A stretch of DNA of 39,554 nucleotides from Phycisphaerae bacterium (GTDB lineage Bacteria > Planctomycetota > Phycisphaerae > UBA1845 > PWPN01): the NCBI GenBank assembly GCA_012729395.1, contig JAAYDF010000344.1:1-39554 (forward strand), given 5' to 3'. Numbering within the stretch: position 1 is the stretch's first letter; every line of letters starts with the position of its first letter. Made by a program: the position numbers and the translations under genes. The notes under the pieces are model-generated. The model made no database searches. It saw only the letters and a list, made by a program, of their open reading frames with translations, and was not told where the DNA came from. This document shows positions 1-39,554 of the stretch, piece after piece.

Positions 1-9
1 CGCCCCATC

Positions 10-107
10 GTAGCGGTCGCCCCCCGACTTCGGCGAGCTCAGCCGAGCCGTGGCGACCGGCGTATTCCTTGCGAGTTCGCGGGCCACCAGGGGCGGCGGC
101 CGCTACG
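10..107. repeat. Palindromic intergenic element, copy 1
   Basis: The left end GTAGCGGTCGCC (10-21) is matched by the inverted right end GGCGGCCGCTAC (95-106) with one mismatch. Positions 27-55 are the exact reverse complement of 32952-32980 (29 of 29 bases) in another copy of the family. There is no coding capacity worth calling. The element lies in the 254-bp leader upstream of the zinc-ribbon membrane-protein gene. A MITE- or REP-like nature is inferred from ends, size and dispersal. Confidence 0.75.
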
Positions 108-254
108 CCATTGCGTGAAATGCTCTAAGGCTTCAGCCCGTGCGGCGAGCACGGCCCAGCCGCCTGCGAGCCCCAAAGGCCTGTTCGCGCTGGAGTCGTG
201 CCGTGAGGTCAAGGCCGCGGCAGGGTGCCACGATTCGCAACGAGGTGAAACACG

Positions 255-1850
255 ATGGCAAGCAGTCCCACAGACACCGACCTCCAACCCGTGGCGGTTG
301 CTGAGCGCCTGGCAGAATCGCCTTCCCCGACTCCTCAAGACCGTTGGCCCTGGTACTACGCCTTGTTCGCCCCGGCCTTCAGGCCCGCCACTGCCGCCCG
401 CAAGCTCGCCCACCTGTCGGTGTTCCAGGCCTTTCTCATTCATCTGCTGGCGGCCGTGCTGTTCATGGAGTTGATCGATATCTTCGCGGCCTTGACCGAG
501 GCCGCGGAGGACTTCGGCAGGGAGGGCTGGGGGGCCTTTCTGTCGCTGCAGTTGGGGCGGATGTGGGCAGATCTATCGTCCGGGGTTTTCCGCCATCCTA
601 GAGACGCGGCAATCACGCTGATTGCCGCAGTGGGCTTCGAGATCCAGATCGCCTTGTTCGCTCTGCTGATCGCACCCTGGGGGGCGCGGGATGAGCGGGT
701 CCGCACCTCGATCCGCAACGCCTTCCGCTGCGTCTGGCTGCACTCGTCCCATGCCCTGGTGCTGCTCGTTGTGCTCGGCATGGTCTTCTGTGTGCTGACC
801 GCGATGGCGGCAGCCTGGCAGGCCCGTGTCGATCTGGACGAGTTGTGCCCCTGGCCGACGAGGAATCCGGTGCCGCTTTCTGCCAACAGTAGCCCGGAGC
901 AGCAGGCCGAGCATGCCAGGTTGATGAAGGAATTCAACGAGGCGTGGCGTTCCACTTGGCAGATGCGCCAGCAGCTCACCCCCTGGTATGCTGATGAACG
1001 CGACGAGTTTCTCATGGTCTGGGGCCTGTTTCCAGGGCAGTGGTGGATGTTGTGGGCCTTGCTGCGAGCCGTGGGGGCGCCGCGCGTTGTCCCGCCTCTG
1101 CCTCGGCCGCCGACCTGCGAGACCTGCGGGTATAACCTGACCGGCACCCCGCGCGACGGCCGCTGCTCGGAATGCGGCGAGACGGTCGAGTCGTCACTGG
1201 GCGAAGGCGTCCGCCCGGGCTTTGGATGGCGAGGGAGCGGTTGGTTGCCGCTGGCTTGGCTTCGCTGCGCGTATCGCGCGGCCACCGCCCCCGCCGCGAT
1301 CGGTCGGGAGATCCAGGTCGTCTCCCGCCAAACCGATCACCGCCTGTTTCTTGTTGCCGGCCTCGTGATTGCATTCCTGCTGGGTGCGAGCACCTTCTTC
1401 CTGGGATACTTCGTCTCGGAGGTTTCCTTACCAAGCAGCGAGGTCACCGTTCACATGTTGATTGCGCCTGCCATGGGTTACGCGGCGGCAGGGGGGATGC
1501 TCGGGCTCGTGCTCTTGGCTGCGGGGGTAGTCGGGCTCTGGTACGGACATGGAGCCCAACGCAACCTGTGTCCGGCCAGTATGCAGATGGCCGTTTACGT
1601 CAGCCCGGTCCTGCTGCTTTGGCTGCTCATCTCTGGCGCGATGATTGTGTTGGTCTCGGCCGGCATGCTCGACTGGGTGCGTGAGTTCCTGGCCACACGT
1701 GAGTGGTTGTCGGCATCTGTACGTCAGACGTGGCTGGATCCGGACGTCTGGTTCGGCCTTGTGATGGTTCTGCTTGCCGTTCTGTCGCTGCTGCTCTACG
1801 TCCGGCTCATCGCCCGCGGGGTCGCCGCCGCCCGCTACGCGAACCGCTGA
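255..1850 (+). CDS. Polytopic membrane protein with a planctomycete-type zinc ribbon
   Basis: This 531-residue protein starts at an ATG preceded by GAGGTG seven bases upstream. Hydrophobic segments lie roughly at residues 57-85, 115-145, 165-195, 255-280, 355-390, 395-430, 440-475 and 500-520, so it is an inner-membrane protein. A soluble stretch between the two membrane halves holds a four-cysteine ribbon: C288 and C291 in CETCGYNL, and C304 and C307 in CSECGE. This CxxCGYNLxG...CxxCG knuckle is common in Phycisphaerae membrane proteins of unknown role. The gene converges with argJ, with only 10 bases between the stops. I do not recognise a catalytic motif, and the function is unknown. Confidence 0.8.
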   Translation: MASSPTDTDLQPVAVAERLAESPSPTPQDRWPWYYALFAPAFRPATAARKLAHLSVFQAFLIHLLAAVLFMELIDIFAALTEAAEDFGREGWGAFLSLQLGRMWADLSSGVFRHPRDAAITLIAAVGFEIQIALFALLIAPWGARDERVRTSIRNAFRCVWLHSSHALVLLVVLGMVFCVLTAMAAAWQARVDLDELCPWPTRNPVPLSANSSPEQQAEHARLMKEFNEAWRSTWQMRQQLTPWYADERDEFLMVWGLFPGQWWMLWALLRAVGAPRVVPPLPRPPTCETCGYNLTGTPRDGRCSECGETVESSLGEGVRPGFGWRGSGWLPLAWLRCAYRAATAPAAIGREIQVVSRQTDHRLFLVAGLVIAFLLGASTFFLGYFVSEVSLPSSEVTVHMLIAPAMGYAAAGGMLGLVLLAAGVVGLWYGHGAQRNLCPASMQMAVYVSPVLLLWLLISGAMIVLVSAGMLDWVREFLATREWLSASVRQTWLDPDVWFGLVMVLLAVLSLLLYVRLIARGVAAARYANR

Positions 1851-1860
1851 GCCGCAGCGT

Positions 1861-3057
1861 TCACGTGTGATAGTCCGCGTTGATGGTCACGTATTCGCGA
1901 GATAGATCGCAGGTCAACACGCGGTCCGCCGCCCGCCCGGCCCCGAGATCCACCTCAATAGCGACGTGTTTGGCCTTCATCAGCTTGGCCACCGCCCGGC
2001 GGTCGAGGTCGGGTGCGGGCGCCCCCTTGCGGAAGAGGATGGTTCCGCCCAAACGCACGACGACGTCCTCCGGCCGATACGTCACCCGCGTCTGGCCGAG
2101 CGCCTGCACGATGCGGCCCCAGTTGGGATCCCCGCCGTGCACCGCGGTTTTGACCAGCGGGCTCACCGCAATGGCCCGAGCGGCGGCGTGAGCGTCACGC
2201 GGGTTGCGTGCACCGCGGACGGCAACCTCCAGCACCCGCGTGGCCCCTTCGCCGTCGGCGGCAATCTGGTAGGCCAGCGATTCGCACACCGCCCGCAGGC
2301 CGGCCGCGAAACGGGCCTCGGCCGTGCCGCCCGTCACCGCACACGCCAGCCCGCTGGCCAGCATCGCCACCGTATCGCTCGTCGATTCGCACTCATCGAC
2401 CGTCACCCGGTTGAACGTGGGTTCGACAGCCGCCTTGAGTAGCCGCCGAAGCTGGGCGGGCGCCAGACCCGCGTCGGTCGTCAGGTAACCCAGCATCGTG
2501 GCCATGTTCGGAGCGATCATGCCGCTGCCCTTGCAGCAGCCGGCCACCGTCACCGTCGTCCGCCCGATGCGGAACCGTTCGCCCGCCAGCTTGACCCGCG
2601 TATCCGTGGTCATGATCGCCTCGGCAAACGCTCGGCCGGCCCGGACGGAGGCGGACAGCACCGCCGCCGCGGCGTCGATGCCCACGCGGACCTTGGCCAT
2701 CGGCAGGAACTCGCCGATCACCCCGGTGCTCGATGGCAGCACCTCGGTCGGCCGGGCTCCGATGGCGGCGGCCAAGTGGGCGCACATCGCCCGGGCATCG
2801 GCGACCCCACGCTCGCCTGTGGCCACGTTCGAGCAGCCGCTGTTGACCACGATGGCCCGCAGTCGCCCCCGGCGGACGTGTTCACGCCCGACGACGATCG
2901 GCGCCCCGCAGAATCGGTTGCTGGTGAATACTGCCGCCGCCGTGCAGGGACTGTCGGCGACCAGAATGCCCACGTCCGTCTTGCCGCTCTGCTTGATGCC
3001 GCAGGTCGCCGTCCCCGCCCGAAAGCCCTGTGCACTGGTGATCGTCAGGTTGCTCAT
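1861..3057 (-). CDS. argJ: Bifunctional glutamate N-acetyltransferase / amino-acid acetyltransferase ArgJ
   Basis: ArgJ moves the acetyl group of N-acetylornithine onto glutamate, closing the acetyl cycle of arginine synthesis in the cytoplasm; bifunctional forms also use acetyl-CoA. The 398-residue length is typical. The autocleavage motif is clear: KGSGMIAPNMATMLG (residues 176-190) with Thr187 as the nucleophile that becomes the N-terminus of the beta chain. Ser109-Thr111-Gly112 (SSTGVIG) fits the oxyanion-hole region. The ATG start has GAGGTG four bases upstream. It lies downstream of argC on the same strand after a 152-bp gap holding a pyrimidine-rich repeat, so the two may be co-transcribed. 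Whether it is mono- or bifunctional cannot be read from the sequence. Confidence 0.95.
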   Translation of the reverse strand: MSNLTITSAQGFRAGTATCGIKQSGKTDVGILVADSPCTAAAVFTSNRFCGAPIVVGREHVRRGRLRAIVVNSGCSNVATGERGVADARAMCAHLAAAIGARPTEVLPSSTGVIGEFLPMAKVRVGIDAAAAVLSASVRAGRAFAEAIMTTDTRVKLAGERFRIGRTTVTVAGCCKGSGMIAPNMATMLGYLTTDAGLAPAQLRRLLKAAVEPTFNRVTVDECESTSDTVAMLASGLACAVTGGTAEARFAAGLRAVCESLAYQIAADGEGATRVLEVAVRGARNPRDAHAAARAIAVSPLVKTAVHGGDPNWGRIVQALGQTRVTYRPEDVVVRLGGTILFRKGAPAPDLDRRAVAKLMKAKHVAIEVDLGAGRAADRVLTCDLSREYVTINADYHT

Positions 3058-3127
3058 ACTACACCTCGCAACGGATCGCCTACCCCCGCCCAGGGAGCCA
3101 CTGCAATCCGCCTCCCATCTGTATGTC

Positions 3128-3176
3128 TTTGTGCCTCTGTGCCTGTCCCTTTCCCTTTCCCTCTCCCTTTCCCCCC
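3128..3176. repeat. Short-period pyrimidine array (two 8-mers, then five 6-mers)
   Basis: On the plus strand two octamers TTTGTGCC and TCTGTGCC (3128-3143) are followed without a break by five hexamers TGTCCC, TTTCCC, TTTCCC, TCTCCC, TTTCCC (3144-3173). The array fills part of the gap between argC and argJ. On the transcribed minus strand it reads as a purine-rich GGGAAA tract. Similar octamers, read on the other strand, occur at 6167-6206. Confidence 0.8.
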
Positions 3177-3209
3177 TGCCGCGGCTCAGTCAATCAGGAC
3201 CGCAAGCAT

Positions 3210-4241
3210 TCACGCCAGCAGCCCCGCCGTCTCCTCCAGGCCAAACATGACATTCATGTTCTGAATCGCCTGCCCAGCCGCGCCCTTGACCATGTTGTCG
3301 ACCGCCGACAGGACGATGATCCGCGACTTCACGACCCGGGCCGACATGTCGCAAAAATTGCTGTGGGCCACGTCCGCCGTACGCGGTGGGGGCACACGCA
3401 GCCGAATGAACGGCTCGCCGTCGTACGCCTCGGCCAGCACTTGGTTGACATGCTCCGCAGAGACCGGCTGCACCGGCTTGAGGTAAATCGTCGAGAGGAT
3501 GCCCCGCTCCATGGGCACCAGGTGCGGTGTGAAGATGACCGACGTCTTGCCGCCTCGCACCTGCGCGTCCAGCACCCGCTCGATCTCCACCATATGGCGG
3601 TGTTCGCCGATCTTGTAGGCTTCGAAGTTCTCATGACGCTCGGGAAAATGGTGCTCCGGCTTGGGCTCCCGCCCGGCCCCGCTGATACCGCTGGCCGCGT
3701 CCACGATCACTTCGTGCGGGTCGATCAGCCCAGCCTTGAGCAGCGGCACAATCCCCAGTACCGCTGACGTCGGATAGCACCCGGGGTTCGCGATGACCTG
3801 GGCGGTGCGGATCCTCTCGCGGTATAGCTCCGGCAGGCCGTACACCGCGTGTTCCAGGTTCGCCAAGTCGGTGTGGACCTTGCCATACCATTGTTGGTAC
3901 TCGGCCGGCTCCTTCAGTCGGTAGTCGGCCGAGAAGTCGATCACCCGCAGCCCCGCGTTCAGTAGCGTGGGGACGTAGCTCATGGTGACCCCGTTGGGCA
4001 GGCAGAGCAGGGCTACGTCCGCTCGTCCCTTCAACGCCGCCGGGTCGATTGCCTCGCAGCGCATGTCCAGCCGACCGGTAAACTCGGGAAAGACCTCCGC
4101 GATATGCGGCTGCGGATCCCGACGCGAGCACAACGCGACGATGGTCACTTGAGGGTGTCGCAGCAGCCAGCGGAGCGTCTCACGCGAGGTATAAGCCGTC
4201 GCCCCGATGATGGCCACGCGCACTTTCGGTTGGTCCGCCAT
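3210..4241 (-). CDS. argC: N-acetyl-gamma-glutamyl-phosphate reductase ArgC
   Basis: ArgC carries out the NADPH-dependent reduction of N-acetylglutamyl phosphate to the semialdehyde, the third step of arginine synthesis. The 343 residues show an N-terminal dinucleotide-binding motif (IIGATAYTSRE, 11-21) and the catalytic cysteine in ANPGCYPTSA (Cys155). A glycine-rich segment, ASGISGAGR, and a HRH motif (EHRHMVEIE) follow, as in type-1 ArgC. The ATG start is preceded by an AAAGG-like site. The gene sits behind the rpsI terminator and ahead of argJ. argB, argD and argF are not in the window, so the pathway genes are split. The assignment is secure. Confidence 0.95.
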   Translation of the reverse strand: MADQPKVRVAIIGATAYTSRETLRWLLRHPQVTIVALCSRRDPQPHIAEVFPEFTGRLDMRCEAIDPAALKGRADVALLCLPNGVTMSYVPTLLNAGLRVIDFSADYRLKEPAEYQQWYGKVHTDLANLEHAVYGLPELYRERIRTAQVIANPGCYPTSAVLGIVPLLKAGLIDPHEVIVDAASGISGAGREPKPEHHFPERHENFEAYKIGEHRHMVEIERVLDAQVRGGKTSVIFTPHLVPMERGILSTIYLKPVQPVSAEHVNQVLAEAYDGEPFIRLRVPPPRTADVAHSNFCDMSARVVKSRIIVLSAVDNMVKGAAGQAIQNMNVMFGLEETAGLLA

Positions 4242-4268
4242 GGAAAGCCCTTTGTTGCTGAATGAGAA

Positions 4269-4298
4269 ACGACCCCGGCAACACGTCGCCGGGGTCGT
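4269..4298 (-). terminator. Rho-independent terminator after rpsI
   Basis: A perfect 11-bp stem, ACGACCCCGGC (4269-4279) with GCCGGGGTCGT (4288-4298), closes an 8-base loop. Read on the minus strand it is followed by the T-rich TTCTCATT. It sits 33 bases past the rpsI stop and 28 bases before the argC start, so it probably separates ribosomal-protein transcription from argC, or attenuates read-through into it. Confidence 0.8.
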
Positions 4299-4331
4299 GA
4301 AGATCTTTGCGTATGCTCCGTCGGCGTGCGC

Positions 4332-4793
4332 TTACCGCTTCGAGAACTGGAAGCTTCGGCGGGCACCGGCACGGCCGGGCTTCTTCCGCTCGACCATCCG
4401 GCTGTCACGTGTCAGGTAACCGCCGTTGCGGAGCGCGTCTTCGTACTCGGCATTGGCGGTCTTGAGCGCCCGAGCAACGCCCAGCACAATCGCGCCGGCC
4501 TGCCCGCTGTACCCGCCGCCGGCCACGTTCACGAACACGTCCACCTTGCCCAACGTCTCCGTCGCCTTGAGCGGCGCGACGGCGTCCTGGCGATCCTTGT
4601 CCTCGGAGAAGTACTGCTCGAGCGAACGCTTGTTGATCTCGAACTTGCCGCTGCCGGCCCGCAAACGGACGCGGGCCACGGCGGTCTTGCGCCGGCCGGT
4701 ACCCCAGAAGTAATGCTTCTTCTGGTCGGGAGCGGGGATCGTCGCGGAACCGGCCTGTTCGGCCGTCTGAACTTCGTTCTCTGCCACGTTCAT
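4332..4793 (-). CDS. rpsI: 30S ribosomal protein S9
   Basis: S9 is a small-subunit protein whose C-terminal tail reaches the decoding centre. The 153 residues carry the family core: YFWGTGRRKTAVARVRL near residue 30, the GGG(Y)SGQAGA segment, and the terminal GRAGARRSFQFSKR with the conserved final Lys-Arg. Compared with the usual 130 residues there is an acidic and polar N-terminal extension of about 25 residues. It follows rplM by 75 bases on the same strand, the usual bacterial L13-S9 pair, and is closed by a strong hairpin terminator. Confidence 0.97.
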   Translation of the reverse strand: MNVAENEVQTAEQAGSATIPAPDQKKHYFWGTGRRKTAVARVRLRAGSGKFEINKRSLEQYFSEDKDRQDAVAPLKATETLGKVDVFVNVAGGGYSGQAGAIVLGVARALKTANAEYEDALRNGGYLTRDSRMVERKKPGRAGARRSFQFSKR

Positions 4794-4868
4794 TTCCTCG
4801 TCAGGTTATCAGGTGGTCCTGTCTGCTCGTCGCGTCGTCGCAAAAAAATCGTCTCTCAACGTCCATCC

Positions 4869-5354
4869 TCAGAGGGCCAACTCCAGAGGCTTGGGCGTCT
4901 GCGCCTGGTGGGGGTGCTGAGGGCCGGCGTAGATCTTCAGCCGGCTCAGCATGTCACGCCCCAGCTTGTTCTTCGGAAGCATCCGCCGTACCGCCAGCCG
5001 GATCACCCGATCCGGGTGCTCCTTCATGACCTTGGCGATCGTCTCAGTCTTCTGCCCGCTGTTGTAGTAGGTGTACCGCTGGTAGGTCTTGTTTTCCATC
5101 TTGCGGCCAGTCAGCTTGACCTTCTCCGCGTTGACCACCACGACACAGTCGCCGGTCAGCGTATGAGGGGTATAGGTAGGCCGATGCTTGCCCATCAGGA
5201 TCGTCGCCAACCGGGTCGCCATCCGGCCGAGAACCTTGTCCGTGGCGTCAACCACGAACCATTCGCCGCCGACCTCGCCGGGCTTGGCCATGTAGGACTT
5301 CATTGCCGCGCTGCGCATCTTCGCTCCCGCATTCGCATGGGGGTGGGTGTTCAC
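4869..5354 (-). CDS. rplM: 50S ribosomal protein L13
   Basis: L13 is an early-assembling large-subunit protein. At 161 residues it is slightly longer than the usual 142-150. Family motifs are visible: WFVVDATDKVLGRMAT near residue 30, GDCVVVVNAEKVKLTGRK near residue 70, and the basic RMLPKNKLGRDML segment. The first 18 or so residues (MNTHPHANAGAKMRSAAM) may be an extension, and internal ATGs at residues 13 and 18 are alternative starts. It is the first gene of the L13-S9 pair. Confidence 0.96.
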   Translation of the reverse strand: MNTHPHANAGAKMRSAAMKSYMAKPGEVGGEWFVVDATDKVLGRMATRLATILMGKHRPTYTPHTLTGDCVVVVNAEKVKLTGRKMENKTYQRYTYYNSGQKTETIAKVMKEHPDRVIRLAVRRMLPKNKLGRDMLSRLKIYAGPQHPHQAQTPKPLELAL

Positions 5355-5686
5355 GTTGTCAGGCTACGTGCCTGTAAAGCCAACGAGCCCCTTATCTTAC
5401 TCGTCGGCCGCCGCAGGTCAAGGCGCCATCCCGCCCACGAGCCGGGGACGCTAGTCCCCGGGTTCCAGAGGACAGAAATCCACCCTCCTGGCAGCATTCC
5501 CCCTGAACCCCACAAACGCGGACGCCGCATCCACACCACCCGATGAAGATCCGCCTCCAGCTAACGCTATAACATCATCTGATACATGGAGTTAAGGGGC
5601 ACTCGGCCGCCAGCGACGGTGACCGGCGAAGGCGTGTACGCTCTTCGCCCGACTCCCGACCTGCGATTCCGGTCCCCGGGCTCGGG
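5355..5686. other. Gap between rplM and the tRNA-binding-domain gene, with one strong hairpin
   Basis: No believable gene is seen. A perfect hairpin with an 8-bp stem and 4-base loop lies at 5442-5461 (CCGGGGAC / GTCCCCGG). It is about 90 bases upstream of the rplM start, so it could be a terminator-like element for the preceding minus-strand gene or part of the rplM leader. No ribosomal-protein autoregulatory leader could be recognised by eye. Confidence 0.5.
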
Positions 5687-6049
5687 TCAGCTGACAGCGG
5701 AGCCCGGCTCGATGTCCGCGTCGGGGGTCAGCAAAATGACCCGGGTATGGTCGGCGTTGCTGGCCGCCAGGAGCATCCCGTTGCTCTCCTCGCCGCGCAT
5801 CATCCGCGGCGCAAGGTTGGTGACCACGATGATATTGCGGCCGACCAGCGCGGCGGCCTCGTACTGGCCCCGCAGACCGGCGCAGATCTGCCGCTGCTCG
5901 GTCCCCAGGTCGATCTTCAGCACGATCAGCTTGTCCGCCCTCGGGTGATCGTGGGCCTCGATGACCCGGGCCACGCGTAGCTTGACCTTAGCGAAGTCGT
6001 CGTACTGGATCACGTCGCCTGCGGGTGGCAAGGTGCCTGGCTCACTCAT
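5687..6049 (-). CDS. Stand-alone tRNA-binding (EMAP-II/OB-fold) protein, MetRS beta-like
   Basis: This 120-residue protein matches the C-terminal tRNA-binding domain of methionyl-tRNA synthetase and the Trbp111/CsaA group. It has the opening YDDFAKVKLRVARVIEAHDHP, the ADKLIVLKIDLG strand, the RQICAGLRG segment and NLAPRMMRGEESNGMLLA. In many bacteria this domain is fused to MetG; here it is a separate polypeptide that would act as a homodimer binding the outside corner of tRNA, or as a MetRS partner. The ATG start has AGGAG eight bases upstream. It is divergent from the oxidoreductase gene. No metG is in the window, so whether the cell's MetRS lacks this domain cannot be told. Confidence 0.85.
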   Translation of the reverse strand: MSEPGTLPPAGDVIQYDDFAKVKLRVARVIEAHDHPRADKLIVLKIDLGTEQRQICAGLRGQYEAAALVGRNIIVVTNLAPRMMRGEESNGMLLAASNADHTRVILLTPDADIEPGSAVS

Positions 6050-6166
6050 GGTGATTGCTCCTGTCGGGGACGCACCGGCAAGGGCGTCCGGTTCCTGATG
6101 GCCGAGAGTCTACCCCTGGAGCATCCACGCGTCGAGAGGAAGGGCCGCGACCTTGAGGAAGCAGGA

Positions 6167-6206
6167 AGGCACACAGGCGCAAAGGTACAAAGGCACACAG
6201 GCACAA
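6167..6206. repeat. Octanucleotide array, five units
   Basis: Five consecutive 8-mers fit the pattern AGGYRCAM: AGGCACAC, AGGCGCAA, AGGTACAA, AGGCACAC, AGGCACAA. Read on the minus strand these give GTGTGCCT-type units like the two octamers at 3128-3143. The unit length is not a multiple of three and no frame is favoured, so a coding role is unlikely. Confidence 0.85.
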
Positions 6207-6218
6207 GGGCAGGCAGCA

Positions 6219-6295
6219 GAGCCGCGACCGTAAGGGAGTGGATCTTCCAGAAGCACGCCACATATCCGAAGGCCGCTTCCTGACGGTCGCGGCTC
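6219..6295. repeat. Inverted repeat with 13-bp perfect arms
   Basis: GAGCCGCGACCGT (6219-6231) and its exact inverse ACGGTCGCGGCTC (6283-6295) flank a 51-bp centre. The inner flanks differ (AAGGGAGTGG against CGCTTCCTG), so the stem weakens inward. A partial relative, GCCGCGACC, is present just upstream near 6145. The structure suggests a small dispersed palindromic element of a different family from the GTAGCGG elements. Confidence 0.7.
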
Positions 6296-6417
6296 GGTCC
6301 GCCGCCGCTGTTGGTGTGGTGGCAATTCGGCTTGTTTGCGTTATCCTACCGTTTATCCGTGCCGATGCCGTTTGCCTGGCGCTGGCAGCGGGTCCGCACG
6401 CATCAAGTGAGTTATGC

Positions 6418-6433
6418 AAGGAGTCTCCCTGTG
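6418..6433 (+). promoter_or_regulatory. Ribosome-binding site fixing a GTG start
   Basis: AAGGAG at 6418-6423 lies seven bases before the GTG at 6431. This supports translation beginning there rather than at an in-frame start 120 bases upstream, whose extra residues do not match the family. Confidence 0.75.
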
Positions 6434-7468
6434 GCCAAGACACTCAAGGCGGGTGTGATCGCGTGTGGTTCGATCGCTCAGATGATGCATTTGCCGGGTT
6501 ACGCCAAGTGCCCCGGCGTCGAGCTGGTGGCGGCGTGCGACCCGGTCGCCCAGCGGCGACGTGAGGCGGAGAAGATCAAGCCCGGGCTCCGCACGTACGA
6601 CGACTGCCGCAAGATGCTCAAGGCGGAGGATCTGGACATCGTTTCCGTCTGTTCGCCGAATCTGTTTCACGCGGAACACGCCATCGCGGGTCTCGAACAC
6701 GGCGCCCACGTGCTTCTGGAGAAGCCGCCGGCACTGAGTCTCAAGGAGATCGCCGCGGTGCGGGCCGCGATCAAGCGGAACCATCGTCGGCTGATCGTCG
6801 GCTTTTCGCATCGGTTCATGCGCGGTAACCGCAAGATTCACAAGATGTTGGCCGAAGGGGTCATTGGCGAGCCGTACATGATTCGTATGCGGCTGGCGCA
6901 CGCCGGCCCGTATCCCGGCTGGGCCAAGGATGACTGGTTCTACAGCCCGAAGCTGGCCGGCGGCGGGGCTCTCTTGGACATGGGCATCCACGCCATCGAT
7001 CAGGTTCTCTGGCAGATGGGGCCGGTCAAGAGCGTGCAAGCCATGGTTCGCACGCTCCGCAAACCCATTCAGGTTGATGACAACGCGGTCATTCTTCTGG
7101 AGTTCGCACGCTCGCGAGCTCTGGGCTACATCGAGGTCGGCTGGACGAGTCCCTCGGGCTTCAGCGGGGTGGAGATCATGGGGGACAAGGGCTGCATCGT
7201 GGAGAACTACGCGGGGCAGCTCACCGTGACCACCGGCAAGATCACGCCGGACATGAAGAAGCGGGCGAAGATGACGACGCGGGTTGTGGATGCCGAACCG
7301 ACGCACGGCGGCTGGCAGATCGAGATAGGCGAAGTAGTGAAAGCTTTCAAGCAGAACTCTGATCTGGGGATGGGCATCGACACGGGCGGGGCGGCTCTGG
7401 CGGTGGCGTTGGCGGCCCGTGAGTCTTCGCGCACCGGGAAAGCGGTGCCGGTGCGGGCGGTCAAGTAA
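6431..7468 (+). CDS. Gfo/Idh/MocA-family NAD(P)-dependent oxidoreductase
   Basis: With the GTG start at 6431 the protein is 345 residues, the usual size. It opens directly with the Rossmann beta strand and loop (AGVIACGSIAQMMHLPGY, 7-24). The EKPP motif with the catalytic-site lysine (Lys98) follows, and later the GGALLDMGIHAIDQVLWQMG segment holding the aspartate and histidine that line the active site. The family oxidises or reduces sugars, inositols and related polyols using NAD(P), in the cytoplasm; the substrate cannot be read from the sequence. Such genes are abundant in planctomycetes. It precedes the GrpE-like/Hsp70-like pair on the same strand with a 112-bp gap, so a shared transcript is possible but not evident. 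Confidence 0.92.
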   Translation: MAKTLKAGVIACGSIAQMMHLPGYAKCPGVELVAACDPVAQRRREAEKIKPGLRTYDDCRKMLKAEDLDIVSVCSPNLFHAEHAIAGLEHGAHVLLEKPPALSLKEIAAVRAAIKRNHRRLIVGFSHRFMRGNRKIHKMLAEGVIGEPYMIRMRLAHAGPYPGWAKDDWFYSPKLAGGGALLDMGIHAIDQVLWQMGPVKSVQAMVRTLRKPIQVDDNAVILLEFARSRALGYIEVGWTSPSGFSGVEIMGDKGCIVENYAGQLTVTTGKITPDMKKRAKMTTRVVDAEPTHGGWQIEIGEVVKAFKQNSDLGMGIDTGGAALAVALAARESSRTGKAVPVRAVK

Positions 7469-7580
7469 GGCACGCGTTGCAGGTCGCGTTGGCATGAGAT
7501 AACGCGCCGCCGGCTGGCCGTCCTGGGTGCGGGCGTTATAATGCCCTGGTAGGCGCATGACGCACGAAAGGGGTAGAACG

Positions 7581-8384
7581 ATGTCAGGGAAGACCACACC
7601 TTCGGGCGGGAGGTCGGCCTCTGGGAGGCAGGGGGCCGGCGGACAGCCGAAATCCAAGTCCACAGCATCGCGGAAGCAGCCGGGGGCGTCCAAAGCGAAA
7701 GCGGGCAGGGTTTCCGAGGTCGCCGCGGATTCATCGGGCGGCACCAGACCCGCCAAGTCGGGCAAGCGAGCGGGAACGCGTGCGACACGGCCTTCCGCGA
7801 AGTCGGCCGGGAAGGTCGGCCCAACGGGTGCGGCCCTCACAAAAGAGGATCTCGCCGATCAGTTGCTGAGTCGTGCGGAGGCGGATATTGCCGCGGCCAT
7901 CGAAGCCTTAAACAACCAGATGAACGCCGCCCTGGCCAAGCTGACCGAGCTGGCCAGCACCCAATGCGGACGCGGTCAGGTGGTGGTGCGGACCGCCCCG
8001 TTGGATCGGGCGACGGCGACCTTCCAGCGACTGGTGGCCGAGGTGGTCGAGGATCAGCAGGCGGAGATGCTCCCGCCGCTGATCGCCCTGCGCAATGAGT
8101 TAGCCCAGCGGGCCGGTGGCGACGGCGATGCAAACCCGGTCCAGGGCGACGATTTCCACCAGCGCGGTCTGGAAACACTGGACCACGTCCTGCAACTGGC
8201 CGGTGTGCAGTTGTTCACACCGCGGATCGGCGAGCCGTTCGATCCGCTGATTCACTTGGCGGTCGGCGAGGCGCGTCGCGAGGATTTGGAGCAGGGCAGT
8301 GTCGCGGAGACACTCCAGCCGGGCTTCCGCTCGACGCGCGGGAAGATCCTGGCCGCGGCACGCATCCTGGTCAACCGGAGGTAG
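7581..8384 (+). CDS. GrpE-like nucleotide exchange factor with a long basic N-terminal tail
   Basis: The ATG at 7581 follows AAAGGGG with a short spacer and is preferred to an ATG 24 bases upstream. The protein is 267 residues. Residues 1-80 are low-complexity and rich in Lys, Ser, Ala, Gly and Arg. A helical stretch at 87-130 is followed by a GrpE-like body. The C-terminus carries the GrpE signature GEPFDPLIHLAV (217-228), then EDLEQGSVAETLQPGFR and the final KILAAARILVN strand. GrpE releases ADP from Hsp70. Its stop lies four bases before the Hsp70-like start, so the two are almost certainly translated together. The basic tail is unlike the acidic, disordered N-terminus of ordinary GrpE. 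It is divergent, and the identification rests on the C-terminal motif plus its neighbour. Confidence 0.82.
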   Translation: MSGKTTPSGGRSASGRQGAGGQPKSKSTASRKQPGASKAKAGRVSEVAADSSGGTRPAKSGKRAGTRATRPSAKSAGKVGPTGAALTKEDLADQLLSRAEADIAAAIEALNNQMNAALAKLTELASTQCGRGQVVVRTAPLDRATATFQRLVAEVVEDQQAEMLPPLIALRNELAQRAGGDGDANPVQGDDFHQRGLETLDHVLQLAGVQLFTPRIGEPFDPLIHLAVGEARREDLEQGSVAETLQPGFRSTRGKILAAARILVNRR

Positions 8385-8388
8385 TCCG

Positions 8389-9978
8389 ATGGCCAGACTC
8401 GGCATTGACTTTGGAACGACGAACACGTTGGCCGTCGTCCACGACCGCGGCATGTTCTCGATCGCCAACCATCAGGCGAGCACAGGGGCGGGCACGATCG
8501 TGCAAGATGCATTCCCCTCGGCGATCCTGATCGACGGCAAGAGCGGTGAGCGCTGGTACGGCGTCGAGGCCGACCGGCGATTCGCCCAACTGGGGCCGCT
8601 GTGTGATGGCATCTACCTGCCGTCGCTGAAGCGACATCTGCGCGACTACGTGGCGGGCCAGCGACTCTCCTTTGCAGCAGGGCGGGAAGGCGAGGCGGAC
8701 GATCTGGACGTCGTCGAGCTGCTGACCGGTTTTCTATCCGCGCTGGCCGGCTCGATCCGGCAATCGCAGGGCCTCGCCGACGACGAGCCGCTGGAGACGG
8801 TGATCACCTGGCCGGCCAACGCCAACGGGGCCCAGCGGCATGTCACCCGCTCGTGCTTCCGGGCGGCGGGCTTCCAGGTGTTGGATACCCTCAACGAGCC
8901 GACCGCCTCAGCCATCGAGCTGGCGGATTGCCTCACCGCGGGGCGATCCCGCCGAGCGGTCACCGAACCCATGGCGGTCGCGGTTTTCGATCTCGGCGGC
9001 GGAACCTTCGATGCCTCCATGGTCTGGGTTGAGGGGCAGAGCTTCCGCGTTCTGGCCTCGGCGGGTATCGAAAGCCTCGGCGGCGACGATCTCGACCAAG
9101 TTCTGGTGAACATGTTCCTGGATCGGTTGGGCGGTTCGCCGGAGACGGTGTCGCCGTTGACTCGGCACGCGTTGCTGCGGCAGGCCCGGTCGCAGAAGGA
9201 GTCGATCTCGACGGGGGCGGTGCGGAGCCTCTTTCTGAATCCGATGGACTTCGGGCTCAAGGGTCACCCCGTCTCGCTGCCGGTGGACGCGTATTACGAG
9301 CGAATCCGGCCGCGACTGGCACCAGCCGTGGTGCTGCTGGGCGAGGTCATCGAGTCGGCGGCCAAGCGGCAGCCGAATATCACGGAGGCCGGTCGCCTGA
9401 CGGTCTACCTGGTCGGTGGATCCTCGAAGCTGCCCCTGGTGGCCGAGATGGTCTCCGCGGCATTCCCGGACAGCCGGGTGGTGCTCACGGACAAGCCGTT
9501 CCGCTCGGTGGCCATGGGTGCGGCGATCTGTGCGATGGACCGGGTGAGCTACCGCGACGTGTTCGCCCGGCACTTCGGACTGCTGCGGCTACGCGACCAT
9601 GGACGGGTCGAGACGTTCGATACCATCTTCCCGGCCGGCACACCGATCCCTCGTCGCGGTGAGCCGCCGCTGGAGAAGGTCGCCCGCTATCACCCCGCTC
9701 ACAATGTCGGCCATCTGCGCTATCTCGAATGCACGGCGATCGGGTCGGACGGGTTGCCTGCGGACGGGGTCCGCACTTGGTCGGATATCCTGTTCCCATA
9801 TGATCCGGCCCAGTCGCTGACCGCTGAGCTGGCACCGACCGAGATCGAGACCACGGATCGTTTTTCGAATGAGCCGGTGTGCGAAGTGTATCGTTGCGAC
9901 CACGACGGGGTGATCACGGTGGAGCTACGTCGTCCCGCGTGTCGCGACGCCCGGTGCTACGAGATCTTCAGCGAGTAG
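8389..9978 (+). CDS. Hsp70-family ATPase (DnaK-like) lacking the C-terminal lid
   Basis: The start is the ATG at 8389, seven bases after GGAGG. The 529 residues contain a full actin-like nucleotide-binding domain: phosphate-1 LGIDFGTTNT (4-13), connector NEPTASAIE (169-177), phosphate-2 FDLGGGTFDAS (200-210) and the adenosine motif LVGGSSKLP (341-349). About 140 residues follow from 390 on and look beta-rich. There is no room for the helical lid of DnaK (about 640 residues), and no canonical linker (DVLLLDV) is seen. With the GrpE-like gene immediately upstream it forms a self-contained chaperone pair; no J-protein is in the window. The client is unknown. The TAG stop lies inside the arm of a palindromic element. 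Confidence 0.88.
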   Translation: MARLGIDFGTTNTLAVVHDRGMFSIANHQASTGAGTIVQDAFPSAILIDGKSGERWYGVEADRRFAQLGPLCDGIYLPSLKRHLRDYVAGQRLSFAAGREGEADDLDVVELLTGFLSALAGSIRQSQGLADDEPLETVITWPANANGAQRHVTRSCFRAAGFQVLDTLNEPTASAIELADCLTAGRSRRAVTEPMAVAVFDLGGGTFDASMVWVEGQSFRVLASAGIESLGGDDLDQVLVNMFLDRLGGSPETVSPLTRHALLRQARSQKESISTGAVRSLFLNPMDFGLKGHPVSLPVDAYYERIRPRLAPAVVLLGEVIESAAKRQPNITEAGRLTVYLVGGSSKLPLVAEMVSAAFPDSRVVLTDKPFRSVAMGAAICAMDRVSYRDVFARHFGLLRLRDHGRVETFDTIFPAGTPIPRRGEPPLEKVARYHPAHNVGHLRYLECTAIGSDGLPADGVRTWSDILFPYDPAQSLTAELAPTEIETTDRFSNEPVCEVYRCDHDGVITVELRRPACRDARCYEIFSE

Positions 9979-10482
9979 CGGTCGCCTGTCCGGGCAGGGT
10001 GCGCGGGCTGTGGATGTGCTTTGCCGGGACCGTGTACGTCGCTTACGCTCCGCGTTCCCCGCGCTGGCGCTTGGGGCTCGTTGGTCGGCGCTGGCGCCGG
10101 TCGCCACGGGGGGCGACCGCTACGGTTACTGCCGGTCGCCACGGTTCGGTGGATGCATCCGTGGGCAGGATGCGGATGTGCTTTGCCGGGACCGTGTACG
10201 TCGCTTACGCTCCGCGTTCCCCGCGCTGGCGCTTTGGGCTCGTTGGTCGGCGCTGGCGCCGGTCGCCACGGGGGGCGACCGCTACGGTTACTGCCGGTCG
10301 CCACGGTTCGGTGGATGCATCCGTGGGCAGGATGCGGATGTGCTCTGCCGGGACCGTGTACGTCGCTTACGCTCCGCGTTCCCCGCGCTGGCGCTTGGGG
10401 CTCGTTGGGCGGCGCTGACGCCGGTCGCCACGGGGGGCGACCGCTACGGTTACTGCCGGTCGCCACGGGGGGCGACCGCTAC
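9975..10482. repeat. Tandem array of 162-bp units bounded by GTAGCGG-element ends
   Basis: Units begin at 10013, 10175 and 10337 (period exactly 162 bp). The third is partial, ending near 10467. The copies differ by only a few substitutions. Each contains a hairpin, CGGTCGCC / GGCGACCG around a 6-base loop, and the 10-bp palindrome GGATGCATCC. The whole block is bounded by GTAGCGGTCGCC (9975-9986) and its exact inverse GGCGACCGCTAC (10471-10482). The unit is a multiple of three and has no stops in several frames, so repetitive open frames appear on both strands; I do not regard these as genes. The array fills the 512-bp space between the Hsp70-like stop and the DUF58 start. Confidence 0.9.
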
Positions 10483-10490
10483 GGGTGCTT

Positions 10491-11414
10491 ATGACCTCTG
10501 CGACGCGTTACCTTCGGCCGGACGTGATTGCCCAGGTGCAACGGCTTGACCTTCGGGCCCGCTTCATCGTCGAGGGCTTTCTCAGCGGGCTGCACGGTTC
10601 GCCTTTCCAGGGCTTCTCCGTCGAGTTCTCCGAGCACCGCAAGTACGAACAGGGCGATGACCTGCGGCTCATCGACTGGGCGGTCTACGCCCGGACCGAC
10701 CGCTTCTTCATCCGCAAGTATCAGGCCGAGACCAACCTGGAGTGCTACCTGCTGGTCGATACCTCAGCCAGCATGGATTACCCATCGCAGGCCGAGGCGC
10801 GGCGGGTGGGGCGACTGAGCAAACTTGATTACGCGATCTGCCTGGCCGCGGCCTTGGGCTACCTGATGATCAGCCAGCAGGACGCGGTGGGGCTGGCCCG
10901 GTTCGACGACCGGTTGCGATTGTTCCTGCCGGCCCGCAGCAAACGCGGGCATCTGATGCGGTTGATCGGCGAGTTGGCTGGCGTTCGCCCGTCGCCGGAC
11001 CGATCGGACCTGGGCTTGTCGTCGGCCCTGCACGAGATGGCCGCGCGGGTCCGCAAGCGTGGGCTGATGATTGTGCTGAGCGACTTCCTGGCCGACGTCG
11101 ACGCCACGATCGAGGCTCTGCATCATCTGCATTTCCGCGGGCACGAGATCATTCTTTTCCAGGTGTTGGATTGGACCGAGGCGGCGTTTCCGTTCGAGGG
11201 GCTTTGCACGTTCGAGGATCCGGAGACTGGCGGGCGACTGACCGTTCAGCCGGACGGGCTGCGGTCGGCGTACCTGGAGGCGTTGCGTGCGCTCGCCGAG
11301 CGATATCGCCGCGAGGCATCCGCCATGCGAGCGGATTTCGTCCAGGTCGACACCTCGATGAGTTTTGACCGGGCGCTGGTCCAGTTTCTGATGGATCGTC
11401 AACGCAGGTTCTGA
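10491..11414 (+). CDS. DUF58-domain protein (MoxR-associated vWA-like)
   Basis: The 307-residue protein shows the DUF58 core: GFLSGLHGSPFQGFSVEFSEHR, then YEQGDDLRLIDWAVYARTD, and a von Willebrand A-like fold beginning at LLVDTSASMDY, whose DxSxS is the metal-binding MIDAS motif. Later parts (GLMIVLSDFLAD, EIILFQVLDWTEAAF) match the rest of the domain. Such proteins usually work beside a MoxR AAA ATPase and BatA/BatB-type membrane proteins; no MoxR gene is in this window, so the gene is separated from its usual partners. The ATG at 10491 lies eight bases after the tandem array and lacks a clear Shine-Dalgarno site; a GTG six bases earlier is an alternative. The array therefore forms at least part of its leader. 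Confidence 0.88.
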   Translation: MTSATRYLRPDVIAQVQRLDLRARFIVEGFLSGLHGSPFQGFSVEFSEHRKYEQGDDLRLIDWAVYARTDRFFIRKYQAETNLECYLLVDTSASMDYPSQAEARRVGRLSKLDYAICLAAALGYLMISQQDAVGLARFDDRLRLFLPARSKRGHLMRLIGELAGVRPSPDRSDLGLSSALHEMAARVRKRGLMIVLSDFLADVDATIEALHHLHFRGHEIILFQVLDWTEAAFPFEGLCTFEDPETGGRLTVQPDGLRSAYLEALRALAERYRREASAMRADFVQVDTSMSFDRALVQFLMDRQRRF

Positions 11415-11736
11415 GCGCTCGGACGTCTGGTTGGTGAGGCGGGGGTATTGGATGTCAGGGTACGAGCCTGGGCATCGATGGGCAGGGAGTACAAGTGGAA
11501 GGGGTTCGCGTGCGTGGCCGCGAAGCGGCAAGCCGGCCGATGGTTGAGCACGCGAGGTGCTTGGGTCTGTTCCTGTCCCAGGTTGTAGCTCCAATCTGGT
11601 ATTTGTTCCCCGTCGCGTTTGGTCCTCCGCCTTTTCCCTTCCGCCTTTGGCCTTTGGCCTTCCGCCTTCAACCTTCCGCCTTTCCCCTTTCGCCTTCAAC
11701 CTTTGGCCTTCAACCTTTCACCTTCAGCCTTCCCGT
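11415..11736. other. Convergent gap between DUF58 and the LptC-like gene
   Basis: This 322-bp space between two converging genes contains no supported gene. Its last third is the heptanucleotide array (11630-11734). The first 200 bases show only weak hairpins such as CCGCGAAGCGG near 11519, and no clear terminator for the DUF58 gene. Confidence 0.55.
11630..11734. repeat. Heptanucleotide array, 15 uninterrupted units of CCTTYNN
   Basis: Fifteen consecutive 7-mers all begin CCTT followed by a pyrimidine, for example CCTTCCG, CCTTTGG, CCTTCAA, CCTTTCA. The first four bases never vary while the last three take only a few forms. On the minus strand the unit is NNRAAGG. The array ends two bases before the stop codon of the LptC-like gene, so it would form that mRNA's 3' untranslated region. 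Similar 7-mer periodicity appears at 39095-39225 with another core. Confidence 0.92.
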
Positions 11737-14700
11737 TCACCGCAAGATACTGCCGCGGCGGGTCTGGATGATGCCGGTATTGAGGTTCCATTCGAGGCTG
11801 TCGCCATTCCAGTGGCCGTTGAGCCGTCCGGTGGCGGCATCGGTCTCCTCGATCACAGCTTGTCGGGAGGCGCTGCCCCCGACCTCGACCAGCCCGGAGG
11901 CGCGGTTGTAGGCAATGATGGTTCCTGATGCGGTTCTCTGGGCTTTGGCGTCGTGATCCATGAGGTAGACGTTACCCCAGGCGCGGAAGCCGTGCAGGCT
12001 GGTGGCTTGCGAAAGGGGTGAGGAGTCGAGGCGCTTGCGTGAGGGGTTTCTCTGGAACTCGGCCCGCAGGTTGTCGCAGGTGAGATTGGCGGTTCGGCTT
12101 CGTATGCGTCGCCGGACAGCCTCGTCGAGCTTGAGAGCGGCTTCAAGCTGACCAGCCAAGACCATTTCCTCGCCGGCTCGGTGGCGCATGACGACCTTTC
12201 GGTCGAAGACGGCGATGTTGTTCTTGTTGAGGAAGGTCATCGAGTTTTCCCAGGTGAAGAGGGTTTGGCTGGGGCCGCCACCGCCGTCGAGCCCAGGTAA
12301 CGCGTCGCCGGAGAGGAACCCGGCGGCGGCGGTCTGGCGGCGCGTTCCGGATGTTGGTAGGCGGTAGTCCTCGACGAGTAGATTGCCTTCGCCTTCGACG
12401 AGCAACTGCTCCTCGGCGAGGTCGATACGCATTCTGGGGCCTGCCAGGCGCACACGGCTCAAGAGACGAGAGGAGCCCGGCGACGGGGTGGGCTGGGGAG
12501 CGGGGGCGAGCAGTGCCTCGGGCACGAGGCTTGCCACGAATCGAGCCACCGCGGTGGTTTGTGGGGCCGGCTCCTGATAGGCGGAGGAGAGGATGACCGC
12601 GTCACCGAAGGCGTCGAGTCGTTCGAGTCGTTTGCGGACGCGTTGGATCGGGGCGCTGTTTTGGGGGCGACGGTCCGCGTCGCGTGCGCCGCGGGCCATG
12701 CTTGCGAGCAGTCGGGGAATGCCGGCCGCGGGGGCCGAAGCCGATACCTCTGCCTTTGGGGCGGGGGAGAACCGCAGGCGCATCTCTTGCGCTTCGAGGA
12801 CGTTGTTCTCTGAGGTGACGCGCACGTTGCCGGTGAAGGTTCCGGCATCTTCTTGCCCGCGGAGCCACATCTGCCGGTCCCAGGCTACCACGACGGGGAT
12901 CGGTTTGCGAAGAGAGCGGCCGTCGAGGTCTTGGTCGTTGTAGAACCGCAGCATACCTTCCCCGGGCACTTCCACCGATTCGGTGGTCATATCGAGGCTT
13001 AGTTGCTGCCCGCGGATGGCGAAAGTGTTGTGATCCACGTAAGCGGGGCGGTCCGGCCAACCGAGGATGAGGGCTTTGGTCATCTGCCCGGTTTGGTCAA
13101 ATGAGCATTCGAGCGAGCTACCCGCCAAGTCGTTAAGGTTTTGTCGGGCATCGCTGGCCGCGACGTCGCCACGGGCTATCAACTGCGTGATGATGATGTC
13201 GCGGCGGCTCTGGAGTCGCTGGACTTGCCTCTGCCATTCCGGCGAGTCGGGGGTATAGCCCTGTCGCCGGCCGTACGCTTCGAGTCGCTCGCGTTCGGTG
13301 TCCGTCACCGGGCGGGGCACCGATGCCATCTCGATGATCATCTCCTCGCCCGCTCGGATCTCGCGCAGTTGCGGCGGGCCCCACGGAATGGGCCCACGGT
13401 AATCCTGCACCGTCTGGCGGGCGACGACTTCGCCTGAAGCGCGTCCCTGGCTGGGGACGTTACGTCCGCCCTCGTCGACGGTCATGCGCACATCGAGGCG
13501 ATCGCAAGTCACGAGGTCGGTCCGGCGCGGTCCGTAACGGTGACCATCCCGGCTGGTATCCTGGCTCATGCGGACGCGCCCGGTCGCGAGGATGTGTTCA
13601 GCCGTCAGACGGTCCCCGGACAAGCCGCCCGGCAAGGGGCCCGACTGTTCGCTTGGTTTATCTTCACCCGGAATGGGTGGCAGGAAGCTGACCTCGACAA
13701 GGTCCGCCGCGACGGACTGCCCCGGCATGCTCATGTCTACCCCACCGACGAAGGTGGCATGCTTGAGATAGGTAACCTGCTGTTGCCCTGGGGCCGTTGC
13801 CTCCGTGGTCTCGCCGGAGGAGGGTTTGGTACGATCAAAACGCAGCTCCCCACGTTCGGTCCAGGCCAGCCGCACATCGCCGGGGCTGTCGGTTAAGGCC
13901 ATCCGCAGACCGGATGCCTCACGCTCTATCGGCGATGCCCCATTCTCTGCGTCGGTACGGCGGCGGACCATCTGTCCCGCCCCCTCGATTTTGGCTATGC
14001 CGGTCGGATAGTCGAAGAACAAGCTTCGCTCGACGGTGATCCGGCTGTCAGGGCCGGACAGGAGTTCGACCGGTAGGCCGGGCGCACCCGTCAGCCAGAT
14101 CCGCTTGTCCTCCATGTGGTATTCAAGGCGGCGGCATACGGCGGCTCCCTGGCGGGCGTCACGGACGGTGACCTTGTCTCCCTCGGCCAGGAGGTGGAAA
14201 CGCTTGGGGGTGTCCGGGTCGGCCTCCCGCGTCGTGGGACTGGGCACAGGCTTCAAGAGCACCTCTCCCGTCCAGAGCAGCTCAATCGTCGTACCGCTGT
14301 CCTGCTGGGCCAGTGGCGTCCCTTTCGAATCATCCGGGGAGCTTCTCGCGGGCGCTGATTGGGCGGATTGACCGTTGGGCACCTGTTGCACCGCGCCTCG
14401 CTCCTCTCGGCCGAAGTCAGCCAGCACGGTCAGCACGTCGGCCCGCAATTCGCCGAGCACTTTGATGCCGTCCTTCTGCCGGGCGACGACCTGATCGCGG
14501 AAGATGAGCTGGTAGGTGTCGATTCGGTCGTCCGACGGGCCTCGCTCCGGCTCAAGGAAGGAGATGGTGGCTCCCGGCGACGTGTGGAAGGACTGTCCGC
14601 CTTGAGTCGGTGTCTCGCCTGCGGCAGGCTTGGGTTGCATCTGGCCGGGCAGGGCGGCCGTCACCGTGCCGGTGGCGTTCGAGCCGGACGTTCCCGAGGG

Positions 14701-15522
14701 TTGTTCTCCCGCGGGGTCGGCCGGTTGGCTTCCTGGCTGGGATACGACCTCCGCGGTGTCGCCCGGAAGCGCGCCGAACTGCTTGAGGCCCGGTCCTTGG
14801 AGCGTTGCCCGGCGACCCTCGACGACACGCAGGAGTTTGACCCGGCGATCCACTTCGCTCCAGGCCAGTTCCAGCCCACGGCCCTCAATGCTGCCTCGCG
14901 AACTCTGGACCAGAACATCGCCGTCGCTTTGCAGCCGAGCCAGGTCAAGATCGAAGCTGGCGTCGTCGAGCCAGATCCTGACCACGGCCTCGGGATGCTG
15001 CTCCGGCTGGGCCGAGTCCGAGTTCTTCCGTCGCTCTTCGGGGTCGGACAGGTCCACGAAGATGCTGACATGGCCGACGAACCGGCCGCTCTTGGGGTTG
15101 ACATTACCGTTGTCGTCAATCTGGACCTTGATGTTCCCCTCATCGGAGCGGACATAGGCGAGTTGCCCTCCGGGGAGCAGTACCCGGGCGGACGGTTCGC
15201 GGAGATACAGCTCGGTGTCGCTGACCGGTTCCCACTCCTTGGTCTGGAAGATGATTCTCGCCTCGCCTGTGCTGGGGTCATAGAGCCTGGCGACCGACCT
15301 CTCTCCGGGCGGTATCCTGGCGTCCTTGAAGAGCAAGGCGGGGCTTTGCCTGTCGGCCGCCTGGGTGGCGCTGCTGAGGGGCGTCGCTTTGGGCTGGAGG
15401 GTGGGAACTTGGCGGTGCGTTGCACGCCTGAACCCTGTCGCTTCGTCTCGCCACTGATAGATGGCGAAGGCGACACAGGCCAGGGCGAAGGTAGCGACGA
15501 CGAGAATGATCTTCCTGAGCAC
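11737..15522 (-). CDS. Giant LptC/OstA-like envelope protein
   Basis: The start is taken as the GTG at 15522, preceded by AAAGAGA and directly followed by LRKIILVVATFALACVAFAIY, a single N-terminal membrane anchor; an upstream frame overlapping kdsC is rejected. The product has 1261 residues. The N-terminal third resembles LptC (LARLYDP, EARIIFQTKEW, then repeated beta-strand text such as ARVLLPGGQLAYV). The remainder has beta-jellyroll-like stretches as in OstA/LptA proteins, including MRIDLAEEQLLVEGEGNLLVEDY and a terminal SLEWNLNTGIIQTRRG. LptC proper is about 190 residues, so this is several times larger. Position directly after kdsC, 23 bases apart, supports a role in LPS export. The assignment is by overall pattern and context, not a strict signature. 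Confidence 0.65.
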   Translation of the reverse strand: MLRKIILVVATFALACVAFAIYQWRDEATGFRRATHRQVPTLQPKATPLSSATQAADRQSPALLFKDARIPPGERSVARLYDPSTGEARIIFQTKEWEPVSDTELYLREPSARVLLPGGQLAYVRSDEGNIKVQIDDNGNVNPKSGRFVGHVSIFVDLSDPEERRKNSDSAQPEQHPEAVVRIWLDDASFDLDLARLQSDGDVLVQSSRGSIEGRGLELAWSEVDRRVKLLRVVEGRRATLQGPGLKQFGALPGDTAEVVSQPGSQPADPAGEQPSGTSGSNATGTVTAALPGQMQPKPAAGETPTQGGQSFHTSPGATISFLEPERGPSDDRIDTYQLIFRDQVVARQKDGIKVLGELRADVLTVLADFGREERGAVQQVPNGQSAQSAPARSSPDDSKGTPLAQQDSGTTIELLWTGEVLLKPVPSPTTREADPDTPKRFHLLAEGDKVTVRDARQGAAVCRRLEYHMEDKRIWLTGAPGLPVELLSGPDSRITVERSLFFDYPTGIAKIEGAGQMVRRRTDAENGASPIEREASGLRMALTDSPGDVRLAWTERGELRFDRTKPSSGETTEATAPGQQQVTYLKHATFVGGVDMSMPGQSVAADLVEVSFLPPIPGEDKPSEQSGPLPGGLSGDRLTAEHILATGRVRMSQDTSRDGHRYGPRRTDLVTCDRLDVRMTVDEGGRNVPSQGRASGEVVARQTVQDYRGPIPWGPPQLREIRAGEEMIIEMASVPRPVTDTERERLEAYGRRQGYTPDSPEWQRQVQRLQSRRDIIITQLIARGDVAASDARQNLNDLAGSSLECSFDQTGQMTKALILGWPDRPAYVDHNTFAIRGQQLSLDMTTESVEVPGEGMLRFYNDQDLDGRSLRKPIPVVVAWDRQMWLRGQEDAGTFTGNVRVTSENNVLEAQEMRLRFSPAPKAEVSASAPAAGIPRLLASMARGARDADRRPQNSAPIQRVRKRLERLDAFGDAVILSSAYQEPAPQTTAVARFVASLVPEALLAPAPQPTPSPGSSRLLSRVRLAGPRMRIDLAEEQLLVEGEGNLLVEDYRLPTSGTRRQTAAAGFLSGDALPGLDGGGGPSQTLFTWENSMTFLNKNNIAVFDRKVVMRHRAGEEMVLAGQLEAALKLDEAVRRRIRSRTANLTCDNLRAEFQRNPSRKRLDSSPLSQATSLHGFRAWGNVYLMDHDAKAQRTASGTIIAYNRASGLVEVGGSASRQAVIEETDAATGRLNGHWNGDSLEWNLNTGIIQTRRGSILR

Positions 15523-15545
15523 GGATGTTCTCTTTGTTTGTGGGC

Positions 15546-16070
15546 TCACTCGCTGCCGCGGTCGGCCCCGATGGCGCGGACGGCTGCGTCCCATGCCTGG
15601 TCACGCTTGAGCAGGTGCTCGATCGCCTCGCGAACCGCCCCGTGCCCGCCGGGATGGCTGGTGACAAATCGGGCGGCACGGCGGACCTCGGGGACCGCGT
15701 CGGCGACGGCGATCGGATACCCGACTCGCCGCATCGCGACCAAGTCCAGGAGGTCGTCACCCACGTACGCGGTCTGTCGGGCGCTGACTCCCGTCTCGGC
15801 CAGGATCCGCTCCAGGCCGGGCAGCTTGTCCTCGGCACCTTGCTCCACCAAGTCGATTCGCAGCATGTTGGCCCGAGCCTCGATAGCCGCCGACCGTTTG
15901 GAGGTCAAGATTGCCGACCGCCGGCCCACCAAGCGCCACATGGCGATGCCCAAGCCGTCGCGGATGTGGAACCGCCGCAGCGCCCGGCCGTCTTCATCAA
16001 AGAGCAGCCCACCGTCGGTCAGCACGCCGTCCACGTCGAGGACCAAGAGGCGGATCTCGTTCTCTGTCAC
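15546..16070 (-). CDS. kdsC: 3-deoxy-D-manno-octulosonate 8-phosphate phosphatase KdsC
   Basis: KdsC removes the phosphate from KDO-8-P to give KDO, the sugar that links lipid A to the LPS core. The GTG start at 16070 has GAGGA six bases upstream and gives 174 residues, the family norm; a TTG 27 bases earlier is the alternative. HAD motifs are present: I, LLVLDVDGVLTDG with the nucleophilic Asp and the acid Asp two residues on; II, ILTSKRS; III/IV, KLPGLERIL and AYVGDDLLDLVAM. There is no cap domain, as in the KdsC tetramers. It is followed closely by the LptC-like gene, forming a small LPS operon. Its presence implies an LPS-bearing outer membrane. Confidence 0.93.
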   Translation of the reverse strand: MTENEIRLLVLDVDGVLTDGGLLFDEDGRALRRFHIRDGLGIAMWRLVGRRSAILTSKRSAAIEARANMLRIDLVEQGAEDKLPGLERILAETGVSARQTAYVGDDLLDLVAMRRVGYPIAVADAVPEVRRAARFVTSHPGGHGAVREAIEHLLKRDQAWDAAVRAIGADRGSE

Positions 16071-16418
16071 ACTATGTCCTCGCCGACGCGGCCCCAAGTG
16101 CCAACCCGCTGCAAGCCGTCGGGTTTGCCCCAGCGGGCATCAGAGCATTACCCTCTGGGCATGCCGGCCTCCTGCCCGGACTCGCGACGCGAGGCGGCCC
16201 CAATATCCCGCGGGGGGCACCCGCGTCGGGCCCCCAGTATCCCGCGTCCCAGCGGGAACATCAAGCGAGGCATGCGTGTCGTCCGGCGAGGGGCAGCTTG
16301 ACTTTACGGCAGCTGCCGGGTACCGAAGAACCATGCATGATCCGGGACGCCGGTCGGCGGGCAGGGCCGGGCTGCGGATCGCTTCGGTCGCATACGCTGG
16401 GGCCCTGCCGCCGGGGCC
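16071..16418. other. Divergent promoter region between kdsC and the M50 protease
   Basis: No gene is supported in this 348-bp stretch. A 7-bp inverted repeat, CCCGCTG (16105-16111) and CAGCGGG (16131-16137), lies in the kdsC leader, and a short palindrome-like TCCCAGCGGGA is near 16250. CAGTATCCCGCG and CAATATCCCGCG are near-repeats about 40 bases apart. The two divergent promoters could not be located with confidence. Confidence 0.5.
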
Positions 16419-17108
16419 GTGGTATTGGGGAATCCGGCCTTGTTCAGCCTGGATCCTGTTGAGCTGATGATTCGCGTGCCCATCGTGCTGCTCGCGCTGA
16501 CCGTGCACGAGTTCTGCCATGGGTACTTCGCCTATCGCATGGGAGACCCGACGGCCTATCTCCAGGGCCGGCTGACACTCAACCCGCTCAAGCACCTTGA
16601 TCCGCTGGGGGCCATCTGTCTGATGTTCGCCCCGATCGGGTGGGCTAAGCCCGTACCGATCAATCCGTTGAACTTCCATGATCGACGGCGGGGCATCCTT
16701 GTCTCGACGGCGGCCGGCCCACTGAGCAATCTGGCTCAGGCGATTGTGTTTGCCTTGCTCCTTAGGTTGCTGTTGATGGTGGGTGGTGGGCCGCTCGAGG
16801 TGATCGGAGACGAGGCTGATCCTCGCTTCCGGGCCGCGTTCATGATGGGGCTCGTCGCCGTGCTGATTAACGTGGGGCTGGCAGTGTTCAACTGTCTGCC
16901 GCTGTTTCCGTTGGACGGCTTCCACATTGTGATGCAGTTGCTTCCGCCGGAACGGCAGCAGCGGTTTGCCGAGACGGCTCACTTCGGGCCGTTCGCCATT
17001 CTGGGATTGATCATCATCGGACACGCGACTTCGGTCAGTGTTCTGGAGATGCTGATCATGCCGCCCGTCGACTTGATTTTCCGCTACGTGGTGGGGATCG
17101 GTATGTGA
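16419..17108 (+). CDS. Site-2 protease family (M50) membrane metalloprotease
   Basis: The 229-residue protein is built from about five hydrophobic segments. The zinc-binding HExxH is HEFCH (His30, Glu31, His34) inside the first membrane helix region, and the third ligand is expected to be Asp166 in FPLDGFH, the equivalent of the family's NPDG motif. It lacks a PDZ or CBS domain, so it belongs to the small YwhC/Rip-like group that cleaves substrates within the membrane. The GTG at 16419 and the TTG at 16425 are both possible starts; neither has a strong Shine-Dalgarno site. It precedes trpS by 71 bases on the same strand. The substrate is unknown. Confidence 0.9.
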   Translation: MVLGNPALFSLDPVELMIRVPIVLLALTVHEFCHGYFAYRMGDPTAYLQGRLTLNPLKHLDPLGAICLMFAPIGWAKPVPINPLNFHDRRRGILVSTAAGPLSNLAQAIVFALLLRLLLMVGGGPLEVIGDEADPRFRAAFMMGLVAVLINVGLAVFNCLPLFPLDGFHIVMQLLPPERQQRFAETAHFGPFAILGLIIIGHATSVSVLEMLIMPPVDLIFRYVVGIGM

Positions 17109-17179
17109 CCGTGGCGGCGGCCGCCGTGTGGGCGGCCAGGCTGTGGAGATGGCAGTTCAAGGCAGTGTAGATAGCGAGA

Positions 17180-18163
17180 ATGACCATGCGGGTATTGTCG
17201 GGTATTCAACCATCGGGTCGTCTGCATTTGGGCAACTACTTCGGGGCGATGAAGCCGCAGATTGAGCTTCAGGAGGCCCATGATTGCTTCTACTTCATTG
17301 CCACGTACCATGCCCTGACCAGCCTCAACGACGGCAAGCTCATTGAGGAGTACACCCGCGAGGTGGCCCTGGGCTATCTTGCGTTGGGTCTCGATCCGCG
17401 GCGCACGGTGTTCTACCGGCAGACGGACGTGCCCGAGGTGACGGAGCTGACCTGGATTCTCTCGTGCGTGACACCGATGGGCTTGCTGCAGCGATGCCAC
17501 TCGTACAAGGACAAGGTCGCCCAGGGCCTGCTGCCCAACCACGGCTTGTTCGCTTACCCCGTCCTGCAGGCTGCCGATATTCTCATCGTCAAGCCCAAGT
17601 TCGTGCCTGTCGGGCAGGACCAGAAGCAGCACATCGAGATCGCCCAAGACATCCAGACCAAGTTCAACCAGGCGTTTGGCTGTGAGATCCTCGTGCGCCC
17701 CGAGCCGCTGATCCGCGAAGAGGTGGCGGTGATCCCCGGTGTCGACGGCCGCAAGATGAGCAAGAGCTACGACAACGCGGTGGAGCTGTTCTGCCCGGAG
17801 AAGCAGGCCCGCAAGCGGATCATGTCCATGGTGACGGATTCGACGCCGGTCGAGTCGCCGAAGGATCCCGCCAAGTGCAATGTCCTGGCCCTGCTGCGGC
17901 TGTTCGCCGACGCCGATGAGACCCGCGATTGGGAGGAGCGGTATCGCCGCGGCGGCACGGGTTACGGCGAGGTCAAGAAGCGACTCTTCGAGCTGTATTC
18001 CACGGTCCTTGGGCCGGCCCGCAAGCGTTACCAGGAGTTGTCGGCTCACCCGGAAGAGGTTGACCGCATCCTCGCCGACGGCGCCCGTCGGGCCCGCGAA
18101 GTCGCCGCCGAAACCATGCGTGAGGTTCGGCAAGCCTGCGGCCTGACTATCGCTCGCGTCTGA
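17180..18163 (+). CDS. trpS: Tryptophanyl-tRNA synthetase
   Basis: This class I synthetase charges tRNA-Trp in the cytoplasm. The 327 residues match the bacterial TrpRS size. The HIGH-type motif is PSGRLHLGNYFGA near the N-terminus, and the KMSKS loop appears exactly in DGRKMSKSYDNA. The ATG at 17180 and a second in-frame ATG six bases later are both plausible starts. The gene converges on the DUF1015 gene, with 31 bases between stops. Confidence 0.97.
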   Translation: MTMRVLSGIQPSGRLHLGNYFGAMKPQIELQEAHDCFYFIATYHALTSLNDGKLIEEYTREVALGYLALGLDPRRTVFYRQTDVPEVTELTWILSCVTPMGLLQRCHSYKDKVAQGLLPNHGLFAYPVLQAADILIVKPKFVPVGQDQKQHIEIAQDIQTKFNQAFGCEILVRPEPLIREEVAVIPGVDGRKMSKSYDNAVELFCPEKQARKRIMSMVTDSTPVESPKDPAKCNVLALLRLFADADETRDWEERYRRGGTGYGEVKKRLFELYSTVLGPARKRYQELSAHPEEVDRILADGARRAREVAAETMREVRQACGLTIARV

Positions 18164-18194
18164 CATGACGGCGAGCAGGGGCGTCCTCTGGCCG

Positions 18195-19484
18195 TCACTC
18201 CAGCGGGTTAATCACCAGGCCAGTAGCCAGTTTAGGGTAGAAGTACGTGCTCTTTTGCGGCATGAGATCGCCGGCGTCACTGACCGCTTTGAGCTGGGCC
18301 ATGGTGCAGGGCTTGCAGATCAGGGCCAGGCCGTTGCATTGTCGGGCGGCGGTGATGGCCTGGTCGGCGGCCTTGAGGTACTGGATGACGGGTTCGGCGC
18401 CGCCGAGCACTTGCCGGGTGATCAACTCGTCGATCAGGTAGCTGTGCAGATATGCCAAGTCGAGCTGCCGCCAAGCGGGGCTTTGGTCGGGGGCGAGCGA
18501 AGCAAGGGTGTTGCGGCGGGTGAACCGGCCGAGATAGAACTGGTCCACGCTGGCGACATAGACAGCGAGGTCGTGCGGCGAGCCGGCCGGCAGCAGGTGG
18601 TCGGGTGCGAGGTTGTGGTGATCGGCCTTGACCAAATCGAGGCCCTGGCGGAGCGACGCGAGCACTTCGGAGGGGGGCATCTCGCCGAAACCGCTGAGCA
18701 CGCGGTGTGTGGGCAGGATGACCGCCCCGGGGTCTTCCATGGCGCACAGCCCGATGAGGATGAAGCGGGCGGGGTGGTCGGGGGGCAGATCGGCCGCGTC
18801 CGGCAGGCTGTCGAGGTAGTTGATCGCTGTGCCGTAGCGGTGGTGCCCGTCGGCGATGTAGATGGGCTTGTCAGCCAGCAGGTCGGCGACGGCTTGGATG
18901 GCGGCCTCGTCGGTGACCACCCACATGCGGTTGGTCACGCCGTCGAGTTCGGCGGTGACGTCCGGCGGCCGACTCTCGACCGCGAGAACGCGTCCGACGT
19001 TGCCGTCGGGGTCGCTGAACAAGCCGAACACCGCCGAGAGCTGGCAGCGGGTGGCTTGCATGAGCTTGAGCCGGTCGGCTTTGGGGCCGCCAAAGGTGTG
19101 CTCGTGGGGGAACACGGTGCCGGTGCCGAAGGGTTCGAGCTTCATGCGGGCGAAGAGCTTCTTGCGGGTGAAGGCCCGGCCGGCGTGGGTGTACTCCTGG
19201 TGATAGACGTAGAGGGCGGGGCGGTCCTCACGAATGAGCGTGCCGTCCGCGATCCATTGCTGCAGGGCGTCAGCCGCCTGGGCGTAAAGTTCGTCGGGGC
19301 CGGCACTCTTGGGCGGCACGTGGGGCAGGTCGACGCGGACGATGTTTCGGTCGTGTTGGGCCAGCAGGGCGGCTTTGTCCTGGGCACTCAACACGTCGTA
19401 GGGGGGAGCGATGAGCTTCGAGAACTCGCCGGCGAAGCGGTCGGGGTTGTATCGCAGGCCGCAAAGTGGAGCAATCTGAGGCAC
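18195..19484 (-). CDS. DUF1015 family protein
   Basis: The 429-residue product matches DUF1015 along its length: an N-terminal LRYNPDRFAGEFSKLIAPPYDV, a central YHQEYTHAGRAFTRK, then IYIADGHHRYGTAINYLD and a C-terminal SDAGDLMPQKSTYFYPKLATGL. The APPYD and DGHHRY blocks are the family's hallmarks. The GTG start at 19484 has AAAGGA nine bases upstream. The family is widespread and uncharacterised, with occasional annotation as a SerC- or HTH-related protein that I do not rely on here. It is divergent from rsmG. No function is proposed. Confidence 0.9.
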   Translation of the reverse strand: MPQIAPLCGLRYNPDRFAGEFSKLIAPPYDVLSAQDKAALLAQHDRNIVRVDLPHVPPKSAGPDELYAQAADALQQWIADGTLIREDRPALYVYHQEYTHAGRAFTRKKLFARMKLEPFGTGTVFPHEHTFGGPKADRLKLMQATRCQLSAVFGLFSDPDGNVGRVLAVESRPPDVTAELDGVTNRMWVVTDEAAIQAVADLLADKPIYIADGHHRYGTAINYLDSLPDAADLPPDHPARFILIGLCAMEDPGAVILPTHRVLSGFGEMPPSEVLASLRQGLDLVKADHHNLAPDHLLPAGSPHDLAVYVASVDQFYLGRFTRRNTLASLAPDQSPAWRQLDLAYLHSYLIDELITRQVLGGAEPVIQYLKAADQAITAARQCNGLALICKPCTMAQLKAVSDAGDLMPQKSTYFYPKLATGLVINPLE

Positions 19485-19639
19485 GAGGCAACATTCCTTT
19501 CGTCTTGGTGATACGTCGGGGCCGCCCCATGACGGGGACGGCTCGGATCGACTGATTCTGTATGCACTCTAACCATAGCCGGTGCCGGCTGCAATCGCGG
19601 TAGCGGCAAGAACGCGGACAGCGGGTATGATGGGATGCT

Positions 19640-20416
19640 ATGACGCAAGATGTGTCGGCAAACACCGAGGCCAAGGCGGAGTTCGACGCGGTGCTGCGCG
19701 AGGCGCTGGCGGGGATGGGTTTGGACCTGCTGGCCGAGCAGCGGGCGGCGATGTGGGCACACCTCGAGTTGGTCCTGGCGGCGAATCGGCAGTTCAACCT
19801 GACGCGGATCACCTCGCCGGCCGACGCGGCGGTCAAGCATTACGCGGACTCGCTGAGCTTGTTGCTCGTGCCTGAAGTGGCGGCGGCCGACCGGTTGCGG
19901 CTGCTGGACGTTGGCACGGGGGCGGGGTTCCCGGCTGTTCCGCTGGCGATCGCGCGGCTGGCGTGGCGGATCACGGCCATCGACGGCACGGGCAAGAAGG
20001 CGCGTTTCGTCGGCGAGGCGGCGGCGACGCTCGGACTCAAGCATGTGCGGGCGGTTCATGCTCGGGCCGCGGACTTGGCGAGACGGGAAGCCGGCCAATA
20101 CGACGTGGTCATGCTGCGGGCGGTGGCCAAGCTGGACGAAGGCATCGGGGAGGCGCATCGCCTGGTCAAGCCGAACGGGCTGCTGGTGTTCTACAAGACG
20201 GCGGCCATGGACGCTGCGGAATGGGAGCGTGGCCAGGCAGCCGCGGCGGCGCACGGTCTGCAGATGCTGGACTCGGTGGACGTGGACGTGCCTTCGCCGC
20301 AAGAAGTGATGCATCGGCGGTTGGTGTGTTTGCGGAGTAGCGGCCGCCCCCCATGGCGGCCGGGCACCGGCGAGACGCGGCTCGACCGAGCTCGCCGAGG
20401 TCCGATGCCACACTGA
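19640..20416 (+). CDS. rsmG: 16S rRNA (guanine-527-N7)-methyltransferase RsmG
   Basis: RsmG methylates G527 of 16S rRNA using S-adenosylmethionine. The motif I loop LLDVGTGAGFPAVPLA (88-103) and the early block FNLTRITSPADAAVKHYADS (52-71) are diagnostic. The protein is 258 residues against a usual 200-240. The last 25 residues or so, from Ser233 on, are encoded by a palindromic intergenic element that starts GTAGCGGCCGCC at 20337. The element's TAG is out of frame here, so translation runs through it to a TGA at 20414-20416. The BtpA-family gene follows 48 bases later. Confidence 0.93.
   Translation: MTQDVSANTEAKAEFDAVLREALAGMGLDLLAEQRAAMWAHLELVLAANRQFNLTRITSPADAAVKHYADSLSLLLVPEVAAADRLRLLDVGTGAGFPAVPLAIARLAWRITAIDGTGKKARFVGEAAATLGLKHVRAVHARAADLARREAGQYDVVMLRAVAKLDEGIGEAHRLVKPNGLLVFYKTAAMDAAEWERGQAAAAAHGLQMLDSVDVDVPSPQEVMHRRLVCLRSSGRPPWRPGTGETRLDRARRGPMPH
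20337..20405. repeat. Palindromic element, copy fused to the rsmG 3' end
   Basis: GTAGCGGCCGCC (20337-20348) matches the left end of the family, and CGGCTCGACCGAGCTCGCCGAGG downstream matches the core of copies 1 and 4 with a few changes. No full right end is seen. It lies within the rsmG reading frame and supplies that protein's C-terminal tail. Confidence 0.65.
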
Positions 20417-20464
20417 CGGTGCCACATCGCCGGTCCCACACCGGCATACGCAACGAGGAGCATG

Positions 20465-21289
20465 ATGGACGGTCATCCGCAGATCGAGGAACTATTCGGC
20501 GTGCCCAAGGTCTTGGTGGGCATGGTGCATGTGCAGGCGTTGCCGGGGACGCCGTACCATCGGTTGGGGGTGCCGGCCATTGTGCAGCACGCGGTGGACG
20601 AGGCCCGGCTGCTGGCGGACGCGGGGTTCGACGCGGTGATGATCGAGAACATGCACGACCGGCCTTATCTGCGGCAGGCGGTGGGTCCGGAGGTCGTCGC
20701 GGTGATGGCGGCGGTGCTGGACGCGATTCGCGCGGCGGTGACGGTGCCGCTGGGCGTGCAGATCCTCGCGGGGGCGAACCGCGAAGCCATGGCGGTGGCC
20801 TTGGCGGGTGGGGCGGCGTTCGTGCGGGCGGAGAACTTTGTCTTTGCCCATGTGGCGGATGAGGGCTTGATGCCCGAGGCGGATGCCGGGCGGCTGCTGC
20901 GCTATCGTCGCGAGCTGGAAGCCGAGCACGTCCGCATCTTCGCGGATGTCAAGAAGAAACACGCGAGCCATGCCCTGACGGCGGACGTGGACATTGCCGA
21001 GACGGCCCGAGCGGCGGCGTTCTTCGGGGCGGACGGCGTCATTGTGACGGGCATAGCCACCGGCCGACCCGTCGAGCCGGCGGATGTGCGGCAGGTCAGC
21101 GCGGCGGTCGAATTGCCGGTCGCAGTCGGCTCGGGAGTGACGCCGGATAACTTGCCCGACCTGTGGGAGTTCGCCGATCTTTTTGTGATCGGGTCCTTCA
21201 TCAAGGAAGATGGCGTCTGGTCCGGGCCGATGGATCGCGACCGGCTGGCCCTGATGATGCAGACCGCCCACCGCTTGCGCACCAAGTGA
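20465..21289 (+). CDS. BtpA/SgcQ-family TIM-barrel protein
   Basis: The ATG at 20465 fits GAGGAG four bases upstream better than the ATG three bases earlier, which would leave one base of spacing. The 274 residues match the BtpA family throughout: VGMVHVQALPGTP near the start, DAVMIENMHDRPY, VPLGVQILAGANREAM, RAENFVFAHVADEG, and the phosphate-site-like GSGVTPDNLPD near the end. BtpA was named for photosystem I biogenesis in cyanobacteria, but the family is broad, and most members, including SgcQ, act in other, largely unknown contexts. No photosynthesis genes occur here. The role is therefore unassigned; a TIM-barrel enzyme is likely. Confidence 0.9.
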   Translation: MDGHPQIEELFGVPKVLVGMVHVQALPGTPYHRLGVPAIVQHAVDEARLLADAGFDAVMIENMHDRPYLRQAVGPEVVAVMAAVLDAIRAAVTVPLGVQILAGANREAMAVALAGGAAFVRAENFVFAHVADEGLMPEADAGRLLRYRRELEAEHVRIFADVKKKHASHALTADVDIAETARAAAFFGADGVIVTGIATGRPVEPADVRQVSAAVELPVAVGSGVTPDNLPDLWEFADLFVIGSFIKEDGVWSGPMDRDRLALMMQTAHRLRTK

Positions 21290-21346
21290 CGCGCCCGCCC
21301 GCGTCGTGGGCTCGACATTCGGCGTGCGTCCGGGCATGCTGGGGCC

Positions 21347-23539
21347 ATGGATCGAAGCGACATCTGCTCAAAGTTCCTGGAGACGTTGCCATTTGACCTC
21401 TACCCCTTCCAGGAGGAGGCCCTGCTGGCATGGTTCGACTCGCCCGGCGGGGTGCTGGTCTGCGCACCGACGGGCATGGGCAAGACGCTGATTGCCGAGG
21501 CGGCGCTCTTCGAGGCCCTGCATACCCGGCAGCGGTTGTATTACACGACGCCCCTGATCGCCCTGACCGACCAGAAGTTCCGCGAGATGCAGGACTTGGC
21601 CGAACGCTGGGGCTTCGCCCGCGAGGATATTGGGCTCATTACGGGTAACCGCCGCGAGAACCCCGAGGCCCTCGTCCGCGTGGTCGTGGCCGAGATCCTG
21701 CTCAACCACCTGCTCTCGCCCGACCCGACTCTGTCCGGGCTGGAAGGCGTATCCGCGGTGGTCATGGACGAGTTCCACAGCTTCAACGACTACGAACGCG
21801 GCATTGTGTGGGAGCTGTCGCTCGTGCTGCTGCCGCCGCGAGTGCGGGTCATGCTGCTGTCGGCGACGGTCGGCAACCCCTACGAGTTCTGCCGCTGGCT
21901 GCGGGTGCAGCACGAGCGGCAAGTGGCGATGGTGTTGTCGGACGAGCGCCGCGTGCCGCTCGAGTTCATCTGGGTCGGCGACAAGCTGATGACCGAGCAC
22001 TTGACGGCGATGGTCAGCACCGACGACGCCGAGAACCGCACGCCCGCCCTGGTCTTCTGCTTCAACCGCGATGAGTGCTGGGAGGTCGCCGAGCGGATGA
22101 AGGGGCTGCCGCTCATCACCCAGGCCGCCCGGGCCGAGATCGACGCCTACCTCGATGAGGTCAAGGCGGACCTGGCCGAGGGCGTCGGGCCCAAGTTGCG
22201 GCAGATGCTCATTCGCGGCGTGGGCGTGCATCATGCCGGCGTCCTGCCCAAGCACAAGCAGATCGTCGAGACGCTGTTCATCCGCAAGCTGGTGCCGTTC
22301 GTGATCTGCACCGAGACCCTGGCCGCGGGGATCAACCTGCCCGCCCGTTCCGTTGTGCTCAGCACGTTGCTCAAGGGTAAACGCGGCGAGAAGAAGCTGG
22401 TGCCCTCTTCAAGTGTCCATCAGATGTTCGGCCGGGCGGGCCGGCCGCAGTTCGACACCCGCGGTTACGTCTATGTGCTGGCTCACGAGGACGACGCCCG
22501 GCTGGTCAAGTGGCGGCAGAAGTACGACCAGATCGACCCCAACTCGAAGGATCCCGGCCTCATGCGGGCCCGCAAGGATCTCGAGCGCAAAAAACCTTCG
22601 CGCCGCAAGACCGAGCAGTACTGGTCCGAGGGGCAGTTCCGCCAGCTCATCCAGGCCGGCCCCGCCAAGCTCGCCAGCCGGTCGATGATCCCCTACTCGG
22701 TGCTCATTTACCTGCTGACCCGCATCGGCACATTGCATGAGGCCCGCGAGTTCGTGTCCAAGCGGTTCGAGACCGCCGAGCGCGTCGCCCGCTTCCAGGA
22801 ACAGCTCGACTTTATGCTGACCAACCTGGCGGCCCTGGGCTATCTCACCCGCTCCGAGGACGGCGATCACGTGGCCCTCACGGACGGCATTGATCGGCTG
22901 TTGACCTTCCGCAGCGTGGATCCGCTGTTCGGCGTGTTCCTCGTCGAGCAACTGGCCCGCAGCAGCTTCGAGGAGAAGCTCATCGCGCTGGAAGCGGTGC
23001 TGCAGGTGCCGCCGGTGATCGAACGGCACGTGCGGATTCCCGACCTGCCGCCGGGGCCGTTGCAGACCCAGGTGCTCGAACCGCTGCTGATCCAGATGGG
23101 TGTGGTCATCGCCAAGGTGGGGCTCGGTGCGGCCGACGAAGAGGAGGACGACGGCTACGACGCCCTGTTGCCACCCGAGGAAGAGGAACGCCCGCCGACC
23201 TTCCCGGAGATGCTCAAGATCGTGTTCGAGTCGCGCCTGCCGGCCCCGGAGCCGGTGTTCGTGCAGCCCAAATGGATCGGCGGTGGGGTGGCCGACTTCG
23301 AGGGCGATTTCTACAAGTTCGTCCGGGCCTGTGACCTGGTCAAGCAGGAGGGGCTGATCCTGCGCCACCTGCTCCGCCTGGTCATATTGGCCGGTGAGTT
23401 CCATCTGCTGACCGAAGACCCCGATTACCAGCGAATCGGCGAGCTGGCCACCCAGGCGTGCCAGCGTGTCGACCCACGCTACACCGATCGTTTCCTCGTC
23501 CAGGCCGCCGAAATCAGCAAGACCGCCACGACGGCTTGA
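21347..23539 (+). CDS. Ski2-like DEAD/DEAH-box helicase
   Basis: This 730-residue superfamily 2 helicase has a Q-motif-like LYPFQEEALLAWF, Walker A APTGMGKT (40-47), Walker B DEFH (141-144), motif III SAT (172-174), and motif VI QMFGRAGRPQFD (from Gln359). The segment ICTETLAAGINLPARSVVL and the QMFGRAGR form of motif VI place it with the Ski2/Hel308/Brr2 group rather than RecQ or DEAD-box RNA helicases. The C-terminal 300 residues include a winged-helix-like and ratchet-like region, then an acidic stretch (EEEDDGYDALLPPEEEER). It may act in RNA turnover or DNA repair; the sequence does not decide. It lies 57 bases after the BtpA-family gene, so the three genes from rsmG may form one transcript. 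Confidence 0.9.
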   Translation: MDRSDICSKFLETLPFDLYPFQEEALLAWFDSPGGVLVCAPTGMGKTLIAEAALFEALHTRQRLYYTTPLIALTDQKFREMQDLAERWGFAREDIGLITGNRRENPEALVRVVVAEILLNHLLSPDPTLSGLEGVSAVVMDEFHSFNDYERGIVWELSLVLLPPRVRVMLLSATVGNPYEFCRWLRVQHERQVAMVLSDERRVPLEFIWVGDKLMTEHLTAMVSTDDAENRTPALVFCFNRDECWEVAERMKGLPLITQAARAEIDAYLDEVKADLAEGVGPKLRQMLIRGVGVHHAGVLPKHKQIVETLFIRKLVPFVICTETLAAGINLPARSVVLSTLLKGKRGEKKLVPSSSVHQMFGRAGRPQFDTRGYVYVLAHEDDARLVKWRQKYDQIDPNSKDPGLMRARKDLERKKPSRRKTEQYWSEGQFRQLIQAGPAKLASRSMIPYSVLIYLLTRIGTLHEAREFVSKRFETAERVARFQEQLDFMLTNLAALGYLTRSEDGDHVALTDGIDRLLTFRSVDPLFGVFLVEQLARSSFEEKLIALEAVLQVPPVIERHVRIPDLPPGPLQTQVLEPLLIQMGVVIAKVGLGAADEEEDDGYDALLPPEEEERPPTFPEMLKIVFESRLPAPEPVFVQPKWIGGGVADFEGDFYKFVRACDLVKQEGLILRHLLRLVILAGEFHLLTEDPDYQRIGELATQACQRVDPRYTDRFLVQAAEISKTATTA

Positions 23540-23555
23540 TATGACAGCGCTGCTT

Positions 23556-23590
23556 GGTAGCGGCCGCCCCGCGCTTCGCGACTCTGCCGG
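23556..23590. repeat. GTAGCGG palindromic element, partial copy
   Basis: The sequence GGTAGCGGCCGCCCCGCG carries the left end of the family and lies 17 bases after the helicase stop. It is preceded by ATGACAGCGCTG, which also precedes the copy near 38150. No right end is seen, so it is a solo end or a decayed copy. Confidence 0.55.
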
Positions 23591-23807
23591 AGCAGCCCCG
23601 GAACAAGCACGTTTCTCGCGACACTCCGGTCTGTTCTGGCTACTCTGAGCAGGTAAGAAGAGGGGAATGCGATCTCTGGTTTGCATGAGTCTTTGGCGTA
23701 GATGCAATGATATGCTTCTGGGGGTAGGGTGCGGTTCTTCGTGGCGGCAGCGATTGCGTTTTCTCGGGATACGGCTGTGGCTGAACCACCACCTTGCGAT
23801 CACACTC

Positions 23808-24782
23808 CTATGGATTCAGCTCGTCGCGCAGGGCGGATTCGAGGTCCGGGTAGACGAAGGGGAAGCCGTCGGCGACGAGCTTGCCGGGCCGGACCCTGGC
23901 TCCTTCCAGCAGGAGACACTGACCCATTTCGCCGAACAGCAGTTTCACCACGGAGGCGGGCAACGGCAGCACCGCCGGCCGACGCAGCATGCGGGCCAGC
24001 GTGCGGGTGAACTCGGCGTTGGTCACCGGTCCCGGCGCGACGGCATTGACCGGTCCGGCCCAACTGTCGTGCGTCAGGGCTCGCTCGATGATGGCCAGCA
24101 GATCCTCGCGGGCGATCCAACTCACCCATTGCCGGCCGGAGCCGATTCGTCCGCCCAATCCCATGCGGAAGGGGGGTAGCATGCGGGCCAGGGCTCCTCC
24201 AGCCCGGCTCAGCACCATGCCGATGCGCAGGTGGACCACCCGTATGCCCGCCGCCGCCGCCGGCAGGGCCGCCGCCTCCCACTGCTGGCAGACGTCGGGC
24301 AGATAGCCGTGGCCCGGCGGGCTGGTCTCGTCCACCTCTTCGTCGCCGCGATGCCCGTAGAACCCCACCGCTGATGCGGCCACCAGCACACGCGGCGGTC
24401 GGGCCAGGGACGCGAGGGCCTCGGCGAGCAGACGCGTGCCGTCCACCCGGCTGGCCCGGATGGCCTCCTTGCGTTGAGCGGTCCACCGGCCGGCGGCGAT
24501 GTTCTCACCCGCCAAGTGCACCACCGCATCCACCCCCTCCAGCGCCGCTCGGTCGATCTGTCCCGTGGCCGGTTCCCAGGCCATCTCATCCCGCCCCGGT
24601 TCCGCCGGCCGCCGCACCAGACAACCCACCGCCGCCCCAACTCGCCGCAGACGTGCCACCAAAGCCCCCCCGACCAGCCCCGACGCCCCCGAGACCCAGA
24701 CACGCCGCCCCCCCAGCCACGCATCCGGCGGTAGTACGGGTTTCTCTCCCGACCCGGTTGATGAGGAGTTATCCTGCGACAT
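23808..24782 (-). CDS. TIGR01777-family NAD(P)-dependent epimerase-like protein
   Basis: The 324-residue protein carries an extended-SDR Rossmann motif, SGASGLVGGALVARL (31-45), after a polar 25-residue lead. Hallmarks of the TIGR01777 (YfcH-like) subgroup follow: VVHLAGENIAAGRW, KEAIRASRVDGTRLL, ASAVGFYG, and GSGRQWVSWIAREDL, plus the C-terminal VNAVAPGPVTNAEF. The usual SDR YxxxK pair is not obvious, as in other members, and the reaction is unknown. The ATG start has only a weak GGTGA site. The first 25 or so residues may not be translated if a downstream start is used. It is followed by a gap before the convergently placed helicase. Confidence 0.88.
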   Translation of the reverse strand: MSQDNSSSTGSGEKPVLPPDAWLGGRRVWVSGASGLVGGALVARLRRVGAAVGCLVRRPAEPGRDEMAWEPATGQIDRAALEGVDAVVHLAGENIAAGRWTAQRKEAIRASRVDGTRLLAEALASLARPPRVLVAASAVGFYGHRGDEEVDETSPPGHGYLPDVCQQWEAAALPAAAAGIRVVHLRIGMVLSRAGGALARMLPPFRMGLGGRIGSGRQWVSWIAREDLLAIIERALTHDSWAGPVNAVAPGPVTNAEFTRTLARMLRRPAVLPLPASVVKLLFGEMGQCLLLEGARVRPGKLVADGFPFVYPDLESALRDELNP

Positions 24783-25194
24783 AGTTCACCGTTGATGCGG
24801 TGGATTCTAACACCGAAGCTGTCAAGGAACACGAGCCGGCGCCAGAAGCTACTGGCCCCTTGCCTATAGACAGCGATTCACTATGGGCTTTGCACAGAAC
24901 ACACAGAGTGTGGAACCGCCGATGCGGCTTTGCCTTGCTGAGCCGAGACGAGTGACCGCGGATAGGTGTCCATGCTTGCCAGGGAAATGAGTTTCTGTGC
25001 ATTTGCGGTGCGGAGGCGAGGGTCGGGACGCATCAGCATGGCCGGTCGAGAACGAGTGATGCCGTAATGGCTTGCGCCGAGATAAGCGCCAGGCCCGGCG
25101 TGTGTGCCGACTGAGGGAATCTGCTGGGCGAATGTGTCACTCCGATTCGCCGCGATTCTGGATGGGGTTCTTGAGGCATGGGGGCCGGACGGCT
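24783..25194. other. Gene-free stretch between two minus-strand genes
   Basis: No gene is supported in these 412 bases. A 5-bp hairpin, CACAC/GTGTG around AGA, lies near 24900. One 77-codon frame here has neither a ribosome-binding site nor recognisable protein character. The promoter of the TIGR01777 gene should lie near the left edge, but no clear motif was found. Confidence 0.5.
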
Positions 25195-26856
25195 TCATGG
25201 CCAGCTCCAGATGGCCAGGGCCGCGCACACCGCGGCGAACAGGATGTACCCTTTGACGCCGCTGAAGAAGGCCGTCGTCAGATAGATGATCGTCAGCAGG
25301 CCGGCCACCGCGGTCGGCATCCAGCCCGGCATGGTCCACTTGCCCAGCAGCGTGGCCCCGAGAATCGCCGCGGTGGGTGCCGCCAGCAATCCGAGTACAA
25401 GCAGCGGGGTGATGAAAGCCCGCCCACGGGGCCAGCGGGAGATCGCCGCGGCCACGAGGATCGCCAACCCGGCCACGAAGGTCATCAACAGCGGCCAGTA
25501 GAGCACCACCCACCGGGTCACGGTGGAATCGCCGAGGCGGATGATCGCGAAGGCCGAGGTGGCCCCGATCTCGAATAGCGCCAGATAAGCCAGGGTGATC
25601 TTGCCCGTGCGGCACGCGGACCAGCCCAATGCCAGCAGGGTCAGCAGGCAGGCGGTCAAACCCAAGCTCCATCGCCAAGGGCTGTTGTCCAGGTCGGCTA
25701 CCACGGCCGATATTCGCGGCCAAAACGCCAAGTGCAGTGAGATGAGGACGGCGGTGGCTCCGCTGAGGTATCCCATTCGCAGGCTGTTGCGGATCAGCCG
25801 GCCGGCCGTGGTCCAAGGTCGGCCGCCGTCGAGTTGTTGATCCCACACCCCAGCCAGCCAGTGCCACACCGCGGTCATCACCGCCAGGCCGAAGATGGCT
25901 CGGTTGAAAAGCTCAGCGAAGTACTGCGGCATGGGGCGAAGGGGCACGGGCAGCCAAGCCATCGGTAGAGAGACGATGCTGAGCGTGATGAGCCCGAGGG
26001 CTACGTCGGCCAGGCCTTCCTCCCATCGCCGGGCGACCATGGTCAGGATGGCGATGCCGGCGATCAGGCAGGCGGGCGGCGTCCAGGGGGACACGATATG
26101 CATGCAGCCCAGGAGGAGGATGGCTACGGCGACGATGCCCACGCTGTAGTAGAAGCCCGGCCAGACGCTGGATTCGCGCGTGAGGTTGGCCAAGGCGTTG
26201 GGCCAAGCCGTGACGCGCCGCCGATGCCGACGGAATCCCTCGCCGAGAGAGAAGCCCGCCAACAGCAGACTGCCGGTCACGATGAACGGGATGGCCCACG
26301 GCGTGCTGTCGGTGTAGGAGGCTCCGGTCGGTGTGCGGACCTCGCAAGTCATCGGGATTCGCAGGGACAGCCACAGCCCCACCAGAACGAGTGCCCAGAA
26401 GCAGAGGGTGATGAGCTGCGGATCTCGCCACCGGGCCCAGGCGAGGATAATCGCCGCGGTCACCAATCCCAGATCCACGAGTCCGGTTCGCCAGACATGT
26501 ATTCGCCAGGGGGATTGGTAGTCCATCAGGTAGGGCGTGCGGTACAACACTTCGGTAGCGGCGGCGTAGACCATGAGGATGACGACCGCCAGCCCAGTCA
26601 CGATCATGGCGATTTGCAGAACGGCTTGGGTGTCGGCCTCCAGGTCGCCGCCCGGGGGCAGGATACGCGTCCGGCGGAGGGCCAGGCTGATGATGCTCCA
26701 TCCCAGGCATAGCGCGGCCGAGCCGTGCACCAATAGCTCAAGGCCGCCGGATACCGGCCAGGACAGGTTCCATAGGACGACCAGCAGTCCCACGGAGACC
26801 GTGGCAACGAAGCAGGCGGCCGTCAGGCCCAACGGAAGGCGACCACCCTTGCCCAA
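25195..26856 (-). CDS. Large polytopic membrane protein of unknown function
   Basis: The 553-residue product consists almost entirely of alternating hydrophobic segments (about 14 membrane helices) joined by short basic loops. A TTG start at 26856 is supported by GAGGAG seven bases upstream. No transporter signature, ribbon or catalytic motif stands out. Charged clusters such as RRHRRRV and RRWEEG sit in loops. Planctomycete genomes contain many such orphan membrane proteins. It is flanked by gaps of 412 and 197 bp and is probably transcribed alone. Confidence 0.8.
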   Translation of the reverse strand: MGKGGRLPLGLTAACFVATVSVGLLVVLWNLSWPVSGGLELLVHGSAALCLGWSIISLALRRTRILPPGGDLEADTQAVLQIAMIVTGLAVVILMVYAAATEVLYRTPYLMDYQSPWRIHVWRTGLVDLGLVTAAIILAWARWRDPQLITLCFWALVLVGLWLSLRIPMTCEVRTPTGASYTDSTPWAIPFIVTGSLLLAGFSLGEGFRRHRRRVTAWPNALANLTRESSVWPGFYYSVGIVAVAILLLGCMHIVSPWTPPACLIAGIAILTMVARRWEEGLADVALGLITLSIVSLPMAWLPVPLRPMPQYFAELFNRAIFGLAVMTAVWHWLAGVWDQQLDGGRPWTTAGRLIRNSLRMGYLSGATAVLISLHLAFWPRISAVVADLDNSPWRWSLGLTACLLTLLALGWSACRTGKITLAYLALFEIGATSAFAIIRLGDSTVTRWVVLYWPLLMTFVAGLAILVAAAISRWPRGRAFITPLLVLGLLAAPTAAILGATLLGKWTMPGWMPTAVAGLLTIIYLTTAFFSGVKGYILFAAVCAALAIWSWP

Positions 26857-27053
26857 ATGATTGCTCCTCAGCGCGTTGTGTACGGTTTCCCGTGCGTTAC
26901 AGGTCCGGGGCCGGCACCGCGGGTCGGCCCAAAGCTTGCTGGGTGACGCGGTTTCATCGCGGTACGAACAGGCGATCCTCTCTCCACGCAGTGGCGCTTG
27001 GATGCCCGATCACCGCTCCGATCCGCGGAGCCCGTGTCACTGGCTCAATGAGG

Positions 27054-29540
27054 TTACTTGATGAAGGCCTTGAGTAAAACCACGTCGACGACCGGCACAT
27101 CATCGAATCCGGCGAAGGTGCCGGTTTCCACGGTGGCGATGTCATCGACCACGGCCATGGTCTCATCCGTCACCGTGGCGAACACCGTGAACCCTCCGTT
27201 TTGTGCGTCCAGGTTGGCGGAGTTGTCGACCAGATTGAAGAAAAACTGGGATGTGGCCGAGTCGGGATCACCGCTCAGCTTGGCCATGGCCACGGTCCCA
27301 CGGATGTTGCTTCGATCTTCGCCGAACTCGTTGACGATGGGATCGCGCACACCGTCCGCCTCCTCCATCCCGGACAGATATCCACCGCCCTGAATGACGA
27401 AGTCCGGCATCACCCGGTGGAAGATCGTATTGTCGTAAAAACCATCCTCGACGTATTGCACGAAGTTGAGGGCGGTGATCGGCGCTCCGTCGATCAGTAT
27501 ATTGAGGTCGATGTTGCCTTCCGAGGTTTCCAGACGCACCACGGGTTGCGTGGCTACCGTGAGGGTCACCGTGTTTGTCGCCGTGACGCCTTCGCCGTTG
27601 TCTACGGTGAGTTGGAACGTCAGCGCGCTGCCGTCCGCCGCGTCATCGGGAACCGTGAGGCTGGCTCGCTGCGTCGTGGGGTTGTTCAGGGTCACGTCGG
27701 TCCCGTCGATCTGCTCCCACAGGTAGCTCAGTGTGCCGAAACCCGGATCGCTGCCGGAGCCGTCAAGCGTGACGACCAGGCTGGGAATCACCTTGCGGTC
27801 TTCGCCGGCGTCCGCGCCCAAGACAACGACAGTGACTTCATCGCTGGCGGATCCGCCTTGTCCGTCGTCCACTTCCAGGCGGAACGTCAACGTGCTCAAG
27901 GCGGCAGGAGCGGTGAACGTGGCAGTCGCCTGGTCGGCGTGGGTGACTGTGACCTCGGGGCCGGAAACCCGCGTCCAGGTGAACGCCAGCTCGTCTCCTT
28001 CGTCCGGATCACTGCTGCCGGAACCGTCGAGCGTGACCACCGATCCCGCGGCCACGATCTGGTCCTCGCCCGCGTCGGCGATCGGTGCCTCGTTGTCTTC
28101 GGAGTTCACCGTGATGGTCACGGTGTCAGTGCTGGACAGCCCGCGGGCCTCCTCGGTGACGGTGAGCTGGAATGTCAGCGTGCCGACCGATTCCGCGGGG
28201 AACGTGGGCGACTCCTCACTGGGATCGTCAAGGTCCACTTCCGGTCCGGAGGTCTGCAGCCAAGCGTATGCAAGCGTGTTGCCATCGACGGCCGGCCTGC
28301 TGCCCGACCCATCCAGCGTCACGGTGTCGCCAACGAGAACCGTTTGATCTTCACCGGCGTCGGCCACCGGGCGTGCACGGACAACCACCGAGACGCGGTC
28401 GTCGGCTTGGCCGCCATGGTTGTCGCGGACGGTCAGTTGAAAGACCAGCGTGCTGTTCACGTCGGGGGCAGTGAAGGTGGGGCCGGCAACCGTCGCGTTG
28501 CTCAAGGTGACTTCTTCGCCCGAAAGTTGGGTCCAGGCGAAGGTCAACGTATCCTCCGCGTCAGGATCGCTGCTCGCACTGCCGTCGAGCGTGACGGTTT
28601 GGCCTCCGTCTGCCTTCTGATTGGCGCCGGCCCGGGCGGCCGGAGCCTGGTTGGTGGGGGCATTGACTGTGATAATCACTTCGTCGACGCCTGGATCATC
28701 GCGGCCGGCCTCGGTGACCGTCAGCTCGAAGGTCAGCGTCGCAACTGTCGGGGGGGTGAACTTGGGCGTGGCGCTGGTCGGATCATCCAGCTCGACAGCC
28801 GGGCCGGACGTTTGCGTCCAGGCGTAGGTGAGCGTTTGCCCCGTCGTGCGAGCCTTGCTTCCGGTGCCGTCCAAGGTCACCTCGATCCCGGTCCGGGCGG
28901 TTTGGTCGGCTCCCGCGTCCGCCAGCGGCCCCATGCTCGACCATGCCCGTTTGATGTGAATGGTGGTCTGCGGTGCATAGCTCAGCACCGTCCCGTCCTG
29001 TGCGGTCCGCGTGGCGGTGGTGACTTCACCCATGGCCTCGGCGATGTCGAGCCCCTTGATCACCCGCCCGACGACGGTGAAGTCGACCGCTGTGCCGCTA
29101 AAGTCCAGGTCTAAATTATTCGCTAGATTGATAAGCAGATAAGGGACCCCCGATGCTGTGTCCGCCGGGCCGTACATGGCGACCCGGCCCTCGTAGTTGG
29201 CCAGTCCGTTGCCCGATTCATTCACCAGGGAGCGGTTGGTGCTCTTGAGCAAGGTGGACGAGTATTGTCCCACCTTGAGCCAGCGTGCGTTGCGGGCCTC
29301 ATGGACGATGGTACCGTCGTAGTAGCCCTCGTCAGCGGCGGTACGCAGGGCAGCCGCCGCGGTACCCATGTCGGTGAACAGCTCGATGACGATGTAGCCC
29401 TCGCTCGTTGCGAGGGTTAGATATGGCAGGTCAGGCACGGGGAGGGGGGGGCCGCTTTCCGGATCGGGCACCACGGGCGTGCAGTTCAGGCTGGCTGCCG
29501 AAAGGATCAAGGCTACGCTGGCGAGCCGTCGTCGAAACAT
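27054..29540 (-). CDS. Secreted multidomain protein: cyclophilin-like, five PKD-like domains, cyclophilin
   Basis: The ATG at 29540, five bases after AGGAG, opens a signal peptide (RRRLASVALILSAASLNC); a longer frame upstream is rejected. The mature start may be Cys20, but the lipobox (ASLNC) is not canonical. Of 828 residues, about 40-205 form a degenerate cyclophilin-type peptidyl-prolyl isomerase domain (YLTLATSEGYIVIELF, but VHEAR where FHR is expected). About 213-665 contain five PKD/Ig-like repeats, each with DAGxDQ and VTLDGSGS-type motifs. Residues 667-828 are a second cyclophilin domain with FHRVMPDFVIQGGGY and SQFFFNL, the active-site signature. It is likely a cell-surface or periplasmic folding or adhesion protein. 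It is divergent from folK. Confidence 0.88.
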   Translation of the reverse strand: MFRRRLASVALILSAASLNCTPVVPDPESGPPLPVPDLPYLTLATSEGYIVIELFTDMGTAAAALRTAADEGYYDGTIVHEARNARWLKVGQYSSTLLKSTNRSLVNESGNGLANYEGRVAMYGPADTASGVPYLLINLANNLDLDFSGTAVDFTVVGRVIKGLDIAEAMGEVTTATRTAQDGTVLSYAPQTTIHIKRAWSSMGPLADAGADQTARTGIEVTLDGTGSKARTTGQTLTYAWTQTSGPAVELDDPTSATPKFTPPTVATLTFELTVTEAGRDDPGVDEVIITVNAPTNQAPAARAGANQKADGGQTVTLDGSASSDPDAEDTLTFAWTQLSGEEVTLSNATVAGPTFTAPDVNSTLVFQLTVRDNHGGQADDRVSVVVRARPVADAGEDQTVLVGDTVTLDGSGSRPAVDGNTLAYAWLQTSGPEVDLDDPSEESPTFPAESVGTLTFQLTVTEEARGLSSTDTVTITVNSEDNEAPIADAGEDQIVAAGSVVTLDGSGSSDPDEGDELAFTWTRVSGPEVTVTHADQATATFTAPAALSTLTFRLEVDDGQGGSASDEVTVVVLGADAGEDRKVIPSLVVTLDGSGSDPGFGTLSYLWEQIDGTDVTLNNPTTQRASLTVPDDAADGSALTFQLTVDNGEGVTATNTVTLTVATQPVVRLETSEGNIDLNILIDGAPITALNFVQYVEDGFYDNTIFHRVMPDFVIQGGGYLSGMEEADGVRDPIVNEFGEDRSNIRGTVAMAKLSGDPDSATSQFFFNLVDNSANLDAQNGGFTVFATVTDETMAVVDDIATVETGTFAGFDDVPVVDVVLLKAFIK

Positions 29541-29709
29541 GGAGGCTCCTATGCTGTTTGTAGGTTGACTTTGTTTGGCCAGGGGCATTATACGGCTTCT
29601 CTGGCTGTCCACCAATGCCAATGGATGAAGGTAAGTATCGGCTGATTCGCACGTTGGGGCCAATCGAGTTGAGAGGGTGGGCGGCGGGGGCATCGGGGTG
29701 AAAACGGGC

Positions 29710-30189
29710 ATGGGGATGCACGAGGCGTATATCGGCTTGGGATCGAATCTGGGCGACCGGCAGGTCTTGGTATCCTCGGCGGTCCAAGCCTTGCGTTGCT
29801 CGCCCGGGGTCGGGCGGGTTGAAGTTTCCTCCATGTACGAGACGCCGCCGGTCGGTGGGCCGGCCGGACAAGGGTGTTACTTGAACGCCGCCGCCCGAGT
29901 CGAGACCATCCTGGATCCTCCGGAATTGCTGCGGTTGCTGATTGGCATCGAGGAACGGCTGGGGCGGGTCCGCTCCGAGCGATGGGGCGCGCGGACCATT
30001 GACTTGGACCTCTTGCTGTACGAGGACCGGGTTGTGGCGACTGCGGAGTTGACCATTCCGCATCCGCGGATGCACGAGCGTGTCTTCGTTCTTGCTCCGC
30101 TGGCGGAGATCGCCCCTGATGTGTGTCATCCGATCCTGGGTCTGACGGTTCGCGAGTTGCTGGCGTCCCATGGGGTGTCCGACGTTTGA
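29710..30189 (+). CDS. folK: 2-amino-4-hydroxy-6-hydroxymethyldihydropteridine diphosphokinase
   Basis: FolK transfers pyrophosphate from ATP to hydroxymethyldihydropterin in folate synthesis. About 159 residues match the family: the N-terminal AYIGLGSNLGDR, then SSMYETPPVGG, QGCYLNAAARVET, and the signature RWGARTIDLDLLLY with the two metal-binding aspartates (DLDLLLY), then PHPRMHERVFVLAPLAEIAP. ATGs at 29710 and 29716 are both possible; GGGGTG upstream suits the first. The gene is divergent from the cyclophilin/PKD gene across 169 bp. No other folate genes are in the window. Confidence 0.95.
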   Translation: MGMHEAYIGLGSNLGDRQVLVSSAVQALRCSPGVGRVEVSSMYETPPVGGPAGQGCYLNAAARVETILDPPELLRLLIGIEERLGRVRSERWGARTIDLDLLLYEDRVVATAELTIPHPRMHERVFVLAPLAEIAPDVCHPILGLTVRELLASHGVSDV

Positions 30190-30313
30190 ATGCAAGGCCC
30201 CCCCGGCCCCCTCTTCACTGGATCTAGCGGTCATCTGCATGGCTCACATCCATGTCGAGATCTGCCGGCCTGCCAATTTGACATGGGCGTCAAGGGCATC
30301 CGAGCATTTCCAC

Positions 30314-30348
30314 AGTGTTCTTAACCCTTGATAGGGCAGTGAGTTAAG
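30314..30348. promoter_or_regulatory. Repeat pair upstream of the sigma-54 promoter
   Basis: CTTAAC (30320-30325) and its inverse GTTAAG (30343-30348) enclose a second small palindrome, CCCTTGATAGGG. CAGTG precedes each TTAA (CAGTGTTCTTAA and CAGTGAGTTAA), so the site can also be read as a direct repeat. It ends 17 bases before the promoter's -24 element. It could be an activator or repressor site, or a folK terminator; the sequence does not decide. Confidence 0.4.
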
Positions 30349-30364
30349 TAGGTTGGATGTTCTT

Positions 30365-30381
30365 CTGGCACGCGGTTTGCT
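30365..30381 (+). promoter_or_regulatory. Sigma-54 (RpoN) type promoter
   Basis: CTGGCACGCGGTTTGCT matches the sigma-54 consensus, with GG at -24 and GC at -12 separated by exactly ten bases and the full TGGCACG and TTGC blocks. The nearest downstream genes are the three tandem sHSP genes on the plus strand. Transcription would start near 30393. Control by a sigma-54 activator is inferred. Confidence 0.75.
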
Positions 30382-30518
30382 GTTTAGCTGGTGTGAAGAG
30401 GGCTGGACCGATCCGGCCTCTGTGACGTAAGGACATTGTGTTCAGATGCGGACGTGAGCGAGTGATTCGGGCCGGCCGGGTGGCCGAGCTTGTCGATCAG
30501 GGCAAAGGAGGTACTCCG

Positions 30519-30965
30519 ATGTTTTCAAGACCCCTTACAGGAGTGAACTCGATTCATCAGTTGCGGGGCGAGATGGACCGCTTGTTTGAGAACCTGGTGG
30601 AGAGCGTGTCTCCGTGGGCGGGCATGCTCCGTGCGGAGGGTGGGTCCTTTCCGGCTCTGAACGTCTGGGAGGACGATGAGAGCCTGTATGCGGAGGCGGA
30701 ATTGCCGGGCCTGCGCATGGAGGATTTGGAGGTCAGTGTTCGCGGGAACGAGCTGACGATCAAGGGTGAGCGCAACAACTCGCGTGATCAGGAGGGCACT
30801 TACCACCGTCGGGAGCGAGGGGCCGGCGCGTTTGGTCGGGTGGTACGGTTGCCGGTCGAGATCAACGCCGAGCGGGTCGAAGCGTCGCTGCAGGCGGGGG
30901 TGCTGACGGTGAAGATGCCGAAGGCCGAGGCCGCCAAGCCGCGTCGTATCGAGGTCAAGAGCTGA
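30519..30965 (+). CDS. Small heat-shock protein (Hsp20/alpha-crystallin), first copy
   Basis: The start is the ATG at 30519, after AAAGGAGG. The 148-residue protein has a short N-terminal arm (INSIHQLRGEMDRLFENL type), then the alpha-crystallin domain from ALNVWEDDESLYAEAELPGL to VLTVKMPK, with the A-x-x-x-x-G-V-L motif as VEASLQAGVLTV. The tail ends RRIEVKS, holding the I-x-V anchor used in oligomer assembly. These proteins bind unfolding proteins without ATP in the cytoplasm. It is the first gene of a three-gene set behind the sigma-54 promoter; the next starts 26 bases on. Confidence 0.94.
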   Translation: MFSRPLTGVNSIHQLRGEMDRLFENLVESVSPWAGMLRAEGGSFPALNVWEDDESLYAEAELPGLRMEDLEVSVRGNELTIKGERNNSRDQEGTYHRRERGAGAFGRVVRLPVEINAERVEASLQAGVLTVKMPKAEAAKPRRIEVKS

Positions 30966-30991
30966 ACCTGAGCCGAATGAGGAGGTGTACG

Positions 30992-31393
30992 ATGGCCGAG
31001 AGCACCAGTATCCATAAGGCGAGTGAACCGCAGGTTGAGCGTGCGGAGCGTACGCGTGCCGGCCGAGCCTATCGGCCGAACGTCGACATCATCGAGATGA
31101 GGGATGAACTCGTGGTCCTGGCGGACATGCCGGGGACGAAGCCCGAGGATGTCGACATCAACTTCGAGAAGGGCACGCTGGAGATTCATGCGAAGGTATG
31201 CGCTCGAGTTCCGGGTAATGGCCGGCCGCTACTGGCTGAATATGGAGTGGGTGACTTCTACCGCACGTTCCAGGTCAGCGAAGCGGTGGATGCCAGCCGG
31301 ATTTCGGCGGAGTATCGGGATGGCGTGCTGATCCTGCATTTGCCGAAGGTTGAAGCGGTCAAGCCGCGGAAGATCGCGATCAAGGGTGCGTGA
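30992..31393 (+). CDS. Small heat-shock protein, second and divergent copy
   Basis: The start is the ATG at 30992, after GAGGAGGTG. The 133-residue protein carries the alpha-crystallin domain in VDIIEMRDELVVLADMPG, then EDVDINFEKGTLEIHAKV, and ends the domain with YRDGVLILHLPKVEA and the I-x-I tail KIAIKGA. The N-terminal arm is charged and short (SEPQVERAERTRAGRA) and lacks the F-rich segment of the flanking copies. The loop is also changed (ARVPGNGRPLLAEYGVGDF), and the sequence is clearly less like the first and third. The differences suggest a partner that forms mixed oligomers, which is an inference. Confidence 0.92.
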   Translation: MAESTSIHKASEPQVERAERTRAGRAYRPNVDIIEMRDELVVLADMPGTKPEDVDINFEKGTLEIHAKVCARVPGNGRPLLAEYGVGDFYRTFQVSEAVDASRISAEYRDGVLILHLPKVEAVKPRKIAIKGA

Positions 31394-31508
31394 GCGGCGT
31401 CGTTCTCCGCAAGGTACGCCACGGGTTCCCCCGGTTTGGGGCCGCCGACCGTGGGAGCCCGACGGATGTCAAAGTGTGCCGGCGGCCGTAGCGTGGGAGG
31501 TGTGTGTC

Positions 31509-31997
31509 ATGAACCTCATACCATGGAGGAACAAGGGTACGGAGCGAGTGGGAAGCGAGGCGTGCTCGATCGACCGTTTCCGGAGCGAGCTGGATCGGGC
31601 GTTCGAGAGCTTCTTCCGCGGGGGCGGAGACACGTTCGACCGGCTGCTGTCGCCGGTGCTGGGTTGGGGCCCGGCGGTGGACGTGAGCGAGGATGACAAG
31701 CAGGTGACCGTCCGGGCCGAGATACCGGGCGTGGACCCCAAGGATCTGGACGTGACGGTGTCGGGAGACACGTTGACTCTTTCGGGCGAGAAGAAGGAAG
31801 AGACTCACGAGGAGAAGGGCGGCTGGTACCATGCCGAGCGGCGGTTCGGCTCGTTCAGGCGGACGTTGCGGCTGCCGGCGGAAGTGGATGCCGACGAAGT
31901 CGAAGCCACGTACCAGAACGGTGTGCTGACGGTTCGGCTGAACAAGACCGAGCGAGCGGTGGGCCGGCGAATCGCGATCAACAAGGGCGGCGAGTGA
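31509..31997 (+). CDS. Small heat-shock protein, third copy
   Basis: The start is the ATG at 31509, after GGGAGGTG, giving 162 residues. The N-terminal arm contains the usual FRSELDRAFESFF helix, followed by a GGGDTFDRLLSPVLGWGP segment. The alpha-crystallin domain runs from AVDVSEDDKQVTVRAEIPGV to NGVLTVRLNK, with the final RRIAINKGGE. The 115-bp gap from the second copy has no clear separate promoter, so one transcript is likely. It is most like the first copy in layout. Confidence 0.93.
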   Translation: MNLIPWRNKGTERVGSEACSIDRFRSELDRAFESFFRGGGDTFDRLLSPVLGWGPAVDVSEDDKQVTVRAEIPGVDPKDLDVTVSGDTLTLSGEKKEETHEEKGGWYHAERRFGSFRRTLRLPAEVDADEVEATYQNGVLTVRLNKTERAVGRRIAINKGGE

Positions 31998-32041
31998 GCA
32001 CCGTGGGGACAGACGGAATCTCGACGGTGGTCATGCGGCGG

Positions 32042-32088
32042 GAGGCACGGGTTCGCGTCGGGAGGCGGACTGTGCCTCTCTCGCTTTT
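32042..32088 (+). terminator. Possible terminator of the sHSP operon
   Basis: GAGGCAC (32042-32048) pairs with GTGCCTC (32072-32078), and a short T-rich run, TCTCGCTTTT, follows. The loop is long, about 23 bases, and partly pairs internally. It lies 45 bases after the third sHSP stop, where a terminator is expected. Confidence 0.4.
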
Positions 32089-32164
32089 GGTGACCGCGAG
32101 GTGGCAAGCCGGGGGCGATAGCCTGCCTGCGCCGCAGTCTTAGGTTGATTGAGGCGGAGGCGGG

Positions 32165-32848
32165 TCACTGCGGCTCGAAGCGGTAGCCCAGGTCGCGAAC
32201 GGTCTTGATGAAGATGGGGTTCTGGGGTTCCGGTTCGATCTTGGCCCGCAGGGTGGTGATGCAACGGTCCACGCTGCGGCGGGTGACCAGGATGTCGCCG
32301 CCCCAGACGTGGTCGAGGATTTCGTCGCGGGTCAGTGCCCGACCGGCGTAGCGGACCAGGAGTTGCAGCATGCTGAACTCCTTGGGGGTGAGGGTGACCT
32401 CCTCGCCGTTGCGTAGCAGGCGATGCCCGACCATGTCCAGCTCGAAATCGCCGAAGTGATAGCGGCGGCTCTGGATTTGTTGTGCACGGCGGAGCATAGC
32501 CTCGACGCGGGCGAGTAGTTCGCGGATGCTGAAGGGCTTGGTGACATAGTCGTCGGCTCCGAGGTTGAGCCCGAGGACGACGTCCGATTCCTCGCCTTTG
32601 GCGGTCAGCATGATGATGGGCACATCCAGGTTCTGTTTGCGGATCTGCCGACAGATCTCGTACCCGTTGATCTTGGGCAGCATGATGTCCAGCACGATCA
32701 GCGACGGCTGCTTGTGCAGGGCGAGGTGGAGTCCTTTTTCGCCGTCGTCGGCGGTGAGGACGCGGTAGCCTTTCTGCTCGAAGTTGTCCGTGAGTCCGCG
32801 CAGGAGGGCGGGTTCATCCTCGACGATGAGTATTGTGTCCTCGGGCAT
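32165..32848 (-). CDS. OmpR/PhoB-family response regulator
   Basis: The 227 residues comprise a receiver domain (acidic pair Glu10-Asp11, phosphoacceptor Asp54 in IVLDIMLP, Lys104-type lysine in VTKPFSIRELL) and a winged-helix DNA-binding domain. The latter includes RNGEEVTLTPKEFSMLQLLVRYAG and VTRRSVDRCITTLRAKIE, and ends in IKTVRDLGYRFE. This layout binds direct repeats with 11-bp spacing as a dimer. The ATG start has GAGGTG six bases upstream. It is the third gene of the TPR-kinase-regulator operon, separated from the kinase by a palindromic element. A likely target is the 55-bp block repeated at 37939 and 38999. Confidence 0.95.
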   Translation of the reverse strand: MPEDTILIVEDEPALLRGLTDNFEQKGYRVLTADDGEKGLHLALHKQPSLIVLDIMLPKINGYEICRQIRKQNLDVPIIMLTAKGEESDVVLGLNLGADDYVTKPFSIRELLARVEAMLRRAQQIQSRRYHFGDFELDMVGHRLLRNGEEVTLTPKEFSMLQLLVRYAGRALTRDEILDHVWGGDILVTRRSVDRCITTLRAKIEPEPQNPIFIKTVRDLGYRFEPQ

Positions 32849-32860
32849 AGACGCACCTCA

Positions 32861-33020
32861 GTAGCGGCCGACCCCTGTGGCGGCCTGCGGGTGGAAACTC
32901 GACTACCGCTCGGCGGCGGTCGGTGTTTGAAAACTTTGCCGCTGTCCCGGCCGCCACGGCTCGGCTGAGCTCGCCGAAGTGGGGCGGCGGCCGCTACGAT
33001 ACGCGGGGTGGCGGCCACTA
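32861..33020. repeat. GTAGCGG palindromic elements between kinase and regulator genes
   Basis: The left end GTAGCGGCCG (32861-32870) pairs with CGGCCGCTAC (32988-32997), with the core that is identical to copy 1 between them (32952-32980). A further half-element, GGTGGCGGCCACTACG (33007-33022), overlaps the end of the kinase gene, and the TAG stop of the kinase (33018-33020) lies within its CGTAGTGGCCGCC, the minus-strand form of the element end. Confidence 0.8.
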
Positions 33021-34991
33021 CGAGGCGCGGATCGGCAGCCGCACCCTGAACGCACTGCCCTTGCCGGGTTGGCTGTGCACGTCCACGCGGCCGCCGTGGG
33101 CATCGACGATGAACCGGACGATGCTCAGCCCCAGGCCGCACCCGCCCGTCTCCCGCGAAAGCCGCTGGTCCACCTGATAGAACCGCGAGAAGACCCGCTT
33201 CAACTCCCGTCGGGCGAGTCCGATGCCCTGGTCTTCGACGGACAAGACCAGGGTACCGTTGTCGGTCGCGGCCTTCACCGTCACCTGTTTGCGCTCGCGT
33301 GAGTACTTGTACGCATTGTCCAGCAGATTCACCAGGACGGTGACCAAGGCGTCGGGATCGCCGATGACCTTGGGCAGATCGGGGGCGACCTCGACGTTCA
33401 GGGTGAACCCACCGGCTTCGTAGCGTTCGCGGACCGCCTCGACCGCGTCGGTGACGACCTGGGCCGGGTTGACCTCGATGGAGGCGAAGGCCCGCTTGTT
33501 CCGCTCCATCCGCGAGAAGGTCAGGAAGTTGTCCATGAGCCGGCTGAGCCGCAGGTTCTCGCGGGCGATTATCTCAAGGTACTCGCGGGTCTGGTTGGCG
33601 TCGCCGCAGCGGTTTTCGATGAGCGTGTCGACCAGAACACGGACCGAGGCGAGGGGCGTCTTGAGCTCGTGCGAGACGGTGGCGATGAGGTCGTTCTTGA
33701 GTCGGGTGAGGCGGGCCTGACGGGTAAGGTAACGGGCGATGATCAGCACGAGGACGGCCAAGCCGGCGATGATGAGGATGGCGGTCCAGATGAGCAGGGT
33801 GATTTGGCGATCGGCGGCGGCGGCGAAGGGGTTTCCGCCTTCGAGTCGGACGGTCAGTTGCCAGTCGGGCATGAACTCGCCGGCGGGCAGTCGCATGAAT
33901 ACCGCGGGATCGGCCGGCTCTTGCCCCGCGGGTGCCAGCGTGACGGCGGCGCCCGCGGCCGCCGAGTGCACCGCGATCAACGGGTTCAACACGTCGAGCA
34001 GGTTCTGTTCTTCATACAGGGCTACAAGATGTCGGTCCGGCAAAGCGAACTGCCAGACGCCTTCGAGCGGACTGCGGCTGAGTTGCCCGGTGGGCGGAAG
34101 CCCGGATTGCTGCTCGACGTAACGCAGGGCCAACTCCTCGGCCTCGACCGGCCATCCGCAGGGTGCCTGCCCGGGCAGGCTCTCCAGGCTCTTCATCAGG
34201 AACAGCCGCTGGGCCGAGGGCATCGCGGTGCCGTCGTAATCGAGGACTCGGCGGCGTAGGGCATCGGCCAGAGGCGCGAACCGCCCATCGTGCGCATCGG
34301 CGATCAGTTCCAGGGCGTAGAGCTGGGCGTTGAGTGCGAGGAGCCGGCCACGCGGATCGCGGGCATCATGGTATCGCGGGTCGCCGGCAAGTCTCCCGAT
34401 CAGGATGTTGAGCCCTGCATCGCGCTGCTCGGCTTTGACCAGGCAGCGGGCCTGGGCGTGCAGGGCTTGAGCCGAGATGTGGATGTCAGACGCCTGCTCG
34501 GTCGCATCGGCATAGGCGGTCGCGGCGGCGAGCGGATTGTTCTCGATGTACTCCAGGTGCTCTGCCCAGCCCCACGCCGGCGGCCTCTGTCCGCTTGCGG
34601 CAGTATCGGCAGTCGAAGCGGCCATCTCGGGATAGAGCAGCCGGCTGTCCGGGCCATAAAGCACCACGCAGTCGGCCCGCTCCCGGTCGGACCGCTCCAT
34701 GGTGACGTGTTTGCCGAATACCTGCTGCGGTGGGGCGGTGGCGTCGGTGCCGGCCAGCGACGCCAAGCGATCTCGCCAAAACCCATCCACCTGCTCGCGA
34801 ACGCCGGCAAGCTGGCGCGAGTAGGAGTCTTCGAGCTTCTGCCGCACGACCAGACGCTCATTGCGCATGGCTTGGCCCATGAACCAGAGCACGCCGGCCG
34901 TCGGTAGCAGCACCGCCAGCAGAAGCAGCCCCAGCATGGGCCCCAGCCCGCCGATTCGGCTGTCACGTGGTTTCCAGTTCGCCGCCTTCAT
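33018..34991 (-). CDS. Membrane histidine kinase with a large extracytoplasmic sensor domain
   Basis: The 657 residues run as follows: membrane helix 1 (about 17-39), a roughly 355-residue extracytoplasmic region without recognisable PAS or CHASE motifs, membrane helix 2 (about 397-419), and a HisKA domain with SHELKTP (phosphorylated His441). The HATPase domain has the N box NLLDNAYKYSR, G1 DQGIGL and G2 GGCGLGLSIV. The orphan sensor region is Ala- and helix-rich. The stop overlaps the TPR stop by nothing; the start is ten bases beyond it, without a clear ribosome site, so coupled translation is likely. It is followed by the response regulator. The signal is unknown, but the upstream TPR/Ig protein is a natural candidate to sense or deliver it. 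Confidence 0.93.
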   Translation of the reverse strand: MKAANWKPRDSRIGGLGPMLGLLLLAVLLPTAGVLWFMGQAMRNERLVVRQKLEDSYSRQLAGVREQVDGFWRDRLASLAGTDATAPPQQVFGKHVTMERSDRERADCVVLYGPDSRLLYPEMAASTADTAASGQRPPAWGWAEHLEYIENNPLAAATAYADATEQASDIHISAQALHAQARCLVKAEQRDAGLNILIGRLAGDPRYHDARDPRGRLLALNAQLYALELIADAHDGRFAPLADALRRRVLDYDGTAMPSAQRLFLMKSLESLPGQAPCGWPVEAEELALRYVEQQSGLPPTGQLSRSPLEGVWQFALPDRHLVALYEEQNLLDVLNPLIAVHSAAAGAAVTLAPAGQEPADPAVFMRLPAGEFMPDWQLTVRLEGGNPFAAAADRQITLLIWTAILIIAGLAVLVLIIARYLTRQARLTRLKNDLIATVSHELKTPLASVRVLVDTLIENRCGDANQTREYLEIIARENLRLSRLMDNFLTFSRMERNKRAFASIEVNPAQVVTDAVEAVRERYEAGGFTLNVEVAPDLPKVIGDPDALVTVLVNLLDNAYKYSRERKQVTVKAATDNGTLVLSVEDQGIGLARRELKRVFSRFYQVDQRLSRETGGCGLGLSIVRFIVDAHGGRVDVHSQPGKGSAFRVRLPIRAS

Positions 34992-35001
34992 GCGTTTCAG
35001 T

Positions 35002-37821
35002 TCATTGCACCTTGAGTCCGTTCACGATGGCATCCAGTGTCGGTCGGAGGGCCTCGAAGCCGTCCTTGGGTGCGCGGAAGACGAACCAATAAACACGGTC
35101 CTTGCCCAGGATGTACGTACGGTACTCGACCATGGGCTCCTTGTCCTCATAGTCGGCGACGAAGCTGGCCGCGGGCAGGCCCGCCACTTTGTGTTCCTTC
35201 CAGCTTTCCGGTTTGACGGCGTAGCCCTTGAAGAAGCCTTGGAGCGTCTTGATGTCCTTCTCGGCGACGCTGCGGGCGGTTGCTTCCTGCTCCTCTCTTT
35301 CGTGAGCGGTCATCACCGCCCACAGCTCGGGGTCCGGCCCAAAAAGCCGAACGAGCAGATGGTAGCCAGCATCACCTGGTTCGCGGCAGGGCAACCAGCC
35401 TTCCGGCAAGGTGAGCGTGGTCCCCAACGCCTTGTCCTCGAAGACGGATGGTTCCCCTTTCTTGCGGATTGTCACGGGTCGCAGCTCCATCACTGCCGTG
35501 CCCGCGTCGTACTTGACCAGGTACTTGTGCTCGTCGGCGGAGAACCACAAGTGGTGCAGCAACGCACGTGCCTCCCCCGAGTAGACTTCGAGATCGACCT
35601 TGTAGCAATCGAACGTGCCCGCGGGGGCCGTGATCCGTTCTTTGCCGACCACGGTAATGCGGCACTCGACCACCGTGCCGCCCATGACCGTGAAAATGGG
35701 GAACGAGCCGCGGTATTCCTCGGCCAGGGGCATCCTGCGGATCAGGTAAAGGGCCTGCTCGTTGTCGAACGCGACGGTCTCCAGGTCGATGGTTCGGGTC
35801 TTTGTCGGTTCGTTCCATCCTGTCTGGAGAGTCACTTGTCCAGGCTTGTAGACGGCCTGGAAGTCGCCCATCGTCGAGTTTCTGGTTCGGCCGGTGATCG
35901 GCGCGAAGCTGTCGCGTTCAGCCACCACGTCGGTGAATTGATCCATCTCATCCGTGCTGCCGACGGACATATAGGAGCGGACACGCCACGCATCCTTGCC
36001 GTTGGCTTTGGTTAGCTCGGCGGTGTACACGATGCTTCCAATCTCGACATCGGCTGCCGAGATGAGCCGCAGCGGCATGACCTCGCCGTCGGCCCAGGGT
36101 GCGGGCAGCAGGTCCGACGAGGCGGCGGAGATCTGTTGCCGGCCCGCGAGGTTCTTGGCTTTCTTCAGTCCGTCTTCGAACTGCCTGCGTTCCTGGGCGT
36201 GGGTCGGCATGGCTTTGAGGATCATCTCGTAGTAGCGGACCGCATCGTCGTACTTCTTGAGTTCCATCGATGTGGTGGCTAGGCCGCTGAGTGCGGCAGT
36301 CGCCTCGGGCGAGGCCTCGATCGCCTTCCTCCAATACCCCATCGCCTCGTCGACCTTGCCCTCGGCTTTGGCGAGCCAGCCCAGGCCGTTCAGGGCCGCG
36401 GCGTTGGTCGGCTCGATGGCCACGCATTTCGTGAACGACTCTTTGGCGGCCAGCGTCTTGTTCTGGTTGAACTGCGCCCATCCCAGGCCCTGCCAGCCGT
36501 TGGCGTTACCCGGGTCGGCCTGAGTGGCTTTGGCGAACCACTCTTCCGCCTTGGCATGTTTACCCTGCGACCAGAGCCGCCAGCCCCGGGCGAGATCCGA
36601 TTCGGTTGCCGGCCGTTGACCAGTGCGGTTTCTCATCTCTGGCTGTGCCGCCTGATTGATCGCCCTGGCCTGGGCGGCGAGATCCTCGGGAATCGGCGTT
36701 GGCTTGCCATCCGCGCTCCGCGTGGCGAAAAGGATCACGTATGGCTTGGCAGGCACCTTCTCGGGTGTATGGAAGAACGTGTGTTGCGGGCTGTTGATGC
36801 CTACCCAATACACCTTGCCGGGTTCGAGTTGCACGGGCAGCGTGCAGGTCTTGCGGAGGCTATCGTAGGAGGGATCGCCGGAGATCTTGGGAAACGACTC
36901 CTCTGACCGCTGTGTCCATGACCAGCTCGTATCCATCATCGGCCGGTCGAAGGTGACGGTGATCTTCTTGAGCGTGGCGGGTACGTCGCCCGCCAGGGCC
37001 GCCGGCGTGGTGCGTACCACTGCGGGTGTGGAGGAGACCTGCCCGCCCATGGCGGCCGCAGCGGCGGCTTCGTTGATCGCCTTGGCCTGGGCGGCCAGAT
37101 CCTCGGGGATCGGGGTCGGCTTGCCATCCGCGGACCGCGTGGCAAACAGGATCACGTACGGTCTGGCCGGAACCTCATCGGGAGTCTGAAAGAACGTGTG
37201 CTGCGGGCTGTTGATGCCCACCCAATACACCTTGCCGGGTTCGAGTTGCACGGGCAGCGTGCAGGTCTTGCGGAGGCTGTCGTAGGAAGGATCGCCAGCG
37301 GTCTTGGGAAACGACTCCTCTGACCGCTGTGTCCATGACCAGCTCGTATCCATCATCCGCTGGTCGAAGGTGACGGTGATCTTCTTGAGCGTCGCGGGTA
37401 CGTCATTCGCCAGAGTGGCCGGCGTGGTGCGTACCACCCCCGGACCAGGCGTCTCGACCTCGTCTGCCGGGAAGCCCAGCTTGGTGAGTTGTTCCTTGGC
37501 CTTGGCGACGAGTTCCTGCTGCTCTGGATAGAGGCGGATGACGTTGTCGAAGCCTTGGCGGGCATCCTCGTTCTGCCCTCTCTTCAGCAGGCACATGCCG
37601 ATGCGGTAGTGGGCCTCGGCCGCGATTCGCCGGTTGGTTGCGGCTTCCTCGGTGATGCGCAGGTAGAACCTGAGGGCTTCGTTGAGGTCGCCCTTGGTTT
37701 CCTCGGCGTAGATGCCCTTTTCCAGGAGCGTCGCCGCCGGCTCGGCCTTGACGATGTCCGGCCAGCCGGCCCAGCCGATCAGCCTCAGTCCGATCATCAC
37801 GGTCATCATTGGCTTTGACAT
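35002..37821 (-). CDS. Exported TPR protein with duplicated bacterial Ig-like domain
   Basis: The 939-residue protein begins with a short hydrophobic segment (MTVMIGLRLIGWAGW) that may be a signal peptide or anchor. A TPR-like region follows: EKGIYAEETKGDLNEALRFY, then AAEAHYRIGMCLLKRG. Two Ig-like (Big_5 type) domains come next, each with TTPA..LA.DVPATLKKITVTFD and PGKVYWVGINSPQH. Next is a second TPR region (YFAKATQADPGN, ALNGLGWLAKAEGKVDEA), and last a beta-rich C-terminal half ending in a DUF3108-like part. The ATG has GAGGTG eight bases upstream. It heads an operon with the kinase and regulator, and a direct-repeat operator lies 131-148 bases upstream. Confidence 0.9.
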   Translation of the reverse strand: MSKPMMTVMIGLRLIGWAGWPDIVKAEPAATLLEKGIYAEETKGDLNEALRFYLRITEEAATNRRIAAEAHYRIGMCLLKRGQNEDARQGFDNVIRLYPEQQELVAKAKEQLTKLGFPADEVETPGPGVVRTTPATLANDVPATLKKITVTFDQRMMDTSWSWTQRSEESFPKTAGDPSYDSLRKTCTLPVQLEPGKVYWVGINSPQHTFFQTPDEVPARPYVILFATRSADGKPTPIPEDLAAQAKAINEAAAAAAMGGQVSSTPAVVRTTPAALAGDVPATLKKITVTFDRPMMDTSWSWTQRSEESFPKISGDPSYDSLRKTCTLPVQLEPGKVYWVGINSPQHTFFHTPEKVPAKPYVILFATRSADGKPTPIPEDLAAQARAINQAAQPEMRNRTGQRPATESDLARGWRLWSQGKHAKAEEWFAKATQADPGNANGWQGLGWAQFNQNKTLAAKESFTKCVAIEPTNAAALNGLGWLAKAEGKVDEAMGYWRKAIEASPEATAALSGLATTSMELKKYDDAVRYYEMILKAMPTHAQERRQFEDGLKKAKNLAGRQQISAASSDLLPAPWADGEVMPLRLISAADVEIGSIVYTAELTKANGKDAWRVRSYMSVGSTDEMDQFTDVVAERDSFAPITGRTRNSTMGDFQAVYKPGQVTLQTGWNEPTKTRTIDLETVAFDNEQALYLIRRMPLAEEYRGSFPIFTVMGGTVVECRITVVGKERITAPAGTFDCYKVDLEVYSGEARALLHHLWFSADEHKYLVKYDAGTAVMELRPVTIRKKGEPSVFEDKALGTTLTLPEGWLPCREPGDAGYHLLVRLFGPDPELWAVMTAHEREEQEATARSVAEKDIKTLQGFFKGYAVKPESWKEHKVAGLPAASFVADYEDKEPMVEYRTYILGKDRVYWFVFRAPKDGFEALRPTLDAIVNGLKVQ
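36641..37440 (-). repeat. 417-bp in-frame duplication inside the TPR/Ig gene
   Basis: The motif GGCGTGGTGCGTACCAC occurs at 37004 and 37421, 417 bp apart (139 codons), and the sequence between is closely matched. Long stretches, for example the codons for PGKVYWVGINSPQH, are nearly identical in DNA. The two units encode the two Ig-like domains. Such DNA-level identity, including silent positions, points to a recent duplication or gene conversion. Confidence 0.85.
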
Positions 37822-37938
37822 GGTTTGTCACCTCGCTGTGAAGAAGACTCCATTACTGTTTCTCAGCCTTGTCGGGCCTCGTCCGCGGTTGCCGAGAGGG
37901 CGAACGTCGCGGTGCCCGGCCAGCTCACTTGCGGGAAG

Positions 37939-37993
37939 TCTACACGGTGTTTGTTACCGTCGTGTTACCACGGGGTGGATTCGGCGCCCAATT
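37939..37993 (-). promoter_or_regulatory. Direct-repeat operator block upstream of the TPR-kinase-regulator operon
   Basis: The block contains TGTTACC-GTCG-TGTTACC (37952-37969), two identical 7-mers with 11-bp spacing. The same block, 44 of 55 positions identical without gaps, occurs at 38999-39053. On the minus strand it reads GTAACA-N5-GTAACA, similar in spacing to PhoP/PhoB boxes. It lies 131-148 bases before the start codon. Confidence 0.65.
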
Positions 37994-38177
37994 CTCAGCA
38001 CATGTCTTTGCCGGATGGCATGTACATGATGAGTCACCCTCCAATGGGCGGCCGAGTCGGGGCACAATGACGACAGGCACCGCCGGAGCGATTTGAACCA
38101 GCCGTCGCACTTGATTTGCATCCGAGGGCGTCTGCATCTTGGCATGACAGCGCTGTTTCCCGCCACGGCGGGCAGGC

Positions 38178-38257
38178 GGTAGCGGCCGCCGCCTCTGGCA
38201 GCCGCTGGACGGCGATAGATCCTCAGGCGCCGGCCGCCACGCGGGGCGGCCGCTACC
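38178..38257. repeat. Palindromic element, complete copy with perfect ends
   Basis: GGTAGCGGCCGCC (38178-38190) and its exact inverse GGCGGCCGCTACC (38245-38257) bound an 80-bp element. It is the cleanest copy in the window and can be used to define the family's ends. AGCGCT-containing ATGACAGCGCTG lies just upstream (38144-38155), as it does beside the copy at 23556. Confidence 0.8.
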
Positions 38258-38353
38258 AGAAAGCCCCATCCAGCAGGGAGCGAGGTTCCTTTCGCTCGAA
38301 ACCCAGCGAAGGCACGGGACAGCGTGGTGACAGCGAACGGTCAGGTCTGCCGC

Positions 38354-38827
38354 CTAGGCGACGAGATCCCTGGAGGGGGACGCGGGTGTTGGGGCTGTTC
38401 GGGCGATATATGGCGAGAGGGTAGCCGCTCGAGAGGAACGCCGATGGTTCTGGGTTGTCCCTCGACCCAGCGCCGCAAGACCCACGATGCTCCCGATCAG
38501 GCAAAGGCTCGCCCCACCGACCTGCAGGATGACTGCCCGCTCAAGCGTGACCAGCCTTTGTTCGTGTTCGGCGACAATGGTATCCATATACCGCCATCCG
38601 GCCATGAGAAACTCATCGTGGGTCAGCTCGGAGGCATCCCGCACGGGAGGCAAGCCACTGCGATTGTGTTCCTGAACCAAGGCGGTGTTCCAGTCTTGCT
38701 CGAGCACGGCCCACGTGGCCTCGCCCGAATTGTGCGACGCCCAGATCCAGACGGCCGCTCCGGCGGTAATGAGTGCGATGGCGATGCCGGCTTTCAGGAT
38801 GCGTTGGTTTGGCGATGCGGTGTTCAT
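38354..38827 (-). CDS. Small protein with two membrane helices, unknown function
   Basis: The 157-residue protein has hydrophobic segments at about residues 10-30 (RILKAGIAIALITAGAAVWIW) and 98-120 (VILQVGGASLCLIGSIVGLAAL) around a charged middle loop, and a basic, proline-containing C-terminal tail. It begins at an ATG with GGAG nine bases upstream. No family was recognised. The 55-bp block found before the TPR-kinase-regulator operon also lies upstream of this gene, at 172-226 bases, so it may belong to the same regulon. Confidence 0.7.
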   Translation of the reverse strand: MNTASPNQRILKAGIAIALITAGAAVWIWASHNSGEATWAVLEQDWNTALVQEHNRSGLPPVRDASELTHDEFLMAGWRYMDTIVAEHEQRLVTLERAVILQVGGASLCLIGSIVGLAALGRGTTQNHRRSSRAATLSPYIARTAPTPASPSRDLVA

Positions 38828-38998
38828 AGCTTTCTACTCCAGGCAGACAAGGACCGTGCCGACGACGTCGTCGGCGGGATACCGATTCACTGATACAGAC
38901 GCCGGTCAAGCGAGGCTACTGCGCAAGTGAAGTCCTGCTGTTCCGGGGGCCTGTCCACGCCCCGGCTGATTTCTGGCCGGTTGCGGCAGCTATGACTA

Positions 38999-39053
38999 TC
39001 TACACCGAGGTTGTTACCGACGTGTCACGGAGCGGTGGATTGTGCGCCCAATT
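38999..39053 (-). promoter_or_regulatory. Direct-repeat operator block upstream of the small membrane-protein gene
   Basis: This is the second copy of the block at 37939-37993, with 44 of 55 positions identical without a gap. Its repeats are TGTTACC (39012-39018) and TGTCACG (39023-39029), again 11 bp apart. The right flank (GGTGGATT..GCGCCCAATT) is also kept, so the similarity extends beyond the repeat pair. Confidence 0.65.
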
Positions 39054-39094
39054 GCAGGCCAAATCGTAGGGCGTAACTCGCCATCCGCGGGCGA

Positions 39095-39225
39095 AATGAC
39101 CCATGGCGAAGCCCCAATGACCCATGAAGTCCGAATGACCCATGACCAACGCCCCCGCTCGGGGTTGGCGTTCTGGCTTCGGGCTTGGTCATTGATTGAT
39201 CATTGGGCCTTGGGCATTCGCCATT
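39095..39225. repeat. Heptamer arrays in inverted arms
   Basis: The left arm reads AATGACC, CATGGCG, AAGCCCC, AATGACC, CATGAAG, a 4-base break, then AATGACC, CATGACC, AACGCCC (39095-39154). The right arm, read on the minus strand from 39225, gives AATGGCG, AATGCCC, AAGGCCC, AATGATC, a 4-base break, then AATGACC, AAGCCCG, AAGCCAG, AACGCCA. The arms meet at a GC hairpin (CCCCG/CGGGG near 39152-39164). Seven-base periodicity is shared with 11630-11734 but the core differs. Confidence 0.75.
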
Positions 39226-39270
39226 GTGCCCCGGGAGCCACGCGGCCAGCGAGTTGCACCCGATTGAAAT

Positions 39271-39407
39271 GAAACCACGGATGAACAAGGCTAAACACGG
39301 ATGAAGCAAGGTATCGGCGTCAAACACGGCGCGCCGTGGGATCCGGTGTGAGGTCATCTTTAGCCCGTTCTCTTATCAGTGTTTATCTGTGCTAATCTGT
39401 GGTTTCG
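39271..39407. repeat. Long imperfect inverted repeat of ACCACGGAT type
   Basis: The left arm GAAACCACGGATGAACAAGG...AAACACGGATGAA (39271-39306) pairs with GAAACCACAGATTAGCACAG...AAACACTGATAA read on the minus strand (39371-39406). The centre holds a perfect 14-bp palindrome, CACGGCGCGCCGTG (39325-39338). It is AT-richer than its surroundings. It resembles dispersed intergenic repeats of the ACCACGGAT kind seen in several bacterial phyla. Confidence 0.65.
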
Positions 39408-39442
39408 TTGAGTAAGCCGGGCCAAGAGGAATACCTCGCGGG

Positions 39443-39461
39443 CGCCGAGGCCACCTCGGCG
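39443..39461. terminator. Small perfect hairpin near the right edge
   Basis: CGCCGAGG (39443-39450) and CCTCGGCG (39454-39461) form an 8-bp stem with a 3-base loop, followed by TGTCTCTT. It could terminate plus-strand transcription, but no plus-strand gene precedes it, and it may be a leader structure of a gene beyond the window. Confidence 0.35.
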
Positions 39462-39554
39462 TGTCTCTTCGGGACAGGCATGGATGGGAGTGCGTTGCAG
39501 CCCCTACGGTGAGGGGTGAGTGGTGCCGCGGGTGGTTCTCGTGTGGATGACGCC

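Follow-up and report, generated by a model that had tools for sequence, protein, structure and literature searches.

In the usual view, J-proteins choose the site at which an Hsp70 acts, and GrpE is a generic reset factor. Among the described systems closest to the gene pair reported here, the operon of MXAN_6672 (GrpE) and MxDnaK2 (MXAN_6671) in Myxococcus xanthus has been verified and the interaction of its products shown (PMC11019930). The GAP1-N2 GTPase-centric conflict systems of Actinobacteria and Firmicutes encode an Hsp70 and its own GrpE (PMC7159879). For HscA and HscC, the current opinion is that GrpE has become dispensable whereas a J-protein is still used (PMC8215388). The present pair lies in a window of 39,554 nucleotides, the whole stretch of DNA analysed, from contig JAAYDF010000344.1 of the Phycisphaerae assembly GCA_012729395.1. 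It is a real, dedicated two-gene unit of an Hsp70 and its exchange factor. We give even odds (roughly 0.5) to the reading that this unit is a self-contained, two-protein accessory Hsp70 machine, characterised by an ATP cycle, a private GrpE, independence from J-proteins and a tethering tail.

As shown in Table 1, the GrpE-like gene lies directly upstream of the Hsp70-like gene. The four bases between them (8385-8388) had been noted in the preliminary description of the locus, whose coordinates, motif and lengths were also right. The element GAAAGGGG is located at 7566-7573, upstream of the GrpE-like start codon, and an in-frame ATG at 7557 is an alternative start. The VNRR end of the GrpE-like protein is a translational signal too, since its two terminal Arg codons double as the ribosome-binding site for the Hsp70-like gene. 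At the planctomycete junctions read, the final GrpE-like codons supply CGGAGG or AGGAGG at the same place (AGGAAG in G017), the copy L055 described below has CAGAGG at this position, and the gap from stop to ATG is 2-4 nt across the ortholog junctions. This junction layout suggests that the two genes are translationally coupled. A search of the window for the heat-shock CIRCE element found none, and neither did a scan for sigma-70-like promoters near the pair, which says little at the GC content of the window. Between the Hsp70-like gene and a DUF58 gene, a 162-bp tandem repeat occupies 10012-10468 (2.8 copies, 98% identity). Since the 99 matches listed in the genome are mostly ~30-60 bp parts of the unit, the array is built from a dispersed repeat family.

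Table 1. Positions of the two genes and their parts in the window.
Feature	Position	Strand	Basis
GrpE-like nucleotide exchange factor gene	7581..8384	+	267 aa; start ATG 7581, stop 8382-8384; Pfam GrpE; aligns to solved GrpE; orthologs in relatives
Basic low-complexity tail, residues 1-97	7581..7871	+	Net charge +14
GrpE core, with its coiled-coil/helical region and, at the C-terminus, the beta-wing (GEPFDPLIHLAVGEARREDLEQGSVAETLQPGFRSTRGKILAAARILVNRR)	7872..8381	+	Pfam match; alignment to E. coli and Geobacillus GrpE
Ribosome-binding site CGGAGG of the Hsp70-like gene	8376..8381	+	Two terminal Arg codons of the GrpE-like ORF
Lidless Hsp70-like ATPase gene	8389..9978	+	529 aa; start ATG 8389, stop 9976-9978; Pfam HSP70; orthologs; own clade; AF2 model
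Nucleotide-binding domain, residues 1-385	8389..9543	+	Catalytic equivalents kept; model matches DnaK NBDs
Conserved IIB loop LFLNPMDFGLKGHPVS, residues 281-296, in place of the GrpE-signature region of DnaK	9229..9276	+	Invariant residues in members
Linker with the entire beta substrate-binding domain and without a helical lid, residues 386-529	9544..9975	+	MAFFT alignment; AF2 model

The upstream product belongs to the GrpE family (PF01025). The Pfam profile is matched nearly over its whole length (residues 105-264 to profile positions 11-163 of 165) with 34.9 bits against a cut-off of 25.8, and the beta-wing domain aligns with the solved GrpE structures 4ani, 1dkg and 3a6m, which include those of E. 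coli and Geobacillus, its motif being aligned to 1dkg and 4ani. The C-terminal signature claimed earlier, GEPFDPLIHLAV, is present in the ORF. Pfam GrpE also matches all ten GrpE-like members scanned, with no second family in more than one of them. By analogy with GrpE, a homodimer of this protein would open the Hsp70 cleft and speed the release of ADP.

The N-terminus, first described as a basic, low-complexity stretch of 80 residues, has this character over about 97 residues, of which 20% are Lys/Arg and 63% are Ala/Gly/Pro/Ser/Thr (net charge in Table 1). The tails of the orthologs are all basic and of low complexity, with net charges of +9 to +35 over 62-132 residues, whereas canonical GrpEs of related genomes have slightly acidic tails (−2 to −7). 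The character of the tail is kept among orthologs and its sequence is not conserved, which would fit a tether to a polyanion; however, basic tails of low complexity occur widely in bacterial proteins, and their sole effect may be to improve solubility. Compared with canonical GrpE, the protein is alike in its helical region and its beta-wing with the DP..H.A motif, but differs in scoring only 35 bits against Pfam, in its basic tail and in a C-terminus nearly fixed as VNRR.

The downstream product matches the Hsp70 superfamily (PF00012) in its nucleotide-binding domain (NBD) with 102 bits against a cut-off of 20.6, and lidless variants still count as Hsp70 by this domain. The equivalents of D8, T11, T12, K70, E171, D194, T199 and D201 are kept in all members, where residue numbers are those of the E. 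coli DnaK copy aligned with nine pair members. The complete NBD (~1-385) and about 140 further residues reported in the preliminary description were recovered, the remainder being 144 residues. The reported absence of the lid also stands, and can be stated more sharply: only the lid (SBDα) is missing, and the beta-sandwich substrate-binding domain (SBDβ) that follows the NBD is complete. In two MAFFT modes, the C-terminal part aligns to the whole SBDβ of DnaK, and all full-length members read end where SBDβ ends.

The AF2 model obtained from orthologs alone was weak, with a mean pLDDT of 55 and a poor C-terminal domain. With 46 sequences, the mean pLDDT was 88.3 and the pTM 0.89, where the input included canonical Hsp70s (DnaK rows) trimmed at the end of SBDβ, which helps to impose that fold. 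In this confident model, the NBD is followed by ten short strands to residue 525, and lid helices are absent; beyond SBDβ, the chain is too short to contain a lid. The model matches DnaK NBDs with Z values of ~37-39, and as a whole aligns to residues 2-505 of ATP-state DnaK (4b9q) with an rmsd of 3.0 over 458 residues. Among the orthologs, SBDβ is as conserved as the NBD (64-77% versus 65-71%), and a complete domain conserved to this level favours the binding of a client or partner over a bare ATPase. A bare NBD or a broken gene was rejected because the complete beta domain is conserved in many genera.

At window positions 9571-9897 (Hsp70 residues 395-503), H395, H438, H442, C448, C498, E499, Y501 and C503 are invariant in all paired members. 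Such a set of His, Cys, Glu and Tyr residues is unusual for a hydrophobic peptide pocket, and may form a metal site or a polar client pocket. Ssz1 and Hsp110 are Hsp70 types that act without refolding clients, and structures of both are among the matches of the model. The window protein could similarly be a non-chaperone switch or scaffold, in which the beta domain is bound to a single fixed partner or makes up an assembly while the GrpE-like protein toggles it; besides these structural matches, the missing lid, the altered linker and the invariant polar H438, H442, C448, E499, Y501 and C503 of the beta domain are consistent with such a role. However, an intact ATPase site and a retained exchange factor would be needless for a static scaffold, and all SBDβ strands appear present, and we regard this alternative as unlikely.

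In the Hsp70 tree, which was built by a quick method and has long branches that call for caution, the pair members group with two unpaired short Hsp70s (L046 and L082) in a separate clade, which a branch of 2.7 changes per site with 100% SH-aLRT sets apart from DnaK, HscA, HscC and others. The NCBIfam DnaK model gives 101.6 bits against a cut-off of 648. HscA, which is assigned by equivalog score, isc neighbourhood and J partner, is not indicated either (124.8 bits against 708), and HscC is separated by clade and by the lack of a lid in the pair members. An identity as HscA or HscC was rejected by score and tree. The unpaired L046 (G138) and L082 (G122) share the short form and the clade with the pair members, but no GrpE-like gene was seen beside them.

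Among 61 related genomes, both the Hsp70 type and the GrpE type occur in ten (66-73% and 45-62% identical to the window proteins, respectively), and the others have neither. The carriers are 8 of the 13 family members examined, the genome of the window included, so that presence within the family is patchy, together with G053 from another family and G017 from a third, where the Hsp70 is masked by N after residue ~36. When 114 genomes of the order were searched by profile, no further members emerged; the phylum-wide survey scored few candidates per genome, and more distant members could be missed by it. The named records with the pair are MAGs of Planctomycetota/Phycisphaerae and one MAG recorded as Deltaproteobacteria (L055), which is placed in Myxococcota by its origin label and has the pair in the same gene order with 49% (Hsp70) and 29% (GrpE-like) identity. 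The plasmid relatives were only generic Hsp70s of ~30% identity. Because G053 nests inside the family of the window in the Hsp70 tree, with modest support, and because a Myxococcota copy exists, the distribution suggests horizontal transfer of a self-contained unit. In L048 (CP070782.1, 9280-10000), the GrpE-like gene is split over frames by frameshifts, possibly sequencing errors or decay, and the Hsp70 gene is intact.

Across the nine loci compared, only the GrpE-like and Hsp70-like genes are common to all; the neighbours differ, and no conserved neighbour gives a clue to function. Linked GTPase, FNIII/TPR or DnaJ-fusion genes of the GAP1-N2 kind are not shared across the loci, and the ten larger window ORFs scanned contain no GAP1-N2 partner domain except a TPR in the distant ORF 35002-37821. 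Another ORF of the window, 27054-29834, encodes several PKD/K319L-like domains and a C-terminal cyclophilin-type isomerase domain. These comparisons bear on whether the pair could be left over from, or be one module of, a conflict (anti-phage) system similar to the GAP1-N2 GTPase-centred ones, where Hsp70-GrpE gene pairs have been described (PMC7159879). The patchy presence in the family and the joint occurrence of Hsp70, TPR and GrpE genes on a Rhodococcus plasmid would agree with this origin, but the lack of any further gene common to all loci and the placement of the Rhodococcus-plasmid-type Hsp70 in another clade make it highly improbable.

On that plasmid, from Rhodococcus pseudokoreensis (L136, 4989-8195), Hsp70, TPR, GrpE and FtsK/SpoIIIE-domain genes follow one another, with a TniQ gene and a recombinase gene nearby. 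A second, different pair, in which the GrpE-like gene precedes the Hsp70 family gene and the gene ends overlap, was observed in L132 (847-3233, G002:C31) and L131 (G010:C25); these Hsp70s lack the equivalent of R167 and group with the Rhodococcus plasmid Hsp70. Since Hsp70 and GrpE are joined in the MxDnaK2 operon, in the GAP1-N2 systems and in this different pair of G002 and G010, it seems that such pairs originated on more than one occasion.

The source genome (5.7 Mb, 99.6% complete) was searched for a separate canonical dnaK-grpE system, and yielded a further grpE as well as DnaK and HscA, both of them full-length Hsp70s. The canonical grpE adjoins dnaJ on contig C181, the full dnaK is on C269, and the true HscA of the genome is encoded on C59 in an hscB-like/hscA/ferredoxin cluster. 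J-domains were found on C260, as a CbpA-like J-protein, on C181 and, weakly, on C59; the contig of the window gave no J-domain match, in agreement with the earlier remark that no DnaJ is nearby. Canonical GrpE is also present in nine of the ten pair-bearing genomes. The pair is thus an extra system beside the normal one; its candidacy as the main system was rejected, as canonical grpE, dnaK and dnaJ lie elsewhere. The preliminary description had named two findings that would tell against its proposal, namely a genome with no other grpE or dnaK and a C-terminus that folds with a lid; the genome has other copies of both genes, and the C-terminus has no lid. Its proposal, in which the Hsp70 departs from the canonical type and has an exchange factor to itself, is well supported by the conserved coupling, the perfect co-occurrence, the separate clade and the canonical systems elsewhere; either of the two roles that it offered, chaperone or non-chaperone Hsp70, may apply.

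Four DnaK residues are relevant to J-protein docking. Y145 and D148 we take, from the DnaK-DnaJ structure literature, to be J-domain contacts; R167 and Q378 are such contacts (PMC8215388). Among DnaK/HscA-like proteins, R167 is R in 33 of 33 and Q378 is Q in 32 of 33, and R167 is kept in E. coli HscC as well. In the pair members, all four are replaced in 9 of 9: the R167 position is D, S or G, the Q378 position is C, Y145 is N and D148 is G, and D388 is changed to R or Q. N170, T173 and V218 are kept in all members and D393 in most, and the VLLL core of the linker is VxYR in most. The lost contacts may leave room for a different docking mode.

The salt bridges K55-E267 and R56-E264 hold the DnaK cleft (PMC8215388). 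In all nine members, the K55-E267 equivalent is D/E-R, with the charges swapped, which could retain the bridge as judged from the alignment rather than from distances; E. coli HscA is without this bridge. The second bridge is lost, the E264 position being R or H. In the IIB loop, L281, F282, N284, P285, D287, G289 and P294 are invariant in nine planctomycete members, and L055 keeps L281, P285, D287 and G289. According to the alignment, this FLNPxDFGLxG loop lies where GrpE binds DnaK, and it is absent from the unpaired L046. We read this residue pattern as that of an Hsp70 which probably needs its own exchange factor and is not built for J-domains.

The pair could instead be an accessory chaperone of the ordinary kind, which is equipped with a separate exchange factor but relies on the J-proteins of the housekeeping system (the CbpA-like protein on C260 or DnaJ on C181) in the manner of MxDnaK2. 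J-proteins are present in the genome, interaction with J-proteins is retained by MxDnaK2 although its operon supplies the GrpE MXAN_6672 (PMC11019930), and the kept D393, N170, T173 and V218 are in line with such borrowing. However, the replacement of R167, Y145, D148 and Q378 extends over the clade, L055 included, and the altered linker and the low NCBIfam DnaK score also argue against it, making this alternative quite unlikely.

In the self-contained machine that we prefer, the Hsp70 would hydrolyse ATP and stay nucleotide-tight, and the private GrpE-like dimer would reset it to the open ATP state via the redesigned IIB loop. As the residues for J-domain contact are gone, the client or partner itself, and no J-protein, would start the cycle. 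Because the lid is absent, binding would be fast and weak, which would suit a limited range of folded or extended partners better than refolding in general. Through its disordered basic tail, the GrpE-like protein may tether the machine to DNA, RNA, the ribosome, polyphosphate or a similar polyanion, where the client would be released. A J-protein-independent two-protein machine in which the lidless Hsp70 is driven by client and ATP only, and is targeted by a nucleic-acid-binding tail of the exchanger, is put forward tentatively, as something rather doubtful. If it is true, the exchanger, and not a J-protein, would decide where the Hsp70 works.

Compared with MxDnaK2, the locus is alike in having an extra grpE directly upstream of an extra Hsp70 gene in a bicistronic arrangement, with the canonical system elsewhere. 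However, MxDnaK2 is full-length, has a lid, is 62% identical to E. coli DnaK and uses J-proteins (PMC11019930), whereas the window Hsp70 is lidless, ~25% identical to canonical Hsp70s and has lost the J contacts. The GAP1-N2 systems likewise encode an Hsp70 and its own GrpE together, but sit with GTPases and FNIII/DnaJ or TPR proteins, whereas the window pair has no conserved neighbour and its Hsp70 falls in a different clade from the single plasmid Hsp70 of GAP1-N2 kind tested. In the part of the literature covered, no lidless Hsp70 without J contacts having its own GrpE is described. The pairing itself is known; what is new is the combination of a missing lid, lost J contacts, a redesigned GrpE loop and a basic-tailed exchange factor. 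This makes the pair a small natural test of the separate contributions of lid, J-protein and exchange factor. Specialised bacterial Hsp70s beside DnaK also include HscA and HscC, but these have a lid, keep R167 and use J-proteins, and are believed to act without GrpE (PMC8215388). The window pair is the opposite of this pattern: the J contacts are lost, and GrpE is kept and privatised, with a tail that is possibly localising.
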